In this document: piece after piece, positions 1 through 39,593 of the stretch | How positions within the stretch are numbered: position 1 is the first letter of the stretch | Layout of the letters: the number at the start of each line of letters is the position of its first letter | Notes under the pieces: generated by a model | Databases searched by the model: none | Told to the model about the DNA's origin: nothing | The model's input: only the letters and a program-made list of their open reading frames with translations | Position numbers and translations under genes: made by a program | Virus record (IMG/VR): IMGVR_UViG_3300005337_000013 | Location: 1-39,593 of that record | DNA from: a virus | Length of the DNA stretch: 39,593 nt | Reading direction: 5' to 3' (one strand)

Positions 1-100
1 AAATCCTGAATATTATGTGGTTTATGCGAAGAAATACAGAGAATTAAATCGTGAATTGTTGCGACTAAAATCTAAAGAAACATTCATAAGAGATCGCGAT
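1..100. repeat. Terminal direct repeat, left copy (circular overlap)
   Basis: These 100 bases are identical to 39494-39593. An exact repeat only at the two ends, running through one reading frame, is what an assembler leaves when it closes a circular contig. The unique genome is therefore about 39,493 bp and circular or circularly permuted. A genuine 100-bp terminal redundancy is the alternative. Confidence 0.9.
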
Positions 101-475
101 AAACGTCTTAAACAAGGAAAAGAATCATATTATAAAAATCAGGATGAAATAGCAAAAAGACGAAAGGTTAAACGTGATAGTCCTGAAGCTCGAATAAAAG
201 AAAATCAAAGACAAAAAGAATGGAGAAATAGCAATCCTGAACTTTATAGGCAATATGTTCGCACTTGGCAAAAGAAAAATAGGGAAAAAAATAATGCACA
301 TGCCAAAGTTCATAGAGCTGTAGAAAATGGAACAATAATTCGTGGTAAAAGTTGTATGGAATGTGGTATGAATGCTAAAACAGAAGGTCACCATGAGGAT
401 TATTCGAAACCTCTTGAAGTGATATGGCTATGTAGATTATGCCATTCCAAAAAGATCGAAAAGGTGAAGGTGTAA
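2..475 (+). CDS. HNH homing-type endonuclease, C-terminal part (continues from 39363)
   Basis: This is the distal part of a gene cut by the window edge. Joined to 39363-39493 it encodes about 201 aa. The central part is a long, strongly basic, probably helical stretch. The C-terminal nuclease domain carries zinc-knuckle cysteines CMEC (residues about 162-165), the HH pair (174-175) and CRLCH (188-192), as in phage HNH endonucleases. A GTG at 17 could be called as a start, but it lies inside the continuous frame. The next gene starts only 7 nt after its stop. Free-standing HNH genes in phages are usually homing elements; the target is unknown. Confidence 0.88.
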   Translation, partial: NPEYYVVYAKKYRELNRELLRLKSKETFIRDRDKRLKQGKESYYKNQDEIAKRRKVKRDSPEARIKENQRQKEWRNSNPELYRQYVRTWQKKNREKNNAHAKVHRAVENGTIIRGKSCMECGMNAKTEGHHEDYSKPLEVIWLCRLCHSKKIEKVKV

Positions 476-482
476 TATCAAT

Positions 483-1688
483 TTGTTACAAGATATCATT
501 ACGTATGTCCGACGTATCATCAAGAGTCCATCTGATGCTGTAATTACAGATAATTTAATCATTGATTATATCAATAGATTTTACATCATGGATGTTGACG
601 CAAGAATGCAATTATTTGATATGAAGACAAAATATCAATTCCAGACACAGCCTGGAGTTGATAGATATAATATGCCTTTATATGATCTGCAAACCGAACC
701 TGGAAATCAAACAATAAACTATTATCCTGTTTATCAAGGATTTTTGGGACCAGCTTATATTAATGGTGTTCAGGTACAATTTCAGACTCAAAGGGAAAGT
801 TTTTTCAATATATTTCCAAATATTGTGCAAAGCTCATTTGTTTTAGGAACAGGAAATGGTAGTTCTGGTCCTTATACTTTGACATTTCCAATTTCACCTA
901 CTAATGCAATACCTCCAAATCCACCTATTAGTTCAATTGTTAGGGGACATGTAGATATTTCTGGTATTATTGCATCTGGTAATAATATTGATCCAATTAT
1001 AGGAACCAATTTAGATTTAAATGTACCATCTACAAGTATTTATCCAGCAGTATATTTCACGTCTACCGACTCAACAGGTGCAAATATTGTTATACAAGAT
1101 AGTGGACAGTTTCTAACTGGAAACGTCAATTATGGACTTTTAATGAGTCCAGGAACTGCACCGTTTGGATATTCAGCATTGCCAAATGGAGGATCATTAC
1201 CAAATCCATATGCAACCAATCAAAACACAATCAACTATTTTACTGGTGTTGCTACAAACGTCTATTTTCCTTCTGCTATACCTTCTGGGGTTAACATAAA
1301 TGGACAATGTTTGTTTTTTCAACCAGGATTACCAAGAGCAATATTGTTTTACAACAATGTTTTGACTCTAAGAACTGTACCTGACCGTCAATATCTTGTA
1401 GAACTTGATGCTTATCTAACTCCTGCTGCTTTCTTAAGTACCTCATCTGGAATCCAATTTGGATACATGTCTGAATATATTGCAAGAGGAGCGGCTCGTA
1501 AGATTCTTTCTGATACTGGAGATGTTGAGCAATTTATGTTCTATGAGCCTTTGTTTAGAGAGCAAGAGAATCTTGTTTGGAAGCGTTCACAAAGACAATG
1601 GACATCTACAAGAACACAGACGATTTATTCACAAGGGATGAATCAAGGACAAGCAGGATTTAATAATTTAGGCGCAACTTCTTTATAG
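483..1688 (+). CDS. Putative head-tail connector / tail tube-like structural protein
   Basis: 401 aa. The N-terminus (residues 1-60) is helical with an IIDYINRFYIMDVDARMQLF-type stretch. The C-terminus (about 330-400) is helical with YIARGAARKI and REQENLVWKRSQRQ. A Ser/Thr/Gly-rich beta insertion lies between. This plan resembles adaptor or tail tubular proteins next to capsid genes in podoviruses. The only start in phase is TTG 483, with AAGGTG about 11 nt upstream inside the end of the HNH gene. It may be a substitute start created when the HNH gene inserted. It begins a tightly packed run of virion genes. Confidence 0.6.
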   Translation: MLQDIITYVRRIIKSPSDAVITDNLIIDYINRFYIMDVDARMQLFDMKTKYQFQTQPGVDRYNMPLYDLQTEPGNQTINYYPVYQGFLGPAYINGVQVQFQTQRESFFNIFPNIVQSSFVLGTGNGSSGPYTLTFPISPTNAIPPNPPISSIVRGHVDISGIIASGNNIDPIIGTNLDLNVPSTSIYPAVYFTSTDSTGANIVIQDSGQFLTGNVNYGLLMSPGTAPFGYSALPNGGSLPNPYATNQNTINYFTGVATNVYFPSAIPSGVNINGQCLFFQPGLPRAILFYNNVLTLRTVPDRQYLVELDAYLTPAAFLSTSSGIQFGYMSEYIARGAARKILSDTGDVEQFMFYEPLFREQENLVWKRSQRQWTSTRTQTIYSQGMNQGQAGFNNLGATSL

Positions 1689-1695
1689 GATTAAC

Positions 1696-2349
1696 ATGAC
1701 CAATTTCACTTATAATCGAGACATACCAAATCCTCCGAATAATCCATCTCAAGATGTTCCTAGCATGAAGATCAACACTAATTCTATTGATGATCTTATT
1801 GCGGTTGATCACTATAGTTTTAATGTTACAAATGGTGGACTACATAAACAAGTTCAAATGCCATCAATTATTGGGGTACCTCCAGGATTAATTTCAAATA
1901 CAACAAATCTTTATGCTAATGCTGCCAATGGAGCATCTCAATTATTCTATACAAATGGAACTTCAGGTAATGGATATCAATTAACTAGATCAGATAATGC
2001 AAATTTTGGAACTTTTGGAACTTATACTTCCTATGGACCTCCCCCAGCAGGATTTACTCAAGATGGAGGATGGACTTTTTTACCAGGTGGATTATTATTT
2101 CAATATGGATTTTTTGGAAAAGTTGGAGATTTGGGGGGATCTGGAACAATTAAATTCCCAGTTGCATTCTCTCCTGGACCTACAAATGGTGTATTTTCAA
2201 TTAGTATGATTTTATATCGAAATAGTGCATCAGCAAATAGCGTGTTAGTTTTAGATACAACAGGTTCTCCAACTATTAGTGATTTTAAATTTATTGTTTC
2301 AAATAGTACTTCAAGTGATGGAATTTACTGGACTGCAATAGGAAAATAA
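1696..2349 (+). CDS. Tail fibre protein with gp53-like C-terminal domain
   Basis: 217 aa. The last 95 residues follow the pattern LPGGLLFQYG...TIKFPVAFSPGP...WTAIGK, typical of the C-terminal receptor or trimerisation domain of short tail fibres (gp53-like family). The first about 100 residues are Asn/Pro/Gly-rich and probably attach the protein to the tail. The start is ATG 1696 behind AGGATTAAC. The stop codon shares one base with the ATG of the next gene, implying translational coupling. Host-surface contact is inferred from family. Confidence 0.65.
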   Translation: MTNFTYNRDIPNPPNNPSQDVPSMKINTNSIDDLIAVDHYSFNVTNGGLHKQVQMPSIIGVPPGLISNTTNLYANAANGASQLFYTNGTSGNGYQLTRSDNANFGTFGTYTSYGPPPAGFTQDGGWTFLPGGLLFQYGFFGKVGDLGGSGTIKFPVAFSPGPTNGVFSISMILYRNSASANSVLVLDTTGSPTISDFKFIVSNSTSSDGIYWTAIGK

Positions 2350-5345
2350 TGGGCGAAAAAATAGTTGTTGGTCCAATTAATAAAGGTTTAAAGAACGATC
2401 GGACAGCTTTTGTGATCGACAACGATTCTTTTCCAACATTAATTAATGCTTATCAATGGAGAGGACGTGTTAAAAGAAAACGAGGCACCTCTTTTTTAGG
2501 AAGATTACAAAGGTATTATGCATCATCAGACACTACTTATAATGATGGTAGTGCAACGCTCACTTTAAATGGAAGTGGTATTGGAAACTTAATTTCTGGA
2601 TTCACTTTAGAAATTGATGCTAATATAGTACCAGGAACTGTCACAATTACAGATACAATGACTCTTGTTGTATATACTGACGCAGCAATGGATGGTACAT
2701 TATCTCCAAGTGGTACAATCAATTATGCAACAGGTCAAATAACAATTCTATCATCTGCAAATGATACGATGAGTGCTGTATTTGTATATTATCCAAACCT
2801 TCCTGTAATGGGTTTAGAAGATCTAGCTTTAAATTCTAATCAATTTCCAGGTACTTTAGCTTTTGATACAACATTTTCTTATAATATTAGCCCGATTTAC
2901 CCATATCCAATAAACGACGTAACATTCTATAAGAATCCTCAGTCAGGAACATATCCAGGATATGTTCAAAAAACAATTTGGAAAAGATTTCATTGGAATG
3001 GAGCTAACTATCAACAGTTTTGGACAGTAAATTATCAAGGCGCTTTATGGGTTACCAATGGTGTAAATGTACCTTTTTCAATTACAAATGTTGGAATGCA
3101 ATATAAATTAATAACTAATGTGGTTATTGATGCAGTTGGACCACCTGCCTTAGTTACAATAACAATTGCAAACCATGGTTTAGTAATAGGTGACTTTGTA
3201 TTTATCAATGAAGTCCAAGGAATAACAGGAATTAATTTTCAAACAGGTTATGTCGTAGCAGTTTTTGGAATAAATTCATTTCAAGTAGAATTTCCGAATG
3301 CAACTTTAGGTGGTGCTTACACAACTGGTGGAATAGTTCAATATCTAACAAATAATGCAGATCACACGCTAGACTGTATAAAATGGTATGATGGAGATCC
3401 AACTGATGGAAATCCAACAAGTCCAACTTTTGTTCCTGGAAAAGGTTGGGTAAATTTTGCGCCACCATTGTCTAGAGAGATTTTTTCTGTAGCAAATCTC
3501 CCAGAGGCACAATATTATTTGGCAGGCGCTAAAATGATTGTTCCTTTTAAGGATAGATTGCTTTTCTTAGGACCAGTTGTACAGACTTCAGCGCCAGGTA
3601 GTCAAATTTATCTTCCAGATACGATTGTTTTTAGCCAAAATGGAACAACGTACTATACAGCATCCTTTACTGGAGATCCTTCTTTAGCTACAACAGTATT
3701 TACTCCTATCCTTGTTCCGACAAATGAAACAGCAACACCAACAGCTTTTTGGGAGGATCAAACAGGATTTGGTGGATTTTTAACTGCTGGTATATCTCAA
3801 GCTATGGTGACCTCATCTTCTAATGAAGATGTTATAATCATTGGTTTTGACCCATATATTCAAGCCAGATTGATTTATACGGGCAATGACATACTTCCCT
3901 TTAACCTATTTGTCATCAATTCTGAACTTGGATCATCAAGCACGTTCTCGACGGTTAATATGGATCAGGGTGTGATTACTAGAGGCGCTCGAGGATTTAT
4001 CATTACAACTCAAACAAACGCACAAAGAATCGATTTAGAAATACCAGATGAAGTATTCGAAATCAATCTTACCAATAATGGTACAGAAAGAATGTGTGCC
4101 CAAAGGGATTTCATCAACGAATGGATTTATTTCACCTATCCTGTAAATGATATTAATACGGTATTTCCAAATCAAACCCTACAATATAACTATAGAGATA
4201 GTTCTTGGGCCATATTCTTTGAAACATATACTACATATGGATCATTTAGAGAACAAACTGGATTTACATGGGCCACATCCGGAGCTTTCTTTTCTTCATG
4301 GAACGTTTGGAATCAACCTTGGAAAGCTGGGTCATCTACTTTACTTCAACAAAAAGTGATTGCAGGTAATCAACAAGGATTTATTGTCTTTCGAGATGAA
4401 GGAACAAATGAATCTCAATCATTACAAGTAAGTAATATATCTGGAAGTACGGTAACATCAGCAAATCATAATTTAAACGAAGATGATTTTATTGTGATAA
4501 ATGGAGCCTTAGGAACTATCGGTCCATTTATAAATGGAAGAATATTTCAGGTGTCCCCAACCATAAATGTAAATTCTTTTGTTTTAGATCCAAATTTAGA
4601 TGGCACTGGAACTTATCTTGGTGGCGCTACAATTACAAGGCTTTATCGTCCATATATTCAAACAAAACAGTTTCCAGTTGCTTGGGGAATGGGAAGAAAG
4701 GTAAGAATTGGAGTTCAACAATATCTATTCACAACAACTCCAGCTGGTCAAATTCAACTTCTTATTTTCTTAAGCCAAGATGATAATAATCCATATAATA
4801 TTGGTCCTATAGTTCCTAGCATTAGTCCTCTAAATAGTGCACTTATTTATAGTACTAACATGTACACATGTCCTGAAGGAACTAATTTAGGTTTAACTCC
4901 AGCAAATATTAATTTGCAGATACCCACATCCATATCTCAATCACAAACATGGCATAGAATGAATACATCATTGATTGGAGATACTGTGCAAATAGGGTTT
5001 ACACTTTCAGATGATCAAATGAAAGAGTTATCTGTTTCTGGAAATCCAATAGCAATAACTGGAGCATCTCAAACAAATCCTGCAGTTTTGAACTCAACAG
5101 CACAATTTTCTGCTGGACAATTCATTAAAATAACTGGTGTAAGAGGAATGACAGAGTTAAATAATAATATTTATTATGTAATTTCTTCTTCACCAACCCA
5201 GGTAACTATACAGGTAGATGCAACAACATTTACTCCTTATATTTCAGGTGGAATTTCCACTCCAGTTGCATTTAACAATCAATTTGCAGAAATTGAGCTT
5301 CATGGTTTCATTTTGGATGTCTCGCCATCACAACTTCTTGTATAG
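2349..5345 (+). CDS. Large tail/stabilisation protein with FCCH-like modules
   Basis: 998 aa, the longest gene here. The N-terminal 50 residues (GPINKGLKNDRTAFVIDND, then a basic RGRVKRKRG run) look like the arm of a tail-hub or DNA-stabilisation protein. Three segments resemble the beta-barrel module known from the FCCH domain of E1 enzymes and seen in phage tail proteins: about residues 260-327, 690-762 and 900-970, with NHGLVIGDFVFI, NHNLNEDDFIVING and IKITGVRGMTELN as markers. The rest is beta-rich. Its place after the connector and before ejection-type genes suits a tail needle or hub component. Confidence 0.6.
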   Translation: MGEKIVVGPINKGLKNDRTAFVIDNDSFPTLINAYQWRGRVKRKRGTSFLGRLQRYYASSDTTYNDGSATLTLNGSGIGNLISGFTLEIDANIVPGTVTITDTMTLVVYTDAAMDGTLSPSGTINYATGQITILSSANDTMSAVFVYYPNLPVMGLEDLALNSNQFPGTLAFDTTFSYNISPIYPYPINDVTFYKNPQSGTYPGYVQKTIWKRFHWNGANYQQFWTVNYQGALWVTNGVNVPFSITNVGMQYKLITNVVIDAVGPPALVTITIANHGLVIGDFVFINEVQGITGINFQTGYVVAVFGINSFQVEFPNATLGGAYTTGGIVQYLTNNADHTLDCIKWYDGDPTDGNPTSPTFVPGKGWVNFAPPLSREIFSVANLPEAQYYLAGAKMIVPFKDRLLFLGPVVQTSAPGSQIYLPDTIVFSQNGTTYYTASFTGDPSLATTVFTPILVPTNETATPTAFWEDQTGFGGFLTAGISQAMVTSSSNEDVIIIGFDPYIQARLIYTGNDILPFNLFVINSELGSSSTFSTVNMDQGVITRGARGFIITTQTNAQRIDLEIPDEVFEINLTNNGTERMCAQRDFINEWIYFTYPVNDINTVFPNQTLQYNYRDSSWAIFFETYTTYGSFREQTGFTWATSGAFFSSWNVWNQPWKAGSSTLLQQKVIAGNQQGFIVFRDEGTNESQSLQVSNISGSTVTSANHNLNEDDFIVINGALGTIGPFINGRIFQVSPTINVNSFVLDPNLDGTGTYLGGATITRLYRPYIQTKQFPVAWGMGRKVRIGVQQYLFTTTPAGQIQLLIFLSQDDNNPYNIGPIVPSISPLNSALIYSTNMYTCPEGTNLGLTPANINLQIPTSISQSQTWHRMNTSLIGDTVQIGFTLSDDQMKELSVSGNPIAITGASQTNPAVLNSTAQFSAGQFIKITGVRGMTELNNNIYYVISSSPTQVTIQVDATTFTPYISGGISTPVAFNNQFAEIELHGFILDVSPSQLLV

Positions 5346-5351
5346 GTAATC

Positions 5352-5822
5352 ATGTCGAGCAATATTGTAAATCAAGTAGCATATCTAAGAACTTCAAGAG
5401 AGTTTCCAGATGAGATATATCAATTATCAATTGAAGTTAACAGAGCATATATTGATATTGCAAATGCCGTTAATCAAAGAACTATTTCGATTTTTTCGGT
5501 GAACCGTCCATCAGTAACAGGAGAGAGTTGGTATTTATTTCAAAATCAAAGACAGCAAACTTTTCGTCAAGTTTATACATTTACAACAACAACAGCTATA
5601 AATCATGGGATAAATGTTGTAGATCCAAACCAATTTACTTCTTGTTATGGTAGTTATACAAACGGAACAAATTCATTTGGTTTGATTTTTGGGACTACTG
5701 TTGCAATTGCTGGTCAGATTTCCTTTTATATAACATCTACTCAAATTGTTTTTGTTTTAGGTGCAGGTGCTCCAGCTTTAACAAAAGGAAAAATAGTTCT
5801 TCATTGGTTATCACAGGTTTAA
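5352..5822 (+). CDS. Small conserved virion-associated protein
   Basis: 156 aa. It starts at ATG 5352 behind GGTAATC. The N-terminus YLRTSREFPDEIYQLSIEVN is an amphipathic helix, followed by VNRAYIDIANAVNQRTI. The C-terminal half is beta-rich. No enzyme motif, signal peptide or membrane segment is visible. It sits between the large tail protein and the ejection-type genes on the same strand, so a tail or internal virion role is likely. I do not recognise a named family. Confidence 0.55.
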   Translation: MSSNIVNQVAYLRTSREFPDEIYQLSIEVNRAYIDIANAVNQRTISIFSVNRPSVTGESWYLFQNQRQQTFRQVYTFTTTTAINHGINVVDPNQFTSCYGSYTNGTNSFGLIFGTTVAIAGQISFYITSTQIVFVLGAGAPALTKGKIVLHWLSQV

Positions 5823-5867
5823 TTTAATTCTTGACAGTGATAATCTAAAATAAACTTGAGGTTTTCT

Positions 5868-6509
5868 ATGTCTTCTTCTCTATATGGTGGTAGGGGTCCC
5901 AGTGCTTCTGAATTACAAGGTTCATCTACTGGATTAAGTCCAATGAAAAACAAAACACCTTCTGGTTATAGTTTAGGAAGAATGCAACAGTTTACTCCTG
6001 AGCAAATGCAATTATTTCAACAAATGTTTTCGCAAGTTTCTCCTGATAGTTATTTATCTAAATTAGCAGGTGGTGATCAAGAAACTTTTAATCAAATGGA
6101 AGAACCATCTTTAAGACAATTTTCTGAATTACAGGGTAATATTGCTTCTCGTTTTAGTGGACCTGGTGGTGGAGGTAATCAACTTGCTTTAGGAGGTAGA
6201 AGAAGTAGCGGATTTCAAAACACTATGAGTGCAGCATCTTCTGACTTTGCTTCCCAATTACAATCACAAAGACAAAACTTACAAAGACAAGCTTTACAAG
6301 ATCTAATGGGCCTAAGTAGTAATTTATTAGGCCAAAGACCATTCGACAATTTTCTTGTTAAAAAGGATAGGAAACCTTCATTCCTACAAAGCTTATTTGG
6401 AGGAGCAGCTCCTATTGCTGGTGCTGTTGGTGGTGGAATGCTTGGTGGTCCTATGGGATCAGTTGCAGGATATCAAGCAGGACAATCTTTTGGTCAAGCA
6501 TTTCAATAA
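5868..6509 (+). CDS. Putative internal virion / ejection protein
   Basis: 213 aa, starting at ATG 5868 with GAGG 6 nt upstream; an in-frame TTG at 5856 lies before that site and is less likely. The centre is Gln- and Met-rich helix (LQSQRQNLQRQALQDLM). The C-terminus has a glycine-rich hydrophobic segment, GAAPIAGAVGGGMLGG, able to enter a membrane. Small Gln-rich helical proteins with such a tail, in runs of three, are typical of podovirus ejection proteins. Position before two more helical proteins supports this; sequence homology is not demonstrated. Confidence 0.5.
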   Translation: MSSSLYGGRGPSASELQGSSTGLSPMKNKTPSGYSLGRMQQFTPEQMQLFQQMFSQVSPDSYLSKLAGGDQETFNQMEEPSLRQFSELQGNIASRFSGPGGGGNQLALGGRRSSGFQNTMSAASSDFASQLQSQRQNLQRQALQDLMGLSSNLLGQRPFDNFLVKKDRKPSFLQSLFGGAAPIAGAVGGGMLGGPMGSVAGYQAGQSFGQAFQ

Positions 6510-6518
6510 GGATTTATC

Positions 6519-7715
6519 ATGGTACAAATAATCGACGAGAACAAAAAACCATCCTTTATGCAAAGACTTGGAAAAGGTTTAGCCGGAGCTGGAGAATCAG
6601 CTGGTAGATCCTATGCAGAAAGACTTATGCAACAAGAGCAACTTGGTAAGCAACAACAACAATTATCCCAAGAAAATGCTGCAGCTTTAAAAATGGGAAT
6701 AGATCTTTCGGGTATTAATGATCCAAAGATGCGTCAATTAGCTGTTCAAATGCATATGCAAGGTGGAAATCAAAGAGATATTGAGAAGTTAAGACAAGAA
6801 GGAAAGCGAGGCCTTTTACAGGAAAAACAAGGATTTCTTAATCAAATTTTAGGACAAGGATCCCAACAACAACCTCAAGAAATGGGAACAGAATCCCAAT
6901 TTCCTCAAGGATTTAACCCAGCACAAGTTTCAGATGCAGATATTGCAAGAGCTTCAGCAATCGATCCAGTTCTTGGTAGAGAATTAAGAGCTGCTAAAGA
7001 TACGGCTTTAAGAGAAAGACGTTTTGAACGTGAGTTTGAAGAAAAACAAAAATTAAGATCTCCTGAACATCAAAGAGAACAAAGAGTAACGGCAGCTCAA
7101 GCTGCTTCAGATGTAAAATATAATCAAGAACTTCAATCTGCTCATAAGCAACATGAAATAAAAACACAAACTCTTGATCGTTTAGAACAATTAAATAAAA
7201 AAGGTGTCACTGGTAAACCTTATGAAAAATTGTTAGAAAAAGCAGGTTTGGTTAATTTGACATCAGAAGGTCGAAGAGAATTTGCTGCAGATGTTAAAAA
7301 CCTCATTACAGACATCAGATCAATACTTGGTGGACAGTTTTCAACCTTTGAATTTCAAACTATTTTGAACGCGTATCCAAGTGCGGATTTTAGTAAAACA
7401 GCTAATGATGCAATCATAAAAAATCTTAAAGATTTCCAAGATATTCGGAACCAAGAATTCAAAATTGCAAAGGATATTAAAAAAGAAAATAAAGGTAAGA
7501 TTCCTGAAGATTTTCAATCAATGGTAAATGAACGTTTAGAACAATATGCTCAAAGTAGATTACCAGAGATTAAGGCTAATGCTCAAAAAATAATGAATGA
7601 AGAATATGGAATCCCTGAAGGAAATGTTTTAATGTTTGATCCACAAGGTGAACCTTTGAATGTTTCACCTCAAGAAGTTGAAAGATACCAATCTTTAGGA
7701 GCTACTTTACCATGA
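6519..7715 (+). CDS. Putative internal virion / ejection protein, coiled coil
   Basis: 398 aa, with ATG 6519 after AGGATTTATC. The protein is almost entirely charged helix, with long Gln/Glu/Lys-rich coiled-coil stretches around residues 30-110 and 150-230. No catalytic motif or signal peptide is visible. The stop overlaps the next start by 4 nt (ATGA), so the pair is translationally coupled. Composition and place suggest a protein stored in the head or ejected with DNA, like the P22 and T7 internal proteins; this is inference. Confidence 0.5.
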   Translation: MVQIIDENKKPSFMQRLGKGLAGAGESAGRSYAERLMQQEQLGKQQQQLSQENAAALKMGIDLSGINDPKMRQLAVQMHMQGGNQRDIEKLRQEGKRGLLQEKQGFLNQILGQGSQQQPQEMGTESQFPQGFNPAQVSDADIARASAIDPVLGRELRAAKDTALRERRFEREFEEKQKLRSPEHQREQRVTAAQAASDVKYNQELQSAHKQHEIKTQTLDRLEQLNKKGVTGKPYEKLLEKAGLVNLTSEGRREFAADVKNLITDIRSILGGQFSTFEFQTILNAYPSADFSKTANDAIIKNLKDFQDIRNQEFKIAKDIKKENKGKIPEDFQSMVNERLEQYAQSRLPEIKANAQKIMNEEYGIPEGNVLMFDPQGEPLNVSPQEVERYQSLGATLP

Positions 7716-9040
7716 TGCCGGAAGAAGACCCTTTTGCATCTGTAAGAATTAGACAAAATAAGATCGAACCAATTCAACAAGAGTCGATTCAAGAAGTACC
7801 CATTGAACAATCTAAAGAATCTTCTGAAGATCCTTTTGCATCTGCTAGAATAAAAAAGGCAGAAGGTTTTCCTTTTCTTTATGAAACTGGAAGACATGCA
7901 ACAAGAGTTGCTTCTAGGATAGCTGAAACTATTGGTGGAATCCCTGGTGATATATCAAATCTCATTCAAAGTGGTGTATTTTCTGGTTTAGAAAGTATTG
8001 TTGGTCATAAACTTTCTGATGAAGGAAGAGAAGAATCAAAAAAATATAGAGCCCCAACAACTAAAGAACTTAAAGAATTGTCTGAAAGTATTTCTGGTGG
8101 TTTTACTTCCCCTGAATCAGATATTGAAAAAACAGTTGATGAATATGTTGAGACTGCATCTTCATTACTTGGCCCAATGAAATTCAGAAAGGCATTAGGT
8201 GTTGCTTTGGGTTCTCAATTATCTAAAGAAGGTGTCAAAACCTTAGGTTTAGGAGAAACATCCCAAGAATCTGCAAAACTTGGTACTATGTTAATGTTAA
8301 CTACTTTGAATCCAGGTGGCGCTATGAGATATGCTTCTAGTCAATATCAAAAAGCAAATGAATTAGCTAAAGGCGCTTCAATAAATGCTAGAAATCTAGA
8401 GAGTAATCTTTCTAATCTTCTAACTGATCTTAAAAAAGGTGTCTCTACCACTTCTAAAACTTCTGTAATTAAACCAGCAGAAGAGTTAATTGGGAAAATT
8501 AATAATGGGAAAATTCCTGTTTTAGAACTTACAGCAGCTAAGAGAGATCTTAATACTATCATGAAAGATCCATCAGTACTTATGCGAGAAAAAAAAATGC
8601 TAAAGGTTGTGGGAAAAGAAATTGATAATGCAATTAAGCCTTATGAAATAACCAATCCAGCATTTTCAAAAGCTTACAGGCCGGCTAATGAAATTTATGG
8701 TGCTGTTTCACAGGGAACAAAAGCGTATGATTTCATAAAAAGAAGTTTAGGAGCTAAGTCGATTTTAGGATCCATTGTTGCAGAAACAGCTTTAGGACAT
8801 CCTGAATATGTTATACCTACTTTAACTGGCATGGCTTCAATTGGTGCTGCTGCTAAAACAGGAGATTTCTTAGTTAGATTAGGAAAAAGTAAAGAATTAC
8901 AAAAATATTATTTAAAATCTATTTCAGCAGCTTTAAAAGAAGATTTGCCAGCCTTAAGACTTTATGCAGATAAATTCGAAGAAGAATTTAATCGAGATAA
9001 TCTTTCGGATCAGAATTCTCGATCCAATAAGACAAAATAA
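7712..9040 (+). CDS. Putative internal virion / ejection protein
   Basis: 442 aa. The start ATG 7712 overlaps the previous stop, with GGAG upstream. The N-terminus holds a duplicated DPFASxRI motif (near residues 6 and 41). It is followed by amphipathic and weakly hydrophobic segments (GGIPGDISNLIQSGVFSGLE; IPTLTGMASIGAAAK) and a charged C-terminus. It is the third helical protein of a coupled trio and the last plus-strand gene before the minus-strand cassette. No lytic transglycosylase or peptidase motif was seen. Confidence 0.5.
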   Translation: MMPEEDPFASVRIRQNKIEPIQQESIQEVPIEQSKESSEDPFASARIKKAEGFPFLYETGRHATRVASRIAETIGGIPGDISNLIQSGVFSGLESIVGHKLSDEGREESKKYRAPTTKELKELSESISGGFTSPESDIEKTVDEYVETASSLLGPMKFRKALGVALGSQLSKEGVKTLGLGETSQESAKLGTMLMLTTLNPGGAMRYASSQYQKANELAKGASINARNLESNLSNLLTDLKKGVSTTSKTSVIKPAEELIGKINNGKIPVLELTAAKRDLNTIMKDPSVLMREKKMLKVVGKEIDNAIKPYEITNPAFSKAYRPANEIYGAVSQGTKAYDFIKRSLGAKSILGSIVAETALGHPEYVIPTLTGMASIGAAAKTGDFLVRLGKSKELQKYYLKSISAALKEDLPALRLYADKFEEEFNRDNLSDQNSRSNKTK

Positions 9041-9082
9041 GTGCTAATGGTATTCCTATTATTATGTGAATCATTTTTTATC

Positions 9083-9586
9083 CTATATGTGTTTCCAGGT
9101 AATTTTTCTTACAATATAACTCATCGTACTTGATCTTAATCCAAAAATTTTGCAAAGCTCAGAATTTGATTTTCCATTCGAAGACAATTCTCTAATTTTT
9201 AAAACATCTTCATTTTTTAATTTAGCATGTCTATTTTTTTCGCCTAGGCCTTTCTTTTCTCTTTTACGTTCCCTCATTTCATTTATATTATCTTGTGCAG
9301 TTCCTAAATGGAGATGGTCAGGATTGACACATAAGGGAACATCGCAGTAATGCAAAACTTGAAGATTATTATGAATTTCACCTTTCCATAATCTATATGA
9401 TAATCTATGAGCTAGAATTTTTCGTTTTTTCCCATCTAATTTTGAAGAAGTTAAACCATACATTTTCTTTGGTTCACACTTATATCCTTGCCAAATCCAG
9501 CAACCTTTTTCGTCTTTTTTCACAGTATTTAACATTCTATTTTTAGTATAATCCAGATATTGATGGAAAGACATAGTGTTATCCAT
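9083..9586 (-). CDS. HNH endonuclease with C-terminal helix-turn-helix
   Basis: 167 aa. The nuclease core is HRLSYRLWKG followed by LHYCDVPLCVNPDHLHLG, the HNH_3 layout of free-standing phage homing endonucleases. After GEKNRHAKLKNEDVLKIREL comes a helix-turn-helix (SNSELCKIFGLRSSTMSYIV) that probably reads the target. The start is ATG 9586 with a GGATTG upstream; Met5 is an alternative. It is the last gene of the minus-strand cassette and converges on the plus-strand ejection genes. Confidence 0.88.
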   Translation of the reverse strand: MDNTMSFHQYLDYTKNRMLNTVKKDEKGCWIWQGYKCEPKKMYGLTSSKLDGKKRKILAHRLSYRLWKGEIHNNLQVLHYCDVPLCVNPDHLHLGTAQDNINEMRERKREKKGLGEKNRHAKLKNEDVLKIRELSSNGKSNSELCKIFGLRSSTMSYIVRKITWKHI

Positions 9587-9588
9587 AA

Positions 9589-9687
9589 TTAATCAATCCA
9601 GGTATCTGGATGCCCCTCAAATTTACTTTCTCTAGATAAAAAAAATAACACAAAACAAAATATAAAAAAACTTGTTGGGATATACAT
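9589..9687 (-). CDS. 32-aa single-pass membrane peptide
   Basis: A very short gene with good signals: ATG 9687 preceded by GAGGAG and starting 1 nt after the stop of the upstream gene. Residues 5-18 form a Phe/Leu-rich membrane helix, followed by a charged tail (SRESKFEGHPDTWID). It sits between a small membrane protein and the HNH gene. A lysis accessory or partner of the SPFH protein is possible; function unknown. Confidence 0.5.
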   Translation of the reverse strand: MYIPTSFFIFCFVLFFLSRESKFEGHPDTWID

Positions 9688-9688
9688 T

Positions 9689-9886
9689 CTATTTCTCCTC
9701 ATGTTTAGCCAATTCAACTGGCATAATATTCTTCATTATTAAAATAGTTTTTATCATTACTATATCCTTTTCAATCGCATTAAATCTTTGATCGAGATCA
9801 TTGAATTTACTATTCATCCAAATAGTGGATGTTGCAAATGCTCCTAAGATGATCACAGTATCAACGTGTTTTTTAAACCAATCCAT
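9689..9886 (-). CDS. Small membrane protein with coiled-coil tail (holin-like?)
   Basis: 65 aa. One membrane helix (about residues 9-24, VDTVIILGAFATSTIW) is followed by a heptad-like charged helix (FNDLDQRFNAIEKDIVMIKT). The ATG shares one base with the stop of the SPFH gene upstream (TAATG), so the two are co-translated. Small one-pass proteins with a coiled-coil tail occur among holins and spanin-like proteins, but none can be assigned. It resembles in plan the 70-aa protein on the other side of the SPFH gene. Confidence 0.6.
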   Translation of the reverse strand: MDWFKKHVDTVIILGAFATSTIWMNSKFNDLDQRFNAIEKDIVMIKTILIMKNIMPVELAKHEEK

Positions 9887-10743
9887 TATTTATTTTCTTT
9901 TTTTGAATCTATTTGAATAAATGGTATATTTTCACCTGTTACATGTGGTAAATGACCATCCCATTTTTGTACTGATTGCCATTGAATCAACTCAACAGTT
10001 ATCGATTGTGATAGAACTAAATTTGCTTTTGCTTCTGATTCAGCTTGAAGAATAGCACACTTAGCTTGTCCTTCAGCTTTTGCAATTTGTTTCTTAGCTT
10101 CTGCTTCTGCTTCCCTAAGCTCATTTTCACGCTGTTGGGCTCTTTGATTTGCTTCAATTTTGGAATTTAAAGCAGTGATAACATTTGAAGGAAAATGAAA
10201 TCTTCCAATTAAATATATGCGAGTTAACTCAATTCCAATTGGAGACAAATCATTCCTAACATGACACTCAACATCTTCGAAAAATGATTCTTTTCCGCTA
10301 TAAAGATCTTCAATCTTTGTCTTTGATGCAGATTTATTAATAGCATCCCGAATATAATTCCTGATAAAAACATTAGTTATTTCATCCATTCCTCTTCGAT
10401 ATCTTTGAAATATTTTAGGAATAGACTCAGGTCTTAAATGATATGTTATCCCTACATCTGCAGAAACTGCCATGCCTTCAGAAGTTTGGAAATTAAATCC
10501 TTCCTTATCTCCCTCCCATGTATCATTCTGTTCAAAGATAGGGAATTCATACACATTTTTCCAAGGAGCAATCCAATGCATACCCACATGAAGTTCTTTA
10601 GATTCAACACCTTTTGAATCACCTAGCATATCAATTACAACCCCAACATATCCAGGAGAAATCATTTTGAAACAGGTAATCCATAAAACGATTATGATCC
10701 CTGAAAATATTACAAATTTAGGATAATCTTTTATGAATTTCAT
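9886..10743 (-). CDS. SPFH/Band 7 (prohibitin, HflC-like) membrane protein
   Basis: 285 aa. A membrane helix at about residues 9-27 is followed by SPGYVGVVID, the usual entry to an SPFH domain. The domain (about 30-190) includes TSEGMAVSADVGITYHL and IGIELTRIYLIGRFHFP. A long Ala/Glu/Lys coiled coil follows (about 195-245), as in prohibitins, HflC and stomatins. Host relatives form rings around membrane proteases such as FtsH; HflKC affects lambda's lysis/lysogeny decision by limiting FtsH. A phage copy could modulate a host membrane protease or membrane domain; that role is inference. It is coupled at both ends to small membrane proteins. Confidence 0.88.
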   Translation of the reverse strand: MKFIKDYPKFVIFSGIIIVLWITCFKMISPGYVGVVIDMLGDSKGVESKELHVGMHWIAPWKNVYEFPIFEQNDTWEGDKEGFNFQTSEGMAVSADVGITYHLRPESIPKIFQRYRRGMDEITNVFIRNYIRDAINKSASKTKIEDLYSGKESFFEDVECHVRNDLSPIGIELTRIYLIGRFHFPSNVITALNSKIEANQRAQQRENELREAEAEAKKQIAKAEGQAKCAILQAESEAKANLVLSQSITVELIQWQSVQKWDGHLPHVTGENIPFIQIDSKKENK

Positions 10744-10955
10744 TATTTTTTAGTCCTTTCATCTAATGCAGCGATTCTTTCAAACATTTCTCTTTCATGA
10801 TCATGTATTCTTTTCAAACGCAAATCCATTCTCATCTCAGCATCTTTAAGTTCTGAACGAGTAGGTGTTCTTACCCACATGTAAAGCATGAAAAAAATAA
10901 ACATGTTTTCGAATAAGAAATATAGCATGTCTCCAAATACACTTGATGATTCCAT
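10743..10955 (-). CDS. Small membrane protein with coiled-coil tail
   Basis: 70 aa. One aromatic-rich membrane helix (about residues 11-27, LYFLFENMFIFFMLYMW) is followed by a charged helical tail (LKDAEMRMDLRLKRIHDHER). Its stop overlaps the SPFH start by one base, so both are made from one message. No lysis family is recognisable. A partner or anchor for the SPFH protein is as likely as a holin. Confidence 0.6.
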   Translation of the reverse strand: MESSSVFGDMLYFLFENMFIFFMLYMWVRTPTRSELKDAEMRMDLRLKRIHDHEREMFERIAALDERTKK

Positions 10956-10969
10956 TATGTTTTATTCCT

Positions 10970-11485
10970 TTAATCTTTACAAAGATGCTGCCATCTTTTT
11001 TTTAGTTTTAATTTTGAAATTGTTGTTTGTGAAACATTAAAAATTTTTGCAATATAGGATTGAGTATGATTTTGTTTTAATAATTCTCTTATCTCATATA
11101 CATTTTTTTCTGTTAAAAATGCATGTCTATTTTTTTCACCATTTTGGTCTATTTTATGAAAATAACCTCTATTTTTTTTGTCTCTATCTTTAGAATTTTC
11201 TTTATGAGTACCTAAAAATAAATGATTTAAATTAATACATGAAGGATTATCACATTTATGACAAATGATCATTCCTTTAGGAATTTCTCCATTAATTAAA
11301 TACCACATTAAACGATGAGTTTTCCAAGTTTTTCTATTGCTTTTTATAGGAGTAAATATGGTATGTCCGTAACCATTTTTATCTTTACCTCCTAGCCATT
11401 CGATACAACCAAATTCATTAATTTTTGATTTTTGAATTAAATAAAAAAATTTTTGTTGCTCATAATGAGATTTCATTATTTTCAA
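10970..11485 (-). CDS. HNH endonuclease with C-terminal helix-turn-helix
   Basis: 171 aa. The core reads HRLMWYLINGEIPKG then ICHKCDNPSCINLNHLFLG, an HNH_3 nuclease, followed by GEKNRHAFLTEKNVYEIREL and a helix-turn-helix (TQSYIAKIFNVSQTTISKL). Same architecture as the genes at 9083 and 14308 but clearly diverged from both. Its start overlaps the end of the excisionase-like gene by 26 nt; Met4 is an alternative start. Probably a selfish insertion in the membrane-protein operon. Confidence 0.88.
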   Translation of the reverse strand: MKIMKSHYEQQKFFYLIQKSKINEFGCIEWLGGKDKNGYGHTIFTPIKSNRKTWKTHRLMWYLINGEIPKGMIICHKCDNPSCINLNHLFLGTHKENSKDRDKKNRGYFHKIDQNGEKNRHAFLTEKNVYEIRELLKQNHTQSYIAKIFNVSQTTISKLKLKKRWQHLCKD

Positions 11486-11699
11486 TCATATGTTTTTTTA
11501 CGATTTCTTTAAGATCGCACATGAGTAATCTTTGAATTTCAGTATGTGGAATACGATAAGTTTTTTTGTTCTCACCAAATCTAAAAGCGCTTATACGAGC
11601 ATCTTTAATTGCTCTACGGATAGTATTTGGATGAACCCGTAACTTTTCAGCAAATTCATTAATGGTATAGAAATCTTTTATATTTTCATTCATATGCAT
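11460..11699 (-). CDS. Excisionase-like helix-turn-helix DNA-binding protein
   Basis: 79 aa. The motif FYTINEFAEKLRVHPNTIRR followed by AIKDARISAFRFGENKKTYR is the winged HTH_17 pattern of excisionases and MerR-like small regulators. ATG 11699 has no clear ribosome-binding site; Met3 is equally possible. It is first in the minus-strand cassette and may control it and the divergent fibre promoter. No integrase is present, so an excisionase role is not supported. Confidence 0.75.
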   Translation of the reverse strand: MHMNENIKDFYTINEFAEKLRVHPNTIRRAIKDARISAFRFGENKKTYRIPHTEIQRLLMCDLKEIVKKHMIENNEISL

Positions 11700-11844
11700 A
11701 TATTACTATTTATGGTTAATAAAAGTAAATAAAATACATGTCTGGTTAAAATAAAAAATATTTATTGACATTACTGTAAAATAGATTTAATTTTAAATTT
11801 AACAGATATCCTATATTGCATTAAAACTTAAGGAGTTAATTATC
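11700..11844. promoter_or_regulatory. Divergent intergenic region with fibre promoter
   Basis: 145 bp, very AT-rich, between the minus-strand cassette and the fibre gene. On the + strand TTGACA (11765-11770) is followed after 15 bp by TTTAAT (11786-11791), a sigma70-like promoter with a slightly short spacer. A strong AAGGAG ribosome-binding site lies at 11831-11836. No clear minus-strand promoter was found. Confidence 0.55.
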
Positions 11845-14214
11845 ATGGCTTTAGTATATGGCATCGGTGGTCTCGTGTCTACACCTCCAGGACCAATTAG
11901 TGGATTTGGACCTCCTTCGTCTTCATTTTTGGGACAACTTGGGCAACAATATTTTGATAAAAGTGTCTCACCACCAGCAGAATATACATTTAACGGTTTA
12001 ACCTGGGTGTCTGGTGGTAATGCTTACGCTACTACTTCAACACCTGGTATTGTACAGTTATCTACTTCAATTGCGGGTGATGCAGCTTCTTTAACACTTG
12101 TTCCAACAGTAAAAGAAATTAAAGACTATGTAGATGCAATAGCAATCGCTGGCGCTCCAATTGCACAAACAGGTGTGACTGGTATTACAAATCTTTCAAC
12201 TGATGCACAAGCAGTTGCTGGAACAGCTACAGTTCCAGGTGTTACAGCGTTAGCTATTCAACCATCTAACCTTGCAGCAGTTTTTGCAGCTCCTCCAGCA
12301 ACAGGTGGTACAACTCCAGCAGCAGGTGCATTCACAACATTGTCTGCAAGTAGTACTTTGGTTGTTACAGGTTTAACTACTTTAAACGGTTCAGCAACTG
12401 TTGTAACGGGAGCTACAGCTTTAAATCTAGGAGCTGATGCTTCAACCGGTGCAATTAATATCGGAACCGGGGCTGGAGCCCGCGTGATTACTCTAGGTAA
12501 TATTACAGGGGCTACTGCTGTTGCTGTAAACACTGGTACAGGTAGTTTTACAGTTACAAGTACAGGTGCTGGTGACATTGTTCTAAATTCAGCAGACACA
12601 GTATTAATAGATTCAGCAGGTGTTCTAGAACTTAACTCATCTGCAGGTGTGATATCAATCGGTAATGACGCGGTTGCACAAAATATTAATGTCGGAACAG
12701 GGGCAGCAGCCCGAGTAATTACTGTAGGTAATTCATCTGGAGCTACACAAGTAGTTTTAAATGGTGGAACAGCTGGTGTTTCAATTGCAGCTAATGCGAT
12801 TGCTCAGCCTGTTGTTATTGGTAACCAAACTGGAGCGACTCAAGTTACGATAGATTCTGGAACTGGCGCAATTAATATCGGTACTGCAATTGCCAAAACA
12901 ATTACGATTGGAAATGTTACGGGTGCTACTGCTGTTAATATCAATACTGGAACTGGTGGTTCAGCTTATACAACTACTAATGGAGCGTTTACATTAGCCA
13001 CAGGTACAGGAACTATTAACTTCTCAGCTGATGCTGCGGCAACAACAGTTAATTTAGTTACTGGAGCTGCTGTCAAAGTTTTGACAATCGGTTCTACAAA
13101 TACAACTTCATCTACAGCAATTAGATCAGGTTCTGGTGCTTTAAGCATTACTTCAACAGGTGGAGCGCTTACTGTAAACTCAGGCGTTGGAGCAATGGGT
13201 TTCAGTACAGATGCATCAGCAACGGTTGTGTCATTTGCAACAGGTGCAGCTGTTAAAACTGTAACTGTTGGTTCTACTAATACAACTTCTGCAACAACAA
13301 TACAGGGTGGTTCTGGTGGTGTAACAATTACTGGTACTAATGGTATTATCACAGCAAATTCTGGAACAGGTACAATCAGTATCTCAACAGATGCAGCAAA
13401 CACAACTGTGAACGTTGCTACTGGAGCTGGTGTGAAGGCACTTACTTTAGGTTCATCTAACACAACATCAAGTACAGCAATACAATCTGGAAGTGGTGTT
13501 ATCACGTTAACATCCGTTGGTGGTGCAATTACAGTTAACAGTGGTACAGGAACACAAAGTTATTCTTCAGATGCCTCTGCAACTACAATTAACATTGGTA
13601 CTGGAGCTGCTGTTAAAACTGTAACACTTGGATCAACCAATACAACTTCTGCAACAACCGTTCAGTCAGGTTCCGGAGCATTAAATGTAACATCTACCGG
13701 TGGTGCTCTCACTATTAATAGTGGTACAGGTGCTTTAGGAATATCAACTGACGCATCTGCCACTACAGTTTCCATAGCAACAGGTGCAGCTGTAAAAACT
13801 GTAAATATAGCAACTGGAGCTGCCGCAAATGTGGTTACAATCGGAACCACAAACACAACAAGTGCTCTTACACTTCAATCTGGTTCAGGTAACGTTTCTG
13901 TTGCAGGTGGTCATTTAAAACTAACTACAGCTGCAAAACAAATCCAAATGGTTGGAGGTGCTGCTACTGATTATATTGGATCTAGCGTATTAACGGCCGG
14001 AACTGTTACGATACTAAACACTAACATTAGCGCTACTGATAGAATTTTCTTAAGTAGAACCGCGGTAAATGCTTCAACAACTTTGGGTGAACTTTTATAT
14101 ACAATTAGTGCAGGTGCTTCATTTACAGTAACTTCTGTAATTTTAGGCACGCCTTCTTCAACTCAAACTGGAGATGTAAGTAGCTTTGTTTATTTTATTG
14201 TGAAGCAAAACTAA
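11845..14214 (+). CDS. Repetitive tail fibre protein
   Basis: 789 aa, Gly/Ala/Thr/Ser-rich, with its own promoter and a strong ribosome-binding site. The N-terminus (about 1-110, with NGLTWVSGG and STPGIVQLSTS) resembles virion-attachment parts of tail fibres. From about residue 190 the protein is built of repeats such as INIGTGAGARVITLG and TGAAVKTVTLGSTNTTSATT. Four units have an exact 60-residue period (residues 402-641). Such repeats fit a long beta-helical or triple-stranded shaft. The C-terminal about 100 residues lose the repeat and form a separate tip domain. The gene is visibly richer in G+C than its neighbours. Confidence 0.75.
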   Translation: MALVYGIGGLVSTPPGPISGFGPPSSSFLGQLGQQYFDKSVSPPAEYTFNGLTWVSGGNAYATTSTPGIVQLSTSIAGDAASLTLVPTVKEIKDYVDAIAIAGAPIAQTGVTGITNLSTDAQAVAGTATVPGVTALAIQPSNLAAVFAAPPATGGTTPAAGAFTTLSASSTLVVTGLTTLNGSATVVTGATALNLGADASTGAINIGTGAGARVITLGNITGATAVAVNTGTGSFTVTSTGAGDIVLNSADTVLIDSAGVLELNSSAGVISIGNDAVAQNINVGTGAAARVITVGNSSGATQVVLNGGTAGVSIAANAIAQPVVIGNQTGATQVTIDSGTGAINIGTAIAKTITIGNVTGATAVNINTGTGGSAYTTTNGAFTLATGTGTINFSADAAATTVNLVTGAAVKVLTIGSTNTTSSTAIRSGSGALSITSTGGALTVNSGVGAMGFSTDASATVVSFATGAAVKTVTVGSTNTTSATTIQGGSGGVTITGTNGIITANSGTGTISISTDAANTTVNVATGAGVKALTLGSSNTTSSTAIQSGSGVITLTSVGGAITVNSGTGTQSYSSDASATTINIGTGAAVKTVTLGSTNTTSATTVQSGSGALNVTSTGGALTINSGTGALGISTDASATTVSIATGAAVKTVNIATGAAANVVTIGTTNTTSALTLQSGSGNVSVAGGHLKLTTAAKQIQMVGGAATDYIGSSVLTAGTVTILNTNISATDRIFLSRTAVNASTTLGELLYTISAGASFTVTSVILGTPSSTQTGDVSSFVYFIVKQN
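13048..13767 (+). repeat. Four 180-bp tandem repeats inside the fibre gene
   Basis: Units begin at 13048, 13228, 13408 and 13588 and a fifth partial unit at 13768. Each starts at the codon before the (A/G/V)TG-(A/G)-VK motif and encodes 60 aa with a GSTNTTS and a SGSG marker. The DNA copies are diverged, but the period is exactly 180 bp throughout. Confidence 0.85.
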
Positions 14215-14220
14215 TTAATT

Positions 14221-14307
14221 TTTTACATGAGCTAGGGCGACGGTCCGAAAAGCTGCTTCTGACAGCCTGCTCAATGTATTCAATCAGGATAAAACTACAG
14301 AGGTTTT
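14221..14307 (+). other. GC-rich structured element between fibre and HNH genes
   Basis: This short stretch is markedly richer in G+C than flanking DNA. It can form GAGC...GCTC with an inner GG/CC pair, a GCTG-cttctga-CAGC hairpin and a CCTG...CAGG pair. It contains GCGACGGTCCG, which resembles the S element of group I introns, but no 5' core partner is visible. It may be the 3' remnant of an intron, a terminator or the leader of the HNH gene, whose AGAGG ribosome-binding site lies at its end. Confidence 0.35.
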
Positions 14308-14937
14308 ATGAAATGTGCAACATGCAATATTGAATTTTATGTGAAAAAATCTCACATAAATAGAAGAAAATTTTGTAGTAAAATATGTATGAATAAAAAA
14401 GTTCATACTTGGTGTACAAAAAATAGAATTATAATAAAAAAATTAGACTCTAAACAAAAACTGGAAGAACTTAAAAAATCTTTTGAAAAAAATGTCATTA
14501 AAAATGATGGATGTTGGGATTGGAAGGGAGCGAAAGATAAAGATGGATATGCAAGGATGTCATGTAGTCCTTTGTTAGGCGCAGAAAGAGCACATATGGC
14601 CTCATATCTAATCCATATAGGAAAAATACCGAAAGGTAAGTTAATATGTCATCATTGTGATGTGAAAGTATGTACAAACCCTAAATGTCTTTTTGTTGCA
14701 TATCCCAGATACAATTCTGCCGATATGGTAATAAAAAATAGGCAGGCAAAAGGTTCTAAGAATGGGACATCAAAATTATCTGAAAATCAAGTGAAAGAAA
14801 TAAAAAAGATGTTACATTTAGGAAACACAGGTCCAGAAATAGCGAAAAAATACTCAGTTCATTACACGACTATTTATCGCATTAGAGATGAAAAAAACTG
14901 GTCCCACGTAACCCTTGATCCAGAACCAGAAAGTTAA
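14308..14937 (+). CDS. HNH endonuclease with N-terminal zinc finger and C-terminal HTH
   Basis: 209 aa. An N-terminal zinc finger (MKCATCNIEF, then RKFCSKICMNK) precedes an HNH core (HMASYLIHIGKIPKG then ICHHCDVKVCTNPKCLFV). A helix-turn-helix end follows (TGPEIAKKYSVHYTTIYRI). In the core the usual NPxHLFLG is NPKCLFVA, so the last histidine is replaced by cysteine and activity may be altered. The start is ATG 14308 after AGAGG. It separates the fibre gene from two small fibre-associated genes. Confidence 0.85.
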   Translation: MKCATCNIEFYVKKSHINRRKFCSKICMNKKVHTWCTKNRIIIKKLDSKQKLEELKKSFEKNVIKNDGCWDWKGAKDKDGYARMSCSPLLGAERAHMASYLIHIGKIPKGKLICHHCDVKVCTNPKCLFVAYPRYNSADMVIKNRQAKGSKNGTSKLSENQVKEIKKMLHLGNTGPEIAKKYSVHYTTIYRIRDEKNWSHVTLDPEPES

Positions 14938-14955
14938 AATTAAATTAGGAAAATC

Positions 14956-15288
14956 ATGGCTTATACAAATAGAATCTCTTGGGAAGTATTGAGAAGTATC
15001 GATTCAGCTACTTTTACAGGTTCTTATCAAGCTTTAGGAACACCTTTACAATTTCCAAGCTATATTTTGAAGTTAGTCAACAACTCTAGCGTTTTGGTTA
15101 CAATTTCAATAGACGGAACAAATGATATAGATATAGCACCAGCTGGTTCTTTTTGGTTATATGATGAAGGAAAAGTTGGAATGTCATCTGCATTTCCTGC
15201 GGTTCCTGCTGGTACACAAATTTATGTGAAGGGAAGTGCTTCAACTGGTTCTGTGTATCTAGTATCACAATATGTAGTAGTAGGTTAA
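14956..15288 (+). CDS. Small virion-associated protein in the fibre cluster
   Basis: 110 aa; ATG 14956 behind AGGAAAATC. All-beta in appearance (VNNSSVLVTISIDGTNDIDI, then YVKGSASTGSVYLVSQYVVV), with no catalytic motif. It ends 2 nt before the next start, so it is in one operon with the following protein and the tailspike. A baseplate, fibre-connector or chaperone role is possible; the family is not recognised. Confidence 0.5.
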   Translation: MAYTNRISWEVLRSIDSATFTGSYQALGTPLQFPSYILKLVNNSSVLVTISIDGTNDIDIAPAGSFWLYDEGKVGMSSAFPAVPAGTQIYVKGSASTGSVYLVSQYVVVG

Positions 15289-15290
15289 TT

Positions 15291-15791
15291 ATGTCGCAAG
15301 CAGGAGATATATCAGCAGTAATTGGCCCAGTTCCTCCAAATGTACCAACACAATTTACTACAGATTCTGGAGTTGCAGTACCAGCAGCAAATAACTTAAA
15401 TGTTTTTGGTGGTATCGGATCTACAACATCTGGTTCTGGAAGCACAATCACTATCAACGTTACAACTACTGGTTTCGATTGGTCAGAAGAAACTTTAAGT
15501 TTTACAGCAGTTTCTGGTCATGGATACTTTTGTAATAATGCTTTAACTGTGTCTTTGCCTTCAAACATAGGATTGGCCATAGGTTCGACAGTCATTATTT
15601 ATGTCGACACAGCTGGTGCGGTTATCATTCAAGCTAATGGGTCAGATAGGATACAAGTTAGCTCAAATATTTCTGCAGCAGGTGGAACAGCGACTAGTAC
15701 CGATCAGGGAAATATACTTGAACTTGTTTTTAAACCAAGTGACAGCACTTGGCATACAATTTCTAGTCTTGGAACTTGGTCCGTGGTATAG
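15291..15791 (+). CDS. Tail-fibre-associated protein
   Basis: 166 aa, starting at ATG 15291. The N-terminus (GDISAVIGPVPPNVPTQFTT then DSGVAVPAANNLNVFGG) is the low-complexity type found at the virion end of phage fibres. The C-terminal domain is a compact beta fold rich in Gly and aromatic residues ending STWHTISSLGTWSVV. It lies between a small structural gene and the tailspike, so a fibre or host-contact function is likely. Confidence 0.55.
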   Translation: MSQAGDISAVIGPVPPNVPTQFTTDSGVAVPAANNLNVFGGIGSTTSGSGSTITINVTTTGFDWSEETLSFTAVSGHGYFCNNALTVSLPSNIGLAIGSTVIIYVDTAGAVIIQANGSDRIQVSSNISAAGGTATSTDQGNILELVFKPSDSTWHTISSLGTWSVV

Positions 15792-15833
15792 AGTAAAATG
15801 AAAATGATTAAAAGGTTAAAATAGGCAAAAAAG

Positions 15834-17336
15834 ATGGCTGCAAGCAATGACCTCAACATAGAAACGGCAGGTTACGTAGTTTTTGACGGAGTTTCACAAT
15901 TTACAGGAAGAACATTTCAAGCAGGAACTGGTATTACTTTAACTAATGCTTCGGGTGTTTCTGGAAATACTACAATAACAGCTAATGGTGCTAATGATCT
16001 ACATACTGCTTTATATATAGTTTCATCTGCAGGAACTACCGGTACAGGTGCTAACTTTACCACAATATCAGCAGCAATAGCCGCAGCTCAAGGTTCTGGT
16101 ATCAATTCCACTATATTTATTATGCCTGGTAATAGTGGAACATATACTGAAAACTTTACTCTTCCTGCCAATATAAATCTTGTAGGGCATAATGGAGACC
16201 AAACAACGCCAAATGTTACAATCATTGGTACTATTACATGTACAAGTGCTGGTTCTAGAGCAATTTCAAACTTGAGACTTCAAACTAATTCCGCTGCATT
16301 ATTAGCGGTAACTGGAAATGCTGCAACTGTTGTAAATTTAAACAATTGTTATTTAAATTGCACAAATAATACTGGAATAACCTTCTCAAGTTCTTCAGGA
16401 AGTTCTCAAATCAATTTATTACAATGTGCAGGAAATTTAGGAACTACTGGAATTGGTCTATTTACTCATACTAGTTCTGGTACAATGTTTAATTACAATT
16501 CTAGATATTTAAATTCTGGCGCATCAACAACAGCATCTACATGTTCTGCAGGTGGTTTATCATTTAATAATAGTGAAATGAACTCTCCAGTCACAATGTC
16601 TAGTACATCAGCATCTACATGGCAATACTCAAATTTTGTAACTTCTCCTCAAAACGTAACTTCTGTGACATTAAATGGTGCTTCACATTCTTGCAAATGG
16701 TGTAGGTTCGAATCAGGATCAGCTTCAGCCATATCTATTGGTTCTTCTGTCACTGAAATAGAATTATGTACAATTTCATCAAGTAATACCAATGCAATTA
16801 CTGGAGCTGGTACATTGAGTTATGCTGATTTAATTTTCCTTGGTACTTCGTCAACGATGAATGTTACGACACAAGTTGGATTAGTTTCTCAAGCCGGTAT
16901 TGTTAGAAATTCTAAACAACCTTCATTTTTGGCTACAGCTAACGCTCAAGCTGCCGTGACAGGGGATTCAACAAACTATACTATTCTTTATGCAAATGAG
17001 ATTTTTGATCAAAATTCAAACTTTTCTTCTCCAACATTCACCGCTCCTTTTACTGGAAGATATCAATTCAATGTAACCACAGCGCTTACTGGTTTAGGAG
17101 TTGCTAACGTTTCAGGAAATGTTTTCTTAGTGGCTACAAGTAGAACTGTAATTTTAAACTCTTTTAATTGGGGAAATGTAATGAATTCATCAAATGTTGC
17201 TAGAGTTTGTGGTTCAGTTTTATTAGATATGACAGCTGGTGATACATGCATAGTAACTGTGACATTAAATGGTGGTGCTAAAGTGGTAGGAATTGGTGGT
17301 ACAGATACAACATTTTCAGGATTTTTAGTAGGTTAA
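15834..17336 (+). CDS. Beta-helix tailspike with C1q-like C-terminal domain
   Basis: 500 aa. Residues 1-60 are a fibre-type attachment region. About 60-330 has pectin-lyase-like signatures: ANFTTISAAIAAAQGSG, then IMPGNSGTYTENFTLPANIN, then short Asn/Ser-rich coils typical of a right-handed beta-helix. The last about 130 residues (FTAPFTGRYQFNVTTALTGL onward) match a C1q/TNF-like trimerisation head. No catalytic residues can be assigned. ATG 15834 has a weak AGG site; its stop overlaps the convergent minus-strand gene. Confidence 0.7.
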   Translation: MAASNDLNIETAGYVVFDGVSQFTGRTFQAGTGITLTNASGVSGNTTITANGANDLHTALYIVSSAGTTGTGANFTTISAAIAAAQGSGINSTIFIMPGNSGTYTENFTLPANINLVGHNGDQTTPNVTIIGTITCTSAGSRAISNLRLQTNSAALLAVTGNAATVVNLNNCYLNCTNNTGITFSSSSGSSQINLLQCAGNLGTTGIGLFTHTSSGTMFNYNSRYLNSGASTTASTCSAGGLSFNNSEMNSPVTMSSTSASTWQYSNFVTSPQNVTSVTLNGASHSCKWCRFESGSASAISIGSSVTEIELCTISSSNTNAITGAGTLSYADLIFLGTSSTMNVTTQVGLVSQAGIVRNSKQPSFLATANAQAAVTGDSTNYTILYANEIFDQNSNFSSPTFTAPFTGRYQFNVTTALTGLGVANVSGNVFLVATSRTVILNSFNWGNVMNSSNVARVCGSVLLDMTAGDTCIVTVTLNGGAKVVGIGGTDTTFSGFLVG

Positions 17337-17530
17337 TCCTGAAAATTAATTAGATTGCATGGACAGTTTTCGCAATGCTTAAGTTCATTTACCTCGAAAA
17401 GGTGTCCATTTATCTCTAATACAATCCCAAATTCATTATGATGGAATATGTGAGCATCATGTATTCCATCTTCTAAATTAGAAGAAAAAAGAGATGTTGG
17501 GATCAAAAGAAAGGCTAAAAGATACTTCAT
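17333..17530 (-). CDS. Small exported protein
   Basis: 65 aa from ATG 17530, which follows AAAAGGAACCAA; an upstream in-frame TTG is before that site. The first 16 residues (MKYLLAFLLIPTSLFS) form a signal peptide. The mature part is about 50 aa with a C-terminal cluster HCENCPC that could bind metal or form disulfides. Last gene of the minus-strand early operon, overlapping the tailspike stop by 4 nt. Function unknown. Confidence 0.6.
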   Translation of the reverse strand: MKYLLAFLLIPTSLFSSNLEDGIHDAHIFHHNEFGIVLEINGHLFEVNELKHCENCPCNLINFQD

Positions 17531-17541
17531 TTGGTTCCTTT

Positions 17542-17742
17542 TCAAGTTTTACAGATAAATTTTTCGATTATTTTAAGACGTTCTTCTACTTCAAAAAGAA
17601 GTTTTCTATCATTTCCTCGATCAGCAAATAATTTTTTACGCACTTTATCATTAGAAAGCTTGACTTCTTCTACATATTTTCTTAATTGGATGAGTTCTTC
17701 TTCTTCATCCGTTCTAAACATATCCAATTGCAGTTGCATCAT
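17542..17742 (-). CDS. Conserved small coiled-coil phage protein
   Basis: 66 aa beginning MMQLQLDMFRTDEEEELIQL and continuing as a charged helix with heptad character (LRKYVEEVKLSNDKVRKKLF). Similar acidic-basic helical proteins with a QLDMF start are common in phage early operons, but I know no function. Its start shares a base with the stop of the upstream gene, implying coupled translation. Confidence 0.55.
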   Translation of the reverse strand: MMQLQLDMFRTDEEEELIQLRKYVEEVKLSNDKVRKKLFADRGNDRKLLFEVEERLKIIEKFICKT

Positions 17743-17978
17743 TATTTTCCCATTTTGGCATTCATGTATAACTCAATCTTAGTTTTTCCATCATTATTTT
17801 TTTTTACAGATGATAATAAAATAGGGGAAGGTTGTCTAGTTGGTGGTATTTCTGAAATGAATTCGTTAAATGTTAGCAGTTCCTTTCTTCTTTTTATAGG
17901 ATTTTCTATTATGTCAATTTCTGGTACTGTTCCTACAGATCTAGGAAAACAACAAGAAAACAAATCAAGTAGTCCCAT
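17742..17978 (-). CDS. Hypothetical small early protein
   Basis: 78 aa from ATG 17978, chosen because AAAAGGAG lies 5 nt upstream; a GTG two codons earlier overlaps that site. The N-terminus MGLLDLFSCCFP has two adjacent cysteines and could associate with membrane. The rest is hydrophilic. No family recognised. Confidence 0.5.
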   Translation of the reverse strand: MGLLDLFSCCFPRSVGTVPEIDIIENPIKRRKELLTFNEFISEIPPTRQPSPILLSSVKKNNDGKTKIELYMNAKMGK

Positions 17979-17990
17979 AATCACTCCTTT

Positions 17991-18182
17991 TCATAAATAA
18001 ATTTTAAAAGCTTGACAGTCCTTGCATTCACAACGCTTTTCTTCCTCTTCATAGATACGGATATAGCCATACCACGCAAACTCAAAACAACCGGCTTTTT
18101 CTTTTACCAATTGCTGAAAAGACTTTCTTTTGCATGAGCATTCTAATGTATGCTCGCCACACAAATCGCATTCGTGGTTCAT
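17991..18182 (-). CDS. Small cysteine-rich, probable zinc-binding protein
   Basis: 63 aa. CDLCGEHTLECSC near the N-terminus and CECKDC near the C-terminus give seven cysteines plus nearby histidines, enough for one or two zinc sites. It sits in the minus-strand early operon. Such small zinc proteins are often host-takeover or regulatory factors; nothing more specific can be said. Confidence 0.55.
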   Translation of the reverse strand: MNHECDLCGEHTLECSCKRKSFQQLVKEKAGCFEFAWYGYIRIYEEEEKRCECKDCQAFKIYL

Positions 18183-18206
18183 ATTATTCCTTTGTATGCA
18201 GTATAA

Positions 18207-18386
18207 TCATGATGGCCACCAGTATAATGAAAGTCCAGTCATGGTGGATAAGATGATACTAATTAAAATAGCCACAGTTGTTCTGGAAGTTGTTTTCACT
18301 AGAGTAAGCTTACCCATTTGGAAACCAATCTCTATGACTTGAAAGATAAATAATGTAAAAAACCAAACAAAACTAAAACTTAGCAT
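18207..18386 (-). CDS. 59-aa protein with two membrane helices (holin-like?)
   Basis: ATG 18386 follows CGGAGAAATT. Residues about 3-22 and 38-56 are hydrophobic and separated by a short basic loop (KLTLVKTTSRTT), giving a two-span hairpin ending YWWPS. That is the size and topology of a small class II holin, but it lies in the early operon with no lysozyme nearby, so lysis is unproven. Its start overlaps the stop of the preceding micro-gene (ATGCTAA). Confidence 0.5.
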   Translation of the reverse strand: MLSFSFVWFFTLFIFQVIEIGFQMGKLTLVKTTSRTTVAILISIILSTMTGLSLYWWPS

Positions 18387-18439
18387 AATTTCTCCGAATT
18401 TTTTCCAAGTAATATTTCAGAACATTTGACCCATTCCAT
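18380..18439 (-). CDS. 19-aa micro-ORF, possible leader or DUF551 fragment
   Basis: An ATG with AGGAAT upstream opens a 19-codon frame whose stop overlaps the next start, so it may couple translation of the two-helix membrane protein. It begins MEWVK, echoing the MEWVN start of the DUF551 protein just upstream, so it could be the stub of a duplicated copy. Confidence 0.3.
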   Translation of the reverse strand: MEWVKCSEILLGKNSEKLC

Positions 18440-18440
18440 A

Positions 18441-18653
18441 TTATTCCTGCGTAGGTTGTGACAATAGCATCCAATGCGTTGCATTAAAACAAATTGGATC
18501 GTTTAATCTAGATGCGCCAATCATATAAAACTCAAATTCTTTAAAGAAATTTGAGTAAGTTGATATGTAATAATTAAAAGGTCTTGTTTCATTCCAAACT
18601 ACGCAAACGCAATCTTTTTCAGGGAGTCTATTTTTAACATTTACCCATTCCAT
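18441..18653 (-). CDS. DUF551-family small phage protein
   Basis: 70 aa from ATG 18653 after GGAGTGTGAAATA; an in-frame TTG five codons earlier overlaps that site. The pattern EWVNVKNRLPEKD near the start and ATHWMLLSQP near the end is the DUF551 signature, common in phage early regions and of unknown function. A more distant relative with the same WV...LPED plan is encoded at 29854. Confidence 0.7.
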   Translation of the reverse strand: MEWVNVKNRLPEKDCVCVVWNETRPFNYYISTYSNFFKEFEFYMIGASRLNDPICFNATHWMLLSQPTQE

Positions 18654-18683
18654 TATTTCACACTCCAATATTCAACAGGATTT

Positions 18684-18896
18684 TCACTCTTTTGATTTTT
18701 CGTATGCATAGTAATATTTCACAGCAATAGAAGTTTCATTTTGGATCTTTTCTAATGACCAATCATTCTTTACAGCTAAATGCACAAAAACCCTAATAAG
18801 AGCATCGGGAGAATATTCAATCAATTCATTTGAATAAAGAGTTTTATATATAGCAACCGTTGCTTCGGCTGTTTTTAAAATGCGATCTTTTATCAC
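18684..18896 (-). CDS. Hypothetical small helical protein
   Basis: 70 aa. The start is probably GTG 18896, overlapping the exonuclease stop (GTGA) and preceded by GGAGTGTGAA. The same ten bases precede the DUF551 gene. The protein is helical (VAIYKTLYSNELIEYSPDAL, ending KYYYAYEKSKE) without known motifs. Coupling to the exonuclease suggests it belongs to the recombination module. Confidence 0.5.
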   Translation of the reverse strand: MIKDRILKTAEATVAIYKTLYSNELIEYSPDALIRVFVHLAVKNDWSLEKIQNETSIAVKYYYAYEKSKE

Positions 18897-19744
18897 TTCA
18901 CACTCCAAAACTCAACTGACTTTCCTCGATACTTCTCAAGATCGACATTACTTAATTCAGGGATTTTTTTATAGTCAATGCTTCCCTGTCTCACTGTTTT
19001 GGACAACTTTATACCGTTCCCCATCGCGTTTGATTGTCCACTTAATGACACTAGTTGGTTTTTCCAAAATTCCTCTTCTTCTTCGAATCTCTTTCTTCTG
19101 TCCCTTGATAATATATACTGATTGCTTGCATGTATCCATGACTCATCACTTATTTGTTTATGATCATTTTCTGAAAAGGGAGCTACAAGATTTTGAACAC
19201 ATTCATAAAACTCATATTCTTTTTCAATCATTTTATCGATGAATTTCTGGTCTCTATATACTTTAAAACAATAAGTAGATTCTGTTTGATAGCTTAAATA
19301 GAACATCTCATCGAGTCCCATAACTTCCATTTGATGCTGAAGTTGTGGAACATATTTTGGAGGCACTTTCTTATTAGAAGCGATTTCATGATCTATTCGC
19401 CCTGGACACTTTACTTCAACTGCAACTTTTAAATCACTAGAAATGCCATCTAAGCTAGCTGCCATCCATTCGTGTTTTGGATGTATGTACACAGCTGGTT
19501 TTACAATTACACCTTCTTCCATAGCGAATGCAGCAATGGCTAAAGGTTCATTTTCAGTCCCTCTTCTCATCGCAGCATTTACTATCGTTTCAGATAACCC
19601 TAGTTTTTCTTGCCATAATGCATAAGGACTCTTAAATCCAATTCCAAGTATTGATGCACTGTCTGATGCTCCGATTTTAGTTTTTCTAAAATCAAGCCAT
19701 TCCTGTGAACCTTGCTCTAAATCAATCTTTATTGGCTGGTGCAT
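18893..19744 (-). CDS. YqaJ-type viral recombinase exonuclease
   Basis: 283 aa from Met at 19744 (AGG just upstream); an ATG at 19756 would add four residues. It shows the lambda-exonuclease/YqaJ fold signatures: GSQEWLDFRKTKIGASDSAS near residue 15, RRGTENEPLA, then ASLDGI and VEVKCPG, giving the Asp...Glu-x-Lys metal-binding centre, and PKYVPQLQHQMEV. It degrades one DNA strand from ends to expose single strands for the RecT partner encoded just upstream, with which it overlaps. The pair is a complete single-strand-annealing recombination system. Confidence 0.9.
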   Translation of the reverse strand: MHQPIKIDLEQGSQEWLDFRKTKIGASDSASILGIGFKSPYALWQEKLGLSETIVNAAMRRGTENEPLAIAAFAMEEGVIVKPAVYIHPKHEWMAASLDGISSDLKVAVEVKCPGRIDHEIASNKKVPPKYVPQLQHQMEVMGLDEMFYLSYQTESTYCFKVYRDQKFIDKMIEKEYEFYECVQNLVAPFSENDHKQISDESWIHASNQYILSRDRRKRFEEEEEFWKNQLVSLSGQSNAMGNGIKLSKTVRQGSIDYKKIPELSNVDLEKYRGKSVEFWSVK

Positions 19745-20516
19745 CCTGAACCTCATCTTTTTTCTTCATTAAGATCTTCTTGATTTTAGCAAATTGATCC
19801 TTTGGAAGATCATCTAACGATTGAACATTAATTGCTGGACCATTTAGAAACTCCATAAATAATTTCTGTGTATCTTTAGAGCACTCATTAAATATTGATT
19901 TTAACTCATCAGATTGTTCAGCAGAAACAACTTCTTTAAGTATTTCAGGAGGATTATTTAGAATCTCTTGAGGTGTTGGAAGATCAGAATCTAAAGTTAC
20001 ACCATCAAAATGATCGTCCTTCATGTCATCCATTTCTTCTTTTACGTATACTTTAGTACAAACATCTGGAAATAGAAAACGCTTTAACATGGATAAGCAT
20101 CTAGCGAACAGCATAGTTTTAGGATGCTTGTCATAATTCTTTCCTGCTTTCTTAGCATCATCCATATCAAAAGTGATTTCGGCAGTATCACCGTTGTCTT
20201 TTCTTTTTCCAATGAGCGTACATGACTTTGTATCTAGATGCTTGATCTGAACACTATGACCAGCATTTCTAATGTACATATTCATAGCCTCGTAAGACAT
20301 TCCGACCTTTCCCTGCACATAATACAGCTGACCTTGAAGAGCATCAATGGCTGGCATTCCTATGCTTTTTGCAGTCATTATAATTGCAAATATTCCATCT
20401 TCTCCCATCTTCTGAAAATGTTTTGTATTCATCAGTTTTTTTACCATCGTATGAACGTTATCTATCTCAGATAAAAAATTCATAGAGTCGTCTGTTTTGG
20501 TTATTTCATTAGACAT
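19722..20516 (-). CDS. recT: RecT-family single-strand annealing protein
   Basis: 264 aa. The core (about 35-190) carries EDGIFAIIMTAKSIGMPAID, LQGQLYYVQGKVGMSYEAMN and KTMLFARCLSMLKRFLFPDV, as in RecT/Red-beta annealases. A variable acidic tail follows. It would coat single-stranded DNA made by the YqaJ exonuclease encoded downstream and pair it with homologous DNA, possibly at the replication fork. The C-terminus overlaps the exonuclease start, and its start overlaps the preceding gene. Confidence 0.88.
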   Translation of the reverse strand: MSNEITKTDDSMNFLSEIDNVHTMVKKLMNTKHFQKMGEDGIFAIIMTAKSIGMPAIDALQGQLYYVQGKVGMSYEAMNMYIRNAGHSVQIKHLDTKSCTLIGKRKDNGDTAEITFDMDDAKKAGKNYDKHPKTMLFARCLSMLKRFLFPDVCTKVYVKEEMDDMKDDHFDGVTLDSDLPTPQEILNNPPEILKEVVSAEQSDELKSIFNECSKDTQKLFMEFLNGPAINVQSLDDLPKDQFAKIKKILMKKKDEVQDAPANKD

Positions 20517-20856
20517 TTTTTACTCCCTTCTTTAATCGTATTTTAACTTCATCCATAAATTTTGAAAGTTTACTATGTACAAGTAATCTCACTTTTATAT
20601 TATATTCAAGCACAGGTCTTGATGAAGTTATAGAACTTACTTCATCATCTACAAATAATTCACTAATACAAAGTCTTTTAGATTCAACATCCCAAAATAA
20701 TATATAACTATCAAATCTCATATCAACATCAATTGCAATAGGTTTTAAAGCACTCTCGACTTTTTTAATATCGGAACTAATTTTATCCAATTCTTTATTG
20801 AACAAATCAATTTCATGAGATAATTCAGAAATTGCATCTTCAAACTCGCTACTCAT
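20509..20856 (-). CDS. Hypothetical early protein with N-terminal coiled coil
   Basis: 115 aa; first gene of the minus-strand recombination operon, with ATG 20856 behind AAGGAGAATAT. Residues 1-40 (ISELSHEIDLFNKELDKISS) are a likely coiled coil and the rest is mixed alpha/beta (FDSYILFWDVESKRLCISEL). Some phages place an SSB or nuclease-inhibitor gene here, but this protein shows neither signature. Confidence 0.5.
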   Translation of the reverse strand: MSSEFEDAISELSHEIDLFNKELDKISSDIKKVESALKPIAIDVDMRFDSYILFWDVESKRLCISELFVDDEVSSITSSRPVLEYNIKVRLLVHSKLSKFMDEVKIRLKKGVKNV

Positions 20857-21024
20857 ATATTCTCCTTGTAAATCCGGCTTTACATTACCGATTGGTTAAT
20901 TGGTTATTTGTCTACATGTTATACGAATGATGAATTTAAGTAAATCGAAATGTTAAAATTAAGTTCTTGATAAAAAGATTGTGTGTATGTACATTGATAT
21001 ACTTTGATAACATATGGTGTTTAC
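20857..21024. promoter_or_regulatory. Divergent early control region
   Basis: Non-coding region between the leftward recombination operon and the rightward repressor operon. Rightward promoter: TTGATA (20967-20972), 17 bp, TACATT (20990-20995). A leftward -10 TATAAC is at 20918-20923 (reverse strand), with a weak -35. ATTGGTTA occurs twice in tandem at 20891-20906, just downstream of the leftward start point, which suits a repressor operator. Confidence 0.55.
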
Positions 21025-21255
21025 ATGGATATTAAGGAATTCATCTTTTACGAGAACAGGAAGGATAAGACCTTTACACAAAAGAAAATGGCTCAACTTT
21101 TAGGAGTTTCAGCCGTTCATCTATCTCAGATAATTTGTGGAAGAGCTATTGCTTCTTCTTCTTTGGCTTATAAAATAGAACAACTAACAGAAGGTAAGGT
21201 ATCCGGATGGGAGCTAATCAAAAATCATATCATAAAGAACCAGAGTTCAAAATAG
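21025..21255 (+). CDS. Cro/CI-like helix-turn-helix regulator
   Basis: 76 aa from ATG 21025, 5 nt after GGTG; an in-frame TTG at 21004 is less likely. TFTQKKMAQLLGVSAVHLSQ followed by IICGRAIASSSLAYKIEQLT is a typical XRE-family helix-turn-helix. With the divergent promoters and tandem repeats upstream it probably runs the early switch. It lacks a dimerisation or cleavage domain, so it is more Cro-like than CI-like. Its end overlaps the next gene by 49 nt. Confidence 0.8.
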   Translation: MDIKEFIFYENRKDKTFTQKKMAQLLGVSAVHLSQIICGRAIASSSLAYKIEQLTEGKVSGWELIKNHIIKNQSSK

Positions 21256-21572
21256 AAATCATTGAGTTTTATCCTTTAATCAAGAAGAATAAAAAACAAA
21301 ATTTCATTGGGACGATGCATATCTATCTAGTGGCCGAAGAGATAGATGTGAGGGGAGTGTATGTCTTCAAAAAGGAAGACAACAAATACAAATTTGTAAT
21401 GCCTCATAAATATGCTAAAGATCTTGAGAATGGAAAGAATGCTTGGTTTCCCATCATTAACTTCACATCTCAAAGAAAAAATAAAGATCTTGCTAAAGCA
21501 ATTTATATCAAAGGAACAGATTTTGTGAAGGAATTCTATGAAAAGCAAAAAGCAGTCTGTTGTCCAATTTAA
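21207..21572 (+). CDS. Hypothetical early protein
   Basis: 121 aa. The frame opens at ATG 21207 inside the regulator gene; the conserved-looking part begins near residue 14 (FKIEIIEFYPLIKK), so a later non-ATG start is possible. It is a compact mixed fold (FIGTMHIYLVAEEIDVRGVY, then GKNAWFPIINFTSQRKNKD). The layout is faintly like SpoVG-type nucleic-acid-binding proteins, but I would not assign it. Co-transcribed with the regulator. Confidence 0.5.
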   Translation: MGANQKSYHKEPEFKIEIIEFYPLIKKNKKQNFIGTMHIYLVAEEIDVRGVYVFKKEDNKYKFVMPHKYAKDLENGKNAWFPIINFTSQRKNKDLAKAIYIKGTDFVKEFYEKQKAVCCPI

Positions 21573-21590
21573 AAAAAATAAGGAAAAAAT

Positions 21591-21764
21591 ATGAAAACTC
21601 TCTTAAATATATCTCTAAGACTAAGTCTTATTTTCCTAACCGCTTGCACTTATTCTATAACAATGGTACATACTGAAGGTACTGCAACCGATGTTGTAGA
21701 TGAAACGCAAAGAGCTGATCCAGATATTAAGACCGATTTAACGGTTCCAGTATCTTTGAAGTAA
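21591..21764 (+). CDS. Small phage lipoprotein
   Basis: 57 aa; ATG 21591 after AAGGAAAAAAT. The signal peptide (MKTLLNISLRLSLIFLTAC) ends in the lipobox LTAC, so cysteine 19 would be lipidated. The mature 39 residues are acidic and Thr/Asp-rich (TATDVVDETQRADPDIKTDL). Similar short lipoproteins with a DVVDET-type tail are familiar from phage genomes, with unknown role. Superinfection exclusion is one known use of phage lipoproteins, but nothing here shows it. Confidence 0.7.
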   Translation: MKTLLNISLRLSLIFLTACTYSITMVHTEGTATDVVDETQRADPDIKTDLTVPVSLK

Positions 21765-21768
21765 ATTT

Positions 21769-21787
21769 GAGGGGCATACAACCCCTC
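21769..21787 (+). terminator. Possible terminator hairpin after lipoprotein gene
   Basis: GAGGGG-catacaa-CCCCTC, a 6-bp GC-rich stem starting 5 nt after the lipoprotein stop. Only a weak T-run follows (CATATTTT), so termination may be partial. Confidence 0.5.
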
Positions 21788-21795
21788 CATATTTT

Positions 21796-21842
21796 GATCT
21801 AAAATTTAGATCGAGCTATACCATAGTGGAGAACATGGTAGA
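21796..21842. promoter_or_regulatory. Perfect 17-bp palindrome plus hairpin before 21873
   Basis: GATCTAAAATTTAGATC (21796-21812) is perfectly symmetric about its central A and looks like a dimer operator. It is followed by TACCAT...ATGGTA, another hairpin, and a T8 run at about 21855. Together they could be an operator plus terminator controlling the next small gene. Confidence 0.4.
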
Positions 21843-21872
21843 TTTTAGCTTTGTTTTTTTTCAAGGTTTTTG

Positions 21873-22133
21873 ATGTCTTCTATAAATAATAAAAAAGTTT
21901 CTATTGTTCCAAATGTAGATCACCAAGAGTATATTGTCATCTCTAAGAAATTCCTGACAAACTCTCGGTTTAGTTTCCAGTCTAAGGGTCTTATTTGTTA
22001 TTTATTTGCATTAGATGAGGAATTATTTGATGTAGAAATAACGATCTTCGCCCAGATTTTAGAGCCCTGGGCGCAAGATGCGGTAGATTTCTTTGTGGAA
22101 ATCGGTTATATCACTAAAACTTTACAAGAATAG
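21873..22133 (+). CDS. Small winged-helix protein related to the replication initiator
   Basis: 86 aa from ATG 21873, with AAGG upstream. It matches the N-terminal winged-helix domain of the protein at 22503 in plan: YIVISKKFLTNSRFSFQSKG versus YVMLNKKALESKKLSWAAKG, then GLICYLFAL versus GLWAYLMSR, and EIGYITKT versus ENGYCSRK. It ends where the initiator's linker would start. It is therefore a stand-alone paralogue that might compete for origin or operator DNA. Confidence 0.6.
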   Translation: MSSINNKKVSIVPNVDHQEYIVISKKFLTNSRFSFQSKGLICYLFALDEELFDVEITIFAQILEPWAQDAVDFFVEIGYITKTLQE

Positions 22134-22502
22134 AAACTAAGAGGGTCTTGCAACCCTCTTAAAATTGATTGCTAATGAAATGAAACATCAACAACGTGAA
22201 ATTTTTTCAAGGTCCTTCTTTCTCCAAAGAAGAAACACAACCTCACAAGGAGATCATGTTTACCCAAATTATAAACCAATATTAGTCAATGTTAACCATT
22301 AACAAACAAAAGTATACAAACAAAGTCTTTTGTAACCCTAGGCACCATTATCAACCCTTAAAAATCAAAAAAGGAAGCCATTGTTAGTCAAACTTAGTCT
22401 TTTATAACTATAGGTATCTCCATCTTAGCAGATTTCCAAAATTATAACAAGATACAATCTTTATTTGACTAATTTAGGCTTCCTATAAATATAGGAACAA
22501 TC
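22134..22502. promoter_or_regulatory. Candidate replication origin / operator region
   Basis: 369 bp without a convincing gene. It begins with a hairpin AAGAGGGT-cttgca-ACCCTCTT (22139-22160). A split inverted repeat follows: GGAAGCC-N6-AGTCAAA (22373-22392) against TTTGACT-N6-GGCTTCC (22464-22483), with 71 bp between the arms. Two direct repeats, GTCTTTTGTAACCCTAGG (22325-22342) and GTCTTTTATAACTATAGG (22397-22414), lie 72 bp apart. CCTATA-aa-TATAGG (22482-22495) overlaps the initiator's ribosome-binding site. A 9-codon ORF at 22256 with AAGGAG also lies here. Position next to the initiator suits an origin or autoregulatory site. Confidence 0.5.
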
Positions 22503-23378
22503 ATGAGTATTATTAGAATTTCACATAACACAGAAAATCCATATGTAATGCTTAATAAAAAAGCATTAGAAAGTAAAAAATTATCTTGGGCAGCCAAAGG
22601 ACTTTGGGCTTATTTAATGAGTCGTCCTGATGATTGGAATGTTTCTGTTTCTCATTTAATTACAATTTATGAGGAAAAAGGGGGGAAAGAAGATGCTATT
22701 TATGCCGTTTTAAATGAGCTAATAGAAAATGGGTATTGTTCAAGAAAAAAAATACGTGATGAAAAGGGTCAATATACTAAAACTGAATATCTTATATGTG
22801 AATATATTAATAAACCCACTCACAATGAATATGAGCCACACCGGGCTCAACCAGACCTGGATCAACCAGACCTGGCTGAACTACCCACTACTAATAAAGG
22901 ATATATAATAAATAATAAAATACAACAACAAGCCTGCGGCGCTGCTGCTGTTTTTTTTGATTGCTTAAAGGAAGTTCAAATACCAGAATTGGATAAAGTT
23001 TGGCTCACCAAAAATTGTTCTGAAGATTTGGTAAAGCGAGCAATTGAATGGGCTACACATCCCACAACAAAAATTACCACTACTCTACAACAAGCGATAA
23101 AATGGTTTTGCAAACAACCTTTGGATAAATTGCCTATTATTTCCAAATCCGAAGACGAAATCATAGAAGAAAATCGAAAGATTGCAGAAAAATTAGAGCC
23201 AGAAATTATCAAAAGCAAGACAGTTTTATATAATGTCTATCGAAAAGAAGTAGAAATTTTACATTCTTCAGGAATAGGACAAGCTGAATATATTGAGTAT
23301 AAAGAGAGAGATTTTATAGATATTTTGCTGATGAAATTGAAAAAATATGGAATTCAGTTGAGTTTAAAGATATCTTAA
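22503..23378 (+). CDS. Replication initiator-like protein with N-terminal winged helix
   Basis: 291 aa from ATG 22503 (AGGAACAATC). Residues 1-95 form a winged helix-turn-helix (KKLSWAAKGLWAYLMSRPDD onward) like phage and plasmid replication proteins. A Pro/Asp-rich linker (QPDLDQPDLAELP) contains a short tandem repeat. A helical C-terminal domain of about 150 residues follows and ends in a charged coil. No helicase Walker motifs are present. Next to the repeat region upstream, it most likely binds the origin and recruits host replication enzymes; this is inferred from architecture. Confidence 0.65.
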   Translation: MSIIRISHNTENPYVMLNKKALESKKLSWAAKGLWAYLMSRPDDWNVSVSHLITIYEEKGGKEDAIYAVLNELIENGYCSRKKIRDEKGQYTKTEYLICEYINKPTHNEYEPHRAQPDLDQPDLAELPTTNKGYIINNKIQQQACGAAAVFFDCLKEVQIPELDKVWLTKNCSEDLVKRAIEWATHPTTKITTTLQQAIKWFCKQPLDKLPIISKSEDEIIEENRKIAEKLEPEIIKSKTVLYNVYRKEVEILHSSGIGQAEYIEYKERDFIDILLMKLKKYGIQLSLKIS

Positions 23379-23418
23379 TGGCATATGTTATATACCATTT
23401 AAATATCAAAGGAATATC

Positions 23419-23949
23419 ATGAAAGAATTTCATTATTCACTTAGACTAGAGAAAACAGTCAACGACATGTTAGATAAAGAGCTTTCTTCTGTGAATGAAG
23501 GAAAAATATCTAAGATTTCCAAAAATAACTTTATTTCAGAGGCTATTTTTGAGAAAATTCAAAAAAATAAAAAAAAACCGAATTGTTCAGAAAACGAATA
23601 TGAAGATTTTCTAGACTCTTTGATGGCTTTAAAAGATGAGTATCATGAAAATAAAATCTCACATAGAATTTTTGAAATTGCTCCATGGGTAAAAAATGCA
23701 GATGATTTGTATAAATTCCTATGTCATATTCAATTTAGGTTCATTCAAAAAGATGTGGAAAATGAAGTTTTGTTCAAATATATTAAAATGTATTTTCCAG
23801 AAATCTTAGATGAATTGTTAATTAATGTTTATCTTATTCAGGGTCATATAGAAAAAATTTATAAACAATATGAGTGCCCTGATATAGGTAAATTAATTTC
23901 TTGGAATTTAAAAAATTGTAAATCATTTATGTCTGAAAAAAGGGATTAA
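23419..23949 (+). CDS. Hypothetical protein downstream of the replication initiator
   Basis: 176 aa; ATG 23419 behind AGGAATATC. The N-terminus (FHYSLRLEKTVNDMLDKELS then SKNNFISEAIFEKIQ) could be a ribbon-helix-helix-like start. The rest is helical and rich in Asn, Lys and Phe. No nuclease or ATPase motif is visible. Likely in the replication operon. Confidence 0.5.
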   Translation: MKEFHYSLRLEKTVNDMLDKELSSVNEGKISKISKNNFISEAIFEKIQKNKKKPNCSENEYEDFLDSLMALKDEYHENKISHRIFEIAPWVKNADDLYKFLCHIQFRFIQKDVENEVLFKYIKMYFPEILDELLINVYLIQGHIEKIYKQYECPDIGKLISWNLKNCKSFMSEKRD

Positions 23950-24095
23950 AACCTTTAATATGATTAAATTTGCTTGGAAACATGGTGCGGTTAGATTATC
24001 TTATGAAATATGACTTCATAATCGTTTAAATAAAGATAACGCAACCAAAGTGATTTGTGTGCGAATTTGAAAAACAACAACAAAAAGGAAAAAAA

Positions 24096-24365
24096 ATGAA
24101 TAAAACAATCCGAGTTTACTACATTGGCAATCAATACACAGACTTTGCTAACTCTTCAGACGAAGACTACGCTAAGATCATGGGAATTCTAAATAGCAAT
24201 GAAAAGTCTTTTGTGCTAAATAATCAATGGATCAATAAAGAAAATATTTTGACAGTAATCCAATTCGAAGTAAAACAAGATGCAAATGAGATTAAAGATA
24301 ATGCCATTGATATATTCGAAGACGTCGGTCAAGAAAACTACAGTCGTCCGTCGCCTTGTTGCTAA
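24096..24365 (+). CDS. Hypothetical small early protein
   Basis: 89 aa from ATG 24096, after AAGGAAAAAA; an in-frame GTG at 24057 is less likely. A compact alpha/beta protein (IRVYYIGNQYTDFANSSDED, then QWINKENILTVIQFEVKQD) ending in SRPSPCC. Its last 86 nt overlap the nuclease frame that follows. No family recognised. Confidence 0.5.
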   Translation: MNKTIRVYYIGNQYTDFANSSDEDYAKIMGILNSNEKSFVLNNQWINKENILTVIQFEVKQDANEIKDNAIDIFEDVGQENYSRPSPCC

Positions 24366-24696
24366 ACAAGAATGGGTAACCATCGATGATAAAAAATATT
24401 TCTTTAGATCTCATTGGGAAGCTAAGTATGCTAAACATCTTGCTTTCTTAAAAAAGATCAAAGATATTCAAGATTGGGAACATGAGCCACACACTTTTTG
24501 GTTTGAAGGAATCAAAAGGGGAGTTGTGTCTTATCTTCCTGACTTCAAAGTTATCAAAAACGATGGTACCCACTATTGGGTTGAAGTTAAGGGTTACATG
24601 GATAAGAAAAGCGCTACTAAACTTAAACGAATGAAAAAGTATTTTCCTAAAGAAGAAATCAAACTCATTGATAAAACTTGGTTTCAAGGAAGATGA
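24280..24696 (+). CDS. DUF1064-type PD-(D/E)xK endonuclease
   Basis: 138 aa as drawn. The diagnostic part reads FFRSHWEAKYAKHLAFLKKI, WEHEPHTFWFEGIKRGVVSY, then PDFKVIKNDGTHYWVEVKG, giving Pro-Asp...Glu-Val-Lys, the metal-binding centre of restriction-like and Holliday-junction nucleases. In phages this family is linked to DNA recombination and junction processing. The start is uncertain. ATG 24280 or 24286 lies inside the previous gene; conserved sequence begins near residue 18 (VKKTTVVRRLVAKQEWVTID). Confidence 0.75.
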   Translation: MQMRLKIMPLIYSKTSVKKTTVVRRLVAKQEWVTIDDKKYFFRSHWEAKYAKHLAFLKKIKDIQDWEHEPHTFWFEGIKRGVVSYLPDFKVIKNDGTHYWVEVKGYMDKKSATKLKRMKKYFPKEEIKLIDKTWFQGR

Positions 24697-24697
24697 A

Positions 24698-24886
24698 ATG
24701 GAAAACAATCAAATTTTAAAAATTATTCCTACGAAAATTCCAAGAAACGTATCAATTCGTTTAGGAAAACAAATAGCTAAACTTAAAAGAGTAGCCGGAG
24801 TAAGTGAAGACTTAATTGGTCCTTTAGAAGATAAAAGGATAGGGACAACCTGTATCTGCAATAAAAAAGGAATTTTATGCCATTAA
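24698..24886 (+). CDS. Hypothetical small protein
   Basis: 62 aa from ATG 24698, with AAGGAAGATGAA upstream and starting 1 nt after the nuclease stop. Basic, with IPRNVSIRLGKQIAKLKRVA as the main helix and a C-terminal CICNKKGILCH that could bind metal. Its last 10 nt overlap the next start, so it is translationally coupled to the DUF6496 protein. Confidence 0.5.
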   Translation: MENNQILKIIPTKIPRNVSIRLGKQIAKLKRVAGVSEDLIGPLEDKRIGTTCICNKKGILCH

Positions 24887-25026
24887 AATCTGGAAAAAGC
24901 AAAAAGACAATCTCTAAGAATATTGAAACAGAAATGCATCATGGGAAACCACAGAAACAAGCAGTTGCAATTGCTTTAAGTGTTGCTCGTAAATCTGGCG
25001 CAAAGATTCCAAAGAAAAAGAAATAA
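24877..25026 (+). CDS. DUF6496-like small basic protein
   Basis: 49 aa; ATG 24877 after AAAAAAGGAATTTT. The sequence runs SGKSKKTISKNIETEMHHGK then PQKQAVAIALSVARKSGAK, a pattern widely found in short proteins of phages and bacteria (DUF6496). Very basic, with a KKKK end, so DNA or RNA binding is likely, but function is unknown. Last gene of the plus-strand replication operon. Confidence 0.65.
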   Translation: MPLKSGKSKKTISKNIETEMHHGKPQKQAVAIALSVARKSGAKIPKKKK

Positions 25027-25029
25027 TCT

Positions 25030-25422
25030 TTAGATCTTATCAAGGATCAATAAAGTGCATTTCTTCTCATACAATTCAATTTGAGAGGGAAGATTAATGA
25101 GATCTTCTGATTTTATTGGCAAAATTGAGGTGAAAAATTCTTTATTTCTCTTATCATTGATCTCCGCATACTTCAGATTTTTGACATTTATGAAGCTTCG
25201 ATATTGTGGACTCAATTCTATTGAAACGGGGACATCATTTTCGAAATTTACAAATGCAAATTTACCAGCAATAATCATGTCGTTGATTCTTGTGTAGGGT
25301 AAATTGTATTCGTATTTATCAAATATTAATTTTGTTTCAATTACATCACTATACTCTTGTGTGGTAAATAACTGACCTTTCGAATAAAACACACAGTCAG
25401 TTTTTATGTTTGATGTCTTCAT
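25030..25422 (-). CDS. Hypothetical protein
   Basis: 130 aa from ATG 25422, preceded by AAAGGGGAAAAATT. Mixed alpha/beta, no signal peptide, no recognised motif (markers YNLPYTRINDMIIAGKFAFV and LPSQIELYEKKCTLLILDK). It converges on the plus-strand replication operon with a 3-nt gap. Confidence 0.5.
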   Translation of the reverse strand: MKTSNIKTDCVFYSKGQLFTTQEYSDVIETKLIFDKYEYNLPYTRINDMIIAGKFAFVNFENDVPVSIELSPQYRSFINVKNLKYAEINDKRNKEFFTSILPIKSEDLINLPSQIELYEKKCTLLILDKI

Positions 25423-25640
25423 AATTTTTCCCCTTTTTCTTGATCTAAATTCTCTATTTAGTTAGATTCACACCGTTTTGTGTACAAAAAAGATCGTGTT
25501 AAAGTAATTTCAGGTTATTTTCACATTCTACTCATTTTTAAGATGGGAGTCCCACAGGCTCCCATTCTTTTCTACCAAATTGGTAGATATTGGTAGGAAA
25601 TCGTTATTTCAGTTTTTCGATTTTTTCGGATAAGTGTTTC
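25423..25640. promoter_or_regulatory. Non-coding region with terminator and operator
   Basis: A hairpin ATGGGAG-tcccacagg-CTCCCAT (25543-25565) followed by TCTTTTCT is a good rightward intrinsic terminator. Next comes CTACCAAATTGGTAG (25572-25586), a perfect 15-bp palindrome, and a third half-site ATTGGTAG (25589-25596). The three half-sites look like an operator for a dimeric repressor, perhaps one of the ribbon-helix-helix-like proteins encoded beside it. Confidence 0.5.
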
Positions 25641-25829
25641 CTATAAGATTTCTATTCCCATTACTTTTCTTTTCTTAGATACCTCTTTGTTCTTTTTTTG
25701 ACATTTAACCCAATGATCTATCAACAACTCAACCTGATTGCTAAATTTTCTATCAAGTTCAATGCATTCCTTCTTAAATCTCTTCATCACTTCGGAATCA
25801 ATCGTGAATGTGTATTTCTCATGTGTCAT
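25641..25829 (-). CDS. Ribbon-helix-helix-like DNA-binding protein
   Basis: 62 aa. KYTFTIDSEVMKRFKKECIE is a beta strand followed by a basic helix, then FSNQVELLIDHWVKCQK as the second helix, the plan of Arc/CopG repressors. The C-terminal tail is basic (KKNKEVSKKRK). It ends close to the palindromic half-sites at 25572-25596, which are plausible targets. Last gene of the minus-strand regulator operon. Confidence 0.6.
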   Translation of the reverse strand: MTHEKYTFTIDSEVMKRFKKECIELDRKFSNQVELLIDHWVKCQKKNKEVSKKRKVMGIEIL

Positions 25830-26013
25830 TTTTATCCTTTAAAGAAATAGATTTCCATTCTCGAAATATTCTAACAAATTTAGCTTCATTTGAATCAGTA
25901 TCGCTCCTATCCATGAAGATAACAATCTCTTTTTCAGAACCAAAAAGTTGAAAAAATTCAGCTTCAACATAAAAAACTTCATCGTTTTTTAATTTTATTT
26001 CATATTTTTTCAT
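25819..26013 (-). CDS. Hypothetical small protein
   Basis: 64 aa, starting MKKYEIKLKNDEVFYVEAEF; the short beta-rich plan and FVRIFREWKSISLKD end give no family match. It lies 2 nt after the GroES stop and overlaps the next start by 11 nt, so it is a co-translated member of the operon. Confidence 0.5.
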   Translation of the reverse strand: MKKYEIKLKNDEVFYVEAEFFQLFGSEKEIVIFMDRSDTDSNEAKFVRIFREWKSISLKDKNDT

Positions 26014-26015
26014 TC

Positions 26016-26294
26016 TTATTCCTTCACAATCGCAATCAAATCATCCAAATTAAAGATCGTGAAAGTTTCATCTTCTATAGATACTTCTTGTCCCGAATAC
26101 TTCTGAGTCATAGCAACGTCTCCAACTTTTACAATGGAGTCTTTTACATTAGTTCCTAATGCAACAATCTTAAATCTATCTGGTTTTTTCTTAGATGAAT
26201 CGGGAAGAATCAATCCTCCTTTAATCGTTTCATCCTCAACTATAGTTTGACCTAAAACTCTATTTCCTAATGGCTTAAATTTTGATTTTTTCAT
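26016..26294 (-). CDS. groES: Phage-encoded GroES co-chaperonin
   Basis: 92 aa, slightly shorter than typical bacterial GroES (about 95). It reads FKPLGNRVLGQTIVEDETIK then GGLILPDSSKKKPDRFKIVA; GGLILPD is in the mobile loop that docks on GroEL. VKVGDVAMTQKYSGQEV and DDLIAIV complete the Cpn10 fold. The ribosome-binding site TAGGAGAACAC is excellent. Phage GroES analogues (T4 gp31, for example) let host GroEL fold a large capsid protein; whether that applies here is inference. It sits among small regulator genes, not near the capsid. Confidence 0.9.
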   Translation of the reverse strand: MKKSKFKPLGNRVLGQTIVEDETIKGGLILPDSSKKKPDRFKIVALGTNVKDSIVKVGDVAMTQKYSGQEVSIEDETFTIFNLDDLIAIVKE

Positions 26295-26302
26295 GTGTTC
26301 TC

Positions 26303-26455
26303 CTACTTAAATTCATTCTTATTTAGCATATATAAATCATATAGGTCATAGCACAATTCTTCTTCACTATATAAATCATCTAATCGTCTTAACTCTTCAA
26401 TGTCAATATAATCTATTGGATCAATTTCTTCTTCGTACGTTTCGTTATTATACAT
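26303..26455 (-). CDS. 50-aa acidic small protein
   Basis: ATG 26455 with AGGAG about 12 nt upstream; the start overlaps the previous stop by 8 nt, and its stop overlaps the GroES ribosome-binding site. About a third of its residues are Asp or Glu (ETYEEEIDPIDYIDIEELRR), with many tyrosines, a DNA-mimic-like composition. Function unknown. Confidence 0.5.
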   Translation of the reverse strand: MYNNETYEEEIDPIDYIDIEELRRLDDLYSEEELCYDLYDLYMLNKNEFK

Positions 26456-26684
26456 AAAATAACTCGCTCCTCAGGTTTCGTATGTCATTCCTCATACAAA
26501 TTGCTTGCCAATTATATCTTTCCAATTCTAATATTAATTCACCAAGTCCAGGTTTTGTGGTAAAATCATCTTGGCAGATTAAATCATCAGATCGTAAAAT
26601 CACACGTTCACTGTCGCATATTGTTTGTATCAATAAGCACAGTGAATCTGCGGTTTTTACCAATTCATCTAATTCACTTTTCAT
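26448..26684 (-). CDS. Hypothetical small helical protein
   Basis: 78 aa from Met at 26684, 7 nt after GGAG; an ATG four codons earlier lacks a site. Helical (MKSELDELVKTADSLCLLIQ then ELILELERYNWQAICMRNDI), no recognised domain. Overlaps both neighbours by a few bases, so the operon is tightly coupled. Confidence 0.5.
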   Translation of the reverse strand: MKSELDELVKTADSLCLLIQTICDSERVILRSDDLICQDDFTTKPGLGELILELERYNWQAICMRNDIRNLRSELFYV

Positions 26685-26847
26685 CTTTTTCTCCATTGTT
26701 TTTTGAGACTTCGGTCTCGATTTTGTTATTTCTTTCCATTATTTTCTGAAACAAAGCGTATCTGTAAAGAGACTGAGAATCATTAATATTTAAAGATTCT
26801 TCTAAAATTTTGACCAAACTATACTTTTCGCCTTCTGTAAGTTGCAT
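26674..26847 (-). CDS. Hypothetical 57-aa protein
   Basis: ATG 26847 behind AAAAAAAGGAAATAAA. A helical, charged small protein (MQLTEGEKYSLVKILEESLN then SLYRYALFQKIMERNNK) with no known motif. It overlaps the next start by 11 nt. Confidence 0.5.
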   Translation of the reverse strand: MQLTEGEKYSLVKILEESLNINDSQSLYRYALFQKIMERNNKIETEVSKNNGEKDEK

Positions 26848-26985
26848 TTTATTTCCTTTTTTTATTTTTATATATCAATGAACCGCTACAACCAGCTCGT
26901 TTATCCGATTAACGAGGCTCCTGGGAGACTTGCCCTTTGATAACACCAATATAACACATGTTTGTATTTATTCCAATACTACTAA
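26848..26985. other. Short non-coding gap with a stem-loop
   Basis: 138 bp between two minus-strand genes. It can form CTCGTT-tatccgatt-AACGAG with flanking CCAG...CTGG, richer in G+C than its surroundings. No promoter stands out. It may be a leader or processing structure for the downstream small genes. Confidence 0.35.
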
Positions 26986-27195
26986 TTATTTTAATGTATT
27001 CCCAAACAAATCAAGTTGCGCTTTAGGTACAGGAAATGCAACAGCAACCAATTCTCTTAATGTTTCTGATATAGTCACTATTCTTCCTGTCTGTTTAGTC
27101 ATCTGTACCGCTCTCTTCTCAATTTCTTTGGCTTGTGCTTTAGATACCACAAAAGAAATTCTTACTTGTTCTTTAATTTTTTTCGGTCTTGGCAT
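26986..27195 (-). CDS. Ribbon-helix-helix (CopG-like) regulator
   Basis: 69 aa with AAGGATTTTAAG before ATG 27195. MPRPKKIKEQVRISFVVSKA then QAKEIEKRAVQMTKQTGR then TISETLRELVAVAF gives strand-helix-helix, with the helix-capping ISETLREL typical of CopG/MetJ-type repressors. First gene of the minus-strand regulator operon, next to a control region with repeated motifs. It may regulate both divergent promoters. Confidence 0.7.
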   Translation of the reverse strand: MPRPKKIKEQVRISFVVSKAQAKEIEKRAVQMTKQTGRIVTISETLRELVAVAFPVPKAQLDLFGNTLK

Positions 27196-27490
27196 CTTAA
27201 AATCCTTGTTGCGTGGTAATGTATACCTTATATAACGCTTTGTGGAAACTGTTCAATACTTATCTAAACATTTGACATTGTTCATTTAAGACAATTGACA
27301 AATTTGCCTTTTAAATCTGGTTTCAGCAAGATTATATCTAAACAACATTTGAAAGGACTTTTCTTAACATTTGAAAATAACATCTACTCATTGACTAAAT
27401 TTTAAATTTACGTTTTAATCTAGATTTTGGCACATTTCATCTCTGTATGCTAAATTTAAACATGTTTTATACAAAATTCTAGGTATTACT
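27196..27490. promoter_or_regulatory. Divergent promoter region between regulator and packaging operons
   Basis: 295 bp without genes. Rightward promoter: TTGACT (27391-27396), 17 bp, TTTAAT (27414-27419), leading to the packaging genes. Leftward promoter: TTGAAC (reverse strand 27251-27256), 18 bp, TATAAG (27227-27232), leading to the CopG-like gene. ACATTTGAMA occurs at 27268-27277, 27345-27354 and 27367-27376; the first two are preceded by TATCTAAACA. These repeats look like regulator-binding sites. Confidence 0.6.
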
Positions 27491-27646
27491 TTGGATCGAC
27501 TTATACATAAAGTAGAAAAAGATGTTAAATCTGGTAAGAAAAAGAAAGCCGAGAAAGACATCAAGATACTGCTTAAAGCAGATAAGAAATTCGATCGTAA
27601 GGTCGAAAAATATGATGAATTAATGAAACACAAGAAAAAGAAGTAG
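27491..27646 (+). CDS. 51-aa lysine-rich protein
   Basis: Frame from TTG 27491 (AGGT about 7 nt upstream) to a stop 5 nt before the terminase gene. Very basic: LIHKVEKDVKSGKKKKAEKD then ADKKFDRKVEKYDELMKHKK, a single charged helix. No ATG is in phase. First product of the rightward packaging operon; nucleic-acid binding is plausible. Confidence 0.5.
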   Translation: MDRLIHKVEKDVKSGKKKKAEKDIKILLKADKKFDRKVEKYDELMKHKKKK

Positions 27647-27651
27647 GATTA

Positions 27652-28197
27652 ATGTCTGATCGTTTACCAGACGGTAGGTTTGCTGAAGGTAACCAACTTT
27701 CTAAAGGATTAACCAATTCCGGAAGACGACGAACCGTCTCTTTTTCTGAAGAGGAAATGATAGAGCTTGGAAAAGAGATGGTAGAATGGGTAAAACTTAA
27801 TAACCCTTTACATCTTTCTGAATGGTATACAATAGAAAAAATGTTTTTATATCATGAATGGAAAACATTTAAAGATAGGCCCGAATTTATGCCTTATTAT
27901 GAAGTTGCTTTAAAGTTAGTTGGAAAACATTATATAAATAGTAATAGTGATATTCATCCTTCAATTGCTCAAAGATGGCAAAGAGTTTACTTTAAAGATC
28001 TAAAAGAATCTGAAGATGAAGAAGTGGCTTACAAAGCAGACATTACAGAAGCTACAAAGGCTAAATACGCACAGAAAGATGAGCCTCTAGATAAAGAAAA
28101 GGCAAATCTTGATACAGCTTTAGCCACAGTAAACTTTCTTCAGTCTGTTGCTCGTAAAATGGATGATATTAAAAGCAATGAAGAACAAAAGTCATAA
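27652..28197 (+). CDS. Terminase small subunit (DNA-recognition)
   Basis: 181 aa, starting MSDRLPDGRFAEGNQLSKGL, the GRFxxGNxLSxG opening common in phage small terminases and related DNA-packaging proteins. A helical domain follows (YTIEKMFLYHEWKTFKDRPE, then SIAQRWQRVYFKDLKE) and a helical tail. It would bind the packaging site and load the large subunit encoded 360 nt further on. Its 3' end overlaps a convergent minus-strand gene by 58 nt. Confidence 0.65.
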   Translation: MSDRLPDGRFAEGNQLSKGLTNSGRRRTVSFSEEEMIELGKEMVEWVKLNNPLHLSEWYTIEKMFLYHEWKTFKDRPEFMPYYEVALKLVGKHYINSNSDIHPSIAQRWQRVYFKDLKESEDEEVAYKADITEATKAKYAQKDEPLDKEKANLDTALATVNFLQSVARKMDDIKSNEEQKS

Positions 28198-28526
28198 TGT
28201 GTAATGGGCGTTGACATTGCGTTATCAGGCAAGTTTTCGTAATTTTTAATCATTTCATCCAACATCTTCATTAGATCAGATTTTGTAGGCTTAGAGCCTT
28301 CAATGTAAAGCGGATTTACATCTTCATCTTTTTCTATGATTTTTGGGATAATTTCATTATCCATATCATCAATACGTATGAAGTTCTTAAAGTCCTTTAC
28401 AATAGACCTAAATGTGTCCTGACCACCATCTACAGCAATTTCCCCGCATTTACATGTGACCATATCGTATCGATGAAAGCTTTCAATAATAGAATGGCAA
28501 AGTTTGCATTTAGCTCTATTTCTCAT
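28140..28526 (-). CDS. Zinc-ribbon protein, hypothetical
   Basis: 128 aa. The N-terminus RAKCKLCHSIIESFHRYDMV then TCKCGEIAVDGGQD has two CxxC-type pairs forming a zinc ribbon, a pattern seen in small phage proteins (DUF7695-like, from memory). The rest is helical and acidic. It is on the opposite strand between the two terminase genes and looks like a later insertion. Confidence 0.6.
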   Translation of the reverse strand: MRNRAKCKLCHSIIESFHRYDMVTCKCGEIAVDGGQDTFRSIVKDFKNFIRIDDMDNEIIPKIIEKDEDVNPLYIEGSKPTKSDLMKMLDEMIKNYENLPDNAMSTPITHYDFCSSLLLISSILRATD

Positions 28527-28561
28527 TTTTATTCCAATAAAATTAGTTTTATATATGATAA

Positions 28562-29857
28562 ATGATTATGCAAGAACCACTCGCACCAAAGCAATTAGAA
28601 TTTATTGTTAACGCTAAATCTAAATGGAATATAGCGCATGGATCTGTTCGTTCAGGTAAGACTGTAGGAACTCTTTGGAGATTCATGCACGCTGTAGATC
28701 AATGTGAAGATAGCGATATATGGATGGTTGGTCATAGTTCAGATACTATATATCAGAATGCTGTAAGATTAATATTCGAATCACCACAATTCTCTATTTT
28801 CAAACCATTTTGCACGTGGTTTTCAGGTAAACGTCAGCTCAAATATAAAGATAAATCAATTGGAACGCTTGGCGCTAAAGATGAAGGTGCTGTTGGTAAT
28901 TTCCAAGGTAAAACCATGTCTTTAGTATATTGTGATGAGATGACCCTATATCCAGAATCCATTATAGACATGATTGATACTAGATTATCAAAGCCTCATA
29001 GCATGGGTTTTGCTTCCATGAACCCATCTTTTCCAGATCATAAAATCAAGCAATGGATTGACAAAGCAGAATCAGGAGATCCAAATTATTATGCCCTACA
29101 CTTTACTCTCGATGATAATCCTTATGTTGACGAAGGATATAAGCAACGAATCAGGGACAGTCTCTCTGGTTTGTTTTATAAGCGCAATTATCTTGGTCTA
29201 TGGTGTTTGGCAGAAGGGGCAATATTTGATTTCTTTGATAAAAAGATTCATGTCGTATCAAAACCCCCTAGATGTGCTGATTATTGGATTGCTGGTATTG
29301 ATTATGGCATATCTAATGCTTTCGCATGCGTTTTGATAGGTGTTAGCACTGGAATGAATTCTCAAATGGGTAAGTGTCTTTGGGTTGAAAAAGAATATTA
29401 TTGGGATTGTAAAAAGACAGGAAGACAAAAGATTAATTCAGAATTTGCAAACGATATTCAAGAGTTTCTTGAACCATTTGCAGTGAAAAGTATTTATATA
29501 GATCCAAGTGCAGCTGCAATGAAGTTAGAGCTTCAAAGAAGAGGGATGCATGTAATAGCCGCTGATAATGATGTTTATAATGGTATTGAAGTAATGACTA
29601 CGGAGATGGGTAAGGGAAACCTATTCATTTGTAAAGATTGTACCAATCTCATTAAAGAAATCGAAGGATATGTTTGGGATAGCAAGAAAAGTATACAAGG
29701 TGAAGATGCTCCAGTTAAGAAAGGGGACCACGCAATCGATGGATTACGCTATGCCATTTACAATCATAAAGTTACAACTTATGATCCATATAAAGATAAG
29801 AAAGGAAGAGATGATTGGATGAAAAATAGATTCGATCCATACAATAGGCCATCATGA
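28562..29857 (+). CDS. Terminase large subunit
   Basis: 431 aa. ATPase domain: Walker A GSVRSGKT (27-34) and Walker B SLVYCDEM (120-127). Nuclease domain: AGIDYG (about 244-249), IDPSAAAMKLELQRRG near 311 and GDHAIDGLRYA near 387, supplying the acidic metal ligands of the RNase-H fold. Length and motifs fit the PBSX/Terminase_6-type family. It pumps DNA through the portal and cuts the concatemer. ATG 28562 lacks a clear ribosome-binding site; ATG 28568 is an alternative. Confidence 0.92.
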   Translation: MIMQEPLAPKQLEFIVNAKSKWNIAHGSVRSGKTVGTLWRFMHAVDQCEDSDIWMVGHSSDTIYQNAVRLIFESPQFSIFKPFCTWFSGKRQLKYKDKSIGTLGAKDEGAVGNFQGKTMSLVYCDEMTLYPESIIDMIDTRLSKPHSMGFASMNPSFPDHKIKQWIDKAESGDPNYYALHFTLDDNPYVDEGYKQRIRDSLSGLFYKRNYLGLWCLAEGAIFDFFDKKIHVVSKPPRCADYWIAGIDYGISNAFACVLIGVSTGMNSQMGKCLWVEKEYYWDCKKTGRQKINSEFANDIQEFLEPFAVKSIYIDPSAAAMKLELQRRGMHVIAADNDVYNGIEVMTTEMGKGNLFICKDCTNLIKEIEGYVWDSKKSIQGEDAPVKKGDHAIDGLRYAIYNHKVTTYDPYKDKKGRDDWMKNRFDPYNRPS

Positions 29858-30096
29858 TCAAAAAAGTAGGTAAAAGATATTCAGATGGTGAACTTAAAAT
29901 CGCAGAAGTGCCTTGTGATAAAGAAGGTTGGGTGGATGCTTCTAAATTTCTTCCTGAAGATTATGTAATGTGTAGATTGGAATTAAAGAATGGTAAAAGA
30001 AAATCTGGTTGGCATAGTGGAAATAAATGGGATGGATTATGGTTGAATGAAGTAGATGAAATACTTTTTTGGAAGAAAGAAAATGAAGCTTTTTAA
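29854..30096 (+). CDS. DUF551-like small protein
   Basis: 80 aa; ATG overlaps the terminase stop by 4 nt. EGWVDASKFLPEDYVMCRLE then GLWLNEVDEILFWKKEN follows the DUF551 plan (WV..S..LPED...W.....I.FW), a distant version of the protein at 18441. Its place between terminase and portal is unusual for the family. Function unknown. Confidence 0.55.
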   Translation: MIKKVGKRYSDGELKIAEVPCDKEGWVDASKFLPEDYVMCRLELKNGKRKSGWHSGNKWDGLWLNEVDEILFWKKENEAF

Positions 30097-30171
30097 TTCT
30101 TCGGATTTGCCATAATAAAATCTTTATTGTATGTTGTTCTTTAGCTCGTATTAGGGCTTTGGGAGGCTATT
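30097..30171 (+). promoter_or_regulatory. Portal gene leader with hairpin and strong ribosome-binding site
   Basis: AATAAA-atc-TTTATT and then AGCTC-gtatta-GGGCT (30143-30158) can pair, followed at once by GGGAGG (30161-30166). The binding site is ideally spaced from ATT 30172, and no ATG, GTG or TTG follows it for 66 nt in the portal frame. Confidence 0.5.
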
Positions 30172-32283
30172 ATTTCTTTTTCTAATCCCCCTTGGAATAA
30201 CAATCAAGAACCAAATCAAGGTAATGTTAGATCTTGGTTGGATAATCTTTACAGTAAGTTCATGCCTTTAGAGCAAAGTCGATGGAATCAAGCAAACATT
30301 GATTCTTTGTTCTATGCTGGTTCTCAAACTTTTGTAAATCGATACTTTAATTTTAGCCCAACAAGTAGTTTTCAGCAGTATTATTTTAACTTGGTACAAC
30401 AACCAGTTAATATGATCACTGGTTATCAAAGGCAACATAGAAAAAATTTTAGTTATGTTCCTACGGAGAGCGCTGATCCTAAGACTACAGATCAATATAC
30501 AAAGCTAATAACACACATTGCAAATACCGAAGGGATCCATGAGCAATTCTCCAAAGCTTGTGAGCTTTCTGCTATATCTGGCATGGTTCTTATGCAACCT
30601 TATTTGGATTTTACTAATGATGACCAAGCTCAAGGACAATTAAAGTTAAAGACTTGGGAATACAACTCTTTTTTAGTAGATCCATATTTTAGAAACCCAG
30701 ATATGAGCGATGCTCAATTTGTTTGGTGTCAAGAATATATTAGTAAGCAAGAAGCGGAAAGCCGTTTTCCAGATAAAATGCAAAATATCAAACCAATGGT
30801 GGGAACTCCTCAACGATATGGTAATTTCTATTTCCTTCCTGAAAACCATAACATGGCAAGAAATGATCTAATGGTTCTTTCTTATGTGTGGTATAAATGG
30901 AAAAGGCTTAAAAAAAGGCTTTATAGTAAGTCTAGAAATCAATTTTTTGATTTTGCAGGAGGAGATGGTCAATTAGAACAAATTCTATATGCAATTCCTG
31001 ATATGGAAGAAGTAACAGTTGAAGTTCCATGCTGGAAATTAGCTGTAGTTTTAAATGATCAATTGATGTTTCAAGGAGAAAATCCTTTAGGGTTTGATGG
31101 GTGTCCATTTATTCCTATGTTTTGGAATTATGATCCTCATATTAATCATTTTGACTTACGTGTAAGATCACTTGTGCGTACAATGAGAGATCCTCAATTC
31201 TTGTTTAACTATAAAGTGATTACAAATAATGACATTGCAGCATCTACAATTAACTCTGGATGGAAAAGAAAGATTGGAGCTGTTGCTAATGAAGATAATC
31301 TTAAGAAAGCTGGTCAAGGCTGGGATGTCATCATTAATGAAGGATATGAGCTTGGAGATGTAGAGAAGATCATTCCAAGTGCAGTTCCTGAATCTGATTT
31401 GGCATTAGCTCAACAAATGGCAGATCTTATTTATAACACATCAGGTATAAATCTAGAGAATTGGGCAGGACAAACAGACAAACAGATTTCAAGTCTTACT
31501 ATGATGATGAAGCAAGCTGCAAATCTAATGGTATTTCAAAAGTATTTTGATCAATGGGATTTTTCATTAAAGCTTTTAGGAGATAAACTTCTTCAGATAG
31601 TTTTGAATAATTGGAATGCAGAAAAAGTTCAGTTATATATAGGTGAAGAACCAACTCCTCATTTCTATTCTAAAGTATTTGCTAAGTATCAAACCATTGT
31701 TGAAGAATCAGATTTAACACCTACACAGCAGAACCTTCAAGCTCAACAGATGATGGATATGAATGCTGCATTTGGAAGAGAAGTGTTTCCTCCTTCTATG
31801 ATCATTCCAAAGCTAAATATCACAGGAAAAGGGGAGATCATTCCATATTTACAACAACAAGAACAACAAGCAGCAGCTGTACAAGCAGAAGCTCAAAATA
31901 TCCAGCATACTGTAGAAGAGATGAAGTTAAAAGAGTTGATGGCTAAAATTCATAATCTATTGTCACAAGCAAGAGAAAGAGATTCTCGATCAGAATCTAA
32001 TTTTGGTCTATTTGAAGAACGTATGAGTATGATATCTAAGAATCATGCCTTAGCTACTAAAGAGAAGATGGCTGCTTTAACTCAATTGTTAGATACAGTA
32101 CAAAAATTTGGTGAAGTTGAAACATTCTTAAAATCAAATCAATTAGAATCCATAAGATATGATGATGAGGAAATTGAGAAGAATGCAAGACAAGATGTAG
32201 AAAGATCAGAAGCATCAAAAAGATTTTTAGAACAAATTATGTCTAGTCAATCGCAGAATAAACAACCAGCTGGACAATTTTGA
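30172..32283 (+). CDS. P22-type portal protein
   Basis: 703 aa from ATT 30172, or 681 from TTG 30238. ATT is preferred because GGGAGG lies 5 nt upstream and the frame SFSNPPWNNNQEPNQGNVRS is open and coding-like; TTG has no site. The body has P22-portal-like marks: LEQSRWNQANIDSLFYAGSQ, QQPVNMITGYQRQHRK, then KTWEYNSFLVDPYFRNPDMS. A Gln/Ala-rich coiled coil near the C-terminus (about 560-680) matches the barrel of long portals. The dodecamer forms the DNA-packaging vertex and binds terminase and tail. Confidence 0.85.
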   Translation: MSFSNPPWNNNQEPNQGNVRSWLDNLYSKFMPLEQSRWNQANIDSLFYAGSQTFVNRYFNFSPTSSFQQYYFNLVQQPVNMITGYQRQHRKNFSYVPTESADPKTTDQYTKLITHIANTEGIHEQFSKACELSAISGMVLMQPYLDFTNDDQAQGQLKLKTWEYNSFLVDPYFRNPDMSDAQFVWCQEYISKQEAESRFPDKMQNIKPMVGTPQRYGNFYFLPENHNMARNDLMVLSYVWYKWKRLKKRLYSKSRNQFFDFAGGDGQLEQILYAIPDMEEVTVEVPCWKLAVVLNDQLMFQGENPLGFDGCPFIPMFWNYDPHINHFDLRVRSLVRTMRDPQFLFNYKVITNNDIAASTINSGWKRKIGAVANEDNLKKAGQGWDVIINEGYELGDVEKIIPSAVPESDLALAQQMADLIYNTSGINLENWAGQTDKQISSLTMMMKQAANLMVFQKYFDQWDFSLKLLGDKLLQIVLNNWNAEKVQLYIGEEPTPHFYSKVFAKYQTIVEESDLTPTQQNLQAQQMMDMNAAFGREVFPPSMIIPKLNITGKGEIIPYLQQQEQQAAAVQAEAQNIQHTVEEMKLKELMAKIHNLLSQARERDSRSESNFGLFEERMSMISKNHALATKEKMAALTQLLDTVQKFGEVETFLKSNQLESIRYDDEEIEKNARQDVERSEASKRFLEQIMSSQSQNKQPAGQF

Positions 32284-32307
32284 GATTAAATAAAATTATT
32301 GTATAAT
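32280..32307 (+). promoter_or_regulatory. Strong sigma70-like promoter after portal
   Basis: TTGAGA (32280-32285), 16 bp, TATAAT (32302-32307): a perfect -10 and 5/6 -35 overlapping the portal stop codon. It would drive the small genes, scaffold and capsid. A small hairpin AAGGC...GCCTT and the palindrome CACACGTGTG lie downstream before the next ATG. Confidence 0.6.
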
Positions 32308-32353
32308 CATTTTAAAAGGCTAAGTTGGCCTTAAACACACGTGTGAGGTATAT

Positions 32354-32605
32354 ATGTCAGAAAAACAAAGAACAGCTAAGAATGCAAGTTCAGGCGGTAT
32401 GAGAATCGATGATCACAGTTTCTTCGCAGGATCTGGATCACCAAGATTCCCAAAAGGTGTACATACAAAAGATGAGAGTTCAGCAGAAGGCGCAGGTAGT
32501 GTCATGAAATATATTGATACAACTGAAGCTATCAAAAAAGCTCAAGTTGATAGTGTAAAACAAGTAAAAGCTCATCAAGGAAAACTTCCTGAGTATAGAA
32601 ATTAA
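32354..32605 (+). CDS. Small protein downstream of portal
   Basis: 83 aa; ATG 32354 after GAGGTATAT. Ser/Gly/Lys-rich and probably poorly folded at the N-terminus (NASSGGMRIDDHSFFAGSGS), helical at the C-terminus (IKKAQVDSVKQVKAHQGK). Co-transcribed with two other small polar proteins; likely a virion or assembly accessory. Family not recognised. Confidence 0.5.
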   Translation: MSEKQRTAKNASSGGMRIDDHSFFAGSGSPRFPKGVHTKDESSAEGAGSVMKYIDTTEAIKKAQVDSVKQVKAHQGKLPEYRN

Positions 32606-32680
32606 TTCAAGAGACTCCTTGGACGGACCTGCGACAGTTCGCACCCTTAAAAAAGGATGTCGCAATTTAAAAGGATTATT
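32606..32680 (+). promoter_or_regulatory. Leader hairpin before 32681
   Basis: TGCGAC pairs with GTCGCA (about 32631-32664), enclosing CCTT-aaaa-AAGG. The structure ends just before the AGGATT ribosome-binding site and may act as a processing or translation element. Confidence 0.4.
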
Positions 32681-32962
32681 ATGAAAAGAAATGTAGAACA
32701 AATTAATGCAAAATCTGGTTTTAAAGATCCTATAAAGATCAAAGAACAAAGAGAAATTGATAAGCCTATAGATGGAAAGAAATCTCCTTGGGATTTTAGA
32801 TGTCCTCAATATGATCAAAGAAGTAGTAATTTTATTAATGCTGGGACTCATTATGGTATTGGTCGTACTCAACCAATAGGACATAAGGGAAATCCTAAAA
32901 ATAAAGTAGATACATTGCCTTATGGAAGACCTGAAACTATGAGAGTCGATGAACAAGGTTAA
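32681..32962 (+). CDS. Small polar protein downstream of portal
   Basis: 93 aa from ATG 32681, 3 nt after AAGGATTATT; an upstream in-frame ATG at 32657 sits in the leader hairpin. Basic and Gly/Pro-rich. The segment GTHYGIGRTQPIGHKGNPK resembles GDYYGTGIKQKVG in the next gene. Likely an assembly or minor virion protein; unassigned. Confidence 0.5.
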   Translation: MKRNVEQINAKSGFKDPIKIKEQREIDKPIDGKKSPWDFRCPQYDQRSSNFINAGTHYGIGRTQPIGHKGNPKNKVDTLPYGRPETMRVDEQG

Positions 32963-33125
32963 ATCTAAAAAGAATCAAGCCTGGCATACATCATCAACTC
33001 CATTTGGATCAGGTGATTATTATGGCACAGGAATAAAACAAAAAGTTGGAACAATACAAAGAGATTATCTCAATGGAAATGTTTCATCCAAAAAAATGAA
33101 TAAGCCACCTAAGTCTTTGGCTTAA
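32949..33125 (+). CDS. 58-aa basic protein, likely paralogue of the preceding gene
   Basis: ATG 32949 overlaps the previous gene by 14 nt. TSSTPFGSGDYYGTGIKQKV then GTIQRDYLNGNV repeats the (H/Y)YGxGxxQ(P/K)(I/V)G motif of its neighbour. It ends convergently with the minus-strand gene at 33109, with a 17-nt overlap. Confidence 0.55.
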   Translation: MNKVKSKKNQAWHTSSTPFGSGDYYGTGIKQKVGTIQRDYLNGNVSSKKMNKPPKSLA

Positions 33126-33603
33126 TATCATACAATTTTTCCATATGTTTCTTGAATTTTGCATCTAAGCAAAGATCTCTATAGATTTGATTGATTTCCT
33201 CGTCATTTAAATCATCATCTTCTTTTGCATCCAACTTATTTCTATTGTGTTCAAAATCATAAATGCTTTCAACGACAGTCTGATTTTCTGTTAAATTACC
33301 CTTTCTATATTGTTCCCAAACTTCTCTTGCAGGGATCATCCAAATAACCTTTACTAGATCACTTCCAGGATATGCTTTAAAAAGCATGGAATTAGTTTGA
33401 CTTTTAGGTTTAGTAAGTCGTGGTTGCCATATTAAACGCTTTGTAAATCCATCCTCATCAGTTCTAGCATGCGCAAATATATAAAAAGGATGATTTCCAA
33501 ATGATCTTTTATCGATAAGATTCTTACAACACTCATTGATATCCACGGATTGTTTATTAAAATGCTGTAATCGATCATGGGCATCTAATTTATCTATTTT
33601 CAT
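33109..33603 (-). CDS. Conserved hypothetical phage protein
   Basis: 164 aa; AAGGAAAAGAG before ATG 33603. Mixed fold with HPFYIFAHARTDEDGFTKRL, MLFKAYPGSDLVKVIWMIPA and an acidic helical tail (DDDLNDEEINQIYRDLCLDA). Looks like a conserved phage family, but I know no function. It overlaps the preceding minus-strand gene by 14 nt. These two genes interrupt the plus-strand head operon. Confidence 0.55.
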   Translation of the reverse strand: MKIDKLDAHDRLQHFNKQSVDINECCKNLIDKRSFGNHPFYIFAHARTDEDGFTKRLIWQPRLTKPKSQTNSMLFKAYPGSDLVKVIWMIPAREVWEQYRKGNLTENQTVVESIYDFEHNRNKLDAKEDDDLNDEEINQIYRDLCLDAKFKKHMEKLYDIKPKT

Positions 33604-33862
33604 CTCTTTTCCTTGCTTCTAATTCTTCAGGAGTTAAATTGCTAATATGATTGGCAGCTTCTTTTAAAATAAAATCATGCCTAATAGAATCTGCAGGATA
33701 CATTTGAAGTGTTATTTCTAATTCATCATAATCCCCTATAAGTAATTCTGGGTCTAATTTTAATTTATGCATACCACCTTGATTTAACATAATCATTTCG
33801 GAACTTTCTAATGTAGCATTTATCGAAAGTTTAACAACTTTAGTGTATTTCATATATTGCAC
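33590..33862 (-). CDS. Hypothetical protein, partner of 33109
   Basis: 90 aa as drawn from GTG 33862; ATG 33853 is equally possible. Beta-rich N-terminus (YTKVVKLSINATLESSEMIM), then GDYDELEITLQMYPADSIRH and a charged helix. Coupled to the following gene on the same strand. No recognised motif. Confidence 0.45.
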   Translation of the reverse strand: MQYMKYTKVVKLSINATLESSEMIMLNQGGMHKLKLDPELLIGDYDELEITLQMYPADSIRHDFILKEAANHISNLTPEELEARKRDENR

Positions 33863-33932
33863 TATAAATATAATTTTAGTTTAATGATCACAAATCCAAT
33901 CGCTTGCCAGCGTAAACGGCTAAGGATACAAT

Positions 33933-34589
33933 ATGACAGCTCCAAATTCTCAAAATCAAGTACAAAATACGAATTCAGAAAATAAACCATCTGATAAAGA
34001 AGTAAATTTTAGAAACCTAGAAGCAAAACTTGCTCAAGAAAGACAAGCAAGACTTCAAATGGAACAAGAATTACAACAGTTGAAATCAAAATCTCAAACA
34101 AATGATGAGGAAGATGATTCTGAACCCTATGTAGATCATAAAAAACTTAAAAAAACACTTTCTAGTTTAGGTCAAACCACTCAAGGGGAAATTCAAAAAG
34201 CAATGGAGCAAGCAAAATTTGCAGCCAAAGCAGAGTTGAAACAAGAAATGTGGTTAGAAAAAAATTCAGATTTTAATGAGGTTATGTCCCATGCTCAAAA
34301 ATTATATGAAACAGATCGTGAATTGGCTGAAGCAATTTTGGAAATGCCAGAAGGATTCGAAAGACAAAAACTAGTCTATAAAAATATAAAAGCTTTAGGC
34401 CTACATAAACCAGTTCAAAAAGAGCCATCGATTCAAGATAGGATCGATTCCAATAAGAAAAGGCCTTTCTATCAACCATCAGGTGTTGGAAGCGCTCCTT
34501 ACGCATCACAAGGTGATTTTAGTCAATCAGGTCAAAAGAATGCCTATGATAAGATGAAAGAGCTTCAAAGAAATTTAAGACTTGGTTAA
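33933..34589 (+). CDS. Capsid scaffolding protein (probable)
   Basis: 218 aa, ATG 33933. The N-terminus is disordered and Asn/Gln/Ser-rich, followed by a strong coiled coil (RNLEAKLAQERQARLQMEQE), an acidic patch (NDEEDDSEPYVD), more helix and a basic C-terminus (KNAYDKMKELQRNLRLG). This order, with a short basic helix at the end, is the classic scaffold plan, and the gene lies between portal and major capsid. It would direct procapsid assembly and then leave. Confidence 0.65.
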   Translation: MTAPNSQNQVQNTNSENKPSDKEVNFRNLEAKLAQERQARLQMEQELQQLKSKSQTNDEEDDSEPYVDHKKLKKTLSSLGQTTQGEIQKAMEQAKFAAKAELKQEMWLEKNSDFNEVMSHAQKLYETDRELAEAILEMPEGFERQKLVYKNIKALGLHKPVQKEPSIQDRIDSNKKRPFYQPSGVGSAPYASQGDFSQSGQKNAYDKMKELQRNLRLG

Positions 34590-34608
34590 TGTAAACCAGC
34601 TTTACATT
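34588..34608 (+). other. Hairpin abutting the tRNA 5' end
   Basis: AATGTAAA-ccagc-TTTACATT, an 8-bp perfect stem covering the scaffold stop and ending exactly at base -1 of the tRNA. It may mark a processing site or a weak terminator. Confidence 0.5.
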
Positions 34609-34681
34609 GCTGACATAGCTCAATTGGTAGAGCACCCGACTTGTAATCGGACGGTTGTGGGTTCAATTCCTATTGTCAGCA
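34609..34681 (+). tRNA. tRNA-Thr (anticodon TGT)
   Basis: A 73-nt cloverleaf. Acceptor GCTGACA/TGTCAGC pairs perfectly; the D stem is GCTC/GAGC. The anticodon arm is CCCGA-CTTGTAA-TCGGA with one C.A mismatch at its base. The T arm is GTGGG-TTCAATT-CCTAT with wobble pairs. Anticodon TGT reads ACA, which is common in this AT-rich genome. CCA is not encoded. The tRNA lies in the head operon between scaffold and an endonuclease gene. Confidence 0.92.
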
Positions 34682-34684
34682 TGT

Positions 34685-35395
34685 TTAATGACGATAAATT
34701 TTATTAGGTAACTCTAATCTAAGATCAATATAATCTTGATCATTCATTCTGGACTTTGATTTTTTTATAGTTTCTAAATTTTCCATTACCCATAAAATTC
34801 CATTTTTTCTTACCCACCACATGAATTTATTTCTAGATATATTTAATTTCTTTGACCATTGAGATTCAGATAACTTTTCCCCTTTATATTCATAATATAT
34901 AGTTCTTCTACAATTATTGCTTTGAGTGTCTCGGTCAGCCCAACGACAATTATTTCTTTCATAATTCCCATAAACATCAATTCTGTCTAAAGAATAACCT
35001 ATTTCAGGATGACCCATATCCTCTAAGAAATATTCAAAGGACTTTAACCATCGATTACATACTTTTATACCTAATGCACCATATCTCTTATAGTTTTTAT
35101 CAGAAACACGATAACATCTACTTTTCATAGAACACCAAGCAGTGTAAACATGAAAATTAGGATGATTTACACTAGAATAACCATGTTTAAATGCAGGGTT
35201 TTTTGTTCCTTTACAATTTTCTTTTCTAGCACACGAACGACATTTTGTTGATTTATTTCTAGTTAAAGCAATGTAATCTGAAATAGATTCATTTCCACAG
35301 TCGCATTTAACTTTAAACTTATGAACTCTATTAAACTTACCTTTATAATGTAAAACAGTCCATTTTCCAAATTTCTTTCCAATAAATTCTTGCAT
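34685..35395 (-). CDS. HNH/AP2-like homing-type endonuclease next to the capsid intron
   Basis: 236 aa from Met at 35395, behind GGGATATTTT; an ATG four codons earlier is upstream of that site. The N-terminus MQEFIGKKFGKWTVLHYKGK is followed by a zinc ribbon (KCDCGNES, then KCRSCARKENC). The core YKRYGALGIKVCNRWLKSFE and SLDRIDVYGNYERNNCRWA belongs to a large phage family regarded as degenerate HNH or AP2-type endonucleases. A helix-turn-helix end follows (SESQWSKKLNISRNKFM). Its place on the opposite strand beside the intron-bearing capsid gene suggests a role in intron mobility; this is inference. Confidence 0.8.
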   Translation of the reverse strand: MQEFIGKKFGKWTVLHYKGKFNRVHKFKVKCDCGNESISDYIALTRNKSTKCRSCARKENCKGTKNPAFKHGYSSVNHPNFHVYTAWCSMKSRCYRVSDKNYKRYGALGIKVCNRWLKSFEYFLEDMGHPEIGYSLDRIDVYGNYERNNCRWADRDTQSNNCRRTIYYEYKGEKLSESQWSKKLNISRNKFMWWVRKNGILWVMENLETIKKSKSRMNDQDYIDLRLELPNKIYRH

Positions 35396-35407
35396 AAAAT
35401 ATCCCAT

Positions 35408-35559
35408 AATGTAAAATAAAGTTTCGACAGCAGGTCGTTAACTGCAATCGCGTTAAGAGAATTCGCAAACTCTATTCGATTTATCTGAAAATAGACGTAA
35501 TTAGGCTCGTCTACCGATCAGTTTATCATATTTTAGTAACTACTACTAGGAATATTTCC
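35408..35559 (+). promoter_or_regulatory. Structured 5' leader of the capsid gene
   Basis: No gene. It can form GCAG-gtcgttaa-CTGC, AGAG...CTCT and TAGACG-taattaggct-CGTCTA. The last part holds TAGGAATATTTCC, the ribosome-binding site of ATG 35560. It may be a long structured leader, or carry the endonuclease's promoter on the reverse strand. TTTCGACAG and CGCAAAC recall tmRNA, but no tRNA-like end exists. Confidence 0.4.
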
Positions 35560-36759
35560 ATGAGTATTACAACTACTGGGAACTTGGGTTAAATTCGGCT
35601 CAAGTAAAATCTTCTCTGATTGACTCGGACCCCTTACCATGAAAGATGAAGGAAACGAGGCGGAACCAAAAATGGACCGTGAACGCAGTAAGCGAGAAGA
35701 CATCGAAAGATGAAGCAGTACTCTGAACTCTATGGAAACATAGAGAGATTAGCTGAGAAGACTAGTCCGCCTAGAAATAGGTTAAAAAGTAACAGATTGC
35801 CAATGATTCTCCAGAGCTTAGCTCCGGCGATGTTATATGTGCCTACTCCCCAAATGAACTATATCACAGTTTGTGATAAAATTTCTATGCCCGCAAATGG
35901 TGGTACAACATGTAGATTTATGCGCCCACGCGCACTACAACCACCCACTGTGCAATTAGGTAATGCGGGTATTGATCCCCCAGCTCAAGTGCCTCAGAGG
36001 GATATTATAGACGCACAAATGGCGTTTTTTGGAACAGGATGTATTATAAACGAACAAGTAATACTACAAGACCAAGAAGGAGTTTTAGCTTGGGTGTCAG
36101 AGCGTTTAGCAGTTGCTATGCGTCAAGCAGAAGATTTGATTCTTAGGGATTATATCGTTTCTGCAGCATCTCAAATTAATGCTGGTGGTGGATCTAATGG
36201 ATTTAATCCTACCAATTTAGGTCTTACAGACTTTTCATTGGTTGCGACTACATTAGATACAAACAATGCCTACAAGTTTATGTCTGGTATTGAAGGTATG
36301 GATAGATTTGGAACAGGTCCAGTTCGTTCAGCTTACTTTATGTTGAGTTCAACTGAATTGCAATCTGATTTCGATGCTTTGGGAAGCAATGGAAGTATTT
36401 CCTTTATTTCTCAATGGAACTATCCAACTAATGCATCTGCATTGCCTTCTGAATATGGTTCTGTAGCAAATATCAGAATCTTGACAAGTTCAGAAGCTCC
36501 AGTTGCAAGAAATGCAGTAGCTAATAGTTCAGGCACATTGAATGATGTATATTATAATACAGTACTTGGAAAACAAGCGATCACACATATTAATCAAGAT
36601 GGTTATTCCATGAATTTGATTTATAGAGATCCTTATTATTCAGGAATGTTAGCACAAAACGCTACATTAGCTGTGAAATTTGCGCAAGCGCAAGCTATTA
36701 CGCAAGATACAGCAATTAGAAACCTATTAAGCACACGCTTAAGCAATTTGGGAGTATAA
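35560..36759 (+). CDS. Major capsid protein, N4 gp56-type, interrupted by group I intron
   Basis: Exon 1 is 35560-35589 (MSITTTGNLG) behind AGGAATATTTCC; exon 2 is 35800-36759. The spliced product is 329 aa. Exon 2 begins PMILQSLAPAMLYVPTPQMN, then SMPANGGTTCRFMRPRALQP, ALERLA-like helical VLAWVSERLAVAMRQAEDLI, and ends in LNDVYYNTVLGKQAITHIN and a Gln/Ala-rich helix. This fits the N4 gp56-like HK97-fold capsid family by eye. Without splicing, translation stops at TAA 35590. An ATG at 35710, in frame with exon 2, lies in an intron hairpin and is not the true start. It forms the capsid shell, presumably on the scaffold encoded upstream. Confidence 0.8.
35590..35799 (+). ncRNA. Group I intron in the major capsid gene (ORF-less, about 210 nt)
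   Basis: P1: exon CTTGGGT (35583-35589) pairs with GCTCAAG (35598-35604) over 7 bp, ending in the required U.G at the splice site. An S-like element AAGACTAGTCC lies at 35758-35768 (canonical AAGATATAGTCC), with an R-like GCAGTACT at about 35715-35722. GAAA-tetraloop hairpins occur at 35701-35712, 35728-35745 (7 bp, P8-like) and 35770-35781 (P9-like). A terminal G at 35799 gives exon 2 CCAAT, pairing 4 of 5 bases with the P1 loop (P10), and keeps the frame. TAA directly after exon 1 blocks read-through. The exact 3' site is the least certain point. Confidence 0.8.
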
Positions 36760-36761
36760 TC

Positions 36762-37892
36762 ATGACTGAATATTCAAAGATGGTAAAAGGTCACTTTACT
36801 TCAACAGGTGCAGCAAAGGTTATTAAATTGCCTTTCCAACCTGATGCGGTGCAAATTTGGAACTATACAGTAGCTAATTCAGCTGCAGCTTCACAAAACG
36901 TTGCTGCTGCATATTGGGATGCTGATATGGGTCAAGGATTTGCAATCCAACAAGGATATAATGCAACTCCTGCTTTGATTTATGATACTGTTACTGTAAA
37001 TGGTATCAGTACATTCTCAGCTGGTCAAATGCTGCAATTTGGAGCATCTAAACAAGTTGTTGCCTCAACTAAAGGAACAACTACATCATTTCAAGTAACT
37101 GCTCATGGTTATAAAATTGGTGATGTGGTTCTTTTTGAAGGATTATTCCAGTCTTCAACAACTGGTATGCCTCAAATGAATGGTATTCCTTTTACAATTA
37201 TCACTGTTACAGATGCTAACAATTTTATTGTAAACTGGAATAGTAATAATGCAAATTATACTAACTTGTCGGCATCACCTGCAAGTGCAAAGGTGAAACA
37301 GATACTTTATCCATATCTTTATTTTCCAGGCCCAACAGTTATTAGTGGTATTACTACAGGAACTACAACAACAATTGATACAGCAAGTGCTCATAATTAT
37401 GTTGTAGGTCAAGAAGTAGCTTTCCATATTCCTTCTCAGTGGGGAACAGTGGAATTGAATACAGTCCCTAATGTTTTAACCCCTGGTTCACCAGTTTATG
37501 GTTATGTTATTTCGGTAACTGATTTCAATACGTTTGTAGTAAATATTGATTCATCAGCGTATACAGCATTTACAACTTCTGTAGCAGTTTCAGCCGTTCC
37601 AGGTTTGAGCTTCCCACAAGTAGTAGCTGTAGGTGATGTCAATACAGGTGGTGTACAAATTTCTAGTGGTTCTCAATTATATCCACCTCCATATAGTGTG
37701 GAAATTGGAACAACTAGAATTAACACTATAAATGGTCCAGCAATAATGGGTGCTTTTGTGAATAATACATCACAAGGTTTCATTATTGGAGCTGGAGCTG
37801 GTACTGTTTTGACTACATCTAGTTTAGTAGGAGCAACAGGTAACGTCGTTTATTGGAGAGCTTTCCTCCACGATATGAACGTTGTTAATTAA
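36762..37892 (+). CDS. Capsid-associated structural protein with FCCH-like modules
   Basis: 376 aa, 2 nt after the capsid stop. Two beta modules are visible: residues about 97-160 (VTAHGYKIGDVVLFEG, then MNGIPFTIITVTDANNF) and 193-273 (SAHNYVVGQEVAFHIPSQWG, then VYGYVISVTDFNTFVVNID). The first is close to the FCCH-like units of the large tail protein. Its place suggests a head decoration or head-completion protein. The second module and C-terminal AVGDVNTGGVQISSG are echoed in the next gene. Confidence 0.55.
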   Translation: MTEYSKMVKGHFTSTGAAKVIKLPFQPDAVQIWNYTVANSAAASQNVAAAYWDADMGQGFAIQQGYNATPALIYDTVTVNGISTFSAGQMLQFGASKQVVASTKGTTTSFQVTAHGYKIGDVVLFEGLFQSSTTGMPQMNGIPFTIITVTDANNFIVNWNSNNANYTNLSASPASAKVKQILYPYLYFPGPTVISGITTGTTTTIDTASAHNYVVGQEVAFHIPSQWGTVELNTVPNVLTPGSPVYGYVISVTDFNTFVVNIDSSAYTAFTTSVAVSAVPGLSFPQVVAVGDVNTGGVQISSGSQLYPPPYSVEIGTTRINTINGPAIMGAFVNNTSQGFIIGAGAGTVLTTSSLVGATGNVVYWRAFLHDMNVVN

Positions 37893-37924
37893 TTATTGAA
37901 ATAATTTAATTGATAGCTCACTAT

Positions 37925-37948
37925 GGGGAAGGGGTAAAACCTTTCCCC
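37925..37948 (+). terminator. Terminator-like hairpin between structural genes
   Basis: GGGGAA...TTCCCC plus an inner GG/CC form a GC-rich stem, followed by ACTAGGTTTTT. The T-run ends at the next ATG and contains its AGG site, so it may be a partial terminator lowering expression of downstream genes. Confidence 0.55.
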
Positions 37949-37959
37949 ACTAGGTTTTT

Positions 37960-38712
37960 ATGACAATATTATCCGGCGTTATTTCCTACCCAATTCCAGC
38001 ATATAGTAACCTTCCAATCGAATCAGATTTTTATCAACCAAGTAGATTTGTAATTTCCAATGTTTTTTTGGGAAAAACAACAGTTGTAAATACAACTGCA
38101 GATATGGATTATGTAGTTGGACAAGAAATCAGATTAATCATTCCAAGAGAATTTGGATGTTATCAGTTAAATAATGTAAAAGGATATGTGCAAGATTTTA
38201 TCTTAGGAAATATTGAAAACTTAATCCTTTCACAAACTGACAATACTACGACATATTCTACAAATGTTCTTGCATCACTAACATCATTTTTACCCAATAT
38301 AGAAATCATCCCTAACAGTTTTCAAATTGCTGTAGCTTATCTAAACGCATCTCAACAGACATTCTATAAAGATGATGGATTTGGTAATTTAAATTATGTT
38401 TTAGGTACATATACGATATCTAGTGGGACTATTGACTACACAACTGGAGATGTGGTTTTAAATTTCAATGTGAATCCAGGAATTAGAAATGTAAAAACCA
38501 CTTTTTCTTACACCCCTAATTTAGCATCAAATCAAGTAGGAATAGACATAGATTCATCCATTAATGTAGATCCATACGTATCAGCTATATCAAACCAAAC
38601 AGCCCAAATTCTAGCTATTGGTGATATCTCCAATGGCCAAATAAATTCTAATGGTTTAAATTTGAATTTAACATATATTCCCGGTTCTTTTATTAATATT
38701 AGCCCACAATAG
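37960..38712 (+). CDS. Structural protein, partial paralogue of 36762
   Basis: 250 aa. DYVVGQEIRLIIPREFGCYQ matches NYVVGQEVAFHIPSQWGTVE in the preceding protein, and its C-terminal AIGDISNGQINSNG matches AVGDVNTGGVQISSG. A Thr/Asn-rich beta insertion lies between. It appears to be a duplicated, shortened relative, probably a minor head or tail component. ATG 37960 follows AGGTTTTT. Confidence 0.5.
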   Translation: MTILSGVISYPIPAYSNLPIESDFYQPSRFVISNVFLGKTTVVNTTADMDYVVGQEIRLIIPREFGCYQLNNVKGYVQDFILGNIENLILSQTDNTTTYSTNVLASLTSFLPNIEIIPNSFQIAVAYLNASQQTFYKDDGFGNLNYVLGTYTISSGTIDYTTGDVVLNFNVNPGIRNVKTTFSYTPNLASNQVGIDIDSSINVDPYVSAISNQTAQILAIGDISNGQINSNGLNLNLTYIPGSFINISPQ

Positions 38713-38719
38713 GTAAATC

Positions 38720-39304
38720 ATGACAGAGAATAAGAAACCAAAATTAAATAGCACTGGAGAGCAAGAATTAGATAAAGCATCAAAGCAATTTGAAGAATTT
38801 GATAACCAAGTTAAAGAAATGACTTTGGATAGAATGAATTCGGCTCCTAGATATGATGTAGAACCGCAAACAAAACTAGCACAAAAAGATTTAGAAAAAT
38901 CAAAAGATCTTTATTTAAAGCCGAAAAGAACTGTAGGATCTAGAGAAAAATTCAATGAAGAATATCGTAAAGATTACAATGAATCAAAAGAATATGTGAA
39001 TTTTGTAGCTGAAAACAAAGAAATCATTGGTGAAGTTATCACAATGTGGACAAAACCATTTGCTGGTATGCCTGCAGAAGAATGGGATATTCCATGTAAT
39101 AAACCTTTATGGGCTCCAAGATATGTGGCTGAACAACTAAAGAGATGTTACTACCATAGATTGACAATGAGAGAGACTCAAACAACTGGTTCAGATGGAA
39201 TGGGTCAATATTATGGATCAATGGCTGTTGATACTACAGTACAAAGACTAGATGCAATACCTGTATCAAAAAGAAAATCCATATTTATGGGAGCTGGCTT
39301 CTAA
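38720..39304 (+). CDS. Conserved virion-region protein
   Basis: 194 aa; ATG 38720 behind GGTAAATC. The N-terminal half is charged helix (GEQELDKASKQFEEFDNQVK). The C-terminal half looks conserved: PLWAPRYVAEQLKRCYYHRL, GMGQYYGSMAVDTTVQRLDA, ending KSIFMGAGF. No catalytic motif. Its place between capsid and connector genes suggests a head-completion or assembly role. The HNH gene follows after 58 nt. Confidence 0.55.
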   Translation: MTENKKPKLNSTGEQELDKASKQFEEFDNQVKEMTLDRMNSAPRYDVEPQTKLAQKDLEKSKDLYLKPKRTVGSREKFNEEYRKDYNESKEYVNFVAENKEIIGEVITMWTKPFAGMPAEEWDIPCNKPLWAPRYVAEQLKRCYYHRLTMRETQTTGSDGMGQYYGSMAVDTTVQRLDAIPVSKRKSIFMGAGF

Positions 39305-39362
39305 ATATTATTGATGAATTTGCTTTATGATGTTATATTGGGTATTTAACCCAGGATATATT

Positions 39363-39593
39363 GTGAAGAATTGTTTTAAATGTAAAATAGAAAAGGAATT
39401 AAGCGAATTTGGCAAAGATAATCAAAAATTAGATGGCTTAAGAACCTATTGCAAAATATGTACAAGAAAATCTAATAGTGAGCAAAAAAAAAGAAATCCT
39501 GAATATTATGTGGTTTATGCGAAGAAATACAGAGAATTAAATCGTGAATTGTTGCGACTAAAATCTAAAGAAACATTCATAAGAGATCGCGAT
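39363..39593 (+). CDS. HNH homing-type endonuclease, N-terminal part (continues at base 2)
   Basis: The frame opens with GTG at 39363, 6 nt after an AGGA ribosome-binding site (39353-39356). It encodes an N-terminal zinc ribbon with CFKC (residues 4-7) and CKIC (30-33), common at the front of phage HNH proteins. It runs to the window edge in phase with base 2. In-frame ATGs at 39327 and 39330 would add 11-12 residues but lack a ribosome-binding site. A small hairpin, TGGGT (39339-39343) with ACCCA (39349-39353), touches the binding site and might dampen translation. Confidence 0.85.
   Translation, partial: MKNCFKCKIEKELSEFGKDNQKLDGLRTYCKICTRKSNSEQKKRNPEYYVVYAKKYRELNRELLRLKSKETFIRDRD
39494..39593. 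repeat. Terminal direct repeat, right copy (circular overlap)
   Basis: Exact copy of bases 1-100. The HNH reading frame that opens at 39363 runs off this end and continues in phase at base 2, which supports joining the ends. Confidence 0.9.

What the first reader, a model, noticed from the sequence alone, without database searches (positions are those of the whole stretch)
9589..10955. Phage-encoded SPFH/prohibitin-like protein in a coupled membrane-protein cassette
An HflC/prohibitin-type protein with a membrane helix, SPFH domain and Ala/Glu coiled coil is flanked by two small proteins that each have one membrane helix plus a coiled coil, all overlapping by single bases (TAATG), followed by a 32-aa membrane peptide. 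This tight four-gene unit is not a standard lysis cassette. It could act on host FtsH-type proteolysis, membrane domains or lysis timing.
Basis: partly seen in the sequence, partly recalled or inferred. Interest (0 to 1): 0.6.

Follow-up and report, generated by a model that had tools for sequence, protein, structure and literature searches.

The report
Phage membrane-cage protein with small partners
A tailed phage, probably of environmental chlamydiae, carries a gene for a prohibitin-like membrane-cage protein flanked by tiny membrane proteins; such phage genes are common and their function is untested, but the close chlamydial chromosomal relatives and the recurring small-partner arrangement give a testable lead.

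Summary
A 285-aa SPFH (Band_7) protein lies at 9886-10743 (-), overlapped by one base (TAATG) on each side by 70-aa and 65-aa proteins with one membrane helix and a charged helix. A 32-aa membrane peptide follows after a one-base gap, not an overlap.

The SPFH protein belongs to a known phage family (PHROG_200; homologs in 416 cultured-phage records). The four-gene order is not conserved. The real unit is an HTH-led operon interrupted by an HNH gene. The 65-aa gene recurs directly upstream of SPFH in three relatives; the 70-aa gene is a divergent member of a family seen in several.

In 15 of 21 cultured phages I picked for diversity, a small two-helix membrane protein (PHROG_1130 type) precedes SPFH, so "SPFH plus small membrane partner" is a broad theme; I found no report of it.

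The gene conflicts with the portal tree, and synonymous sites are saturated under strong protein constraint. Capsid and SPFH relatives point to a Chlamydiota host, and Parachlamydiaceae chromosomes carry the same SPFH clade.

Best guess: a host-derived periplasmic SPFH cage that, with small partners, alters membrane protein quality control or microdomains during infection. A lysis role is weakly supported. Function is untested.

The parts
9886..10743 (-). SPFH (Band_7) protein, 285 aa: N-terminal membrane anchor, SPFH domain, long helix, conserved KWDGxLP C-terminal motif
   Evidence: Pfam Band_7 4.5e-30, PHROG_200 6e-69, AF2 model pLDDT 86.7, Foldseek to prohibitin/HflC/QmcA
10743..10955 (-). 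70-aa protein, one membrane helix plus charged helix; overlaps SPFH start by 1 base; divergent member of the 'KDFHGRLCxIEE' small-protein family
   Evidence: cluster C2, 8 loci; alignment
9689..9886 (-). 65-aa protein, one membrane helix plus charged helix and a second weaker hydrophobic stretch; overlaps SPFH stop by 1 base
   Evidence: 53-62% identical homologs directly upstream of SPFH in L005, L010, L019
9589..9687 (-). 32-aa putative membrane peptide, 1-base gap after the 65-aa stop, GAGGAG ribosome-binding site; no relatives found
11460..11699 (-). 79-aa HTH_17 (excisionase/AlpA-like) DNA-binding protein that heads the SPFH operon in six genomes
   Evidence: Pfam HTH_17 1.9e-9; cluster C8 in L002, L009, L010, L019, L021 and the window
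10970..11485 (-). HNH homing-type endonuclease gene inserted between the HTH gene and the SPFH unit
   Evidence: HNH_3 5.8e-16; absent between HTH and SPFH in the relatives
9083..9586 (-). Second HNH homing-type endonuclease gene at the downstream border of the unit
   Evidence: HNH_3 9.4e-9

Best explanation
The unit is an accessory host-takeover module. The SPFH protein is anchored in the inner membrane by its N-terminal helix with the SPFH domain on the periplasmic side, as in HflK/C. It is inferred to oligomerise into a ring or dome like solved SPFH proteins, with the small membrane proteins as co-expressed partners inside or beside the cage. Because the same SPFH clade sits on Parachlamydiaceae chromosomes, the phage protein is inferred to imitate or co-assemble with the host's own SPFH scaffold. 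It would thereby shift membrane protein quality control (FtsH-type proteolysis) or membrane-domain organisation in the phage's favour. Shown: family, fold, gene coupling, wide phage distribution, mobility, chlamydial chromosomal relatives. Inferred: topology, oligomer, partner binding, target.
For: Fold and family. Topology: cultured-phage members carry a lipobox (e.g. LTAC, LAGC), which puts the domain outside the cytoplasm; in the window clade the cysteine is not conserved (A1) and the basic N-terminus predicts N-in/C-out. Accessory and mobile: SPFH is 76-83% identical (global) to that of phages whose portals are 22-25% identical (G001-G009, G014), but 61-75% identical in the window's own portal clade (G010-G012), with synonymous sites saturated and dN about 0.14-0.20. 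Monophyly of the portal-clade SPFHs is rejected (p-AU 0.016). 10 of 13 other portal relatives lack any SPFH match; two carry a different one (PHROG_11908), in G017 after the phosphoesterase gene, the slot PHROG_200 SPFH has in G011/G012. Small membrane partner next to SPFH: 4-6 of 20 relatives; 15 of 21 sampled cultured phages with the two-helix protein. Host copies: same clade (100/100) on Parachlamydiaceae contigs of 316 kb and 58 kb among housekeeping, type III and Suf genes.
Against: No experiment and no co-folding; partner binding is inferred from gene adjacency alone. Most close relatives lack a single-helix neighbour, so the partner is not obligatory in this clade. No host target is identified, and FtsH involvement rests on analogy with HflK/C. 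Mobility and conservation would fit any accessory membrane function.
Confidence: 0.45

Rival explanations
1. Counter-defence or superinfection exclusion: the SPFH cage and partners protect the infected cell's membrane against membrane-acting defence effectors or block a second phage.
For: Accessory, mobile, strongly conserved gene. Neighbours in other phages include RtcB (6 loci), RNA ligase, NADAR, and NAD salvage genes flanking it in Myxococcus phage Mx1 and L031, kinds known from phage counter-defence (own knowledge). PHROGs files the two-helix partner under moron/host takeover.
Against: Neighbourhood of accessory genes is weak evidence; most neighbours are unrelated; no defence target is known; enrichment of these neighbours was not tested against background.
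Confidence: 0.22
2. Lysis timing or lysis support: the small proteins act as holin- or spanin-like parts and SPFH organises them.
For: No lysis gene was recognised in the window. In Staphylococcus Kayvirus the SPFH gene mbpS and a one-helix, basic-tailed small protein MbpV lie between lysK and tgl (PMC7150955). The small protein of L017 has a marginal spanin hit (PHROG_739, E 0.007).
Against: In the cultured phages sampled, SPFH lies among nucleotide-metabolism and other accessory genes, not with annotated lysis genes. The spanin hit is below significance. Many phages of this group lack the gene.
Confidence: 0.15
3. Lysogeny control: an HflK/C imitation that slows FtsH degradation of a CII-like activator.
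For: Suggested in print for other phages (PMC4936722; PMC8540360). An AlpA/excisionase-like HTH gene heads the operon.
Against: No integrase or CII-like gene was recognised among the window genes scanned; strictly lytic phages also carry the gene (PMC8540360).
Confidence: 0.07
4. Adsorption or DNA-entry factor, or chance assembly of unrelated membrane genes in a variable region.
For: Adsorption/entry was proposed for an oak-decline phage (PMC13239085). The locus often adjoins the tail-fibre gene (cluster C1) and the order of small genes varies.
Against: Recurrence of the 65-aa family beside SPFH in four genomes and of PHROG_1130 upstream of SPFH in distant phages argues against chance.
Confidence: 0.11

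Closest known systems
PHROG_200 phage SPFH lipoproteins (e.g. Escherichia phage 4MG, Stenotrophomonas phage Pokken, Pseudomonas phages)
   Same: Same family (6e-69), length, SPFH core, KWDGxLP C-terminus; often a small membrane gene directly upstream
   Different: The window clade has lost the lipobox and keeps an uncleaved membrane anchor; partners are one-helix proteins with charged tails instead of the two-helix PHROG_1130 protein
Parachlamydiaceae chromosomal SPFH proteins (G029, G069, G056)
   Same: Same fully supported clade; 51-73% identity; same anchor type
   Different: Chromosomal, among housekeeping genes; no small one-helix partner with charged tail seen
E. coli HflK/HflC with FtsH
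   Same: SPFH fold (Foldseek 3.5e-13), predicted N-in/C-out topology
   Different: Single SPFH gene, no HflK-HflC pair; FtsH binding unknown
E. coli QmcA-YbbJ (SPFH-NfeD)
   Same: Closest sequence among solved structures (1.9e-5); an SPFH protein with a membrane partner gene
   Different: Partner is not NfeD-like; predicted topology differs (QmcA N-out/C-in, own knowledge)
Kayvirus MbpS/MbpV (PMC7150955)
   Same: Phage SPFH gene with a small one-helix, charged-tail membrane protein in the same region
   Different: Gram-positive host; lies between endolysin and tgl genes

Membership tests
SPFH superfamily (Band_7) | Band_7 domain above the curated cut-off | tested here: met
   105.4 bits against cut-off 23.6
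SPFH superfamily (Band_7) | Membrane anchor, SPFH core and long C-terminal helix | tested here: met
   AF2 model: helix 8-23, mixed core, helix 186-247; Foldseek to full-length SPFH chains
SPFH superfamily (Band_7) | Assembly into a ring or cage | not testable with these tools
   Single-chain prediction only
PHROG_200 phage SPFH | Profile match | tested here: met
   6e-69
Phage SPFH lipoprotein | Lipobox cysteine after the signal helix | tested here: not met
   WITC in the window; cysteine not conserved in close relatives (L003, L011, L027; A1)
HflK/HflC | Paired HflK and HflC genes | tested here: not met
   Only one Band_7 match in the genome
HflK/HflC | Complex with FtsH | not testable with these tools
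   Needs biochemistry
QmcA-NfeD type SPFH | NfeD-like partner gene adjacent | tested here: not met
   No Pfam NfeD hit among neighbours
PHROG_1130-PHROG_200 phage pair | Two-helix PHROG_1130 protein directly upstream | tested here: not met
   The 70-aa and 65-aa proteins do not match PHROG_1130
Phage lysis cassette | Endolysin, holin or spanin family match in or beside the unit | tested here: not met
   None in the unit or the other window genes scanned; a few window ORFs were not scanned

The most novel reading that the evidence does not exclude
Tailed phages of environmental chlamydiae carry a horizontally exchanged, strongly constrained SPFH gene of the same clade as a chlamydial chromosomal SPFH. 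Together with small one-helix partners it builds a phage-specified cage that takes over or poisons the host's SPFH scaffold, a general phage strategy represented elsewhere by the PHROG_200/PHROG_1130 gene pair.
Probability: 0.22. Interest if true: 0.72.

Novelty: new variant of a known kind. Interest (0 to 1): 0.47.

Why it matters
SPFH genes occur in hundreds of phages and no tested function turned up in the papers searched; published guesses range from lysogeny control to adsorption and secretion. The recurring small membrane gene next to phage SPFH gives a concrete two-protein complex to test, and the chlamydial chromosomal relatives suggest what the phage version may imitate. The host evidence also points to tailed phages of Chlamydiota; three of my eight searches of this open-access library looked for such phages and found no report.

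Tried and rejected
Conserved four-gene cassette: rejected by gene order in 33 relatives. Standard lysis cassette: no family support. PspB identity of the 70-aa protein: E 0.068, below the Pfam cut-off. Recent transfer as the reason for high SPFH identity: rejected because synonymous sites are saturated. First automatic rule for one-helix charged-tail proteins gave 6 of 20; I discarded two doubtful calls (L013, L018) and it missed the 65-aa family, so the number is approximate. CRISPRi-ART paper: the 'prohibitin' hit was the word 'prohibiting'. phiCbK paper: 'band 7' was a gel band. Rfam found no intron in the relatives' interrupted capsid genes at gathering threshold. Three-row version of the clade test was not significant (p-AU 0.076). 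A complex could not be modelled with the tools allowed.

Full report
OBSERVATION. The window is a 39.6-kb phage record with a 100-bp direct terminal repeat, consistent with a complete genome. On the minus strand a 285-aa ORF (9886-10743) matches Pfam Band_7 (4.5e-30) and PHROG_200 (6e-69). The 70-aa ORF (10743-10955) and the 65-aa ORF (9689-9886) each share one base with it in TAATG. A 32-aa hydrophobic ORF (9589-9687) starts one base after the 65-aa stop, behind a good GAGGAG site.

STRUCTURE. AlphaFold2 on 31 homologs gives pLDDT 86.7: a membrane helix (8-23), an SPFH core and a 62-residue helix (186-247). Foldseek's best solved matches are human prohibitin, HflC, erlin, stomatin and QmcA-YbbJ (E 4e-14 to 7e-11). 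By sequence the closest solved protein is QmcA (1.9e-5). Individual TM-scores are about 0.5 with large rmsd, as expected when long helices bend.

TOPOLOGY (inference). Most of the cultured-phage homologs I looked at begin with a lipoprotein signal (for example LTACSKVPAG in Pokken, LAGCSKVPAG in Pseudomonas phage 5400), so their SPFH domain is extracytoplasmic. In the window clade the same stretch reads W..CFKMISPG, and the cysteine is absent in several close relatives (L003, L011, L027). The basic N-terminus suggests an uncleaved N-in/C-out anchor, the HflK/C arrangement.

DISTRIBUTION. tblastn finds homologs in 416 of 50,697 phage records, all below 60% identity, and in 33 IMG/VR contigs, about 21 of them at 77-88%. 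Phage SPFH proteins are thus a known kind. They were noted in T4-like phages in 2006 (PMC1524935) and given speculative roles later: lysogeny (PMC4936722, PMC8540360), adsorption or DNA entry (PMC13239085), secretion support in Kayvirus (PMC7150955). I found no experimental function.

GENE ORDER. Among close relatives the four-gene order occurs only in the window. The 65-aa family lies directly upstream of SPFH in L005 and L019 and upstream with one small gene between in L010 (53-62% identity), the opposite side from the window. The 70-aa protein is a divergent member of a family ending in KDFHGRLCxIEE found in several relatives. Other one-helix, charged-tail proteins touch SPFH in L006, L010, L017 and L021. 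An HTH_17 gene heads the unit in L002, L009, L010, L019, L021 and the window; in the window an HNH gene has been inserted behind it. By an automatic rule, such small proteins adjoin SPFH in 6 of 20 relatives against 8 of 431 long genes in the same genomes. Hand checking leaves 4 of 20 (p about 5e-4), and 3 of 19 without the window (p about 0.005). The genomes are related, so these p-values are optimistic. In L002, L003, L008, L011, L015, L018, L022 and others no such neighbour exists.

A BROADER PATTERN. I read the SPFH neighbourhood in 21 cultured phages chosen for diversity, not at random. In 15 a 61-84-aa protein with two membrane helices and a P-x-[LMF]-[VIL]-S motif lies upstream, mostly overlapping or within 16 bases (156 bases in 4MG, Mydo and NV1). 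Twelve of the 15 match PHROG_1130, filed under moron/host takeover, and four PHROG_11742. Three more have other membrane proteins directly upstream, including a one-helix charged-tail protein in a Staphylococcus phage, as in the window. SPFH plus a small membrane partner is therefore a broad arrangement in phages. The cellular pairs HflK-HflC and QmcA-YbbJ (8z5g) offer analogies, but the phage partners are not related to them by any test here.

EVOLUTION. SPFH is 76-83% identical (global) to that of phages whose portals are only 22-25% identical (G001-G009, G014), yet 61-75% identical in phages with portals 59-71% identical (G010-G012). Four-fold synonymous sites are only 22-47% identical while dN is 0.14-0.20, so the exchange is old and the protein strongly constrained. 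Holding the window and its three portal-clade SPFHs together is rejected (p-AU 0.016), though the three-row version is not (0.076). Of 13 further near-complete portal relatives, ten have no SPFH match, one has only a C-terminal fragment, and two have a different SPFH family (PHROG_11908). In one of these, G017, it follows a metallophosphoesterase gene, the slot that PHROG_200 SPFH occupies in G011 and G012. Replacement of one SPFH family by another at the same place suggests that the function itself is selected.

HOST. The window's capsid protein matches 9 of 234 Chlamydiota genomes, up to 93% identity, several on 35-41-kb contigs. It matches 1 of 395 Bacteroidota (a genome already picked for its SPFH) and 4 of 398 Pseudomonadota, the latter at only 23-29%. 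These contigs may be phages binned with metagenome-assembled genomes, so this is host prediction, not proof. SPFH proteins of the window's clade (100/100 support) also sit on Parachlamydiaceae contigs of 316 kb and 58 kb, between sugar-nucleotide, ABC-transporter and argininosuccinate lyase genes in one, and between type III secretion and Suf genes in the other (neighbour names read by eye from the translations). These look like chromosomal genes. Whether the phages took the gene from hosts or the reverse is open; cultured-phage lipoproteins branch outside the clade.

MECHANISM. Committed view, confidence 0.45: a co-expressed periplasmic SPFH cage with small membrane partners that imitates or engages the chlamydial SPFH scaffold and shifts membrane protein quality control or membrane organisation during infection. 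Family, fold, coupling, mobility and chlamydial chromosomal relatives are shown; topology, oligomer, partner binding and target are inferred. Rivals are counter-defence or exclusion (0.22; RtcB, RNA ligase, NADAR and NAD-salvage neighbours), lysis (0.15; Kayvirus precedent, no recognised lysis gene in the window), lysogeny control (0.07), and adsorption or chance (0.11).

VERDICT. Real, partly as described. A new variant of a known phage gene, made more interesting by its probable chlamydial host, the chromosomal relatives and the recurring partner gene.

Noticed in passing
window 35710-36759 and whole window: The capsid protein and other structural genes match contigs of 35-41 kb in several Chlamydiota genomes (up to 93% identity); the window is probably a tailed phage of environmental chlamydiae.
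   Followed up: partly
L153 (G105:C164) 1340-2679; L151 (G174:C2) 17389-19280: The capsid gene is interrupted in these chlamydial relatives (pieces matching residues 27-142 and 139-348 separated by insertions); Rfam found no known intron there.
   Followed up: partly
L100 1492-2730 (G017) and L099 857-2110 (G024): A different SPFH family (PHROG_11908, 412-417 aa) occurs in relatives; in G017 it sits after a metallophosphoesterase gene, where PHROG_200 SPFH sits in L024 and L026.
   Followed up: yes
L103-L122, gene upstream of SPFH: Small two-helix protein (PHROG_1130 type, motif P-x-[LMF]-[VIL]-S) precedes SPFH in 15 of 21 sampled cultured phages.
   Followed up: partly
L002, L003, L005, L015, L019 downstream of SPFH; PHB09 and phiCbK: RtcB or RNA ligase genes often follow SPFH; NAD salvage genes flank it in Myxococcus phage Mx1 and L031.
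   Followed up: partly
L034 5923-6129: A 68-aa remnant or C-terminal-only version of the SPFH protein in a phage of the window's portal clade.
   Followed up: no
window 34608-34682 (+) and 14225-14289 (+): tRNA-Thr (TGT) gene and a marginal int-alpA RNA match (37.8 bits, cut-off 35.8).
   Followed up: no
window 9083-9586, 10970-11485, 14308-14937, 34685-35407: Several HNH-type endonuclease genes are scattered through the genome (three scanned, the last judged by eye).
   Followed up: no
window 21591-21764 (+): 57-aa putative lipoprotein (LTAC) with homologs in G008 and G014; a possible outer-membrane spanin or exclusion protein.
   Followed up: no
L126 3926-4818: A broken relative of the SPFH gene (two frames) lies on a plasmid of Candidatus Megaira (Rickettsiales).
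   Followed up: no
window 26016-26294 (-): Looks like a GroES-type co-chaperonin by eye; not scanned.
   Followed up: no
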